Shown here piece by piece: positions 1 through 43,667 of a DNA stretch of 43,667 nt. The translations under genes and the position numbers were made by a program. This DNA is from an uncultured Bacilli bacterium (GTDB taxonomy: Bacteria > Bacillota_I > Bacilli_A > RF39 > UBA660), in the NCBI GenBank assembly GCA_944358355.1, contig CALVQY010000010.1:1-43667 (forward strand). The letters are read 5' to 3'. The notes under the pieces were generated by a model. The model was not told the origin of the DNA. It saw only the letters and a program-made list of their open reading frames with translations, and ran no database searches. The stretch's first letter is position 1. Every line of letters begins with the position of its first letter.

Positions 1-552
1 AGTGATTCAATTACAGATGAATGCCTTGACTATTTAGAAAATATTAATAAAAAAACATTTCTAATTGTAGAATTAGGGCTCCAAACAATTCATGAAAAAA
101 CAAGCCAACTTATAAATAGATGTTCTAGTCTTAAAAACTTTGATAATATGGTAAAGAAATTAAAGGAAAGAAATATTAATGTCGTTGTCCATATTATCAA
201 TGGTCTTCCCTATGAAACTGAAGAAATGATGATAGAAACAGTTAAACATTTAAATAATTTAGGAATAGATGGTATCAAAATTCATATGTTAGGAATATTA
301 AAAAATACTCCTTTAGAAAAATATTACGAGAAACATAAATTTAAAATTCTATCTAAAGAAGAATATGTTGATATCACTATAAAACAATTAGAATATCTAA
401 ATCCTAAAATAGTTATCCATCGTTTAACTGAAGATCCAGATCCAAATGATATTATAAAACCAACTTGGCTAACTAAAAAATTTATTATCTTAAATGAAAT
501 TGATAAAAAAATGAGTAAAGACGATATTTATCAGGGTGATAAGCTATGCTGA
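1..552 (+). CDS. Radical SAM protein, TIGR01212/YhcC-like, 3' part (5' end outside window)
   Basis: The reading frame is open from base 1 and stops with TGA at 550-552, so the gene enters from the left edge and only its C-terminal 183 codons are visible. The motifs VELGLQTIHEKT, INRC, HIINGLPYETEEMM, GIKIHMLGILKNT, VIHRLTEDP and a final DIYQG match the second half of the TIGR01212 radical SAM family. The CxxxCxxC iron-sulfur motif would lie upstream of the window. The first in-frame ATG inside the window (148) is internal, because the conserved family sequence continues upstream of it. The exact substrate is not established; these proteins often sit beside rRNA or tRNA modification genes. The family call is firm, the function is not. 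Confidence 0.88.
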   Translation, partial: SDSITDECLDYLENINKKTFLIVELGLQTIHEKTSQLINRCSSLKNFDNMVKKLKERNINVVVHIINGLPYETEEMMIETVKHLNNLGIDGIKIHMLGILKNTPLEKYYEKHKFKILSKEEYVDITIKQLEYLNPKIVIHRLTEDPDPNDIIKPTWLTKKFIILNEIDKKMSKDDIYQGDKLC

Positions 553-566
553 AAGTTAACTTAATA

Positions 567-595
567 TTGATTTATAATAAAAAAAGTGATATTAT
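567..595 (+). promoter_or_regulatory. Sigma-A promoter for the DHH phosphodiesterase gene
   Basis: TTGATT at 567-572, a 17-nt spacer and TATTAT at 590-595. It lies between the radical SAM stop codon and the GTG start at 617. The ribosome binding site AAAGGTGA follows at 603-610. Confidence 0.65.
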
Positions 596-616
596 ATGCG
601 CAAAAGGTGATATAAA

Positions 617-1627
617 GTGACCAATGAAGAGCTAAACATAATATTGAAAAGATTAAAGGAATTTACATATATTTTAATAAAACAAATAAAAGAAAGCAAG
701 GAAATATTTATTACAACTCATAAAAATCCAGATTTTGATGCTATAAGTTCTGCTCTAGCAGTAGCATTAATTTCTAAACAATTAAAAAAAGATACTTATA
801 TTATAAATGATGATCATAATTTAATGGATCCAAAAGTAAAAACTATTATTGATGCAAATTTAAATGAATTTAATTTCATAACAACCGATATTTACAACAA
901 TATTAAATCAGAAAATGACATTCTAATAATCACTGATACAAATAAAAAATCTATGGTAAGTTGTAAAGATTATCTAAGTAATTTTAAAAAGATAATAATT
1001 ATTGATCATCATCTAGAAAATCAAGATAGTATAAAAGCAGATTATAAATTTATTAACACAAACTTATCAAGTACAGCAGAAATAGTAACAACTATTTTAA
1101 ATTATTTAAAAATAGAGTATAATAAAGATATAGCAAACTATCTATTATCAGGCATAATTCTTGATAACTTAGGTAACAGCAGTAAAGCAAGCAGAAATAC
1201 ATTTTTTATTGTAAGCCAGCTCATGGATAAAGATGCCGATTTAAATTATGTAAATACTTTATTTGAAGAAAACTTTGAAAATGATCGCAAAGTTCATGAT
1301 TTAATTGATATTACCGAATTTACTGATACGAGTGCTATTTGCTGTGGAAAAAAAGAAATAATCTATACTAAAGAGGATCTTGCTAAAGCTGCTAACTATC
1401 TAACTAAATTTAAACATGACTTTAACTGTGCTATAGGTTATGTAGATAAAGAACATATTGGCCTAAGTAGTAGAAGTAATGGCAAAATAAATGCCAGTAA
1501 AGTAATGGAATTATTTGGTGGTGGTGGTGATTTAAATAGAGCCGCTGCCCAAATAAAAGAAAATGATATAAAAAAAGTAAAAGAAGACTTAGTCAAAGTA
1601 TTAAAATTACAAATAAATACTAATTAA
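617..1627 (+). CDS. DHH-DHHA1 phosphodiesterase, GdpP-like (c-di-AMP/oligonucleotide)
   Basis: A 336-aa protein starting with GTG, 7 nt after AAAGGTGA. Motif I is THKNPDFDA (H35, D39, D41), motif II ITDTNKKS (D107), the DHH motif IIDHH (130-132) and motif IV GIILD (D183). The C-terminal DHHA1 domain carries IGLSSRSNGKIN and GGGGDLNRAAAQI. Its order and wording match the catalytic half of GdpP (c-di-AMP phosphodiesterase) without the PAS and GGDEF parts, and it also resembles NrnA. The glycine motif, usually GGGGH, reads GGGGD here (D305), and the usual T of the LDT motif is N. Because cdaA and cdaR lie at 19669-21844, turnover of c-di-AMP is a reasonable inference; nanoRNA or pAp hydrolysis is the alternative. 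It is followed after 11 nt by a lipoprotein gene. Confidence 0.82.
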   Translation: MTNEELNIILKRLKEFTYILIKQIKESKEIFITTHKNPDFDAISSALAVALISKQLKKDTYIINDDHNLMDPKVKTIIDANLNEFNFITTDIYNNIKSENDILIITDTNKKSMVSCKDYLSNFKKIIIIDHHLENQDSIKADYKFINTNLSSTAEIVTTILNYLKIEYNKDIANYLLSGIILDNLGNSSKASRNTFFIVSQLMDKDADLNYVNTLFEENFENDRKVHDLIDITEFTDTSAICCGKKEIIYTKEDLAKAANYLTKFKHDFNCAIGYVDKEHIGLSSRSNGKINASKVMELFGGGGDLNRAAAQIKENDIKKVKEDLVKVLKLQINTN

Positions 1628-1638
1628 AGGAGAAAACT

Positions 1639-2286
1639 ATGAAAAATTTAAAGATTAACAAAGCTCTAATTCCTATTATTACATCACTCGTTTTAGTAAC
1701 AACAGGATGTAGTAATAAAACTAATGAAGTTATTGAAGATAATACTATTAATCAGACTACTGAAAATAATACAAGCACCACAAATGAAGTTGAAAATAAT
1801 GAAGTACAAGAGACTTTTGACAACTTTACAACTGAAAAAAATGAAATTAGCGATTTAATTAATAAGAAGAACTTTGAAGAAGCTAAAGAAAAAGGAAAAG
1901 AATTCTTTATAAATGGTGTTGACTTTATATTTTATGATAAAGAATATAAAGGTATAACTTTTGATGATTTAAAAGAAGAAGCTAAAGAAGAAACCCTTAA
2001 TAATCTTAATATCATTGATGGATGGATAATGCAATTAGAGCCTGACTACAAAGAAACATTACAAGAAAAATACAAAGTTGTAGCAGACTTTGTTAATGAA
2101 AAATATCTTTACGTTCTAGACAAAATTAAAGAGTATTTAGGTGAAGAGAATTATAATGCTATTACTGATATAAAGAATAAATTAAAAAATGACTTATCTA
2201 ATTTTGGAAATAACTTAAGCGATAATATCAAAAATAAAGCAAATGAATGGTATGAAAATTTTAAAAATGACAGTAAAACTAAATAA
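1639..2286 (+). CDS. Putative lipoprotein, acidic/helical, unknown function
   Basis: A 215-aa protein with a lipoprotein signal peptide: basic start, hydrophobic stretch and lipobox VTTGC with the cysteine near residue 24. A low-complexity N/T/E-rich linker (about 25-60) leads to a charged, mostly helical C-terminal part rich in K and E. It should be attached to the outer face of the membrane. No known domain is recognised. The start follows AAAGGAG by 6 nt, and the gene is co-transcribed with the phosphodiesterase 11 nt upstream. A clear terminator follows. Confidence 0.75.
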   Translation: MKNLKINKALIPIITSLVLVTTGCSNKTNEVIEDNTINQTTENNTSTTNEVENNEVQETFDNFTTEKNEISDLINKKNFEEAKEKGKEFFINGVDFIFYDKEYKGITFDDLKEEAKEETLNNLNIIDGWIMQLEPDYKETLQEKYKVVADFVNEKYLYVLDKIKEYLGEENYNAITDIKNKLKNDLSNFGNNLSDNIKNKANEWYENFKNDSKTK

Positions 2287-2292
2287 TATATT

Positions 2293-2324
2293 AATGATAA
2301 CAATGTAAAGTTATCATTTTTTTC
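2293..2324 (+). terminator. Rho-independent terminator
   Basis: A perfect 9-bp stem, AATGATAAC (2293-2301) with GTTATCATT (2310-2318), an 8-nt loop and a T run. It ends the phosphodiesterase-lipoprotein transcript. Confidence 0.85.
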
Positions 2325-2353
2325 TTGTAAATAGACACTAGTTAGATTATAAT
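2325..2353 (+). promoter_or_regulatory. Sigma-A promoter for the Ig-like surface protein
   Basis: TTGTAA at 2325-2330, a 17-nt spacer and TATAAT at 2348-2353, starting directly after the upstream terminator. Confidence 0.7.
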
Positions 2354-2379
2354 GTTAATAAGAGTAAAGGATGATGATA

Positions 2380-3090
2380 ATGGAAAAACATATTAAAATC
2401 ATTAGTATATCTACTCTTTCCTTACTAGGAGTTCTTTGTATTTCTTCAGGAATAATGTATAAATCTTTAGAAGATAATAATATCGAAGAAAAGATTTTAG
2501 TTGTTGTTGAACAAAAACAAATTAGTAAAGAAGGAGATGTTGACCTAAAACTTAAAAATTTAACTATTGAAGTAAATACACCATTAAGTGTAAAGATTAT
2601 AGATTATTTAGACAGTGCTGTTAATGATGAAGTACTTGCTAATTTAAAACTAGATACTAGTAATGTCAATGTAAGAGAACCTGGTACTTATAACTATACT
2701 ATTAGTTATAAGAAAAAAACTTATCAAGGTATAATAATAGTAAAAGAAAAAGAAATTTCTACTAATGCTTTACAAAGTATTACTTTAAAGACTGTAAATA
2801 TTAATATTGGTACAACTTTACCAACAGATGTTAGTAATTATGTAATAGAACCTCTTACCGATGACATTAAAAATACAATGTTAATTGACCTTAGTAAAGT
2901 TAATGTTAATTTAGCAGGTAATTATCAATATACAATTACATTTAATAACAGTATTTATACAGGTACTATCGTAGTAACAGAATCTCAACCTACTTTATCA
3001 ACTAACATAGGAGATACTCCTACTAATCCAAATGAACAACAAGAAGGACAAATAACTATAGAAGACCCAAATAATACTCAAGCAAATTAA
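2380..3090 (+). CDS. Membrane-anchored protein with two Ig-like repeats
   Basis: About 236 aa. An N-terminal hydrophobic segment (residues ~8-28) acts as a signal or membrane anchor. Two repeats of about 65 residues follow, each with a strand-rich pattern ending in GTYNYTISY...YQGIIIVKE and GNYQYTITF...YTGTIVVTE, typical of bacterial Ig-like/DUF5011-like modules. The C-terminus is a T/N/P/Q-rich low-complexity tail. Three in-frame ATGs are possible (2371, 2374, 2380); 2380 is chosen because AAAGG at 2366-2370 abuts the first. No sortase motif is seen, so it is probably membrane-tethered. It has its own promoter and terminator. Function is unknown. Confidence 0.75.
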   Translation: MEKHIKIISISTLSLLGVLCISSGIMYKSLEDNNIEEKILVVVEQKQISKEGDVDLKLKNLTIEVNTPLSVKIIDYLDSAVNDEVLANLKLDTSNVNVREPGTYNYTISYKKKTYQGIIIVKEKEISTNALQSITLKTVNINIGTTLPTDVSNYVIEPLTDDIKNTMLIDLSKVNVNLAGNYQYTITFNNSIYTGTIVVTESQPTLSTNIGDTPTNPNEQQEGQITIEDPNNTQAN

Positions 3091-3113
3091 AACTTCCAAA
3101 CGGAAGTTTTTTT
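3091..3113. terminator. Bidirectional terminator between convergent genes
   Basis: AACTTCC (3091-3097) pairs with GGAAGTT (3102-3108) across a 4-nt loop. A T run follows on the plus strand and a T-rich stretch on the minus strand, so it serves the Ig-like gene and corA. Confidence 0.85.
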
Positions 3114-4056
3114 ATAACATATTTTTCTTTTTCAAGATCAAAGCTACTATTAATGACAATAATAAAGATAATAAAAGTAACAATACAAAAGCATAAGGAT
3201 TATCAGCAAACTTACCAAAAGTAACATTCATTCCCATAAAAGATGCTACCATCGTAGGAATAGAGAAAACAATTGTAATTCCTGCTAAAAATTTCATAAT
3301 TGTATTAAGATTATTAGAAATAATAGTAGCAACAGTATCAGTAGTACTAGATAAAATACCCCTATACAAATCACTCATCTCAATAGCCTGATTGTTTTCA
3401 ATAATAGCATCTTCAAGTAAATTTTCATCTTCTTCATAAAGTTCTATAACATTACCTTTAAGTATTTTATCAAGTACTACTCCATTAGACTTTAATGCTG
3501 TAATTATATAAGTCAAACTATTTTCAAGAGCAAGTAAATTAAGTAACTCCTCATTTTTAGTAGCATTTAAAATCTTCGACTCAGCAATCTCTATTTTACT
3601 ATCAATTTCTCTTAACATTTTAAGATATAAAAGTGCAAGTTTATAAATCATTTGGATAATGAATCTACTTTTCTTATATGTAAAGAATTCTTTAACACTT
3701 CCTTTAGCAAAATCGTCAATAATACTATAACGTTGCAAAGATACAGTAACAATATAATCATTTCTAACTACAAGAATACCTAAAGGAAGTGTTGTAATTG
3801 CTTTAATACCATTCTTAGTCTCATAAACAGGTACATCTAAAAGTAGCATCTTAACACCATCTTCTTCATCAATACGTGGCTTTTCATCATCATCGATAAT
3901 ACTCATAATAAAATTCTTTTTAATTCCAAGAGCATTAACCACTTCATCAATCTCTGCTTCACTAGGACTAACTAAATTAATCCAACTACCTACCTCATAT
4001 GAGTTAATTTTACTAAATTCTCCACTTGTAATATCAGTATTATATATTTTTAACAC
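3112..4056 (-). CDS. corA: CorA-family magnesium/divalent cation transporter
   Basis: A protein of about 314 aa with the CorA layout: a large N-terminal cytoplasmic alpha/beta and helical funnel domain, then two C-terminal membrane helices. The signature GMN occurs in ASFMGMNVTFG at the end of the first helix, and the second helix (AFVLLLLLSLL...) ends in a basic KKKNML tail. It forms a homopentameric channel for Mg2+ (or Co2+/Ni2+) in this family. The frame is open from a GTG at 4065, but AAAGG lies only 2 nt before that codon. GTG 4056 has better spacing and is preferred. fhs lies upstream on the same strand. Confidence 0.9.
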   Translation of the reverse strand: MLKIYNTDITSGEFSKINSYEVGSWINLVSPSEAEIDEVVNALGIKKNFIMSIIDDDEKPRIDEEDGVKMLLLDVPVYETKNGIKAITTLPLGILVVRNDYIVTVSLQRYSIIDDFAKGSVKEFFTYKKSRFIIQMIYKLALLYLKMLREIDSKIEIAESKILNATKNEELLNLLALENSLTYIITALKSNGVVLDKILKGNVIELYEEDENLLEDAIIENNQAIEMSDLYRGILSSTTDTVATIISNNLNTIMKFLAGITIVFSIPTMVASFMGMNVTFGKFADNPYAFVLLLLLSLLLSLIVALILKKKNML

Positions 4057-4083
4057 ACAAATCACTACCTTTCCTTTTTATTA

Positions 4084-5679
4084 TCAAAATAACCCCTTTA
4101 TCTTTCCATCTACTAAGTCTATATTTTCATAATTAGGCTTCTTAGGAAGTCCTGGCATTGTATAAATCTTACCACATAGAACAGTAATAAATCCTGCCCC
4201 TCTATTTATAACTAAATCTCTAACATGTAGTACATTATCTTTAGGATATCCTAACAGTTTAGGATTATCACTTATTGAATATTGTGTTTTCGCTACACAA
4301 ATTGGAAGATAAGTTAAGCCTAATTCATCTATTAGTTTTAACTTTTCTAAAACTAAATCACTATATTCTACATAATTAGAATTATAAACGGCTAAGTTAA
4401 GTTTACTAATCTTATCTCTTACACTCATACTATCATTAACAAGAGGTTTAAAGTTACATTCTTTATCACAAGTCCTAATAACAGTATTAGCAAGACTAAT
4501 AGCCCCTTCTCCCCCTTTATTATAAGCATCACTAACATCACAAGGATATCCTAGCTTAGTAACATATTTTTTAATATATTCAATATCATCATCACTATCA
4601 TCACTAAATTTATTAATACAAACAACTATAGGCACTCCATATTCTTTTAAATGATTAAGATGAGCATCTATATTACATATACCTTTTTCTAATATTCCTT
4701 CTCCATTATATTTTAAAGCCCTAGTAGTAACAACCAAAACAACTGTAGAAGGAATAATATTAGCGGTTGGACATACTATATCAAGAAATTTTTCAGCTCC
4801 TAAATCACTACCAAATCCCGCTTCTGTAATAACATAATCAGTAAGACTCTTAGCAAGATTAAGAGAAGTAACACTACTACATCCATGAGCAATATTAGCG
4901 AATGGTCCTCCATGAACAATAGCAGGAGTGCCTTCTAATGTTTGAACTAAATTAGGTTTAAAAGCTTTTGCTAAAAGAACTGTTAATGCTCCTTCTAGTT
5001 TTAAATCTCTAACATATATAGGCTTATTATTACTATTAAAGCCAACAATTATATTAGATAGCTTCAACTTCAAATCATCTATATCTTTCGCCAAACAAAA
5101 TAAAGCCATCACTTCTGAAGCAGATGTAATATTAAAATGATCTACATATTCCTTACCTTTTACCGCTAATTTAACATCTCTTAATGACCTATCATTTACA
5201 TCTAAACATCTATTGAAGGTAACTGTTTTAATATCTAAATCATTTCCTTGTTCTATATGATTATAAATCGCTGCTGATATCAAATTATTTGCAGATGTTA
5301 TAGCATGAAAATCTCCTGTAAAATGTAAATTAATCTCATCCATTGGAACTATCTGGCTATATCCACCTCCAGCAGCACCACCTTTAACTCCAAAAACAGG
5401 TCCTAAAGAAGGTTCTCTTAAAGCAAGACATACTGATTTATCAAGTTTATTAAAAGCATCAGCAAGACCTATACTAACAGTAGTTTTACCTTCTCCATAT
5501 GGAGTAGGATTAATAGCAGTTACCAAAATAACTTTACCACATCTTTTACCACTATCTTTAATAATCTTCGCTTTATTTCTTCCATAAAGCTCAATATCAT
5601 GTGAAGATAAATCTAATTTTTTAGCAATATCACAAATATCTTCAAGCTCTACATTATTAGCAATCTCTAAATCAGTCAT
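4084..5679 (-). CDS. fhs: Formate-tetrahydrofolate ligase
   Basis: A 531-aa protein, close to the usual ~555 aa. It catalyses ATP-dependent formylation of tetrahydrofolate to 10-formyl-THF in one-carbon metabolism. The P-loop is TPYGEGKTT. The family blocks EPSLGPVFGVKGGAAGGGYSQ, DEINLHFTGDFHAI and GGPFANIAHGCSS are intact, and the C-terminus has the FITVLCGKIYTMPGLP block. The frame extends to an ATG at 5694, but the ribosome binding site GGAGGTG overlaps that codon, so ATG 5679 (MTDLEI) is the likely start. A TATAAT (5710-5715, minus strand) lies upstream with only a weak -35. Expression may be independent of the neighbours. Confidence 0.96.
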   Translation of the reverse strand: MTDLEIANNVELEDICDIAKKLDLSSHDIELYGRNKAKIIKDSGKRCGKVILVTAINPTPYGEGKTTVSIGLADAFNKLDKSVCLALREPSLGPVFGVKGGAAGGGYSQIVPMDEINLHFTGDFHAITSANNLISAAIYNHIEQGNDLDIKTVTFNRCLDVNDRSLRDVKLAVKGKEYVDHFNITSASEVMALFCLAKDIDDLKLKLSNIIVGFNSNNKPIYVRDLKLEGALTVLLAKAFKPNLVQTLEGTPAIVHGGPFANIAHGCSSVTSLNLAKSLTDYVITEAGFGSDLGAEKFLDIVCPTANIIPSTVVLVVTTRALKYNGEGILEKGICNIDAHLNHLKEYGVPIVVCINKFSDDSDDDIEYIKKYVTKLGYPCDVSDAYNKGGEGAISLANTVIRTCDKECNFKPLVNDSMSVRDKISKLNLAVYNSNYVEYSDLVLEKLKLIDELGLTYLPICVAKTQYSISDNPKLLGYPKDNVLHVRDLVINRGAGFITVLCGKIYTMPGLPKKPNYENIDLVDGKIKGLF

Positions 5680-5716
5680 ATAAAACACCTCCATCTAATT
5701 TCCAACTCTATTATAT

Positions 5717-5754
5717 GCTAAAAAAAAAGAAAAAACTAGCCTAAATTAGACTAG
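5717..5754 (-). terminator. Terminator of the tmk/unknown-gene operon
   Basis: On the minus strand CTAGTCTAA pairs with TTAGGCTAG (5736-5754, with a G-T pair and a very short loop), followed by a long T-rich tract. It overlaps the stop codon of the gene ending at 5751. Confidence 0.7.
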
Positions 5755-6734
5755 TGTTTATCATTAGTATAGTGTTTTACTAAAGTTTTATCAAGACTAC
5801 TTTTAAACTCAACTTTTCTATTTTCTAATTCATCTATATATTCTTCCAAATCTTCAATATCTTTATCAATCATTTTATTAAAGATATCTGCTTTTGAATT
5901 ATTAATAGACTTTACTTTTTTAAGCACTTCTTTTAAAGCATAAGTAACATAAGCTTTTTTTAAATCAATACAAGAATCTTCACTAAAAGTACTATCATCT
6001 AAAATAATACCTGCTGATTTACCACCAATAACTCCCTCATTATATACTAAAGGCTTATCAAATGACCAAATAGAGTTTTCGATTTTTGGAACAGTTTTAC
6101 TTTCAAAACTGCCATCTTTACTTTCAAGACAACAATTAGAAACCTCTAACTCTTTAGTAGTAGTTAAATAACTGTGTGATATCTTTCCTTCAAAATTATC
6201 TAACTTTAATTTATCACCTTTAACCTCTAAATATTTTATATCAACTTTAGAATTAATAATTTTAGTATTTTCACTAAAAATATACGCACTTTCAAACATA
6301 CATAGATTACCAGATATTTCTGTATTTTCTGCATCTTCTACATATAAACATGAATTTTTATAAGAAAGTTCACATAACTCATTAGAATTAACAAACCTCA
6401 TCATCGTTTCACGGTTATCGACATCATTATCAAATATTAAAGTTATATTATCAGAAAGAACTCTAACCCTAGACATATTATCACTCGTTCCCCTAACAGA
6501 TACACTACTACCTAACGAACCATCGATAAAACAATCCATATCACAATAATTAAAGAAAACATCAGAAATATTATCCTTTATTTTATAACATCCTACACTG
6601 GTTTTTTCAAATACTTTATGTTTCTTAAAAATGTAAGTAAAACAATTCATCGAATATACTTTATCATCACCTTTAAATATATAATCTACTCTACTTTCTC
6701 GTAAATAATCTAATAAATCCTTCAACTTTTTCAC
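5751..6734 (-). CDS. Unknown protein, beta-rich repeats plus C-terminal coiled coil
   Basis: About 327 aa with no recognised domain. The first ~50 residues are charged. The middle (about 60-260) has many short strand-like stretches with serine, asparagine and aspartate turns (for example SVSVRGTSDN, ISGNLCMFES, LEVSNCCLES), which suggests a right-handed beta-helix. The last ~60 residues (KKVKSINNSK...DIEDLEEYIDELENRK) look coiled coil. There is no signal peptide, so it is probably cytoplasmic. GTG 6743 lies inside the GAGGTG ribosome binding site, so GTG 6734 is preferred. It follows tmk by 37 nt without a terminator and is probably co-transcribed. Confidence 0.65.
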   Translation of the reverse strand: MKKLKDLLDYLRESRVDYIFKGDDKVYSMNCFTYIFKKHKVFEKTSVGCYKIKDNISDVFFNYCDMDCFIDGSLGSSVSVRGTSDNMSRVRVLSDNITLIFDNDVDNRETMMRFVNSNELCELSYKNSCLYVEDAENTEISGNLCMFESAYIFSENTKIINSKVDIKYLEVKGDKLKLDNFEGKISHSYLTTTKELEVSNCCLESKDGSFESKTVPKIENSIWSFDKPLVYNEGVIGGKSAGIILDDSTFSEDSCIDLKKAYVTYALKEVLKKVKSINNSKADIFNKMIDKDIEDLEEYIDELENRKVEFKSSLDKTLVKHYTNDKH

Positions 6735-6771
6735 ATGTATCACCTCATAAATTTTACATAATATAATATCA

Positions 6772-7419
6772 CTAAATAATATTCTTTACAATAGAATAAA
6801 TCTCTTCATTAATATCATCAATACTACGTAATTTTCCATCTTTATTACACTCTATTATTTTAAAGTTATATTTACTAGCAACATAAAGACTATTATCATA
6901 TACTTTATCTAAAAAGTTTAAATCTTTTTCATTAACATCCTTACTTTCATTATCTCTATTTTCTCTTAAAGTATTAACATCATCTTTATCTAATTTTAAA
7001 AATATTACTAAATCAGGTCTTTTTAACCCCAGTTTATTATACTCAAAGTCACTAACATAATCTAAAAAATCCTCTTTTTCTTCTCGCTCAAATAATGCAC
7101 CTTGATATATTAAATTAGAAGTAGTATATCTATCTAACAAGACTATTTTATTATTATTTAACTCTCTTTCAAGCTTATTTTTATATACACAAAATCTATC
7201 CATAGCAAAAAAAGTACTAACAGCATATGGATTAATATTTTCTCTTTTACCAAGTTTACCATTTAAAAACATTTCTACTAAAGAAGCACTACTTTCCCCA
7301 TAACTTGGAAAATGATGATATATAACATCCTTCCCATCTTGTTCTAATCTTTTATATAACTCCTTAACTTGTGTACTTTTACCTATACAGTCACTTACTC
7401 CTTCAATTACAATTAACAT
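6772..7419 (-). CDS. tmk: Thymidylate kinase (dTMP kinase)
   Basis: A 215-aa protein that phosphorylates dTMP to dTDP. Evidence is the N-terminal P-loop region IEGVSDCIGKST, the NPYAVSTFFAMDRF block, the DRYTTSNLIYQG motif and VIFLKL followed by a lid arginine region (LRENRDNES). The P-loop is unusual: between the first glycine and GK there are five residues (VSDCI) where the common form GxDGxGK has four. The start at 7419 is set by AGGAGG nine nt upstream. It heads a short minus-strand operon with the unknown gene at 5751-6734 and is divergent from the adhesin gene. A TATAAT for it lies at 7441-7446. Confidence 0.9.
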   Translation of the reverse strand: MLIVIEGVSDCIGKSTQVKELYKRLEQDGKDVIYHHFPSYGESSASLVEMFLNGKLGKRENINPYAVSTFFAMDRFCVYKNKLERELNNNKIVLLDRYTTSNLIYQGALFEREEKEDFLDYVSDFEYNKLGLKRPDLVIFLKLDKDDVNTLRENRDNESKDVNEKDLNFLDKVYDNSLYVASKYNFKIIECNKDGKLRSIDDINEEIYSIVKNII

Positions 7420-7481
7420 TAAGATCTACCTCCTAAAACAATTATATAAGTAAAGTAAAAGAAAAAAAAGAAAAAAGTTTG

Positions 7482-7590
7482 AATTTTGTAAATTCAAAAA
7501 AATTTACCCTTCAAAATACAAAATTCCCCTAGGGAAAATTAAAAATTGAAGTAAAAAAACTCTTGAATTTTAAAAATTGCCAATTTGCAT
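7482..7590 (+). repeat. Intergenic repeat module, copy A (inverted partner at 13556-13664)
   Basis: This 109-bp stretch aligns without gaps to the reverse complement of 13556-13664 with about 76% identity by hand count. Fully conserved blocks are AATTTTGTAAATT, TCCCCTAG, a 16-bp AAAATTAAAAATTGAA block and AATTTTAAAAATTGCC. The module ends in a -35 element and the next gene starts about 50 bp downstream in both copies. Confidence 0.8.
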
Positions 7591-7613
7591 AAAAAATAAA
7601 GCCATGCTAGAGT
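7585..7613 (+). promoter_or_regulatory. Promoter of the adhesin gene at the end of the repeat module
   Basis: TTGCAT at 7585-7590, a 17-nt spacer and TAGAGT at 7608-7613. The same geometry (TTGCAA, 17 nt, TATATA) ends copy B of the module. The -10 is weak, so activation by a factor binding the conserved upstream blocks is possible. Confidence 0.5.
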
Positions 7614-7641
7614 AAAGGCCGTTAAGAAAAGGAGGAAGAAA

Positions 7642-9138
7642 ATGAAAAAAATATTATTATTCTTAACACTAAGTTTTATTTATTTACTAAGCATTGTTCC
7701 TGTAAATGCTAGCACTAACTCTTTTTATGAAGCTGAGTACATAGATAATATTTACATGGTAAGATATGATAGAACTACTAAAACTAAATATTATCAAAAA
7801 GCTAGAATGTATAGAAGAACAAGTGATGGTAAAATTGCCTATTGCCTTCAACCCTTCACTAAATTTAATCCAAGTAATAACACTTATGAAACTGTATCTT
7901 CACTACCTAATATAAGCCAAGAAACATTAACGAGAATTAATGATATTATTGGCTTTGGCTATGGATTTGCAAGTCATACGAATGATTTAAAGTGGTATGC
8001 CGTAACCCAATTAATGATTTGGCAAGCAGTAGATCCTAATAATGATTTTTACTTCACCGATACACTAGATGGAAATAGAATAAATATATATGATAAAGAA
8101 ATAAATAGTATTAATGCTCTAATAGAACAAAGTTATAAAATGCCAAGTTTTAATAATCAAATATTTCTAGGTATTGTCGGTAAACCTTTAACCATAACAG
8201 ATAGCAATAAAATATTTGATTTCTTTACCAATCCAAATAGTAATATAATTCAAAATGGTAATAGCATAACCATAACTTCCAATCAAAGTGGCTGTTATGA
8301 TTATAGTTTCTATAGATTATATAATGCTAGTAATGAGCCAGTATTATTCTACTACAATCCAAACAGTCAACACTTAGCAACTATGGGAAAACCAAACAAC
8401 AGAGAAGCAAAAGTTAAATTTTGTTTCAATGCGTTAAACTTAAAAGTTAAAAAAGTAGATAAAGACACAGGAACATCTACAAGTAAAGGAGAAAGCTCTC
8501 TAAAAGATACTGTTTTTACTCTCTATAATGATAAAATGGAGAAAATAACAGATTTAACATTAGATGAAAATATGGAAGCAACTCTATCTAGTAATGACTA
8601 TGACATAACTTATGGAACTTATTATTTAAAGGAAACTAAACAAGGAACAGGTTATTTACCTAATGATGAAATCTATGAAATTAATTTTACAGACAAAAAT
8701 CCTAATATAGAATTAACCATTGAAAATAAAGTTATAGAAAAAGAAGTAATAATTAAAAAAATGTATGGTGATGGTAAACTAATGGAAGCAGAACCTAATA
8801 TTACTTTTGAAATATATGATAAAGATAATAAACTTGTAAAAAGTATTACCACAGATGAAAATGGTATTGCTAAAATAACCCTACCTTATGGACATTACAA
8901 AGTAGTACAAGTAAATACTACTGAGGGATATACTAAAATTAAACCATTCACTATTTTTATAAATGATATTAATAAAGATTATCACTATACTATTAACGAT
9001 TATAAAATAAAAGAAGAAATTCCAAATGAAACTATTTCCATAGAAGTACCAAATACAAGTACTGATTATAATGACAACTACAAAATATTAAGTTTAATAT
9101 TACCTACATATTTCCTTGTTAAGAAAAATTTTAGTTAG
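7642..9138 (+). CDS. Sortase-anchored adhesin with thioester (TQXA-type) and Cna-B domains
   Basis: A 498-aa protein with a signal peptide (residues 1-23, ending VNA). A thioester-type domain is suggested by AYCLQPF (Cys68) and VTQLMIWQ (Gln123), the Cys-Gln pair that forms an internal thioester in TQXA adhesins. Two Cna-B/SpaA-like beta-sandwich domains follow (about 270-365 and 368-450; LKVKKVDKDTG and EVIIKKMYGDG starts). The C-terminus has VPNTSTD (from about 469), a short hydrophobic segment and KKNFS, a variant LPxTG-like sorting signal. AAGGAGG lies 6 nt before the ATG. The sortase gene overlaps the 3' end, so it is probably the dedicated enzyme. The protein is expected on the cell wall, binding host or surface amines through the thioester. 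Confidence 0.85.
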   Translation: MKKILLFLTLSFIYLLSIVPVNASTNSFYEAEYIDNIYMVRYDRTTKTKYYQKARMYRRTSDGKIAYCLQPFTKFNPSNNTYETVSSLPNISQETLTRINDIIGFGYGFASHTNDLKWYAVTQLMIWQAVDPNNDFYFTDTLDGNRINIYDKEINSINALIEQSYKMPSFNNQIFLGIVGKPLTITDSNKIFDFFTNPNSNIIQNGNSITITSNQSGCYDYSFYRLYNASNEPVLFYYNPNSQHLATMGKPNNREAKVKFCFNALNLKVKKVDKDTGTSTSKGESSLKDTVFTLYNDKMEKITDLTLDENMEATLSSNDYDITYGTYYLKETKQGTGYLPNDEIYEINFTDKNPNIELTIENKVIEKEVIIKKMYGDGKLMEAEPNITFEIYDKDNKLVKSITTDENGIAKITLPYGHYKVVQVNTTEGYTKIKPFTIFINDINKDYHYTINDYKIKEEIPNETISIEVPNTSTDYNDNYKILSLILPTYFLVKKNFS

Positions 9139-9676
9139 TATTTTATTACTAACAGTATATTTAGGTAGTTGTCTATTAATATATAACAGTGAGACTAATA
9201 ATAATGAGACAAGTATAAAAACTACCAGTATCGAAAAAAGTGAAAACACTGCAAATATTAAAGAAACAGATAAAAAAGAAAGTAATGAAGATATAATTGG
9301 TACATTAACCATAAGTAAGTTAAATTTATCTAATAATATCTACAATATAGATAACCCACACAATAATGTTGATGAAAATGTTACTATACTAAACGATGAT
9401 AGTAACTTAATTGTCCTAGCAGCGCATTCAGGGCCTGGATATATAGCATTTTTTGATGATCTAGACAAGTTAGAATTGAATGATACTATTAACCTCACAT
9501 ATAAGAAGAAAAAACATGTTTATAAAATAATAAATATTGAAGAACAAGCGAAGGATGGAACAATAGAAATAAATAAAACTAATACTAAAAGATTAATACT
9601 AACTACTTGTAGTAAAAAAGATAAAAGCAAACAGTTAGTTATAACAGCACTATTAGAAAAAGATGATTTTGAATAA
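9116..9676 (+). CDS. Sortase, cysteine transpeptidase (possibly lacking catalytic Arg)
   Basis: A 186-aa protein with an N-terminal membrane anchor (residues ~3-23), a polar linker and a sortase beta-barrel. The catalytic His is in LAAHSG (H104) and the Cys in LTTCS (C165). The conserved Arg that normally follows in the next strand is replaced by K172/Q173 (SKQLVITA). The only workable start is TTG 9116, within the last 23 bp of the adhesin gene and without a clear ribosome binding site, which implies translational coupling. It most likely anchors the neighbouring adhesin. Confidence 0.85.
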   Translation: MLRKILVSILLLTVYLGSCLLIYNSETNNNETSIKTTSIEKSENTANIKETDKKESNEDIIGTLTISKLNLSNNIYNIDNPHNNVDENVTILNDDSNLIVLAAHSGPGYIAFFDDLDKLELNDTINLTYKKKKHVYKIINIEEQAKDGTIEINKTNTKRLILTTCSKKDKSKQLVITALLEKDDFE

Positions 9677-9691
9677 TCAAAATCATCTTTT
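9658..9691. terminator. Bidirectional terminator between sortase and clpB
   Basis: A 13-bp perfect stem, AAAAGATGATTTT (9658-9670) with AAAATCATCTTTT (9679-9691), an 8-nt loop, and T-rich tails in both directions. It overlaps the ends of both convergent genes. Confidence 0.88.
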
Positions 9692-11795
9692 ATTTATTAT
9701 TAACAAGTCGTAATTCATTATCTATAACATCAAAAGTAACAGTTTCTCCATATTTAATAGTACCTTTAACAAGTTCATGAGCAAGTAAACTCTCTATAGT
9801 TTTACTAACTTCACGTTTTAAAGGTCTAGCTCCATAATTAACATCATAACCAGCATCAACTAAATAGTCTTTAGCCTTATCAGTTAATTTAATATGAATA
9901 TCATTCATAGATAGACGACCCTCAATATCAGAAATAATCTTATCAAGTATTTGATATATTGCATCTTTAGTAAGAGGTTTAAAGACAATAATTTCATCTA
10001 CACGATTAATAAATTCTGGTCTAAAGTGACTTCTTACTTCATCCATTACTTTACTAGTATCACCATCTAATATGTATTCACTACCAAGATTAGATGTCAT
10101 GATGATAATGGTATTTTTAAAGTCAACAGTTCTACCATTAGAATCAGTTATTCTACCATCATCAAGTATTTGTAGTAAAAGGTTTAAAACCTCAGGATGA
10201 GCTTTCTCTATTTCATCAAATAAAACTATACTATATGGATTACGTCTAACCGCTTCCGTAAGTTGTCCTCCTTCTTCATATCCAACATATCCTGGAGGAG
10301 AACCAATTAAACGACTAACACTAAACTTCTCCATATACTCGCTCATATCGATACGAACCATATGTTTCTCATCATCAAAAAGCTCATAAGCAAGAGTTCT
10401 AGCTACTTCAGTTTTACCAACACCAGTAGGACCTAAGAATATAAATGAACCAATAGGTCTATTAGGATCTTTTATACCACTACGAGACTTAATTATCGCT
10501 TCACTTACTAAATGTAGTGCTTCATCTTGACCCATAACACGTTTTTTCATACTATTCTCAAGATTAAGAAGTTTCTCCTTCTCACTACTAACTAACTTAC
10601 TTAAAGGAATATTAGTTATTTTAGAAATAACACTAGCGATATCTTCTTCTGTAACATTATCACTAAGTAATTTCATCTCATCTTTACTCTTTAACTCTTC
10701 AAGTTCCTTCTCTAACTTAGGAATAGTACCATGTTGTAATTTAGCAGCGTTTTCTAAATCATATCTATTCTCAGCTTGTTCTAATTCAAAACGAGCTTTC
10801 TCAATCTCTTTCTTTTTAGATTGTATCCTATCATTAAGTCCTTTCTCTTCTTCCCAAGCTTCTTTATATTCCCTCTCTTTAGCTTTCAATTCACCTAACT
10901 CTTTATCTATCTCATCTTTTCTCTTCATAGATAATTGATCTTTCTCTTTCTTAATCGCTTGTCTTTCAATTTCAAGTCTCATAATCTTACGAGTTAATGA
11001 ATCAAGTGCATTAGGAACAGAATCCATTTGTACACGAATAGTAGCACATGCTTCATCTACTAAATCTATCGCTTTATCTGGTAAATATCTATCAGTAATA
11101 TAACGATTTGATAAAGTAGCAGCGCTTACTAAGGCTTTATCATGAATAGTAACTCCATGATGAATTTCAAACTTTTCTTTAAGTCCACGAAGTATTGTTA
11201 TCGTATCTTCTACACTAGGCTCACTAACAATAATCTTTTGAAAACGACGTTCAAGAGCCCCATCTTTCTCTATATATTTACGATATTCATTTAAAGTAGT
11301 TGCACCAATCACATGAATCTCCCCACGAGCAAGCATAGGTTTTAAGATATTAGATGTATCCATCGCTCCTTCAGTATTACCAGTACCTACAATCATATGA
11401 ATTTCATCAATAAACATAATAATAGAGCCTTCACTCTTTTTAATCTCATTTAATACTTTTTTAAGACGTTCTTCAAATTCACCACGGTATTTAGCACCTG
11501 CAACAAGACTAGCCATATCAAGTTCCCAAATAGTTTTATTTTTTAAGCTAGCAGGAACATCTCCACGTTCTATTCTTAGAGCAAGTCCTTCTACAATAGC
11601 AGTTTTACCAACACCAGGTTCACCAATTAAAACAGGGTTATTCTTCGTACGGCGAGATAAAACACGAGTAATACTACGAATCTCTTCATCACGACCAATA
11701 ACAGGATCAATCTTACCTGCTCTAACCGCTTCATTTATATTACGACCATATTTTTCTAATACATTCTCATTTTCTTCATCTGGATTTTGATACAT
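9690..11795 (-). CDS. clpB: ClpB disaggregase without the N-terminal domain
   Basis: A 701-aa two-ring AAA+ chaperone. NBD1 begins almost at once ([10 protein letters not shown], Walker A GEPGVGKT 58-65, Walker [10 protein letters not shown]). A long coiled-coil middle domain follows (about 265-390), characteristic of ClpB rather than ClpC. NBD2 has [34 protein letters not shown] and [10 protein letters not shown]. The ~140-residue Clp_N substrate domain of full-length ClpB (~860 aa) is missing and the frame is not open upstream, so this is a native short form. AAAGGAGA precedes the ATG. Its promoter overlaps a CIRCE operator, so it should be repressed by HrcA and induced by heat. Confidence 0.95.
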
Positions 11796-11824
11796 AATAC
11801 ATCTCTCCTTTCTTACACAAGCAT

Positions 11825-11853
11825 ATTATATAACAAATTTTAGCACTTGTCAA
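11825..11853 (-). promoter_or_regulatory. Sigma-A promoter of clpB
   Basis: On the minus strand TTGACA (11848-11853), a 17-nt spacer and TATAAT (11825-11830). It is a consensus promoter whose -35 lies inside the CIRCE operator. Confidence 0.9.
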
Positions 11854-11866
11854 TAGAGAGTGCTAA
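11840..11866. promoter_or_regulatory. CIRCE operator (HrcA site)
   Basis: TTAGCACTT, a 9-nt spacer and GAGTGCTAA. This is the CIRCE inverted repeat (TTAGCACTC-N9-GAGTGCTAA) with one mismatch. It covers the -35 and part of the spacer of the clpB promoter, as expected for HrcA repression. Confidence 0.93.
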
Positions 11867-11869
11867 ATT

Positions 11870-11898
11870 ATTATAAAAAGAAAAAGAGTAAAAACTCT
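11870..11898 (-). terminator. Weak terminator after the small membrane protein
   Basis: On the minus strand AGAGT and ACTCT (11885-11898) form a 5-bp stem with a 4-nt loop, followed by a T-rich tract. Confidence 0.45.
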
Positions 11899-11942
11899 AA
11901 TTATTATTATCTAGCGCTTCTTTATTATCATTTACATAATTA

Positions 11943-12326
11943 CTATTTTTCTTTCTTTAATTTAAAATATAAGTAAATAGCATATATAAACAAACCAAGA
12001 TAAATAAGACTAAAAATATTACTAATCATATTACTAATATTATCTGGAAAAAGAGTATAACTAGTTTCAACACCATTTACAGTAATATTAAATGTTCCCG
12101 TTAATATAATAGGTACAATTGTTATAATAAGACCTACTTTTTTATTAAAAGTAAGTTTACCTAATAAATAAATATTAACTATAGGAATAAAAGCCATAGG
12201 TGTTCCTTTTCCATATACCAGCTTGTTAAACTTATTTAAAAAGATACCAACTGCTATATAAATAACGATAGCAATGATTGAAAAGACAATCATATATGCC
12301 ATTAAAAATTGTAATAAACTTTCCAT
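11943..12326 (-). CDS. Small membrane protein, DUF5684-like
   Basis: A 127-aa protein with about three or four membrane helices (residues ~8-30, ~65-80, ~98-122). The segment FNKLVYGKGTPMAFIPIVNIYLLGKL resembles the conserved IPIYN-type motif of small DUF5684-like membrane proteins. No enzymatic residues are evident. The ATG follows GAGAGG by 5 nt. It has its own promoter. Function is unknown and the family call is tentative. Confidence 0.65.
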   Translation of the reverse strand: MESLLQFLMAYMIVFSIIAIVIYIAVGIFLNKFNKLVYGKGTPMAFIPIVNIYLLGKLTFNKKVGLIITIVPIILTGTFNITVNGVETSYTLFPDNISNMISNIFSLIYLGLFIYAIYLYFKLKKEK

Positions 12327-12353
12327 AAATACCTCTCATATCTATTTTTAATA

Positions 12354-12382
12354 AGCATAGCATATAAAACTATATATGTCCA
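12354..12382 (-). promoter_or_regulatory. Promoter of the DUF5684-like gene
   Basis: On the minus strand TGGACA (12377-12382), a 17-nt spacer and TATGCT (12354-12359). Nothing else is evident in the rest of the 274-bp gap up to 12600. Confidence 0.55.
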
Positions 12383-12600
12383 TGCGATTGATTTAAATAG
12401 TGTAAAGGTATTACATTGTATATTTACTTAATCAAGTTATACCATAACATCTTTATAAATATATCTATACTAAGAATATTCTTAGCAATATTACGATGAT
12501 ACTCTATCTTTTCTCAAAATCATATAGTCTTATAGTAACAATAATATATGTTAATTATTATAATCTTAAAGCACTACCTTCCATTAATTAATCATCTTCT

Positions 12601-13509
12601 TTACACTAATCTTGCAATTTGATTTTCTGAAAGGCCTGTATATTCGCATACTTTAGAAATAGGAAATCCATCCTTAAGAAGATTTTTAGCAATAGACTTT
12701 TCACGTTGTTTAGCACCCTGCTTAATACCTTGTTTAATACCTTGTTTAACGCCTTGCTTTCTAGCAGTAATTTTTATACTGTTTTCTACTCTTCTTCTTT
12801 CCTCTTCTTCATCGTAAAGTCCAATAGTATAAGCATCATTAGTTAATCTCTTTAATTCATTAGCAACTTCCATTAACTCTTCATCTCCTTTCGCTAATTT
12901 TTCAATCTCATCTACTTTTGTCAAAGTTAATATTACTAGTTCTTTTTCTAATTTACTTAACTCTAATCCTCTATCATATTTTTCTCTTATTAATTTTAAA
13001 TTAACATATATTTTACCCCATTTATCACTTTCTATTATTCCATATTTATCTCTTGATTTAAACTCTAATAGATTCTCTTTATTTAAGAAACAATAAAAGT
13101 TATTTATATTTATCTGTATAACTTTAGGCATACTGGCATAACTTTTCGCTCTTCTTATCAAATCATTTTTTACTTTACCTAAATAAGCATCATTTCTCTC
13201 TATTAATCCGTCCCATTTTCTTCCATTAAATTCATTATTAATTACATATCCTTTTACTTCAAATAATACATCTGACACTTTACCTTTTTCTAAAACATTA
13301 TCTATTACATACTCAGTATTCATTTCTTTGTAAGTATCTAACATTAGTTTTTTAGATATACTTGTTAATTTAGATGAAGTATCTGCTCTATACTTAGGAC
13401 AATTTCTCATAATAGCTTTAAAAATACAATCATAAGTAGCAGGAACAATTTCTCCTTTTCTTCTTAATTCATTTACTATTTCTTCTAATCTTTTCTTAGT
13501 AATAGCCAG
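12601..13509 (-). CDS. Rpn/PD-(D/E)XK nuclease family protein (recombination-promoting nuclease/putative transposase)
   Basis: About 302 aa. The N-terminal part (TYDCIFKAIMRNCP...) and the ENLLEFKSRDKYGI...LIREKYDR middle resemble Rpn/PD-(D/E)XK transposase-like proteins, with the acidic residues expected in VLFEVKGYVINNEFNG. The C-terminus shows the typical GVKQGIKQGIKQGAKQ tetrapeptide repeats, then KNLLKDGFPISKVCEYTGLSENQIARL, a helix-turn-helix-like tail. These proteins cleave DNA and are often high-copy; a role in recombination is known only for E. coli RpnA. The frame is open to ATG 13542, but this lies within the -10 region and before AAAGGAGG (about 13516-13523). CTG 13509, 7 nt after that site, is the likely start, which is unusual. 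Confidence 0.78.
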   Translation of the reverse strand: MAITKKRLEEIVNELRRKGEIVPATYDCIFKAIMRNCPKYRADTSSKLTSISKKLMLDTYKEMNTEYVIDNVLEKGKVSDVLFEVKGYVINNEFNGRKWDGLIERNDAYLGKVKNDLIRRAKSYASMPKVIQININNFYCFLNKENLLEFKSRDKYGIIESDKWGKIYVNLKLIREKYDRGLELSKLEKELVILTLTKVDEIEKLAKGDEELMEVANELKRLTNDAYTIGLYDEEEERRRVENSIKITARKQGVKQGIKQGIKQGAKQREKSIAKNLLKDGFPISKVCEYTGLSENQIARLV

Positions 13510-13532
13510 GGTAATTCCTCCTTTCTGCAATA

Positions 13533-13561
13533 TATATAGCATAGCCTATAAATGATTGCAA
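13533..13561 (-). promoter_or_regulatory. Promoter of the Rpn gene, attached to repeat copy B
   Basis: On the minus strand TTGCAA (13556-13561), a 17-nt spacer and TATATA (13533-13538), in the same position relative to the repeat as the adhesin promoter. Confidence 0.6.
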
Positions 13562-13664
13562 AAAGGCAATTTTTAAAATTAAAGAAAAATATGCTTTCAA
13601 TTTTTAATTTTCTCTAGGGGATTTTTAAATTTTGATATGCAAAATACCCTCAATTTACAAAATT
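13556..13664 (-). repeat. Intergenic repeat module, copy B
   Basis: The minus-strand copy of the 109-bp module also found at 7482-7590: gapless, about 76% identical, same spacing to promoter and start region. It lies immediately upstream of the Rpn gene. Confidence 0.8.
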
Positions 13665-13763
13665 GTTATAAATTTAAATTTTTTTCATCACTCCTTGCCT
13701 TTCCATCTTCTAATAAAGTCTCCCATCTATCTATAAAGTATCATAATAGATAATATTAGTCAA

Positions 13764-13790
13764 TAGAAAAAAGCAACTAATTTGTTGCTT
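13764..13790 (-). terminator. Terminator of the variable-protein gene
   Basis: On the minus strand AAGCAAC pairs with GTTGCTT (13771-13790) across a 6-nt loop, followed by a T run. Confidence 0.85.
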
Positions 13791-13803
13791 ATTCATAAAA
13801 TTA

Positions 13804-15708
13804 TTAACTACCCAAAGTTAGCACGAATGGATCTGATTTAGTTCCTGTACCTGTAGTTATCTGCACGCTAGATTTTAGATTAATGGATGGCCGCACCCCA
13901 AACGCGTACGAAGGACTACCGTTGCTCGCGCTACCATTGTCGTTCACAATACGCACGCTAGACGTACTATATGGGGTTAATGTCCAATAGGCTGTATTAT
14001 CACTATATCTATCAAATTGCCCTGACATTAGTTCTCCAAAACGAAGTAATCCTACTTTAGCATCTGTCGTTGTGGTATATCCTGACATATCAGTATCTGT
14101 ATATTTTGCTAATTTATATGATGTTCCACTTCCTACTGTTCCTAAATACCAAGTAGTACTATCTTCTATCATTGAACTATAACTACTATCAACGTAATTT
14201 GTTAAATAGTCGCCATTTAAAAATGCTCCTATAGTATTACTACTTGAAAAACTAGTATTACTTCCAAAGGCACTTGTTATAAAAGTTCCAGAACTCTTTA
14301 ACGGTTCAGCACTTACTATCTTTGTACCTGTTCCATTTTCATGGCTTACTATTCTATATAGATTATTTTCATCATTTCCAAATCTTACATATTCTCCACT
14401 ATATCTACTTGAAAGTAGGGTTACCGAAAGGTCTGTATCATTATCTCCGTTTAAGCGATAAGGATTATCTATTGTTCCATCTCCACTCACGATACGAACG
14501 CTAGATTTTAGATTTATTGATGGCCGCACCCCATACGCGTTCGAAGGACTATCGCTGCCCGCGCCACCATAGCTGCGCACATTACGCACGTCAGACGTAC
14601 TATATGGGGTTAATGTCCACCACCAAAGTCCATTATTCAAATAGCCAGTTGAACTGCTTGCTTCTCTATAACTTGTTACATATTCATAATAATTTAATAA
14701 TCCTACAGCATCAGTTACCATTGTCGTTTCTGCTGGCTTACTTGATGAGGTAGTCAAAGTAACATTCCATTTAGCATCTGTTACAATAAAATTCTCATAA
14801 TCCCTTAAATTACCTAAAAAGCCATCAATACTTGTATCATTTAGCCACTCTTCCATATAACTTCCTGCAAAGTCTGTACTACCACTGGAATAGGTAATTG
14901 CACTTATATTCCATTGAGTTACTAACTTAGTAGTCTTTGCTTCATTATTTACACTCACCGCTCTCCATAATTTTCCACTATACCAGATATAGTTATTTGG
15001 GTCTTCTCCTATTATAAATGTATCTATTCCATCATCAAATGTACTTCCATTATCTCCTACGTTTGCTAGTACTACCTCACTTACTGGACCTGTTATAACT
15101 GGCATCTTATCTCCATCTTTACCATAGATATTTATTTGTACACTAAATTGTAATCCTCCTCCATCATCTTGAGGATTATAACTTTCATCTACATACATTC
15201 TAAGTCTATATTTATTACTTTCACTACTATTCATACTACTTGTATATAAACTCATCTCTCCTGCTGGCCTTCCTGTATAATCGTTAGATGTATTCTCTTC
15301 ATTATATACTTCTGGACTCATTAACTCTTCTTCTGTGCCATCATCTTCTATTCTTGTCAAATATAACTTAATATATTTACCATCAATTGTTCCTTCTCCT
15401 ACTTCTTTAGCACTTATTTCATAGTTAATATTTACATCGCCTACTATTTTACTACTTACCGTAAAATCAAAATACTCTCCGGGATTTAATCTTTTCTTTC
15501 CTGTCTCATCAGTTGTAGGTAAGGCTCCGTTTAAGGAAATAGTATTACTACTTTCAGTATAACTCATCGTAATAGAACCTGTTGTTATACTATTTTCTCT
15601 TTGTCCTACTCCAGTAAACCTAAAAGCTGCGTATGATACTCCTATTAAAACTATTACTAATAATAACATTAATCCTATTATAATTATCTCTTTTCTTGCC
15701 TTCACCAT
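13804..15708 (-). CDS. Secreted variable protein: TasA/camelysin-like N-domain and two DUF6273-like (CLec-type) domains with DGR-type variable regions
   Basis: About 634 aa. A signal-anchor (residues ~8-25, ending VSYAAF) is followed by a TasA/CalY-like beta-sandwich (to ~190). Two tandem domains of about 210 residues (roughly 205-415 and 425-634) then follow. Each has the WTLTPYSTS...GVRPSINLKSSV core of DUF6273-like, C-type-lectin-like proteins. The cores (W364-~404 and W575-~615) are encoded by near-identical 122-bp repeats that differ at 16 sites, all involving coding-strand adenine. The rest of the two domains is strongly diverged. This indicates a target of a diversity-generating retroelement, presumably displaying variable ligand-binding faces outside the cell. 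ATG 15708 is preferred over GTG 15723 because GAGGAGA lies between them. A promoter is seen at 15833-15862. No reverse transcriptase is nearby. Confidence 0.88.
   Translation of the reverse strand: MVKARKEIIIIGLMLLLVIVLIGVSYAAFRFTGVGQRENSITTGSITMSYTESSNTISLNGALPTTDETGKKRLNPGEYFDFTVSSKIVGDVNINYEISAKEVGEGTIDGKYIKLYLTRIEDDGTEEELMSPEVYNEENTSNDYTGRPAGEMSLYTSSMNSSESNKYRLRMYVDESYNPQDDGGGLQFSVQINIYGKDGDKMPVITGPVSEVVLANVGDNGSTFDDGIDTFIIGEDPNNYIWYSGKLWRAVSVNNEAKTTKLVTQWNISAITYSSGSTDFAGSYMEEWLNDTSIDGFLGNLRDYENFIVTDAKWNVTLTTSSSKPAETTMVTDAVGLLNYYEYVTSYREASSSTGYLNNGLWWWTLTPYSTSDVRNVRSYGGAGSDSPSNAYGVRPSINLKSSVRIVSGDGTIDNPYRLNGDNDTDLSVTLLSSRYSGEYVRFGNDENNLYRIVSHENGTGTKIVSAEPLKSSGTFITSAFGSNTSFSSSNTIGAFLNGDYLTNYVDSSYSSMIEDSTTWYLGTVGSGTSYKLAKYTDTDMSGYTTTTDAKVGLLRFGELMSGQFDRYSDNTAYWTLTPYSTSSVRIVNDNGSASNGSPSYAFGVRPSINLKSSVQITTGTGTKSDPFVLTLGS
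13865..13986 (-). repeat. Variable repeat VR2 (DGR-type)
   Basis: 122 bp encoding residues ~575-615, with about 49% GC in an AT-rich gene. It is identical to VR1 for the first 27 bases and at every non-adenine position. At the 16 differing positions one of the two copies has A on the coding strand (9 A/G, 5 A/T, 2 A/C). Variable codons read AGC, ATT, AAC, GAC, AAT, AGC, AGC, AAC, GGT, TAC, TTT, mostly derivable from AAC/AAT. Confidence 0.9.
14498..14619 (-). repeat. Variable repeat VR1 (DGR-type)
   Basis: 122 bp encoding residues ~364-404, about 52% GC. Compared with VR2 it has 11 amino-acid-changing codons and 2 silent changes, with no difference that lacks adenine. Variable codons read GAC, AAT, CGC, AGC, TAT, GGC, GGC, AGC, GAT, AAC, TAT. 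The invariant GC-rich end GGGGTGCGGCC near the 3' side could act as the homing-initiation segment. Confidence 0.9.
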
Positions 15709-15832
15709 ATTCATTCTCCTCACTACTTATTCTTATCTATATCCCGTATTCTTATACTTTAAACATATATTTAAATATAAATATATTTGACATTATCTCA
15801 AACTATCTTAAACTATTCTTATATTCAAACCT

Positions 15833-15862
15833 ATTATAACATATTTCCGTCTATTTCCCCAA
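15833..15862 (-). promoter_or_regulatory. Probable promoter of the variable-protein gene
   Basis: On the minus strand TTGGGG (15857-15862), an 18-nt spacer and TATAAT (15833-15838), giving a 5' leader of about 115 nt. Two adjacent AAACTAT(C)TT-type direct repeats (plus-strand 15800-15820) lie in the leader and could be an operator. Confidence 0.5.
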
Positions 15863-15913
15863 TAAATTTTAAAACCATACCAAAAAATGGAAAAATTAAA
15901 TTGGTGAAGAGAA

Positions 15914-16357
15914 ATGATTATTAAAAACTTAAGATATTCAAGAGAAAATTTGGGCCTTAAACAAAAAGATTTAACAACTCTATTTAACGTTACTTACTCT
16001 ACAATAGCAGGATGGGAAACAGGTAAAGACACTATCCCCCTTAGACAATTAATAAAGTATGCTAATGAATATAATTATAGTCTAGACTACCTATTTGGTC
16101 TTACAACAGAAAATGAGTCTTATTTACCCCTAGAAATAAATTTAAACACTATATCTAATAATTTAAAAGATATAAGAAAGAAAAATAAAAAGACTCAAGA
16201 ACAAGTCGCTAAAATCTTAAATACAAGTTCAGGAGGCTATGCACATTATGAAAACTCTAGATACTTAATACCCACTAGTTTTATCTACAACCTTGCTCTA
16301 TTCTATAAAGACTTCTCTATTGATAAAGTCTTAGGTAGAAAAAAGATATGTAACTGA
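15914..16357 (+). CDS. XRE-type regulator with two helix-turn-helix domains
   Basis: A 147-aa protein made of two Cro/C1-type HTH domains: residues ~3-58 (LRYSRENLGLKQKDLTTLFN...STIAGWETGKD) and ~78-135 (LKDIRKKNKKTQEQVAKILN...GYAHYENSRY). There is no extra sensor domain. The double HTH suggests binding to two half-sites or an asymmetric operator. It is divergent from the variable-protein gene with a 205-bp shared upstream region, so it may regulate that gene or itself (inference). The ribosome binding site is weak (GGTGAAGAG). A bidirectional terminator follows. Confidence 0.85.
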   Translation: MIIKNLRYSRENLGLKQKDLTTLFNVTYSTIAGWETGKDTIPLRQLIKYANEYNYSLDYLFGLTTENESYLPLEINLNTISNNLKDIRKKNKKTQEQVAKILNTSSGGYAHYENSRYLIPTSFIYNLALFYKDFSIDKVLGRKKICN

Positions 16358-16373
16358 CACCTACATATCTTTT
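16341..16373. terminator. Bidirectional terminator between XRE gene and ctpA
   Basis: A 12-bp stem, AAAAGATATGTA (16341-16352) with TACATATCTTTT (16362-16373), and a 9-nt loop between convergent gene ends. Confidence 0.82.
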
Positions 16374-17625
16374 ATTCACTAACAACACTAATAGCAGTCT
16401 GTAACATTGTATCATTTTCATAAGTTAATGTTTCACCTTCTTGTAATACAGTCTCAACTCTATCAGTAGGTACAACTCCCTTATCATTAACCCAATTACC
16501 TTTAGGCGTTAACCATTTTTGGACTGTATATTTAAAGGTATCTCCATTACTTAAATCACTTGCAGATTGTACTGTACCTTTTCCATAAGAATTAATTCCA
16601 ACTACATGAGAACCATAACTTTCTTTAAAAGCACTAGCAAGTATCTCTGATGCACTTGCACTTTCATCATTAATAATTACACTTACAGGATAATCTCTAT
16701 CTATAGACTTTTTAGTACCATAAACCTTCTCTGTCTCATCTTTAGTCTGTAATTGATATAATACCTGTTTCTTATTTAAAAATAAACACAAGATATTCTT
16801 AACTTCGGATAAATAACCACCAGGATTATCTCTAACATCAATAACTAATCCCTCTATATTTTTATTTTCTAATTTCTTTAAAGCATTATTAAATTGTTTA
16901 TAGACCTTACTAGAAAACATATCTATTTTAATATAACCTATCTTCTTACCATTATTTTCATATATTTCACTACTAACTACTGGAATTTCTATTGTTCCTT
17001 TAGAAAGTTCAAAACTAAGTTCTTCTCCATCACGAGTAACTGTTATTTTAGCTTTATTTTTACTATCACTACCAGATATCATAGAAACAACTTCTTTTAA
17101 AGTTTTACCATTAATATCAATATCATTTACTTTAGTAATTACATCCCCCACTTTAACTCCTTTTTTAGAAGCAGAAGAGTTATCAAATACTTTAGATACA
17201 CTAACTACTCCATTATTTAACATAACTTCAATACCAATTCCTTCATAACTACCTGCTAATTCTTGATTAAAGTCATCACTAGCTTCTCCACTAAAATAAG
17301 TAGCATAAGGATCATCTAAGTAGTTTATCATTCCTTGAATCCCCGCATCAATAAGTTCTTCTTTATTAACATCATCATAATAATTATTAACTATATTATC
17401 ATAAGTAGTAACTAATTCTTCTAGTTCTTTTTCATCGCTACCACTTTTATCAAATACAATAAAATTAACTATATTTCCTAAAAGAAAACCAAACATAATC
17501 GCTATCACCATAATAATGATAACTTCAGAAATACTAAAACCACTTCGTCTTTCTACTATTATTTCTCTAACGTTATCTTCTTCATCATCTATAATCTCTT
17601 CTTTTTCTTTATTTCTTTTAAACAC
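16372..17625 (-). CDS. ctpA: S41-family C-terminal processing peptidase (CtpA-like)
   Basis: About 417 aa. An acidic and basic cytoplasmic N-tail is followed by one membrane helix (residues ~35-58), an S41 N-terminal helical part (~70-130), a PDZ domain (~130-215, GIGIEVMLNNGVV...GDVITKVNDIDINGK) and the S41 protease fold. The catalytic Ser is in NDESASASEILASAFK and the Lys in GINSYGKGTVQ, the usual Ser-Lys dyad. A C-terminal tail follows. It should cleave exported proteins outside the membrane. The frame runs to GTG 17634, but the AGGGGTG ribosome binding site overlaps that codon, so GTG 17625 is chosen. Confidence 0.93.
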   Translation of the reverse strand: MFKRNKEKEEIIDDEEDNVREIIVERRSGFSISEVIIIMVIAIMFGFLLGNIVNFIVFDKSGSDEKELEELVTTYDNIVNNYYDDVNKEELIDAGIQGMINYLDDPYATYFSGEASDDFNQELAGSYEGIGIEVMLNNGVVSVSKVFDNSSASKKGVKVGDVITKVNDIDINGKTLKEVVSMISGSDSKNKAKITVTRDGEELSFELSKGTIEIPVVSSEIYENNGKKIGYIKIDMFSSKVYKQFNNALKKLENKNIEGLVIDVRDNPGGYLSEVKNILCLFLNKKQVLYQLQTKDETEKVYGTKKSIDRDYPVSVIINDESASASEILASAFKESYGSHVVGINSYGKGTVQSASDLSNGDTFKYTVQKWLTPKGNWVNDKGVVPTDRVETVLQEGETLTYENDTMLQTAISVVSE

Positions 17626-17675
17626 ATATATCACCCCTACTCTTAAAGTTTATCACAAAAAAAAGAATATCTAAA

Positions 17676-17700
17676 GAAAAAATAGACCAAATAAGTCTAT
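17676..17700 (-). terminator. Terminator of the 17708-18199 gene
   Basis: On the minus strand ATAGAC and GTCTAT (17682-17700) form a stem followed by a T run. Confidence 0.8.
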
Positions 17701-17707
17701 CTTTACA

Positions 17708-18199
17708 CTAGCTATTCAAAATATCAATTATTTCATCATTATCTGTAATAACATCAGTTACTTTTTTATTAGTAAATTCAAGCAATGTATTAGCTTTCAC
17801 CCTTAAACTATTAGCATTAGTAGTAACAACATTACCATCTGTAACATATGCTTTATTCATTCCATTAGACAAATCAACACTATAAAGTTTTACTTCTTTA
17901 TCATTCATCTGATAAGAACTAATTAATGAACTAATAGATGAATATTCATCAGTAGAATCATAATATATAACATAATATTTATCTTCACTTTGATTAAAAG
18001 ATTCTCCTGCCAATATCTCTTCGTATTGTATTGCATTCTCTGTTACTTTATCACTATCATCACTATCTTTATTAAGAATAACTTCAGTCAAGAAATAAAT
18101 ACCTACTAATACTATTAAAATAACTACTGATATAATAATAACTCTTTTAATTTCTACTGGTATTTCATCTTTATCTTTAAGAATATCTTTTCTCATCAT
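17708..18199 (-). CDS. Membrane-anchored protein, possible thioredoxin-like fold without CxxC
   Basis: About 163 aa: a short charged N-tail, one membrane helix (residues ~22-43), and an external domain of ~110 residues. The pattern KYYVIYYDSTDEYSS...KEVKLYSVDL...ANTLLEFTNKKVTDVI resembles the beta-alpha-beta layout of a thioredoxin fold, but no CxxC is present, so a redox role is unlikely. The start is taken at ATG 18199, 8 nt after AAAGG, not GTG 18205. It has its own terminator. Function is unknown. Confidence 0.68.
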   Translation of the reverse strand: MMRKDILKDKDEIPVEIKRVIIISVVILIVLVGIYFLTEVILNKDSDDSDKVTENAIQYEEILAGESFNQSEDKYYVIYYDSTDEYSSISSLISSYQMNDKEVKLYSVDLSNGMNKAYVTDGNVVTTNANSLRVKANTLLEFTNKKVTDVITDNDEIIDILNS

Positions 18200-18259
18200 A
18201 ATCACTGCCTTTCATGTAATAAATCATCAATTTGTTGCAATCTAATAATACCATAGAAA

Positions 18260-18290
18260 AAGAAAAAAATAAACACTTTCGTGCTTATTT
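18260..18290 (-). terminator. Terminator of the GerS-like lipoprotein gene
   Basis: A 10-bp stem, AAATAAACAC (18267-18276) with GTGCTTATTT (18281-18290, one G-T pair), a TTTC loop and a minus-strand T run. Confidence 0.85.
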
Positions 18291-19283
18291 CATTGTAGGT
18301 AAAACATTTATAGAATTAGCTATTTCAATAAGTTCATCCTGACTCATAACATCACTAACTAAATAATAATTAATACCACCACTTGTAAAACTAATAGAAT
18401 TATCTGATAGCACTCCATAACTATCCATAAACATAACCGGTTCTCCCATTGTAGGTATAACAGTAAATTCATCCATCGATTTAACAGTCTCTTCTACTAA
18501 AAGGAAAGGTTTATCTCCAGAAAAAGTTAAAATAACTCTTTCACCATCTGTCATATTAACTTTTTCTTCATTAGTAAGTTTTGTTCCTTCTGGTAATACC
18601 ATAGGATAAACAACATCATCTATTGCCGATGTTTCTATAGCTTCTTCTAAAGTATTAATAGTACTCATTATTTCATCTAACTCAAAGTAATTATCTTTAA
18701 ATGATGGTTTAAAATCTATACTCTTTACTTTTAAAGTCATATTAGGAACATCATCACTATCAAGTACAATCGCTTCTTTAAGTTCTAATTTATTATTAAA
18801 AGTAACTTTTTGCTTTGTCAAATTTCTATTATTAGGATAATTTACATTACTAGTAAATACATAATTATCATCAGTAGTTTTAAAAGTTCTATTCTCATCA
18901 TTTTTCAAGTCATTAACTATAGATTGTAATAAATATATTTGTGAATTATTATATGGAAAATCACTTTGAAATTTAAAGCTTTTATTTAAACTAGGTGTTA
19001 AAACATATACTCCATCATCGTTTTTTAAAATAATCTGTTCATGATTATTAGAAGTATTAGTTAAAGTTATTTTATAATAGTTATCTTCTTTATATGCTGT
19101 TTCTACTTCATAATTATATATATCATCGTTATTTAAAATCTCTAAATCAGCATTCATAACATAGCCTTTAGTATCATTAACATTTTTATCAATTGTATTT
19201 AATATATCATCTTCTCCCTTTTTTCCACATCCAGTTACCAAAAAACAAATTAAAACAAGTATAAATAAACCTATTTTTTTCAT
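18285..19283 (-). CDS. Lipoprotein, GerS/LolA-like with DUF4367-like C-terminal part
   Basis: A 332-aa lipoprotein with signal peptide and lipobox FLVTGC (Cys ~19). Residues ~30-210 match the LolA-fold group that includes clostridial GerS: a strand-rich domain with the characteristic GVYVLTPSLNKSFKFQSDFPYNNSQ stretch and an N-terminal helix. The C-terminal ~110 residues (VYPMVLPEGTKL...GERVILTFSGDKPFLLVEE...GGINYYLVSDVMSQDELIEIANSI) resemble DUF4367. GerS is needed for spore germination in Clostridioides; that role here is only inferred. GAGGTG precedes the ATG by 7 nt. Confidence 0.75.
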   Translation of the reverse strand: MKKIGLFILVLICFLVTGCGKKGEDDILNTIDKNVNDTKGYVMNADLEILNNDDIYNYEVETAYKEDNYYKITLTNTSNNHEQIILKNDDGVYVLTPSLNKSFKFQSDFPYNNSQIYLLQSIVNDLKNDENRTFKTTDDNYVFTSNVNYPNNRNLTKQKVTFNNKLELKEAIVLDSDDVPNMTLKVKSIDFKPSFKDNYFELDEIMSTINTLEEAIETSAIDDVVYPMVLPEGTKLTNEEKVNMTDGERVILTFSGDKPFLLVEETVKSMDEFTVIPTMGEPVMFMDSYGVLSDNSISFTSGGINYYLVSDVMSQDELIEIANSINVLPTMK

Positions 19284-19426
19284 GTCATCACCTCATTCTC
19301 ATTTCTAATAAATAATATGAAAAATTTTTTTAAAAATACCATTTCTTATTATTTATAGTTTTTTAGTATAAATTGAATGATTTTAGTTCATTATATGAAT
19401 GTAATAAAAATAAAGAGGAGGATTTT

Positions 19427-19630
19427 ATGGAAACACTAAAAAAAATATGTTTAGTTCTTATTATAATAGGAGCGATAAACTGGGCTTTAGTAGGCTTATT
19501 TGAAGTAGATTTAGTCGCTAGCTTATTTGGAGGTAGTGATGAACTACTAGCTAGATTAGTATATATTATAATAGGAATAGCTGGTTTAATTGATATAAGT
19601 ATTTTATTTGATCATTTAGACCACGATTAA
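19427..19630 (+). CDS. DUF378 family membrane protein
   Basis: A 67-aa protein with two membrane helices (residues ~5-25 and ~43-60). The block INWALVGLFEVDLVASLFG is the hallmark of DUF378. The start is ATG 19427, preceded by AAAGAGGAGG; the frame extends further upstream (to 19373) but without a ribosome binding site. It stands alone between two oppositely oriented genes. Function of the family is unknown. Confidence 0.9.
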   Translation: METLKKICLVLIIIGAINWALVGLFEVDLVASLFGGSDELLARLVYIIIGIAGLIDISILFDHLDHD

Positions 19631-19664
19631 AAAAGAGATTCAAATTTTAAAATGAATCTCTTTT
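19631..19664. terminator. Bidirectional terminator between DUF378 and cdaR
   Basis: A 12-bp stem, AAAAGAGATTCA (19631-19642) with TGAATCTCTTTT (19653-19664), flanked by T/A runs on both sides. Confidence 0.88.
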
Positions 19665-19668
19665 TTTA

Positions 19669-21030
19669 TTAATTATTAGCAGTAATTCTTACTTTTACTT
19701 TCTTAGTTTTTGGTGTGTAATTAAGTTTTACATCATCGCCACGAACTTTTACTTCTACTTCATGTTCACCAACACCCAATCCTTCAAGATCGACATAAGC
19801 ATTAATAATTGATGGATCAATACTATCTATAATAGATTTACTACCTGTAACAACAACAGTAACTCTACTGTCTTCTTCAGATAAGGCCTGTACTTTATAT
19901 TTAGAAGTATCCAAGTTTTCTGTAGCGATAGAAATATTATTGAACTCTTTAGTAGTAGAATCATCTAAAGTAACATTAACAGTAATAGTTTTCTCACTAA
20001 TTTCTGTAACTCCATTAGGTCGTTTTAATGTAACAGTATATTCTTTACTAGCATCTAAACCTGTAACATCTACAACAGCTTCTAAGGAATCTAATTTATC
20101 TAAAGCTTCTTCACTACCATAAACAGTGACACTATCAACATTAGAACTTAATGACCTAATCGCTTTACCAAAAGCAAGATCTCCTTTTGGAACTATTTTA
20201 ATAGGCACTTCTTTACTAGGTGATGATATTGTAACTTTAGCAGTAACAGTCTTAGGAACAATCTCTACATCGACAACTTTACCATTAGTATCATAAGCAA
20301 CTAAAGGAATATTATCAAGCGTTAACTCTCCAGCTTCTTGTTTTGCAAAATCATCAACATCAACTAAAGCTCTAACAGTGGCAACTTTATCTAGTTTATA
20401 TTCTGCACCTTTTACAATTACTTCACTTCTATCAAGTTCTACACTATCTATACTTAACTTAGTATCTAAATCATCTTGATGTAAAACATCATATGTAAGT
20501 GACTTAGTTTGACTAACTTTGTCATAGATAGTAACTGTTACTGTAGAAGGATCAAGTCTATAGTCAATAGACTTTAACTGTTGCGTATATTTAAGTGTTA
20601 CTTTATGTTGCCCTGGCTTCAATCCTGTCAAGTCAACAGTAACACCACTACTTGGATATTGTTTTGCCAAAAATATATGTCTTTTTTGCCCTACTAAAGT
20701 TATATCTACACTATCAGGCAATCCTTCCACTACATATGCTTCTTCGTTATATGTAGCAGTAACTTTTTGATTATATAGTACTTCTGCATACTGATCAACA
20801 ATTGTATTATTTTCACTATCAATAATAAAGAAAACAGAAAGTGCTAACAACAAACTAATTACAATTAATGTTTGTTTTTTACCAATAAATCTTTCAATTC
20901 CCTTACTATTATTTTTAGAAAACTCTATTATTTTCAATATAATTTTTGTAATTGGTGTAATTAATATTTTATCAAAGAAAGATCCTATATGACGAAAGAA
21001 TCTTCCCATCGCTCTAATTATCTTCTTCAT
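19669..21030 (-). CDS. cdaR: YbbR-domain protein CdaR, regulator of diadenylate cyclase
   Basis: A 453-aa protein with one membrane helix (residues ~53-70) and an external part built of YbbR repeats (about four, between residues 75 and 450). Each has a G-x-V/L-DLTGL-like turn (VDLTGLKPGQHKVTLKY, VDVTGLDASKEYTVTL, VDLEGLGVGEHEVEVKV). The N-terminal ~50 residues are basic and amphipathic. It overlaps the end of cdaA by 17 bp, the standard cdaA-cdaR arrangement in Firmicutes, where CdaR modulates CdaA at the membrane. The usual third gene, glmM, is absent here; a terminator follows. Confidence 0.93.
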   Translation of the reverse strand: MKKIIRAMGRFFRHIGSFFDKILITPITKIILKIIEFSKNNSKGIERFIGKKQTLIVISLLLALSVFFIIDSENNTIVDQYAEVLYNQKVTATYNEEAYVVEGLPDSVDITLVGQKRHIFLAKQYPSSGVTVDLTGLKPGQHKVTLKYTQQLKSIDYRLDPSTVTVTIYDKVSQTKSLTYDVLHQDDLDTKLSIDSVELDRSEVIVKGAEYKLDKVATVRALVDVDDFAKQEAGELTLDNIPLVAYDTNGKVVDVEIVPKTVTAKVTISSPSKEVPIKIVPKGDLAFGKAIRSLSSNVDSVTVYGSEEALDKLDSLEAVVDVTGLDASKEYTVTLKRPNGVTEISEKTITVNVTLDDSTTKEFNNISIATENLDTSKYKVQALSEEDSRVTVVVTGSKSIIDSIDPSIINAYVDLEGLGVGEHEVEVKVRGDDVKLNYTPKTKKVKVRITANN

Positions 21031-21844
21031 ATATCTCTTCCTCTTCTAACAAATCATCTTCTTCACTAGCAGCTTTAGGTTTAAGTTCATCTATTAACAT
21101 CATTCTAACATCATCAATTGACAAATTGTAGAATAACTCTCCTTTAATGGCAATAGAAAGTCTTCCTGTCTCTTCAGAAACAACTAACGCAATAGCATCA
21201 GTTTCTTCGGAAATACCAAGTGCTGCTCTATGTCTCGTACCAAGTCTTTTATTAATTTTAGTACTACTACTAGTAGGGAAAACTGCTCCTGCACATGTTA
21301 TTCTATCTCCTTGAATAATAACACCACCATCATGCAATGGATTATTAGGGAAAAAGATTGAAATTAACAAGTCACTAGATAAATCAGCATATATTTTTTT
21401 CGCTTTATCTATATAATTACCTAAACTAATATCACGTTCTAAAACTATCAAAGCTCCAATTTTATTTTTTCTTAAATAGTCCATAGATTGAACGACTTCA
21501 TATACTAGGTGTTCTCTTTCATCAACAGTAAGTACTTTATGCCTACCTAATAATTGATTTCTTCCAAGTTGTTCAAGAATATTTCTAATTTCAGGTTGAA
21601 ATATAACAATCAATGCTAAAGGTCCATACATAATAACATATTCAAGAAGTAATCCTACTGTCGTAAATCCACATACATCACTAACTATTTTTAAAACAAT
21701 AATTATAACTACGCCTTTGAATAATAAGGTTAACTTAACACTATTTCTAATATTTTTTAAAATTATATAAAACATCAACCATACAATTGATATATCAATA
21801 ACTTTTCTTAAAATTGTCAAAACACTTGTAACTGTAATTACCAT
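21014..21844 (-). CDS. cdaA: Membrane diadenylate cyclase CdaA (DacA)
   Basis: A 276-aa enzyme making c-di-AMP from two ATP. Three membrane helices occupy roughly residues 15-82 and a DAC domain covers ~95-250. The two catalytic motifs are intact: DGG at 172-174 (PLHDGGVII) and RHR at 204-206 (GTRHRAALG). The C-terminal tail is very acidic. AGGAGAG precedes the ATG. It sits between the membrane protein at 21862 (17 nt upstream) and cdaR (overlapping), indicating one transcript. With the GdpP-like gene at 617-1627 it would complete c-di-AMP synthesis and breakdown. Confidence 0.97.
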   Translation of the reverse strand: MVITVTSVLTILRKVIDISIVWLMFYIILKNIRNSVKLTLLFKGVVIIIVLKIVSDVCGFTTVGLLLEYVIMYGPLALIVIFQPEIRNILEQLGRNQLLGRHKVLTVDEREHLVYEVVQSMDYLRKNKIGALIVLERDISLGNYIDKAKKIYADLSSDLLISIFFPNNPLHDGGVIIQGDRITCAGAVFPTSSSTKINKRLGTRHRAALGISEETDAIALVVSEETGRLSIAIKGELFYNLSIDDVRMMLIDELKPKAASEEDDLLEEEEIYEEDN

Positions 21845-21861
21845 AACATCTCTCCTAACTT

Positions 21862-22509
21862 TTATTTACTATCCTGATTAATAGTAGGAATTACAACTTC
21901 TGAAGGCGTTGAAGCATTATCACCATTAGGCGTAATTTGAGGTATAGACACATTATCACCAACAGGAGTATTTGATACAGGCTCTGCTGCATTAACAGAA
22001 GTAGTAGCCACATTTTCAACAACAGGTTCATTAACTACCGTAGTTCCTACTGGCTCTACCACAGGTTGTACAACAACATTATTTTCACTAGCACTAGATA
22101 CAACTTCACTAGGTTGAGAAGAAATATCCTGACTAGAATTAGATGTAACCTGCTTATCTTCTCCACCACTAGAAGATGTCACTGAAGTAGTTTCAACCGG
22201 CGTAGTAGAAACAGGTTTAACTTCTTCACTAGGAGTATCACTAACAGGAGTTGTCGCAACTGACTCTTGAACTTCTTTTCCTATCTCATTAGATACTGAA
22301 TTTGTCTCTTCACTAATAGAAGTAGCAACAGAAGCATCATTATTAGTGTCATTTACATTAGCATATTTTTCTTTTTCTTTTTTATTTTTTATTCCTTTTT
22401 CAGCTAAATAACCTATACACGCAAATATCAATATAAGACATCCTACTATCCAGACAATGTAAATAGGTCCATCCAAAGTATCTCTAAAAAAACCAATTAT
22501 CGTATCCAT
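21862..22509 (-). CDS. Membrane protein with long S/T/V/P-rich tail, first gene of the cda operon
   Basis: A 215-aa protein with one membrane helix near the N-terminus (residues ~13-36), a basic stretch (KNKKEKEKY), and then ~165 residues of low-complexity S, T, V, P, E and N with repeated motifs such as PVVEPVGTT, EPVVENVATT and TPVGDN. The basic segment just after the helix suggests that the tail is cytoplasmic and disordered. No known domain. It is 17 nt upstream of cdaA with no terminator between, so it is co-expressed with the c-di-AMP genes. AAAGGTGG lies before the ATG. Confidence 0.72.
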   Translation of the reverse strand: MDTIIGFFRDTLDGPIYIVWIVGCLILIFACIGYLAEKGIKNKKEKEKYANVNDTNNDASVATSISEETNSVSNEIGKEVQESVATTPVSDTPSEEVKPVSTTPVETTSVTSSSGGEDKQVTSNSSQDISSQPSEVVSSASENNVVVQPVVEPVGTTVVNEPVVENVATTSVNAAEPVSNTPVGDNVSIPQITPNGDNASTPSEVVIPTINQDSK

Positions 22510-22543
22510 AAAGAACCACCTTTCATTCTTTTATTCTCTATCT

Positions 22544-22572
22544 ATCATAACATGATGAGTCATCTTTTTCAA
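22544..22572 (-). promoter_or_regulatory. Promoter of the cda operon
   Basis: On the minus strand TTGAAA (22567-22572), a 17-nt spacer and TATGAT (22544-22549), about 35 nt before the first start codon. Confidence 0.68.
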
Positions 22573-22598
22573 CCAAAGAACAAAATTTAAAGTTTAAA

Positions 22599-22652
22599 TA
22601 ATTAAACTAATTAAACTAATTAAACCAATTAAACTAATTAAACTAATTAAAC
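22599..22652. repeat. Six tandem 9-bp repeats (TAATTAAAC)
   Basis: Six consecutive units of TAATTAAAC, the fourth reading CAATTAAAC, ending 2 bp before the 3' end of the tRNA gene. A simple short tandem repeat; probably variable in copy number. Confidence 0.9.
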
Positions 22653-22654
22653 GG

Positions 22655-22727
22655 TGCCGACTAAAGGACTCGAACCTTCGACCTACTCATTACGAATGAG
22701 TTGCTCTACCACCTAAGCTAAGTCGGC
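22655..22727 (-). tRNA. tRNA-Thr (anticodon CGU)
   Basis: A 73-nt cloverleaf on the minus strand. The acceptor GCCGACT pairs with AGTCGGC, the D arm contains GCTTAGGTGGTAGAGC, and the anticodon stem is ACTCA/TGAGT with loop TTCGTAA (anticodon CGT, reading ACG). The T arm has GGTTCGAGTCC. The discriminator is A, and the genome continues CCG, so CCA is not encoded. Confidence 0.96.
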
Positions 22728-22730
22728 AAA

Positions 22731-22762
22731 AAAACTTTACTAATTTATTATAGCAAAGTTTT
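22731..22762 (-). terminator. Terminator of the ABC transporter gene, overlapping the tRNA promoter
   Basis: On the minus strand AAAACTTT and AAAGTTTT pair across a long loop and a T run follows. The loop contains the -10 of the tRNA-Thr promoter. Confidence 0.6.
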
Positions 22763-22775
22763 AAAAAATAGTCTA
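22747..22775 (-). promoter_or_regulatory. Promoter of tRNA-Thr
   Basis: On the minus strand TAGACT (22770-22775), a 17-nt spacer and TATAAT (22747-22752), about 20 nt before the tRNA 5' end. The -35 overlaps the stop codon of the ABC transporter gene. Confidence 0.7.
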
Positions 22776-25103
22776 TTCCGTTCTAAGAGCAATAACAGGA
22801 TCTTTCTTACTAGCCATTTTTGATGGAATAAAGCCACTTAAAACTGTTAAGGTTACACTTATTATTAAAAGAATAATAGCATGTATAGGATTAAGATTAG
22901 CAACATTAGGAAGATCTGCTAAATTCTCTATAATAGAATTGATTGGGAATGTTAAAAGATAAGCTATAACAAGTCCTAAAACACCACTACATACACCAAT
23001 AATAAATGTTTCAGCATTAAATACCCTAGTAATATCTTTACCTCTTGCACCCAACGCTCTTAAAATACCAATTTCTTTAGTTCTTTCAAGTACAGAAATA
23101 TATGTAATAATAGCAATCATAATACAAGATACAACAAGAGAAATAGATGAAAATGCTATCAAAACATAAGTAACAGCATCCATAATACTACCAGATAAAG
23201 TACTAATCAAAGAAGCATAATCAGTATATAAAACTTGTTCATCAGCATCTTTATCATCATTATAACTATCTAAATAATCAGTAATATAATCCTTAGTATC
23301 AAAGTCTTTTGGATAAATATAAATAATTGAAGGAGTTACTTCAGCACCTAAAACCCCTAAAATACTATCTTTAGTAACAGTAGATGTTGTCTCATCAAAT
23401 TCTTGTCCTGTTAAGACATTATAACTAACTTCCTTTTGTCTATTAACAATATCACTATCTTTATTTTTATTAATAACTGCATCTACCAAAGCTGAATTAT
23501 AATAAATTCCTGACTGAGTCAAAGAACTCTTATCTTCTTTTCCCCTTATAATAGCACTAACTTTAACTGTAATTGCTTCACTACTATTATACATATCTTC
23601 ATAATCTTTACTAGGAACAAAATAATTATTAATCTCATCATAATAAGTATCATTAGGAATTACTTTAAACTCTTTATTTAAGATATCATCAAAAGATATA
23701 TTACTACTTGTATCAAACCCAAGTTGTTCTAAAATACCACTATCTAATTCATTTCTTGAATTAACCGCTATAACAACACCTGGATTATTACTGTCTATAG
23801 AACCTGCTAATATATCATAATTATCTTCTAGCATACTCTTACCATTAACTTTATCAGCATAAAGACTCCATCCCATAACACCAGTCATAGATGTAGTTGA
23901 CATACTATAAGTTGTACTAGTAGGGACTAACCCATAGGTTCCATCATCATTTTTAGTAACAACATTTAAAGTCGTACCATATTCATAACTAATTGCAGAA
24001 ACATTATCTTTATCCATAGATTCTATATAATCTACATAATCACTACTAATATTATTAAAATGCATCATCGTCTCTAAACTATTTTTTCTTGGATAAATAA
24101 CATTTTTATTAGTATATTCTTCATGCTTATCTCTATCACTAGCCAGCTCTTGCATTACTTCTTCGTTAATATTCATCGCTTGCGTACTAATAGTAATAGG
24201 CATCTGTGATAAAGTATCCTCTTCATACTCATCTATTTTTTTTTGAAAACCATTAGATAAAGATAATATCAAAGCTATACCAATAATACCAATAGAAGCT
24301 GCAAAAGATGTTAAGAACGTTCTACCTTTTTTAGTCTTAATATTATTAAAAGAAAGCTTTAAAGCCGAACTATATCTAAGTACAGTCTTCTTAATAGTTA
24401 CCTTATCTTTAGAATTTTCCTTATCTTTAACAGGCCTACTATCACTAAGAATTTTTCCATCTTTAAGTTCAATAATACGAGTAGCATAATCTTCTGCCAG
24501 TTCTGGATTATGCGTAACCATAATAACTAACTTATCTTTAGCAATTTCCTTAATCAAATCCATTATCTGAACACTAGTAACAGAATCTAATGCTCCAGTA
24601 GGCTCATCGGCAAGTATTATCTCTGGATCATTAACTAAAGCTCTAGCAATTGCAACCCTTTGCATCTGTCCCCCAGATAATTGATTAGGTTTTTTATGAG
24701 CATGATCTTTAAGTCCAACTTTATCTAAAGCTTCAAGAGCCTTAACTCTTCTATCTTTCTTCTTATAACCACTAAGTATTAAAGCCATCTCTACATTTTC
24801 TAAAACACTAATATGACTGATTAAGTTATAAGACTGAAAAACAAATCCAACACAATTATTACGATAATAGTCCCACTCTACACTCTTAAACTTCTTAGTA
24901 CTTTTATTATTAATGATTAAGTCTCCACTATCATATCTATCTAGTCCTCCAAGAATATTTAAAAGAGTTGTCTTACCACTACCACTACTTCCTAAAATTG
25001 CAACAAATTCGCATTTTCTGAACTTTAAACTAACGTCATTTAAAGCATGTTGTACAAAATCTCCTGTCTTATAACTTTTATTTATATTTTTTAATTCAAG
25101 CAT
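22773..25103 (-). CDS. MacB-like ABC transporter, ATPase fused to FtsX-type permease
   Basis: A 776-aa fusion. The ATPase covers residues ~1-225: Walker A GSSGSGKTT, Q-loop FVFQSYNL, signature LSGGQMQRVAIARAL, Walker B IILADEPTGALD and MVTHN. A first membrane helix lies near 265-285, a large external domain (~290-640) follows, and three C-terminal membrane helices carry FtsX/MacB sequence (RTKEIGILRALGARGKDI). MacB/Lpt-type proteins of this layout move peptides, antibiotics or lipoproteins by mechanotransmission, or serve in bacitracin-type resistance; the substrate is unknown. GGGAGG precedes the ATG. It is divergent from the rnr leader. Confidence 0.93.
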   Translation of the reverse strand: MLELKNINKSYKTGDFVQHALNDVSLKFRKCEFVAILGSSGSGKTTLLNILGGLDRYDSGDLIINNKSTKKFKSVEWDYYRNNCVGFVFQSYNLISHISVLENVEMALILSGYKKKDRRVKALEALDKVGLKDHAHKKPNQLSGGQMQRVAIARALVNDPEIILADEPTGALDSVTSVQIMDLIKEIAKDKLVIMVTHNPELAEDYATRIIELKDGKILSDSRPVKDKENSKDKVTIKKTVLRYSSALKLSFNNIKTKKGRTFLTSFAASIGIIGIALILSLSNGFQKKIDEYEEDTLSQMPITISTQAMNINEEVMQELASDRDKHEEYTNKNVIYPRKNSLETMMHFNNISSDYVDYIESMDKDNVSAISYEYGTTLNVVTKNDDGTYGLVPTSTTYSMSTTSMTGVMGWSLYADKVNGKSMLEDNYDILAGSIDSNNPGVVIAVNSRNELDSGILEQLGFDTSSNISFDDILNKEFKVIPNDTYYDEINNYFVPSKDYEDMYNSSEAITVKVSAIIRGKEDKSSLTQSGIYYNSALVDAVINKNKDSDIVNRQKEVSYNVLTGQEFDETTSTVTKDSILGVLGAEVTPSIIYIYPKDFDTKDYITDYLDSYNDDKDADEQVLYTDYASLISTLSGSIMDAVTYVLIAFSSISLVVSCIMIAIITYISVLERTKEIGILRALGARGKDITRVFNAETFIIGVCSGVLGLVIAYLLTFPINSIIENLADLPNVANLNPIHAIILLIISVTLTVLSGFIPSKMASKKDPVIALRTE

Positions 25104-25209
25104 AAATTCCTCCCTTAATTGTCTCTATAACTATTATATACTATAATTTAATATTTTTATTTATTTTTTTGAAAGATAATGTTAAAATTAAAGAAAGGGA
25201 GGGATTAAT

Positions 25210-25257
25210 ATGTTAAGAAAAATATCTAAAAGCTTATTCCCTCTATGGCAATACTAG
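25210..25257 (+). CDS. 15-aa leader peptide upstream of rnr
   Basis: The reading frame MLRKISKSLFPLWQY begins 6 nt after a strong AGGGAGGG ribosome binding site and stops at TAG 25255-25257. Its last codons form the 5' arm of a terminator hairpin located 31 nt before the rnr start. This is the arrangement of ribosome-mediated attenuation. There is no run of a single amino acid codon, so the sensed signal is unclear; slow translation of the FPLWQY end could expose rnr to read-through. It is seen only by sequence inspection and its expression is inferred. Confidence 0.55.
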   Translation: MLRKISKSLFPLWQY

Positions 25258-25276
25258 ATTTGTATTGCCTTTTTTT
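25247..25276 (+). terminator. Terminator/attenuator before rnr
   Basis: GGCAATAC (25247-25254) pairs perfectly with GTATTGCC (25262-25269) across a 7-nt loop and is followed by seven T. It is directional (no T run on the minus strand) and lies between the leader peptide and rnr. Confidence 0.85.
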
Positions 25277-25288
25277 GTGGAGGAGTAT

Positions 25289-27790
25289 ATGAAAACAGTA
25301 TTTGATTATCAAAGAGAAATTATCAGTGAAATGAAAGAAAATGAATATTTAACTATTAATGAATTAAAAAAGAAAATAGGGATACCTTCATACCAAGAAC
25401 GAAGTAATTTTCTAGAAGCTCTATATAATTTAGAATTAAAAGAAGGCATTTATAATATAAATAAAGGAACATACACCTTATTTCAAAAAAATCTATATAA
25501 AGTTGACTATGTTATACCTATTTCTAAAGGATTATATTTAAGAAGGTCTAAAGTAATAATAGATAAAAACATCAATAAAGGAAAAGTAATTCTACCGGAC
25601 GATATTGTTATAGTAACTAATGAAAAAAATCCTAAAGTAATTAAAACCATAGGAAGAAACATGTTTTTCTTTAAAGACTATCTTTTAAAAGAATTAGATA
25701 AAAAAGATTTAACTTATAAACAAATTAAACGTCTTGCTATTGCAAGAAATGGACAAAAAATAACGCAATTAAAAGATTTATTACATAGCCTTGAAAGAGA
25801 AGGTAAGATTTACTCTCAAAATAATATTTTTGAAAAATGGCCAACCAACCTTGCTTTAACAAAATTAGAAACAGATAAAAATAACAGATTATATTTTTAT
25901 TTAGACGGCAAAAGATATTATAAAGAAGGAGACGAACTAAATAATGCTCTAGAAGGAGATATTATTGCTGTTTCAAGAAAAGGAAAACATATTGCAAAAA
26001 TTATTGAAAGAACAAAAGAAGAATTGATATTAGAAGTTGTAGAAATCGATGGGGTAAAACAATTAGAACCAATACTTTTACCAGGTAAAGGCAAAATAAA
26101 AGTTAGAATAAGTTCTAATGATATGAAACATCTTAAAATTGGTGATAGAATAAAAGCGAGAGTAAGTCTAACAAAAAGTGATGAATATTATGAAGCAGAT
26201 TATATAAGTACAATAGGAAATATAAAAGATAATAATATAGATTTAATATCTATCGCTGCAAAACATGGATTTAATATAGAGTTTAGTGAAGAAGCTCTAA
26301 GAGAAGCTAGAAATATTCCTCAAACAGTAAATATAGATGACTACAAAGATAGATATGATTTTACCAAGAGATTTAAAACATTTACTATTGATTGTGATAA
26401 TACAAAAGATATGGATGATGCAATTAGTATCATGAAAAACGAAAAAGGAAACTATATTTTAGCAGTGCACATTGCTCATGTATCTCATTATGTTAAAAGA
26501 GGTAGTGCCCTTAATAAAGATGCCTATGAAAGAGGATTATCGGCATATCCTGCAAATTCAGTTATTCCAAACCTACCAAAAGAATTATCCAATGGTATAT
26601 GTTCTTTAAATCCTAACGTACCAAGACTAACAAGAACATGTATTATGGAAATATCTCCAAGAGGAGAACTACTAAACTATAAATTTGTAAATTCTATAAT
26701 TGAATCTAAAAAGAAAATGTCCTATAGTGAAGTAAATAAAATATTAGATGAAGGAATTGTAAGTGATGATTATTTACCATTTGTAGAAGATTTAACTATT
26801 TTTAAAGAATGGTCTGATATTATAACAGAAAAAAGGAAAAGTGAAGGTATGCTAACATTTAAAGAACACGAAAATACTTTCATTGAAGATGAAAATGGTA
26901 ATATTACTGGCATTGAAGAAAGAAATAATGGAACTGCCGGTAAAATGATTGAAAATGCTATGATTTTATTTAATTATTGCCAATCTTTATATTTAAACTT
27001 TATCATAGGAAAATCTATTAATAGAGTTCATGATTTACCAGATCAAGATAAATTAATGGAAGCATTTGACAAGATTCATAGTCTTGGATACAATCTACCA
27101 AAAATAAACTCTATGACAACATCACAATATATTCAAGCAATATTAAACATGTATCAAAATACTAAAGATTACCCTGTTATATCAGATATAATCTTAAAAG
27201 CATTACCAAGAGCTCATTACTCTATTTATCCAACAGGACACTTTGGCTTAGGTTTAGACTACTATACACATTCTACTTCACCAATTAGAAGATATCCAGA
27301 TTTAAAGGCTCAACAAATAATAGATTCTTATGAACAAGGAAAACTATATGAAATAGAAGACAATAGCACTTTAGAAGCAATATGCGAACACTGTTCAATG
27401 AAAGAACAAGAAGCAGATGCTTTAGAAAGAGAAGTTGAACTTATAAAAATGTTAAATTATGTAGAAAGACACCTAGATAAAAGCTATTATGGAACTATAA
27501 CAGATATAGATAAAGAAAGAGCCTATTTAAGAACAATAACAAATATTCCAGGTTATATTGATTATCAAGGTCTAGATGATATAAGATTTATAAAATCTAA
27601 AAGATATTTAAAAGATGAAAAAGATATGGTAGTTTTAAAAGTAGGTGATACAGTAAAAGTACAAGCTCATGATACTAATCATAAAGAATTACTAGTAGAT
27701 TTTGATTTTATAAAAAATATAACTTTAGAACAACAAAATAAAAAAGGAGCTACTGCTCTTAGAAAAAGTTATGTTAAAAAAATATATTAA
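25289..27790 (+). CDS. rnr: Ribonuclease R
   Basis: An 833-aa 3'-5' exoribonuclease. Order of domains: N-terminal winged helix (~1-65), cold-shock domains (~70-325), RNB catalytic domain with the aspartate cluster FTIDCDNTKDMDDAISI (~365-382), the HYSIYPTGHFGLGLDYYTHSTSPIRRYPDL block (~650), and a C-terminal S1 domain (~730-815). In the RNB motif the usual GEDAKDLDD is CDNTKDMDD, with the metal-binding aspartates kept. The ATG at 25289 follows GGAGGAG; the frame is open to 25265 but that start would lie inside the terminator T run. Transcription probably depends on read-through of the upstream attenuator. Confidence 0.95.
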   Translation: MKTVFDYQREIISEMKENEYLTINELKKKIGIPSYQERSNFLEALYNLELKEGIYNINKGTYTLFQKNLYKVDYVIPISKGLYLRRSKVIIDKNINKGKVILPDDIVIVTNEKNPKVIKTIGRNMFFFKDYLLKELDKKDLTYKQIKRLAIARNGQKITQLKDLLHSLEREGKIYSQNNIFEKWPTNLALTKLETDKNNRLYFYLDGKRYYKEGDELNNALEGDIIAVSRKGKHIAKIIERTKEELILEVVEIDGVKQLEPILLPGKGKIKVRISSNDMKHLKIGDRIKARVSLTKSDEYYEADYISTIGNIKDNNIDLISIAAKHGFNIEFSEEALREARNIPQTVNIDDYKDRYDFTKRFKTFTIDCDNTKDMDDAISIMKNEKGNYILAVHIAHVSHYVKRGSALNKDAYERGLSAYPANSVIPNLPKELSNGICSLNPNVPRLTRTCIMEISPRGELLNYKFVNSIIESKKKMSYSEVNKILDEGIVSDDYLPFVEDLTIFKEWSDIITEKRKSEGMLTFKEHENTFIEDENGNITGIEERNNGTAGKMIENAMILFNYCQSLYLNFIIGKSINRVHDLPDQDKLMEAFDKIHSLGYNLPKINSMTTSQYIQAILNMYQNTKDYPVISDIILKALPRAHYSIYPTGHFGLGLDYYTHSTSPIRRYPDLKAQQIIDSYEQGKLYEIEDNSTLEAICEHCSMKEQEADALEREVELIKMLNYVERHLDKSYYGTITDIDKERAYLRTITNIPGYIDYQGLDDIRFIKSKRYLKDEKDMVVLKVGDTVKVQAHDTNHKELLVDFDFIKNITLEQQNKKGATALRKSYVKKIY

Positions 27791-27817
27791 AAACAGTGAA
27801 AATCCACTGTTTTTTTA
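27791..27817. terminator. Bidirectional terminator between rnr and cotF-like gene
   Basis: AAACAGTG (27791-27798) pairs with CACTGTTT (27805-27812) across 6 nt, with a T run on the plus strand and A/T-rich sequence on the other side. Confidence 0.85.
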
Positions 27818-28132
27818 TCCATTCAAATCCATAAATTCTTGATTTAAAGTTTGATATTTATTAGATATTTTATTAGCATCGCTTTTCTCTAATACATACC
27901 ATCCCTTACGGAACATAAGTTCATAAACTTCTCTTTGTAATGAAGAATAAGTATCAAACATCTCTTTATATTCACCATACAAAGTTTCATTAGATGCTTC
28001 TGTTAAGCTAACAGCATAGTTTTTAACTAACTGTTTTAAAGTACTAAGTAATGAAGAAATATAATCTTTATCATTTAGAGTCATTCCTTTAGGAGTCTCT
28101 ACTTTAGGATTACAAATTTGATTATTATTCAT
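27815..28132 (-). CDS. CotF-like spore coat protein
   Basis: A 105-aa helical protein. The block LNDKDYISSLLSTLKQLVKNYAVSLTEASNE...YSSLQREVYELMFRKGWYVLE follows the CotF/COG5577 pattern of a four-helix ferritin-like bundle that ends with a GWY motif. The start is ATG 28132, after AAGGAGG; the frame is open five codons further upstream but the ribosome binding site lies within that stretch. It overlaps the preceding small gene by 8 bp, which indicates coupled translation. CotF proteins are spore coat components in Bacillus, but relatives occur in non-sporulating Firmicutes. Confidence 0.82.
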   Translation of the reverse strand: MNNNQICNPKVETPKGMTLNDKDYISSLLSTLKQLVKNYAVSLTEASNETLYGEYKEMFDTYSSLQREVYELMFRKGWYVLEKSDANKISNKYQTLNQEFMDLNG

Positions 28133-28352
28133 TGTTACCTCCTTCATTTAAGATATTTAAGATTTTACTAATATTACTTTGAAATACATTGCTAGCCTTA
28201 CTAAGCATATCTTTAATTTCACTATCACTTACACTATTAATAGCATTACTAGTACTCTTATAAGCACCATAATTCCAATTAAACATATCACTTAGATAAT
28301 CTAAATCTTTACAACTAATCATATTAGGCACTGCGCTAAAATTATTTTCCAT
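28125..28352 (-). CDS. Small helical partner of the CotF-like protein
   Basis: A 75-aa protein (MENNFSAVPN start, set by GGGAGGAAAAGAT before ATG 28352). It has two predicted helices with LDYLSDMFNWNYGAYKSTSNAI and a C-terminal KASNVFQSNISKILNILN. This pattern resembles the short spore-coat-like proteins that accompany CotF in Clostridia and Bacilli. It overlaps the cotF-like gene. The family call is tentative. Confidence 0.68.
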   Translation of the reverse strand: MENNFSAVPNMISCKDLDYLSDMFNWNYGAYKSTSNAINSVSDSEIKDMLSKASNVFQSNISKILNILNEGGNNE

Positions 28353-28383
28353 ATCTTTTCCTCCCAACATTAATATGGATAAA

Positions 28384-28409
28384 AAAGAAAAAACTATACA
28401 TAAAGTATA
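28384..28409 (-). terminator. Weak terminator after the 97-aa gene
   Basis: On the minus strand TATAC and GTATA (28395-28409) form a short stem followed by a T-rich tract. Confidence 0.4.
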
Positions 28410-28412
28410 ATT

Positions 28413-28706
28413 TTATTTAATCGTCTTTAATCTGTGTTTAATATCTAAAATCAAATCCATAGGTGCATTATCCATTTTATTTAAAACAAGTAAAGCATCT
28501 TGTAACTTAGTCTTAACTGGTACATTATTTTTAATATTCTCAATCTCTTCATCTAAATTAAAATTTTTACTAGGATTTTGATCCATATAGTCTTTAATAT
28601 ATTGTTTAATATCTGCTAAAACATATTCTTTTAACTTATAAGAATCCATCTCCATAACTCCAAAGTATCCACTTATCATATATCTATAAACATCTTCTAT
28701 TGTCAT
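28413..28706 (-). CDS. Hypothetical 97-aa protein
   Basis: A soluble, acidic and mostly helical 97-aa protein (TIEDVYRYMISGYFGVMEMDSYKLKEYV at the start, ALLVLNKMDNAPMDLILDIKHRLK at the end). No domain is recognised and no signal or membrane segment is seen. The ATG follows GAGGGA by 5-6 nt. It begins 9 nt after the ferredoxin gene and is probably the last gene of the rubredoxin-ferredoxin transcript. Confidence 0.65.
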   Translation of the reverse strand: MTIEDVYRYMISGYFGVMEMDSYKLKEYVLADIKQYIKDYMDQNPSKNFNLDEEIENIKNNVPVKTKLQDALLVLNKMDNAPMDLILDIKHRLKTIK

Positions 28707-28715
28707 AACATCCCT

Positions 28716-29213
28716 CTATTCATTTACTTCAAGCTTATTTAATAATTTTAAAATAATTTTATCTACTTCTTCATCTTTACCTTTAAGACTAATTAAAAGC
28801 TTATTAGTTTTAGATGACTGAGGTAACATATAACCAGCCTCTCTAAACAAATCTTCTACCATAACTTTATTAGAATGAATTAAAGCTTTATATAAACGCT
28901 TTTCATCATCATTACTTGATTTACTCATAAGATATTTTAAAGTCTTAATCTGTTCTATCTTACTATCAGCAAGTTTAAATAATTCTCTAACGACTCTTTC
29001 ATCTTTAACTTTTTGTTTAGGATAAACCCTAGGTAACATACTAATCGCCCGAGATGGACAAGCTGCGGCACAGTTTCCACATCCAATACATTTATCAAAA
29101 TCTATTTGACCTGTCTCATTATCAGTCGCCCCAGTTGGACATACAAAAAGACATAAACAATCTTTAGTACATATTTTTAAATCACGATAAGCATGTCTTT
29201 CACTTTTCTCCAT
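28716..29213 (-). CDS. Ferredoxin-type 4Fe-4S protein with helical C-terminal domain
   Basis: A 165-aa protein. The N-terminal ~65 residues hold two cysteine clusters: CTKDCLCLFVCPTGA and CIGCGNCAAACPSRAI. The second is a classical CxxCxxCxxxCP site; the first is CxxxCxCxxxCP, a spaced variant. The C-terminal ~95 residues are helical and charged (ELFKLADSKIEQIKTLKYLM...VMVEDLFREAGYMLPQ). The start is ATG 29213, after GGAGGTG, not the earlier in-frame codon at 29282. It directly follows the rubredoxin gene (1 nt), so the two probably form an electron-transfer pair. Confidence 0.85.
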   Translation of the reverse strand: MEKSERHAYRDLKICTKDCLCLFVCPTGATDNETGQIDFDKCIGCGNCAAACPSRAISMLPRVYPKQKVKDERVVRELFKLADSKIEQIKTLKYLMSKSSNDDEKRLYKALIHSNKVMVEDLFREAGYMLPQSSKTNKLLISLKGKDEEVDKIILKLLNKLEVNE

Positions 29214-29214
29214 A

Positions 29215-29853
29215 CTAGCACACCTCCAATATCTTAAGACTAGGAACACGACAAACAGGACAAACCTTAGGTGGTGTATCACCTATATAAACAAATCCAC
29301 AAATATCACAAACCCATATCTTCGTATTTTTAATATAATCTATTCCCTTTTCTTTATAAGTATCAATTACTACTTTCATAATATTAGTACTTTTATTAGC
29401 CCAATTAACAACCCTTTTAGCACCTCTATCATCATATTCAGAAAAGATATCCATTGCCTTACTAAAGTTATTAATATCACTATTTACCATATTAACAATT
29501 TCATCTAAAATACCAGATTTATCTTCTTCTAAACCTTCATAATGTTTAGATAACTCTTTAAATAACTCTTTCTCTTCTTCTAAGTATTGTTTTTCACAAC
29601 CCCTAGCCAAATTAGAACAAATTAAAGATATCTCATAGTTAGATAATTCTCTTAAATCATCATCTACTTCTTCTATTATCGCAACTTTAGCCTCTTCTTT
29701 TACTTCCTCTTTTTCTTCTTTAATCTCTTCAAATAAACTCTTAGGAGCCCCACAAGCTGGACATTTAAAGTCATCTGGTAAATCTTCAAACTTTACCTTT
29801 TCTTTAGCATCATCATAAATATAACCACAAATTGTACAACGATATTTTTTCAT
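29215..29853 (-). CDS. Rubredoxin - helical (ferritin-like?) - rubredoxin protein
   Basis: A 212-aa protein. The N-terminal rubredoxin has [13 protein letters not shown] and [13 protein letters not shown], a full CxxC pair. A Glu/Lys-rich linker leads to a helical middle (~70-160, [32 protein letters not shown]), which resembles the ferritin-like bundle of rubrerythrins but without clear ExxH motifs. The C-terminal rubredoxin-like zinc ribbon has [13 protein letters not shown] and [10 protein letters not shown]. It is likely an iron- or redox-handling protein for peroxide or oxygen defence in an anaerobe (inference). GGAGGG precedes ATG 29853. It is co-transcribed with the ferredoxin gene. 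Confidence 0.83.
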
Positions 29854-29945
29854 ACTTCCCTCCATACATAAATCATATCAGACAAAACAAAATAAATCTA
29901 TAACATTTAACCTTTAAACACATACTTTATCACCAATTTAATATT

Positions 29946-29985
29946 AAAAAGAGAACTTATACTTATATTAGAATATGTTCTCTTT
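29946..29985 (-). terminator. Terminator of the HD-domain gene
   Basis: AAAGAGAAC (29948-29956) pairs with GTTCTCTTT (29977-29985) across an AT-rich loop, with a minus-strand T run. Confidence 0.78.
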
Positions 29986-29991
29986 CTATCT

Positions 29992-30906
29992 CTAATCATA
30001 TCTTTTACCACTAACTAATGGCTTTAAAACTCTAACCTTAACATTCGGAATATCTGTTTTAGGAATAGAATCTATATCTATATTTTCAAAAAGATAAATT
30101 TTATCTAACAACTCTTTATCATTACTACTTTTTAATATATTAAATAGCTCTAATTCATTAAATCTATACAAATCATCATAAGTAATATAACCTCTATCTA
30201 TAGATAATTTTGTTATAGTAGCAAGTAGTTGCATCATATAATAATCTTCATTAGTATGACAATATAAATCTATAGTTTTACCAACATCTATTATTTTAGA
30301 AACAACACCTCTATTATTAAAGCCAATCTCATCTTCATTATCTTCGTTTTTAAATATTTTAACATCACTAATAATATTTTTAATATTTTCTTTAGAAATA
30401 TTTTTAGTCCAACCTATACCAGTTAAAATAACTCCATCTAATCTATCAACACAACATTTAGGTCTATCATTATCAACAATACTAAATTTCTTAAAATTAA
30501 TAACATCATCTACATCTATATTATCTTCTTTTAAACATTCAAGTAAATACTTATCGTTTTTAATTATATTCTCTGTAAGTTCTTCCGTACTTTCTTGTTT
30601 TTCATAATCTTCATTCATATAATCTATAACATGTGAAAAACAAGGAGTTGCAACATCATGAAACAATGCTGCTACAGTCATAGTCTTATCTTTAGTTACT
30701 TTATAAGTTAATAAAGCTGTTGTAAGAGAATGAGCAAATCTACTAACATATTCGCTAAAATCATAAACACTTTTAGACGCAAAGTCCATTCCACAAAAAT
30801 ATCCCACTTTCATTAATCTATTTAAAGATGGACATTCAAAATACTTTCTAAGAAATAATGGCATATTCTTATAATCTAATTGTTCTAAATAATACTGTAA
30901 TGACAT
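29992..30906 (-). CDS. HD-domain phosphohydrolase
   Basis: A 304-aa soluble protein. The HD metal site is spread over YVSRFAHSLTTALLTYKV (His), AALFHDVATPCFSH (HD pair) and a later Asp (PKCCVDRLDGVI), the pattern of COG1078/dGTPase-like HD hydrolases. The substrate is probably a nucleotide, but this cannot be told from the sequence. The start is ATG 30906, preceded by GGAGGG. Its promoter (TTGCGG, 18 nt, TATAAT) contains a GC-rich perfect palindrome in the spacer. Confidence 0.85.
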   Translation of the reverse strand: MSLQYYLEQLDYKNMPLFLRKYFECPSLNRLMKVGYFCGMDFASKSVYDFSEYVSRFAHSLTTALLTYKVTKDKTMTVAALFHDVATPCFSHVIDYMNEDYEKQESTEELTENIIKNDKYLLECLKEDNIDVDDVINFKKFSIVDNDRPKCCVDRLDGVILTGIGWTKNISKENIKNIISDVKIFKNEDNEDEIGFNNRGVVSKIIDVGKTIDLYCHTNEDYYMMQLLATITKLSIDRGYITYDDLYRFNELELFNILKSSNDKELLDKIYLFENIDIDSIPKTDIPNVKVRVLKPLVSGKRYD

Positions 30907-30924
30907 ATAGAACCCTCCAAAAAA

Positions 30925-30954
30925 ATTATATCATACCGCGGACGCTGTCCGCAA
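30925..30954 (-). promoter_or_regulatory. Promoter of the HD gene with GC palindrome in the spacer
   Basis: On the minus strand TTGCGG (30949-30954), 18 nt, TATAAT (30925-30930). Between them is the palindrome GCGGAC-AGC-GTCCGC (30938-30952). It may be an operator, or the terminal hairpin of the mobile region that starts here and happens to supply the -35. Confidence 0.5.
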
Positions 30955-31007
30955 CCTAAAAGAGGGCCTCAAAAATATGAAGTCCTCTTTCTTATATACA
31001 AAACACA

Positions 31008-31036
31008 TTGATTTCAACTGGCTATATAGTTATAAT
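31008..31036 (+). promoter_or_regulatory. Promoter of the truncated unknown gene
   Basis: TTGATT (31008-31013), a 17-nt spacer and TATAAT (31031-31036). Confidence 0.75.
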
Positions 31037-31042
31037 AACTAT

Positions 31043-31122
31043 TTAAAAAAAACGATTAATCGGAGCCTCGGTATTTAAACTCTGCTCCCGAGCTATCAGA
31101 AGAAAGTCAGGTGTGTTTTGTA
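31043..31122 (+). other. Structured RNA leader of the truncated gene
   Basis: The leader is more GC-rich than its surroundings. GGAGC (31062-31066) can pair with GCTCC (31084-31088), and CTCG (31067-31070) with CGAG (31089-31092). The two pairings cross, so they form either alternative hairpins or a pseudoknot. A CGATTAATCG hairpin precedes them. The conserved look suggests an RNA element belonging to the mobile gene. Confidence 0.5.
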
Positions 31123-31857
31123 ATGAATATTATAGAGTGGAAACAAGATAAAATCAAGGGTATTTTATCAACATTTGATAGAATAATTATTAAAGGTTAT
31201 TCTCGTCAATTATCTAACATTAAACAAATGGGATATTTTTTATCACATAATAATGTGCTTTTAAAAGATTTTGGTACTTATGCAGAAAATGTAACTAAAT
31301 CTTTATGTTCTCATATTGAAAGTCTTGCCTCTAATAATAATAGACCATATAAATTTATATATGGTAACAATGAAGATAAAGGAAATATTGCAAGACAAAT
31401 ATTAGAAGAAAATCCTATTGAAGAAGGTTTAATTTGTATACTTTCAAATATTGAAGTGTGTTCAACTATGAATATTTTTAAAAATAAATTAAATAAAAAA
31501 TTAGAGTTAAAATGGGATAAGAGAAAATGTAAATATTATTATTTATATTATTTAGACAGAGATTTTGGATTTATGCACATAAAAATACAATCTTGGTTTC
31601 CGTTTATGGTTCAAGTTTATATTAACGGTCATGAATGGTTAAAACAACAATTAATAAAAGAAAATATGAAGTTTGAAATGTATAATAATTCTTTTTCATA
31701 TATAGAAGATATTGAAAAAGCACAATCTATTGCAGATAAAATTGTTGACTCTAAAATATCAGATAAGTTTGATGCAATGAATGAATACTCCCCGCAGCAA
31801 GCTACGGGGTATCTTCCCAAAGCGATGTTATTTTTGCTGTTGAAATTTCAAATATAA
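31123..31857 (+). pseudogene. Unknown mobile-type gene, 3' part lost to an IS insertion
   Basis: Residues 1 to ~220 from ATG 31123 match a widespread family of uncharacterised proteins recognised by FDRIIIKG, NVLLKDFGTYAE, RPYKFIYG, GLICILSNIEVCSTM, KCKYYYLYYLDRDFGFMHIKIQSWFPF and QVYINGHEWL...NSFSYIEDIEKAQ. Full members are, from memory, about 400-500 aa. The native sequence ends near 31782 (KFDAMNE), after which the frame runs into IS200 DNA until 31857. No remaining 3' part is found beyond the IS. AGGTG lies about 9 nt before ATG 31123. Strong promoter and structured leader are intact. The function of the family is not known to me; presence in repeats suggests a mobile element. Confidence 0.7.
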
Positions 31858-32356
31858 CTGCTTGTATTCCGCATCTTGTTTACCTTGATTTTTTACATAT
31901 TCTTTTATTACCGATTCATTTTGATTTTTTCCTACTGTAGCCACAAAATAACCGTCTGACCAAAACTGTCCTCCCCATAGTTGTTTCTTTACTTGAGGAC
32001 ATTCGACAAAAATTTGTCTTGCTGTTATACTTTTTATTATTTTCACTATTTTACTAGGTGCATAGTTTGGTGTGCTTTGAACTAGAAAATGTACATGATC
32101 TTTATCCGTACCTATTTCTAGAAAAACAATATAATCATAACGTTTCTCTATCTCAAGACAAATTTGTCGAAGATGTTCATCCACTGTTTCATCAAATACT
32201 ACACGACGGTATTTTGCTGGACATACAATGTGGTAAACAAGATTGCTTACGTTGTGCGACAAATATAGATATTGACTATCTCCCATAACATCGCCCTCAC
32301 TTCGTATTTATAATACTACGTTCGGCCTTACGTTGCAAGCAACGGGGAATTAAACC
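31785..32356 (-). mobile_element. IS200/IS605-family insertion sequence (tnpA only)
   Basis: A single Y1 transposase gene with subterminal hairpins. At the right end (minus-strand sense) CCCCGTAGC-TT-GCTGCGGGG (plus 31793-31812) forms a 9-bp stem with a G-T pair. At the left end CGTTGC-TT-GCAACG (about 32331-32344) forms a 6-bp stem next to TTTAATTCCCCG. No terminal inverted repeats or target duplications are seen, as expected for this family. It has inserted within the unknown gene at 31123. Exact ends are estimates. Confidence 0.85.
31828..32286 (-). CDS. tnpA: IS200/IS605 transposase TnpA (Y1 HUH enzyme)
   Basis: A 152-aa protein with YHIVCPAKYRRVVF at the start, the HUH motif in DKDHVHFLVQ, the WGGQFWSDGYFVATVG block and the catalytic Tyr in IKEYVKNQG. 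Length and motifs are complete, so the element may be active. The ATG at 32286 follows GAGGG by 7 nt. No tnpB/IscB partner is present; this is an IS200-type solitary tnpA element. It transposes as single-stranded DNA. Confidence 0.96.
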   Translation of the reverse strand: MGDSQYLYLSHNVSNLVYHIVCPAKYRRVVFDETVDEHLRQICLEIEKRYDYIVFLEIGTDKDHVHFLVQSTPNYAPSKIVKIIKSITARQIFVECPQVKKQLWGGQFWSDGYFVATVGKNQNESVIKEYVKNQGKQDAEYKQLYLKFQQQK

Positions 32357-32361
32357 CTAGA

Positions 32362-32390
32362 CTAATGACCATGCACCGTATGGTCATTAG
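32362..32390. repeat. Perfect 11-bp inverted repeat at the edge of the mobile region
   Basis: CTAATGACCAT (32362-32372), a 7-nt loop and ATGGTCATTAG (32380-32390). It lies just outside the IS200 left end and exactly at the break in the metallo-beta-lactamase remnant. It may be the terminal hairpin of the older element carrying the 31123 gene. Confidence 0.75.
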
Positions 32391-32539
32391 TTATTAAAAA
32401 TATGCCATGTTCATTTTGAATAGCAAAACAGGTATTATATAAATCTAATACTATACCATTACCTGTTCCTAACATTATAATTTCAGTCATTGCTCACCAC
32501 CTCTACTTTGTTTTCTTTTAAAAATTCTGGATATATCAT
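32391..32539 (-). pseudogene. 5' remnant of an MBL-fold hydrolase gene (and a possible S66 peptidase start)
   Basis: On the minus strand, ATG 32490 after a GAGGTGGTGAG site opens MTEIIMLGTGNG...LYNTCFAIQNEHGIFLI, the first beta strands of a metallo-beta-lactamase-fold hydrolase. The homology stops at the inverted repeat (32390), before any HxHxDH motif, and the frame ends at 32362. The rest is not found on the other side of the mobile region. Just upstream, ATG 32539 (overlapping the previous stop as ATGA) opens an 18-aa frame beginning MIYPEFLKENK, which resembles the N-terminus of LD-carboxypeptidases. Both are probably debris of deletions around the insertion. Confidence 0.5.
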
Positions 32540-33132
32540 AAGTCCTCCTCTTTCCAAGGCATTATTGTTAATTTAGGCCATTTTTTCTTCCATTTATTTA
32601 CCTTTTTTATATAATCAGCTTCAGTAAAATCTGTCTTTACTGGTCTTATTACCATATTAAACAAATCATTAAGTCCATATGGAGCATCTACTATTAAGTT
32701 ATTATTTTCTAGTCTTACTCCTATACAAGTTATGGTAGTTTCCCATCTACTAACTGCATCTTCAACACTTGTATATGGCATTCTGTTTTCATTATACTTT
32801 TCGTTATACCATATATGTACTCTTGCTTCGTTTTTTACATCTAGCTTTATATTTAAATCGCTTAACAATTCTTCTACATATTTAATAACTATATCTTCTT
32901 TCTCATAAGAGATATCTTCATCATAATAAACGATATCATAGTCATTTATATTAGCATCTATCCTAAGCCCGTGAAGATAGTTGAAGACTGTTTGATTGAT
33001 ACATCCTGCTCCTACATAGTAGTTTTTTAAATTAGACTTTTCTAAGCGTTTTAATACTTCTTTTAAAGTTTCATTCTTAAACAATATTTCTTCTAAGTCT
33101 TTTAATTGTTCATTTAAATTTTTACTCTTCAT
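32536..33132 (-). CDS. Nucleotidyltransferase-fold protein, COG3575/DUF925-like
   Basis: A 198-aa protein. The core NYYVGAGCINQTVFNYLHG followed by INDYDIVYYD holds the GxG...DxD-type pattern of minimal nucleotidyltransferases. The later blocks RVHIWYNEKY, YTSVEDAVSRWETTITCIGVRL and APYGLNDLFNMVIRP are typical of COG3575. The substrate is unknown. AAGGAG precedes the ATG by 4 nt. It lies 8 nt after the FemAB-like gene, so it probably belongs to the same transcript as the cell-wall genes. Confidence 0.85.
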   Translation of the reverse strand: MKSKNLNEQLKDLEEILFKNETLKEVLKRLEKSNLKNYYVGAGCINQTVFNYLHGLRIDANINDYDIVYYDEDISYEKEDIVIKYVEELLSDLNIKLDVKNEARVHIWYNEKYNENRMPYTSVEDAVSRWETTITCIGVRLENNNLIVDAPYGLNDLFNMVIRPVKTDFTEADYIKKVNKWKKKWPKLTIMPWKEEDL

Positions 33133-33140
33133 AATACTCC

Positions 33141-34364
33141 TTAATGTCTTATTTTATGAATTAATTTTATTAAATAATAGATAGGAGATGTCTTTATTTC
33201 AAACTCACCTATTAATTCTTCTACAAAGCCATTGAATCCTGTCTTAAATTCATAGATACCATAATCTTTATCATTTTTATCAAAATTACCGGGAATACCA
33301 TAAAAATTATATCTTGCAAATCCATGTTCTATACCATATTTAATCATTTCCCATTGAATTAGATATTGAGAATTATACATCATAAACTCTTCATAGTTGC
33401 CACTTGATAAATAGATTATTTCAGGATTAGTCATAATAAACATAGAACCTGATAGAGTTATAACATTTCCATGTTCTTTTTTGATAGCTTCAGCTTCTTT
33501 AATTCTTTTATTTATAGCATTAATGGCATCATTTATAGATTTTCTCTTACCATCATTATATTTAGCATCTGATAATTTGGCTAACTCATCTTCCTTTTCT
33601 TTTTTCTCTTTATTTAAAAGTTCTAGATGTTTATTTAAATCTAATTTAGTTATTAAATATTTTATCTCATCTTTAGGCTTAAATAAGTCATACATATTCT
33701 CAAAATATGCTAGATTTCTAATGTCAAAACCTTTTCTTTTACCTGTCTCTTCCATTATTTTATAGAACTCTTTTAAGTCCTTTTTTTCTAGTTCTATTAT
33801 CTCTATACCATTTTTTTGAGTTTTTCTAATCGTATTTCTAGTATTAGGTTTCATATTTTTTAAAACTTCATCTTCAGATTTATCTTTAATATCTAAAACA
33901 TACATCCATGATACTTGTTCTCTATCATCTAGTGGAAGTAGTTTGAAGCCTAAAGACTTTATTTCTTCAACTATTTTAGTATTATCAATTCCATTTTCTA
34001 CTACTTCGCCTTTACCATTACGTTCTTTATTTATGACATAGGGATCAATTCTTAGAACGTAACCTTGATGTTCTTTGACGAACGCTGTTAGTTTATTTAA
34101 AAATTCTTTTAAAGTTTTTTCATCATTATAATCTACTAAAGGTCCACGTAGAGCATAGAATTCATACTTGTTAAAATGTCTTTTCTTGCCTACTAAAAGA
34201 GTCGCTCCTACTAATTTATCATTATCATATAGCCCTAGATAATAAGAAGTCCAACCATTTAATTCCCTTAGTTTACCTATTTCTTCTGTTTGCATAAAAG
34301 TTCTATAAGGACTTTTTTTAGCATAGTCGGCAAAAGTTTTAACATCTATTTCTTTTAATGTCAT
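33141..34364 (-). CDS. FemAB/MurM-like peptidoglycan branching aminoacyltransferase
   Basis: A 407-aa protein with two GNAT-like halves separated by an antiparallel coiled coil (~245-300, LLNKEKKEKEDELAKL...INDAINAINKRIKEAEAI), the hallmark of FemX/FemA/MurM. Conserved blocks are YEFYALRGPLVDY, VLRIDPYV, KNMKPNTRNTIRKTQKNGIEI and FARYNFYGIPGNFDKNDKDYGIYEFKTGFNG. The enzymes add amino acids from aminoacyl-tRNA to the lipid II lysine side chain at the inner membrane face. It starts just after the flippase gene (AGGAGG, 6-7 nt). A second paralogue is at 36127-37374. Confidence 0.92.
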   Translation of the reverse strand: MTLKEIDVKTFADYAKKSPYRTFMQTEEIGKLRELNGWTSYYLGLYDNDKLVGATLLVGKKRHFNKYEFYALRGPLVDYNDEKTLKEFLNKLTAFVKEHQGYVLRIDPYVINKERNGKGEVVENGIDNTKIVEEIKSLGFKLLPLDDREQVSWMYVLDIKDKSEDEVLKNMKPNTRNTIRKTQKNGIEIIELEKKDLKEFYKIMEETGKRKGFDIRNLAYFENMYDLFKPKDEIKYLITKLDLNKHLELLNKEKKEKEDELAKLSDAKYNDGKRKSINDAINAINKRIKEAEAIKKEHGNVITLSGSMFIMTNPEIIYLSSGNYEEFMMYNSQYLIQWEMIKYGIEHGFARYNFYGIPGNFDKNDKDYGIYEFKTGFNGFVEELIGEFEIKTSPIYYLIKLIHKIRH

Positions 34365-34365
34365 T

Positions 34366-36036
34366 TTATTTCCTCCTAAATTTATTAGTTATCTTATTTA
34401 TTATTTTACTACCAAATACTTCTTCTATTAAATTAAATTTATGAGCGACAAAGAAATATACTAATACACCAATAAGAGCATAAATAGCGATAATTGGAAT
34501 GTTTAATAGTCTTACTGATGATGTAATTGGAATTATTAATTTTAATAATGATAGTACTACTAGCATAGCGATATCTGCTATAATGATTTTACCTAATAGT
34601 TTAACAGTTGGCATATAACTTACACCACATTTTCTTTTTAAGAAGATTAAGCATAAAATAATTCCTACAGCATAACCAAGTATTGTGGCAGTTATAGAAC
34701 CATAAACAGGAACGAAACCAAGATTATGGAAAAGGTTGATTAATGGAATATTTAATACTAATTTTATTAGAACACCTACAACAAGAGAGATTAAAACTTC
34801 TTTATAGTATTTTAAGACTTGAACTATTGATACTAAAGCTGTATAAGTTGATATTGTTAAAGCGACAAAGACAAAATATTTTATAATAACAGCACCATAT
34901 TCACTATTATTACCATAGAATACTTCCCAGACTGGATCTGCTAAGAATGATAGTCCTAAAGTCATAGGAACTGATATGAATAGTAAGACTTGAAGAGTTT
35001 GATTTATCTTATGATGAATATCTTTTTTATCCTTTTTTACTGAAGCTGATGTAAGGTTTGGAATTAAGCTTACAATAATACCAGTTGAGATAGAGACAAT
35101 AATCATATTTATTTTATTACCCCAAGTAGAGATTACACTCATAATATTTTCAGCATTTCTAGTTGTAAGCCCGACATCATTTACCATTGTTTTGACAAGA
35201 GTTGTCATGTCAATAAAGTCATAACATGATTTAAAAACATCTATCATAATAAAAGGTAAGGCATACCAGAATATTTTTATTAATATTTCTTTAGTTTTAA
35301 TTACAGGTTCATCTACTTCAAGAGTCTTTTCATGAAGTTGTTTTTTGTTTTTTCTAACCTTATCTAATAGATAGAAATAAGCGAAGATTGCTCCTGCTGT
35401 CGCACCGAATACAGCGATTCCCACTCCTGTTTGTAAAGAAAGATTAAAGACATTAATAGCAAGAAAACTTCCTGCTACTATAATAATTACTCTTACTAAT
35501 TGTTCTAGTACTTGACTAATAGAAGGAGGTGTTATAAATTTGTGGCCTTCAAGGTAGCCTCTATAGATACTAAGAGTTGGAACGATTAGAATAGCAGTAG
35601 CGATCACTCTTACTACCATTGTTACATCTTCAATAGTATTGCCACCTTCTAAATCACCAAGAATCGCTCTTGCAATTGATGGGGCAAAGATAAAAAGAAT
35701 TATAAAGATAGTAATACCCATAATTATGGCAATCTTACGTCCTAATTTAAAGGCTTTTTCTTTGGCATTATAATATCCTAAAGTTTGATACTCACTAATT
35801 ATTTTACTAATAGCATTAGGGATACCAGCACAGCTTAGTGATTGAAATAAATTATAGATTGTATAGGCATATCCATATAAGGCTCCACCACTACCACCAA
35901 TAATGGCATAAAATGGTATTACATAAAGCATACCTAGTATTTTACTACCTACGATTCCAAGTGTTGCGATAAAAGCTCCATTTAAAAAGGAGTTTTGTTT
36001 TAATTCTTTATTTTTCTTTGTCTTTATTTTTGCCAT
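34366..36036 (-). CDS. MurJ/SpoVB-type lipid flippase
   Basis: A 556-aa membrane protein with about 14 helices, of the MVF/polysaccharide transporter group (MATE superfamily). Typical are SFLNGAFIATLGIVGSKILGMLYVIPFY at the N-terminus, ALYGYAYTIYNLFQSLSCAGIPNAISKIISEY, and LSIYRGYLEGHKFITPPSISQVLEQLVR. In B. subtilis the close relative YtgP serves as MurJ, and SpoVB acts in spore cortex formation. Location next to two MurM-like enzymes supports lipid II flipping. The ATG follows GGAGGAC. It heads a minus-strand operon; TATTAT at 36062-36067 may be its -10. Confidence 0.9.
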   Translation of the reverse strand: MAKIKTKKNKELKQNSFLNGAFIATLGIVGSKILGMLYVIPFYAIIGGSGGALYGYAYTIYNLFQSLSCAGIPNAISKIISEYQTLGYYNAKEKAFKLGRKIAIIMGITIFIILFIFAPSIARAILGDLEGGNTIEDVTMVVRVIATAILIVPTLSIYRGYLEGHKFITPPSISQVLEQLVRVIIIVAGSFLAINVFNLSLQTGVGIAVFGATAGAIFAYFYLLDKVRKNKKQLHEKTLEVDEPVIKTKEILIKIFWYALPFIMIDVFKSCYDFIDMTTLVKTMVNDVGLTTRNAENIMSVISTWGNKINMIIVSISTGIIVSLIPNLTSASVKKDKKDIHHKINQTLQVLLFISVPMTLGLSFLADPVWEVFYGNNSEYGAVIIKYFVFVALTISTYTALVSIVQVLKYYKEVLISLVVGVLIKLVLNIPLINLFHNLGFVPVYGSITATILGYAVGIILCLIFLKRKCGVSYMPTVKLLGKIIIADIAMLVVLSLLKLIIPITSSVRLLNIPIIAIYALIGVLVYFFVAHKFNLIEEVFGSKIINKITNKFRRK

Positions 36037-36075
36037 CTTAAGTCCTCCAATTTCTTTAAATATAATACCATATTA

Positions 36076-36104
36076 TTGAAAAGTTTTAAAGTAACTTGTA
36101 TAAT
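36076..36104 (+). promoter_or_regulatory. Promoter of the second FemAB-like gene
   Basis: TTGAAA (36076-36081), a 17-nt spacer and TATAAT (36099-36104), in the 90-bp divergent gap. Confidence 0.85.
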
Positions 36105-36126
36105 TAAAGAAGATAGAGGTGATTTA

Positions 36127-37374
36127 ATGGAACTTAGAGAATTAACAAAAAAAGAATTTGATGCTTATGCTCTAAATCACCCCTTAGGTAGTTTTCAACA
36201 AACAAGTTCTTGGGGGAGATTTATGGAAGGAGATAAATTCCATGCTTATTATGTTGGAGGATTTATAAAAGAGAAAATTGCAGGAGCAAGTTTACTTTTT
36301 TCTTATGAGAGAAAAAAAGGTAAGCGAATTTTCTATGCACCACGTGGTTTTTTAATTGATTATAAGAACGAAGAATTATTAAAGGAGTTTACGGAAGAAG
36401 TTAAAAGGTTTATAGTAGAAAAACATGGGGTATTCTTAAAAATTGACCCTTATATTTTAGTGAGAGATAGAGATAGTGAAGGAAATATAATAGATGGTGG
36501 AGTTTATAATGATTTTGTAGAAGTTAATCTTACTAATGCAAATTTTATAAAGGTTAGTGATAAAATACAACCTAAATGGCTTAGTAGAATTAATTTAAAA
36601 GATAAAACTATCGATGATGTTTTTAAGAATTTTAGTCCTAAAGCAAGACAAACAGTTAGAAGAAATGAAAGACTTGGATTTAAAATACGTGATTTTGATT
36701 TTAAAAATATAGATAAGTTTATAGACATTATCAATGAGGAATCTAAAAAATATCATATTATTTCTCCTACAAAAACCTTCTTTTTAGATTTAAAACAAGC
36801 TTTTGATGGTAATATTAAATTTATGGAAGTTTATTTTAATAAGGATGAAGTTATTAACAATATTAAGAAAATGATTTTTGATATTAATGAACAAAGAGAA
36901 ATTAGAATTAATAATTATCATAGCTCAAAGATGACAGAAGAGTATTTTGTTAATAAAGAGTTAGAAGATGAAGATGAGATTAAAAGATTGGAAAGTTTAA
37001 AAGAATACTTTTCTAAATGTAGTGATGATGTTAGCATGGGTATTTTTATGTTTATAACTACAGGTAATGAAGTTGTAGCATTAAATGGTGGTATAGTAGA
37101 TGAATATAATAAATTAGATGCTTCTTATACTCTTCATTATGAAATGATTAAGTATGCAATTGATAATGGTTATAAGTATTATAATTTATATGAAATTGGT
37201 GATATTACGGATTCTAATAATAAATTAAAAAACTCATACAACTATAAAAAGAACTTCGGTGGTGAAGTTGTTGAATTAGTTGGAGAGTATGATTTAGTAA
37301 TTAATCCTAAATATACTGATATGGCAAGAAAATATTTTCCAGAGTATTTAGGTGTTAAAACTATATTTAAATAA
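36127..37374 (+). CDS. FemAB/MurM-like peptidoglycan branching aminoacyltransferase (second copy)
   Basis: A 415-aa paralogue of the protein at 33141-34364 with the same plan: GNAT-like half, coiled-coil arm (~238-300, NKDEVINNIKKMIFDINEQRE...EDEIKRLESLKEYF), GNAT-like half. Conserved blocks are RIFYAPRGFLIDY, FLKIDPYI, NFSPKARQTVRRNERLGFKI and YYNLYEIGDITDSNNKLKNSYNYKKNFGG. Start ATG 36127 follows GAGGTG; the frame is open upstream to 36076 but that lies in the promoter. Two such enzymes suggest a cross-bridge of at least two residues or two substrates. It is divergent from the flippase. Confidence 0.92.
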   Translation: MELRELTKKEFDAYALNHPLGSFQQTSSWGRFMEGDKFHAYYVGGFIKEKIAGASLLFSYERKKGKRIFYAPRGFLIDYKNEELLKEFTEEVKRFIVEKHGVFLKIDPYILVRDRDSEGNIIDGGVYNDFVEVNLTNANFIKVSDKIQPKWLSRINLKDKTIDDVFKNFSPKARQTVRRNERLGFKIRDFDFKNIDKFIDIINEESKKYHIISPTKTFFLDLKQAFDGNIKFMEVYFNKDEVINNIKKMIFDINEQREIRINNYHSSKMTEEYFVNKELEDEDEIKRLESLKEYFSKCSDDVSMGIFMFITTGNEVVALNGGIVDEYNKLDASYTLHYEMIKYAIDNGYKYYNLYEIGDITDSNNKLKNSYNYKKNFGGEVVELVGEYDLVINPKYTDMARKYFPEYLGVKTIFK

Positions 37375-37391
37375 TTTTCACATCTGATACT

Positions 37392-37420
37392 TTGACATTA
37401 GTATAAAAATATGATATTAT
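37392..37420 (+). promoter_or_regulatory. Strong promoter for a probable antisense RNA
   Basis: TTGACA (37392-37397), a 17-nt spacer and TATTAT (37415-37420). No protein gene of useful length follows on this strand. Confidence 0.8.
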
Positions 37421-37532
37421 GTATTTGTCAAAGAAATTGACATAAAATAAAAATGAATACATCTATTAGAATAGATGCTTTCATAAAATTGGACTTATAA
37501 ATGCATCTAATTCCAGGAGGAATCAGATGCAT

Positions 37533-37616
37533 TTATTTATTGTAAATCAAAGATATTACTATAAATAACAATAGGAGGATTATTGTGTAGAATTCATTGT
37601 TGTTTTTCTTATCCAT
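37533..37616 (-). CDS. 27-aa single-membrane-span peptide, candidate type I toxin
   Basis: The peptide has a short charged start (MDKKNNNEFY), one hydrophobic helix (TIILLLLFIVISLIY) and a final NK. This is the size and layout of type I toxins (Fst/TxpA-like) and of other small membrane peptides such as KdpF. The ribosome binding site AAAGGGG lies 7 nt before the ATG. The transcript would carry AUGAAUACAU at its 5' side (plus 37673-37684) and AUGUAUUCAU at its 3' side (plus 37453-37464), plus AUUUAUUU/AAAUAAAU, allowing a 5'-3' fold-back. A strong antisense promoter runs through it. No sequence relative is recognised. Confidence 0.55.
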   Translation of the reverse strand: MDKKNNNEFYTIILLLLFIVISLIYNK

Positions 37617-37697
37617 AGTCCTTCCCCTTTCTACAATTTTAAAGTTATAGAAAGTCATCTAATTCCAAATAAATGTATTCATATATAGTATAGCATT

Positions 37698-37726
37698 AAA
37701 CCCGTATCTTTCATAGTACGGGTTTT
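37698..37726. terminator. Hairpin terminator
   Basis: AAACCCGTA (37698-37706) pairs with TACGGGTTT (37717-37725) across 10 nt, with four T on the plus strand. It may end the antisense RNA, and in the other direction cse60. Confidence 0.65.
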
Positions 37727-37747
37727 CGTAAGTATATTTTTGTCCTT

Positions 37748-37918
37748 TTAATAATAAATTATCATAGCAGAAAAGCAATAAATCTGTTCTTCGCCACTAG
37801 GAAAAGAACTAACGGCATATTTAATATCTACAACTTCTCCATCTAAATCATCTAAAAACTCATTCATGGCTTTTTGTAAATCACTTTCATCTTCATAGTC
37901 AAATATTTTTACTTTCAT
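37748..37918 (-). CDS. Cse60-like small sporulation protein
   Basis: A 56-aa protein. MKVKIFDYEDESDLQKAMNEFL at the start and IKYAVSSFP...EEQIYCFSAMIIY at the end match the Cse60 family, whose B. subtilis member is a small acidic protein made in the mother cell under sigma-E. The ribosome binding site is weak (AAAGG, 13 nt away). It stands alone between the leuS terminator and the candidate toxin locus. The exact role is unknown. Confidence 0.78.
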   Translation of the reverse strand: MKVKIFDYEDESDLQKAMNEFLDDLDGEVVDIKYAVSSFPSGEEQIYCFSAMIIYY

Positions 37919-37973
37919 AGAAATATCACAGCCTTTCTACTCTATTTTAAAATACTTTATCCACAAAAAATGT

Positions 37974-38013
37974 GGAAAAAAAGCAAAGAGAATTATAAAC
38001 ACCACCTTTGCTT
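37974..38013 (-). terminator. Terminator of the leuS operon
   Basis: AAGCAAAG (37981-37988) pairs with CTTTGCTT (38006-38013), with a minus-strand T run. A second hairpin with CCACA/TGTGG arms follows. Confidence 0.82.
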
Positions 38014-38021
38014 GTTCAAAA

Positions 38022-40418
38022 CTATTTTACAACTATATTTACTATTTTACCTTTGATAACAATAATCTTAACTATTTCCTTACCTTGAGTAAATCTTTTT
38101 ACATTGTCTTGCTCTAAGGCTTTTTCTTTAACTACGTCTTCACTATCATCAACATTTATTGTTATAGTAGCACGTACTTTACCATTTACTTGAACTGCAA
38201 TTGTTTTTTCAGTTTCTACAAGTTTAGATTCATCATATGTAGGCCAACTTTCATATGCAATAGTTTCTTTATGTCCTAATAATTGCCAAATTTCTTCAGA
38301 AATAAATGGTGCAACAGGATTTAATAATTTTATAAAATCTTCAGCATATTTACGTGGAAAACATCCTTCTTTATAGACTTCATTTATAAAAATCATCATT
38401 TGGCTAATAGCAGTATTGAAATTTAAACTTTCATAATCATCAGTAACTTTTTTTACAGTCTTATTAAATATAAAATCTAAATTAGGGTTTCCTTGTTCTA
38501 CTATTTTATCACTATTATATAGTCTCCATATTCTGTCTAAGAATTTTTGTGCACTTTCAACTCCATTATTATTCCATGGTTTATCTGCTTCTATTGGTCC
38601 CATAAACATTTCATATACTCTAAGAGTATCTGCACCGTATTTTTCTATTATATCATTAGGATTTATTGAATATTTAGGATATCTTTTACCCATTTTTATA
38701 CCATTTTCTCCTAAAATCATTCCCTGATGAACTAATTTTTGAAATGGTTCTTCTGTAGGAGCAATATGTTTTTCATATAAATATCTATTCCACATTCTTG
38801 AATAAAGAAGATGCCCTACCGCATGTTCTGGTCCACCAACATATAGATCTACTGGCATCCAATGTTTTAATAATTCTGGATTTCCTATTTCTTTATCATT
38901 TTGTGGATCTATATATCTAAGAAAATACCAACTTGATCCAGCTGACCCTGGCATAGTTGATGATTCCCTTGTAACTTTTTTCCCATGATAAGTAGTATTT
39001 ATCCAGTCTGTCTTCTTTTGTAGTGGAGAAGCACCTGTCTTACTAGGAGTATAATCATCTAATTCTGGTAAAATCAATGGCAAATCATCATCATCTAATG
39101 CGTATGGTGTCATATTTTCATCATAAACTATTGGTATTGGCTCACCCCAATATCTTTGTCTAGCAAAGATCCAATCTCTTATTTTATAACTTATTTGTCG
39201 ATGTCCTAATTTATTTTTTTCTAAATATTGGATTGTTTTTTCTATAGCTTCTTCTTTTTTATTAATTCCTTCTAGAAGCGGAGAATTAATATAATTTCCT
39301 GAACCAATATATGCTTCTTTATCTATATTACCTCCTTCAATTACAGGGATAATATCTAAGTTATATTTTTTAGCAAATTCATAATCTCTTTCATCATGAG
39401 CAGGTACTGCCATAATTGCTCCTGTACCATAGCCAACTAAAACATAATCACTTATCCATATAGGCACTTTTTTATTAGTTAATGGATTTATAGCATAGGC
39501 TCCTGTAAACACACCTGTTTTTTCTTTGTTTAACTCTGTTCTTTCTAAATCTGATTTTCTTTCACAGTTCTCCTTATATTTAAGAACCTCTTCAAGTTTT
39601 TCTTTACTAGTAATTTCTTTAACAAGCGTGTGTTCTGGTGCTAAAACACAATATGTAACTCCAAATATAGTATCAGGTCGTGTTGTGAATACAGATATTT
39701 TTTTATCAGAATTTTCAATAGTAAATTCTATTATAGCTCCCTCAGATTTACCAATCCAATTCCTTTGAATTTCTTTAGTTGAATCAGGCCAATCTAAATC
39801 GTTTAATCCTTCTAATAATTTATCTGCATATTTTGGAATATCTATAACCCACTGCTTCATGTTTTTTCTGACAACAGGATATCCACCTCTTTCACTCTTA
39901 CCATTTATTACTTCATCATTAGCTAAAACTGTTCCTAACTCTTCACACCAGTTAACTGGCATATCTTTTAAATAAGCTAGTTTATCTATAAATAGATTCT
40001 TAAATATCCATTGTGTCCAGTGATAAAATTTGGGATCACATGTAGAAATCTCTCTATCCCAGTCATAAGATAATCCCATTAAATATAGTTGCTTTTTAAA
40101 AGTATCTATATTTTTATATGTAAAACTAGCTGGGTGATTACCCGTTTTTATTGCATATTGTTCTGCTGGTAATCCAAATGCATCGAATCCCATTGGATGA
40201 AGAACATTATATCCCTGCATTCTTTTCATTCTAGCAACTATATCGGTTGCCGTGTATCCTTCGACGTGCCCGCAATGTAAGGCTACTCCTGAAGGATATG
40301 GGAACATATCTAATACATAATATTTCGGTTTACTAAAATCCCAAATATCTGTTTTAAAAGTTTTATTTTTCTCCCAATATTTTGACCATTTTTTTTCTAT
40401 ATTCTTAAAATCATACAT
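38022..40418 (-). CDS. leuS: Leucyl-tRNA synthetase
   Basis: A 798-aa class I synthetase. The HIGH region is [14 protein letters not shown] (~39-51), followed by [39 protein letters not shown]. The CP1 editing domain is complete ([35 protein letters not shown]). The KMSKS loop reads KMGKR ([17 protein letters not shown]), a variant known from related low-GC lineages. The C-terminal anticodon-binding and small end domain are present ([11 protein letters not shown]). AGGAG precedes the ATG. It is the last gene of an operon led by a T-box with leucine-type specifier, which gives tRNA-Leu charging control. Confidence 0.97.
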
Positions 40419-40421
40419 AGT

Positions 40422-42074
40422 TTATCTCCTCTCTTTATACACCATATCATCTGATATGGAAATCTCATTTTCATAACTTTTAGTATTATATTTATATTCT
40501 TTTATTTCATTAATTATATTCTTAACTAATTTTGTTGCTTCTTCTTTATCAAAAAATACTGATATTGGATATATTTTTAAAGCTCCTAGGCTTATATTTG
40601 TTCCATTATATTTATAACTTCTTGAAGAAGTGAAAGTAAAATTAATTAAATTGTTCTTTGCTTTATCAAGTATAAATTTACTAAAATCAACATTGTATTT
40701 TTTAATAAATTCTATTTCTGTTGATGGTAATTTAATTATTTTCTCTATTGAAAGAGTTTTATATTGTGGCGGTTTTATAATAAAAAACGTAACTAAGCCA
40801 TTTGACTTATGGTTAAGTACACATACTCCTTCTTCTTTTAATAATAACTCTCTAATACGATAAGTTCCTTCAAACATATTAATATATATTTCTTGAAATC
40901 CCTTTATACCTAATGACTTTAAACATACAAGTGCTCCAATTGCCCCGCTACTTGATCTTGTTAGCTCTAAAGTAGAGTTATAAGGATTATAATTTCCATA
41001 GTGTAAGTCTTTTAATTCTTTATTTTCCGCACTATTTAATAAGGAAAAATCATTATTGCTTTTAACCATAAACAAGCTTGAGATGTATGGACAAAAGCCA
41101 GTTTTATGAAAATCAATACCAACTGAATCAGCATATTTTACTTCTAAAGCATATTTTTTTAATTCCATGATCGGTTTTAATGCTTTTTTAGTTGTATGAA
41201 AATCCTTAAAAAATAATAATATCCATCCTAGTACAAAATCAACGTGAATATGGGGAGAATAATTTAATTTATATTTTTTAATTATTCTTTTATTTAAATT
41301 ATATATTTCTTTTATTGGGTCTATAATTAAATCGTTTGTACTGCCACCATTTAAATTATATCCGAGAAATACCTTTCCTTTTTCTATGTTTTCTTGAATT
41401 GTTTTTTCAGCTTCTGCTAAATTAATTTGACCATTTGATAAGCAAGAAATTTCTATACAATTATCCGAACCGATTCCTAACCAGTCACACACTTGGTAAT
41501 GACAAGGATGGGCATGTTTACTTGTAATCATAAAGTATTTGTTTGGGCTACAGCCACTTTTGCTTGTATTACTATCGGCTTTTTTTAAAGCTATTTTTGT
41601 AGCATAAAGATTAGTGCCCTTCCCACCAAATGTAAATATTCCTCTACTTTTTTTGTAATCCCAAGCCATTAAATCAGACATATATTTTATAACTTCAAAT
41701 TCACTTGCAATTAAATATCCTGCATAGGTATCTTGAGCAAAATTCGGATTAAATAAATTTGTATAAGCAACTGTAGCTGTTGATAATAAATTTACTGGTG
41801 GAATTACATTAATCATTGTACCAGGATTATTCCAGTTTGGTATGCATTGGTACAAATAAGATATTTCTTCAAAAACATCTTCAGGCTTTTTTGAATTATA
41901 ATTTAGTTTTTTGTCTTTTATATAATCTTGATAATTTAAATCAAAATTTCCTTTTGTAAAAGGAAAACTAAAATTATAATATTTAGAATTTATATCATCT
42001 ATTAATTTAATATAATTATTAAGTATGTTAACATTGCTATTTTTATAAGTACCAAAATAAACATCTTTTTTCAT
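40422..42074 (-). CDS. PLP-dependent group II decarboxylase, unknown substrate
   Basis: A 550-aa fold-type I PLP enzyme of the aromatic/glutamate/tyrosine decarboxylase group. Visible are GIFTFGGKGTN (145-155, phosphate-binding turn), a His in SKHAHPCHYQ (~187-192) that could stack on PLP, Asp279 in HIHVDFVLGW and Lys324 in DFHKTGFCPY (Schiff base). Length exceeds a minimal decarboxylase (~480 aa). It lies 3 nt upstream of leuS and overlaps the nucleotidyltransferase gene by 4 bp, all under one T-box with a leucine-type specifier. That context raises leucine or a leucine-derived product as substrate, but this is only inference. Confidence 0.85.
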   Translation of the reverse strand: MKKDVYFGTYKNSNVNILNNYIKLIDDINSKYYNFSFPFTKGNFDLNYQDYIKDKKLNYNSKKPEDVFEEISYLYQCIPNWNNPGTMINVIPPVNLLSTATVAYTNLFNPNFAQDTYAGYLIASEFEVIKYMSDLMAWDYKKSRGIFTFGGKGTNLYATKIALKKADSNTSKSGCSPNKYFMITSKHAHPCHYQVCDWLGIGSDNCIEISCLSNGQINLAEAEKTIQENIEKGKVFLGYNLNGGSTNDLIIDPIKEIYNLNKRIIKKYKLNYSPHIHVDFVLGWILLFFKDFHTTKKALKPIMELKKYALEVKYADSVGIDFHKTGFCPYISSLFMVKSNNDFSLLNSAENKELKDLHYGNYNPYNSTLELTRSSSGAIGALVCLKSLGIKGFQEIYINMFEGTYRIRELLLKEEGVCVLNHKSNGLVTFFIIKPPQYKTLSIEKIIKLPSTEIEFIKKYNVDFSKFILDKAKNNLINFTFTSSRSYKYNGTNISLGALKIYPISVFFDKEEATKLVKNIINEIKEYKYNTKSYENEISISDDMVYKERR

Positions 42075-42922
42075 TTTTTTATTTTCTCCTCCAATTTATA
42101 TTTTTTTATATATTTTTCAGATAATTTAATATATTGTGATGCAGCTTCAAATAAACTTTTACTATTCAAAAACTCCAAAATCATTGTTTCTGTTTCATTT
42201 AAATCTAACTTTTTTAATTGATAATCTATGTGTTTAGATAAATTAACTGGATATTTTCTTTTATATATAAATAACCACTTAAGGAATAAATTTCTCGTTT
42301 TATACAAGTGATCTATTAAATCTCTATCACGGTTCTTAGTTAACAAATATACTCGTTTATTATATACCTCTAATCTTTCTGTTATTACTTTTAATCTATT
42401 TTTTCTTAATGATTCGCTATAAAATGGATAAAATTCTTTTTGTACTATATCTTCCATAGGTCTTTTTCCAAATAGTACTATACTATTTTCATACAATGCA
42501 CCTATAAGCATCTCTAGTGAATCATATGATGCATCTGTTTCTTTTTTATTAAAATTTGGGATAGTATATGGTAATAATGTTATATCAAATGAAATAGTTG
42601 GTAATTTAATATAAAATTCTATTCTATACCCAATATGATCAACATAAACTGTAGGCTCTTTATCTTTAAAATCTATGCTTGTTTTTTTTACAATATTAAT
42701 TATTTCCTTGGGTGACATCGTTTCTAGTTTATCAGTATAGGCAATAATATCAATATCTGAAACTCCTTCAATAAACACATCATTATATGTACTAGAGCCA
42801 TAAACTAAAGCTGCTTTTATTTCTAAATCATGTAGATCATTCTTTAAATAGATAATTAGTTTAGATAGCTCCAATTTATATTTTCTTAGAATTTCATTTT
42901 GTAATATACTCTCATTATTCAT
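42071..42922 (-). CDS. Nucleotidyltransferase-fold protein, KNTase/aminoglycoside-adenylyltransferase-like
   Basis: About 283 aa. ALVYGSSTYNDVFIEGVSDIDIIAY is the GS...DxD catalytic motif of pol-beta-type nucleotidyltransferases. A further Asp is in TISFDITLLPY. The C-terminal half is helical (RLEVYNKRVYLLTKNRDRDLIDHLYKTRNLFLKWLF), as in KNTase-type enzymes that adenylylate small molecules. The start is uncertain: ATG 42922 is chosen; TTG 42955 would extend it by 11 residues and overlap the preceding gene. It overlaps the decarboxylase by 4 bp, so the two are translationally coupled and may act on the same compound. Confidence 0.8.
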   Translation of the reverse strand: MNNESILQNEILRKYKLELSKLIIYLKNDLHDLEIKAALVYGSSTYNDVFIEGVSDIDIIAYTDKLETMSPKEIINIVKKTSIDFKDKEPTVYVDHIGYRIEFYIKLPTISFDITLLPYTIPNFNKKETDASYDSLEMLIGALYENSIVLFGKRPMEDIVQKEFYPFYSESLRKNRLKVITERLEVYNKRVYLLTKNRDRDLIDHLYKTRNLFLKWLFIYKRKYPVNLSKHIDYQLKKLDLNETETMILEFLNSKSLFEAASQYIKLSEKYIKKYKLEEKIKK

Positions 42923-42951
42923 TTTTATTTTTCCATTTCTTTTCGATTTTC

Positions 42952-43314
42952 TCAATTTTTTCCATTTTTACAACATCCTTTCTTTTTATATATTCTACCT
43001 ACAATATCATAACTAACAAGTATTAAAGCCATTATTAAAACAAATCCTACCATTAATTGCATATAGAAATTATCTAATAAGGAGACAATTGTTACTACCA
43101 GGGATATATCAAAGGCACTGACTAAACTTATTATGTTTAATAGTTTTTTATAATTAAGTTTATCAATATCTAGATTGTATTTATTAATCAGGTAATTAAC
43201 TTCTATAGGTTTCTTTCTTCTCTTATCTTTTTTAGATTTTCTAACTATAAATATTTCATAAACTATAAATACTAAGAGAAAAGTCATAATAAATAATATT
43301 AATTCTTCTACCAT
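42952..43314 (-). CDS. Small membrane protein, first gene of the T-box operon
   Basis: A 120-aa protein with an N-terminal membrane helix (residues ~3-24), a basic stretch (RKSKKDKRRKKP), a conserved-looking INKYNLDIDKLNYKKLLNIISLVSAFDISLVVTIVSLL segment and two further helices (~60-78, ~83-103), ending in KKKGCCKNGKN. The pattern is familiar from unnamed small membrane proteins of low-GC bacteria. The start is ATG 43314, preceded by GGAGGTG; the frame is open further into the T-box terminator. It is directly downstream of the T-box leader. Confidence 0.75.
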   Translation of the reverse strand: MVEELILFIMTFLLVFIVYEIFIVRKSKKDKRRKKPIEVNYLINKYNLDIDKLNYKKLLNIISLVSAFDISLVVTIVSLLDNFYMQLMVGFVLIMALILVSYDIVGRIYKKKGCCKNGKN

Positions 43315-43329
43315 AAAAAGCACCTCCAA

Positions 43330-43540
43330 ATAAAAATAGATTTCTATTAATAAGGACGAAAATATCCGTGGTACCACCTTATTTCATAGAAATCTATGCA
43401 CTTTAAATCGTTATATCGGACTTATCCGTAAATGTTTAATGTTGTCAAGTTCAAAAAGTTATTTTATTTGTTTCCACCAACCACAAACTCTCTTTTAAAA
43501 ATATACTTTTTTACTACTACAACCACATTTAGAAAATCTA
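43330..43540 (-). promoter_or_regulatory. T-box riboswitch, leucine-type specifier
   Basis: On the minus strand, the Stem I signature GGTTGGTGGAAAC (about 43471-43483) and AGAGAG at its base. Then GAACTTGACA with specifier CUU (43447-43449), or UUG in the next frame; both are leucine. The T-box sequence AAGGTGGTACCACGG lies at 43366-43380. The terminator is a 12-bp stem, ATAGATTTCTAT with ATAGAAATCTAT (43336-43397), followed by TTTTT. Uncharged tRNA-Leu would favour the antiterminator and turn on the operon. Confidence 0.93.
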
Positions 43541-43545
43541 GTATT

Positions 43546-43574
43546 ATTATACGAAATATTAATAGGGATTGCAA
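43546..43574 (-). promoter_or_regulatory. Promoter of the T-box operon
   Basis: On the minus strand TTGCAA (43569-43574), a 17-nt spacer and TATAAT (43546-43551). Transcription would start near 43539. Confidence 0.85.
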
Positions 43575-43629
43575 CTATTTTTTATTTAGGCAGCAAAAAA
43601 GAGTAAATTTCTTCGCAAAGAAAATCTGA

Positions 43630-43667
43630 TATAATTATTACTACAGAATAAGAAAGGATGTAGTAAT
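43630..43667 (+). promoter_or_regulatory. -10 and ribosome binding site of a gene starting beyond the right edge
   Basis: TATAAT at 43630-43635 and AGAAAGGATG near 43651-43660, with no start codon followed by a usable frame inside the window. A plus-strand gene probably begins at or just past 43667. The -35 is poor. Confidence 0.4.

What the first reader, a model, noticed from the sequence alone, without database searches (positions are those of the whole stretch)
13865..14619. Two adenine-specific variable repeats: a DGR target protein without a local reverse transcriptase
The 122-bp repeats at 13865-13986 and 14498-14619 (minus strand) align without gaps and differ at 16 positions. All 16 involve adenine on the coding strand in one copy (9 A/G, 5 A/T, 2 A/C); C/T, G/T and C/G differences number zero. 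If difference types were random, about half would lack A, so 16 of 16 has a chance near 1 in 65,000. Ordinary divergence would also give as many C/T as A/G. Variable codons fit AAC/AAT ancestors, 11 residues change, and the flanks of both domains are strongly diverged. Repeats have about 50% GC in an AT-rich gene. DGRs mutate A positions during copying of a template repeat into C-type-lectin-fold proteins, and the protein has just such a fold (DUF6273-like) behind a signal-anchor and a TasA-like domain. No RT or template repeat is seen in the window. A trans-acting DGR with two acceptor sites in one surface protein is unusual.
Basis: partly seen in the sequence, partly recalled or inferred. 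Interest (0 to 1): 0.95.

Follow-up and report, generated by a model that had tools for sequence, protein, structure and literature searches.

The report
Orphaned target of a lost hypermutator
A predicted surface protein of this Bacilli bacterium carries nearly the same 122-base segment in two otherwise unlike domains, likely written there by a reverse-transcriptase system that mutates adenines; that system is absent beside the gene here, remains with a shortened enzyme gene at the matching place in one sister species, and has its template cut by mobile DNA in another.

Summary
In detail: two 122-bp repeats, 16 differences, all involving adenine, in two DUF6273 domains without detectable similarity before the repeats. 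They are most likely variable repeats (VRs) of a diversity-generating retroelement (DGR). The genome has three DGR-type reverse transcriptases and at least eight two-VR target genes. In congeners the template repeat (TR) lies 90-100 bp behind the target, followed by accessory genes and RT; over nine loci 230 of 492 TR adenines are changed in VRs against 70 of 968 other bases.

Trans action is not supported: no cognate TR was found in this 93%-complete genome, 27 solitary VRs tested in five congeners differ at 4-15 non-A sites from TRs of their own genomes, and the locus is syntenic with one that in G019 keeps TR, accessory genes and a shortened RT. So this is probably an orphan. Against that, 12 of 14 VR differences from an equally coreless orthologue fall on inferred TR adenines, and TRs do not always fit the VRs beside them.

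New: 8 of 41 TR sites in the genus, including this genome's own, carry a recombinase-trio (RIT-like) element or its end, seven at one TR position. In passing: another DGR here has five alternative templates.

The parts
13804..15723 (-). Target gene, 639 aa: N-terminal hydrophobic segment, then two DUF6273 domains each ending in a VR
   Evidence: ORF; PF19789 50.1 bits, two stretches; domain 1 model pLDDT 96.2, C-type-lectin-like matches
14498..14619 (-). VR1 (first variable repeat, from residue 369)
13865..13986 (-). VR2 (second variable repeat, from residue 580)
13773..13803 (-). Junction: where other loci have TR, accessory genes and RT, the stop codon is here followed at once by a GCAACAAATTAGTTGC hairpin
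   Evidence: same junction in congener G024 (L074)
12601..13542 (-). PDDEXK_2 (Rpn-like) gene, below the Pfam cut-off; a 70.5% identical gene lies directly 3' of the RT in L069
9690..11795 (-). ClpC-like gene (name by my reading), synteny anchor: a 97% identical gene follows the RT in G019:C52
16372..17634 (-). S41-peptidase-like gene (name by my reading), synteny anchor: an 80% identical gene precedes the target in G019:C49
15914..16357 (+). Helix-turn-helix-like gene (name by my reading), synteny anchor: 85% identical over 61 aa beside the target in G016:C4

Best explanation
The two repeats are most likely variable repeats of a diversity-generating retroelement (DGR) target protein whose own template repeat and reverse transcriptase were probably lost. 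Shown: the repeats are 87% identical while the domains around them are not detectably alike, all differences involve A, and congeners carry TRs beside such targets with changes concentrated at TR adenines; target, TR, two accessory genes and RT lie together on one contig in L069, L071 and L072. Inferred: a single TR beside this gene was copied with errors at its adenines and written into both domains, giving two independently variable faces on one protein; the stretch from TR to RT then went, leaving the target beside an Rpn-like gene of the kind that can follow the RT. Shown: in congeners TRs of this family are often broken, 8 of 41 by a recombinase-trio element or its end, including the only TR of this family found in the window's own genome; that this caused the loss at the window's locus is not shown.
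For: VR identity against unlike flanks. TR/VR pairs: 18 VRs in 9 congener loci, 230/492 A sites changed, 70/968 non-A (one of the nine, G013:C48, has an interrupted TR). Own-genome C8: 22/53 A and 0/114 non-A in the aligned pieces, 1 non-A of 31 per VR when the left half is taken whole. RTs carry SQ and YMDD motifs; the C36, C46 and G026 RTs match phrog_1423; Avd-like PF22296 over cut-off in the C36 and C46 types. Synteny: G019:C49 (S41-like, target, TR) overlaps G019:C52 (accessory genes, 245-aa RT frame, ClpC-like) by an exact 77 bp; G016:C4 has ClpC-like, one recombinase, TR left half, target, HTH-like. Solitary VRs: 27 with a median of 10 non-A mismatches to the best own-genome TR, against a median of 3 for 35 VRs beside a TR. 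TR survey: 41 left ends in 23 of 35 genomes.
Against: No cognate TR was seen, so A-specificity at this locus rests on VR-VR and VR-orthologue comparison. The G024 orthologue shares the coreless junction, yet differs at 14 VR sites (12 on inferred TR adenines) against 2 of 572 bases between and after the VRs: rewriting after the loss, hence supply in trans, or exchange of VR alleles; the inferred A sites are partly defined by those sequences. Of 35 VRs beside a TR, 10 have 9 or more non-A mismatches and 17 fit another locus's TR as well or better. For 5 of 27 solitary VRs (G019:C3, G008:C55, G008:C21) an own-genome TR is the best of the 19 compared, at 4-13 mismatches. The RT frame at the syntenic G019 locus is itself short, 245 aa against 313-316. 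The genome is a 93-contig, 93%-complete assembly.
Confidence: 0.75

Rival explanations
1. A DGR elsewhere in the genome still rewrites both VRs in trans from a template missing from the assembly.
For: 12 of 14 VR differences between two coreless orthologues fall on inferred TR adenines, inside a tract otherwise about 0.35% diverged; three RTs in the genome, two with frames of 360 and 354 aa; remote targets are known in Treponema denticola (PMC4891356, passages).
Against: No TR fits: the C8 TR halves differ at 10 of 57 non-A sites from each VR and the C36 TR is another type; two TR-flank patterns find only C8 in this genome; solitary VRs of five congeners do not closely match their own genomes' TRs.
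Confidence: 0.18
2. The target reached this place alone (transfer or duplication) and never had a local core.
For: Nearly identical tracts between G000 and G024 suggest recombination here; most other solitary targets of this genome are not followed by the hairpin seen here, C9 is.
Against: Orthologous neighbours surround a target with TR and a short RT in G019 and a target with a TR remnant in G016.
Confidence: 0.1
3. Gene conversion between the two domains plus diversifying selection produced the pattern, without a DGR.
For: VR1 and VR2 share all bases outside the 16 variable sites.
Against: Conversion does not confine differences to A on one strand; congeners have non-coding, A-rich TRs beside RT genes.
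Confidence: 0.03

Closest known systems
Treponema denticola DGR remnants (isolates with target genes but no TR or RT; SP32 remote gene)
   Same: Target genes outlive a lost core and keep a VR matching another TR variant (PMC4891356, passages read).
   Different: Here two VRs lie in two domains of one protein, and sister species show other states of the same locus.
DGRs with several VRs in one ORF
   Same: 31 of 271 multi-VR DGRs have VRs in a same target ORF (PMC6642488, passages); an ORF of three tandem paralogues is noted in PMC3521204 (passages).
   Different: Here all eight targets compared in one genome have two VRs, in DUF6273 domains that in the window share no detectable sequence before the VR.
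DGRs with a disrupted RT gene
   Same: RTs broken by insertions, nonsense or frameshifts while VR/TR pairs stay A-only (PMC3521204, passages).
   Different: Here the template repeat itself is a repeated insertion site.
RIT (recombinase in trio) elements
   Same: Three tandem tyrosine recombinases between inverted repeats.
   Different: Inverted repeats of 84-92 bp rather than 34 bp; an apparent target site, a property listed as not formally tested for RITs (PMC10214605, passages).

Membership tests
DGR target gene | VR differs from a cognate TR almost only at TR adenines | tested here: inconclusive
   No cognate TR found; VR1/VR2 differences 16 of 16 A-involving; congener loci with TR meet it to differing degrees
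DGR target gene | VR at the C-terminal end of a C-type-lectin-like domain | tested here: met
DGR target gene | DGR-type RT in the same genome | tested here: met
   Three RVT_1 hits over cut-off; SQ and YMDD motifs in all three; phrog_1423 for C36 and C46
DGR target gene | RT and TR next to the target | tested here: not met
   No RT on contig C10 and no TR found in the window; TR and a short RT at the syntenic locus of G019
RIT element (the insertion in TRs) | Three tandem, overlapping tyrosine recombinase genes | tested here: met
   325, 317 and 416 aa in G000, all Phage_integrase; same trio in G022 and G024; a complete trio was not seen at the other six TR sites
RIT element (the insertion in TRs) | Terminal inverted repeats | tested here: met
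   92 bp 95.7% in G000 and G024, 84 bp 98.8% in G022
RIT element (the insertion in TRs) | RitA, RitB and RitC subgroup membership | not tested
   No tree of recombinases was made

The most novel reading that the evidence does not exclude
DGR template repeats are the dedicated integration site of a recombinase-trio mobile element: it would recognise the AACGCGAA core of the template, a sequence that rewriting can destroy in the variable repeats, split the template and switch hypermutation off, leaving orphaned targets frozen. If it can excise precisely, it would be a reversible off-switch.
Probability: 0.5. Interest if true: 0.88.

Novelty: new variant of a known kind. Interest (0 to 1): 0.72.

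Why it matters
One syntenic locus is seen in several states (template with accessory genes and a shortened RT; template cut by an element remnant; core absent in two species), so DGR decay can be followed directly. The template-occupying element makes RIT target specificity, listed as not formally tested in PMC10214605, testable, and suggests a natural off-switch for a hypermutation system. The same genus has a DGR with a bank of alternative templates.

Tried and rejected
Exact search for a 25-base piece of the inferred window template in viral contigs: 0 hits. Genus-wide pattern of 40 bases with up to 3 mismatches: three TRs in G002, G013 and G019, none in the own genome. Element-end palindrome in viral contigs: 0 hits. 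C8 TR as template for the window: rejected. C36 TR: fits a different target on C30 (13 of 40 A, 5 of 72 non-A changed). First structure model, 31 sequences: pLDDT 39.6, discarded; a second with 83 sequences was used. Sequence search of solved structures: 0 matches. TasA-like domain: not found. PHROGs for the target: phrog_9958 of unknown function and a weak Hoc-like match. Literature listings for insertions in template repeats, several templates, RIT insertion sites or this genus: no title or abstract start that describes a template repeat as an insertion site; I did not read the full texts, and PMC12875486 was seen only in listings.

Full report
Observation. The two 122-bp repeats are exactly where stated and differ at 16 sites, all with A in one copy. 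The stated odds are inflated because A takes part in two thirds of ordinary substitutions here; a strand-symmetric test still gives 0.001. More telling, the two DUF6273 domains (PF19789) have no significant similarity before the VRs and low flank identity, yet share 87% of 122 bp. Something copied one sequence into both.

Own genome. The host is an unnamed 1.5-Mb, 93-contig assembly. A congener's contig (G032:C6, matched by its length of 4458) is titled Candidatus Onthousia faecavium, class Bacilli. Eight target proteins with two VR-like segments each were compared, 16 VRs in all; one (C58) has an in-frame stop. DUF6273 itself has 14 matches on 10 contigs. Three RT genes are on C8, C36 and C46.

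The system in congeners. The TR lies 90-100 bp 3' of the target stop, in non-coding DNA between conserved flanks, and can be followed by a ~115-aa protein, a ~114-aa weakly Avd-like protein and an RT of 313-316 aa; L069, L071 and L072 show all of it on one contig (the RT frame of L072 is 304 aa), while other loci are cut by contig ends or have shortened genes. In the C36 type the first protein is MutS_I (27.3 bits) and the second bAvd (42.5 bits); in the C8 type they score below cut-offs. Over 18 VRs in 9 loci, 230 of 492 TR adenines are changed against 70 of 968 other bases; G003:C33 fits poorly and G013:C48 has an interrupted TR. A search with the inferred template hits 33 of 35 genomes of the genus and 0 of 25 others examined.

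Own-genome DGR of the same family. At C8 the TR halves match the local VRs at 0 of 114 non-A sites in the aligned pieces, with 22 of 53 A sites changed; taken whole, the left half has 1 mismatch of 31 with each VR, next to the insertion. The halves are separated by about 3.4 kb with three tyrosine recombinase genes between 92-bp inverted repeats. A second trio with 93-bp repeats lies between TR and the accessory genes. The RT frame is 249 aa against 313-316 in congeners. By inference this DGR acted until recently and is now inactive.

The window's template. The C8 TR does not fit the window's VRs: 10 non-A mismatches of 57 for each VR. The best congener TR is G026:C63, with 5 of 52 and 8 of 59 and 6 of 50 for both among 19 TRs. 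Searches with the inferred template found only VRs and TRs of other loci in this genome, and none by pattern. Two TR-flank patterns find only the C8 site here.

Local or remote. 35 VRs beside a TR have a median of 3 non-A mismatches to it; 27 solitary VRs from five genomes have a median of 10 (range 4-15) against the best TR of their own genome (Mann-Whitney 1.9e-5; the sequences are related, so this is no clean probability). The solitary VRs were taken from the listed rows, a capped list, on contigs without a TR-flank match. Limits: 10 of the 35 have 9 or more mismatches, 17 of 35 fit a TR of another locus as well or better, and for 5 of the 27 an own-genome TR is the best of 19, at 4-13 mismatches. 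Local templating is the commoner pattern, with TR turnover, not a strict rule.

Synteny (gene names by my reading unless a family call is cited). G019:C49 carries the window's neighbours (S41-like 80%, 165-aa protein 64%, target 74%) and a TR of normal length; its end overlaps G019:C52 by exactly 77 bp, and C52 carries the accessory genes, a 245-aa RT frame and the ClpC-like gene (97%). The 77-mer could be shared with another DGR of G019, but the neighbours on both sides identify the locus. G016:C4 has ClpC-like, other genes, one recombinase, element end, TR left half, target and HTH-like. The window and G024:C54 have target, hairpin, Rpn-like gene, ClpC-like gene.

A result that pulls the other way. 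Between the window and G024 a tract of about 1.2 kb is nearly identical (2 of 572 bases between and after the VRs), but VR1 differs at 9 and VR2 at 5 of 122; 12 of these 14 fall on inferred template adenines (Fisher 2e-6 for the excess; 1e-5 for A sites, the latter partly circular). Since both lack the core, rewriting in trans after the loss, or exchange of VR alleles, must be allowed.

Templates as insertion sites. A 27-bp TR-flank pattern (up to 3 mismatches) finds 41 sites in 23 of 35 genomes, with no control hits. By my reading: 17 normal spacings, 2 internally shortened, 14 truncated relics, 8 with the element or its end. In seven of the eight the palindrome TTATAAGACATGTCTTATAA follows GGYAACGCGAA or a close variant; G007:C2 is a diverged form, and G011:C106 has only the palindrome. 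The full trio is seen inside a TR in G000 and G022; G016 keeps one recombinase gene and G032 part of one. Both junctions are seen in G000, G022 (one contig each) and G012 (two contigs), with AACGCGAA or a variant on either side. A scan of the species-genome collection with the palindrome gives 6 records, whose contig lengths are those of six of these sites; the tool may leave out the window's own genome. Insertions sit at different chromosomal places in G000, G022 and G016, and left halves differ by 3-17 of 47 bases between species, so several independent events are likely. The element is 99.94% identical over 3385 bp in G000 and G024 although an aligned 7.9-kb chromosomal stretch is 93.3% identical, which argues for recent movement. 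The G024 copy fills its contig, so its site is unknown.

Verdict. The window most likely holds an orphaned two-VR DGR target. Orphaned targets are known from T. denticola; the two unlike domains, the locus in several states, and above all the recurrent occupation of the template by a recombinase trio are the new parts.

Noticed in passing
L324 (own genome contig C46): TRs 3633-3530, 3317-3220, 2974-2871, 2662-2562, 2343-2237; VR 4602-4499; Avd 1720-2112; RT 671-1735: A second DGR in the same genome has five different non-coding template repeats with common ends and 312-343 bp spacing, for one VR. The VR fits TR1 (17/27 A, 0/77 non-A; other TRs 10-21 non-A). In the five congeners compared the best-fitting member differs: TR5 of 5 in G016, TR2 of 4 in G019, TR3 of 3 in G033 and G004, TR1 of 4 in G032. 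G009 has 4 repeats, G010 and G011 10 each, some not A-rich, G028 2 on a cut contig, G029 none by this pattern. It looks like a switchable template bank. PMC6642488 mentions an atypical DGR with 6 unique TRs (passages); one search listed nothing closer.
   Followed up: partly
L020:10218-7055 (own genome C8): A second three-recombinase element with 93-bp inverted repeats lies between the split TR and the accessory genes, not in the TR.
   Followed up: no
L021:992-2215 and L218:5318-6853 (own genome C36 and C30): A third DGR type with MutS_I-like and Avd-like proteins and its TR directly 3' of the RT; its VR is in a target near the end of contig C30 (13/40 A, 5/72 non-A changed).
   Followed up: partly
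L025:4417-6255 (own genome C58): A sibling two-VR target gene is interrupted by an in-frame stop.
   Followed up: no
window 11600-12600 and 13400-14600: Two tracts nearly identical to G024 (VRs apart) within a stretch mostly 5-10% diverged, suggesting recent recombination between species.
   Followed up: no
L212 (G024:C92) and L020:13877-10493: The 8-bp sequences at the two ends of the element (AACGCGAA and AATGCGAA) are swapped between G000 and G024, as would be expected if end sequences are carried along during transposition.
   Followed up: no
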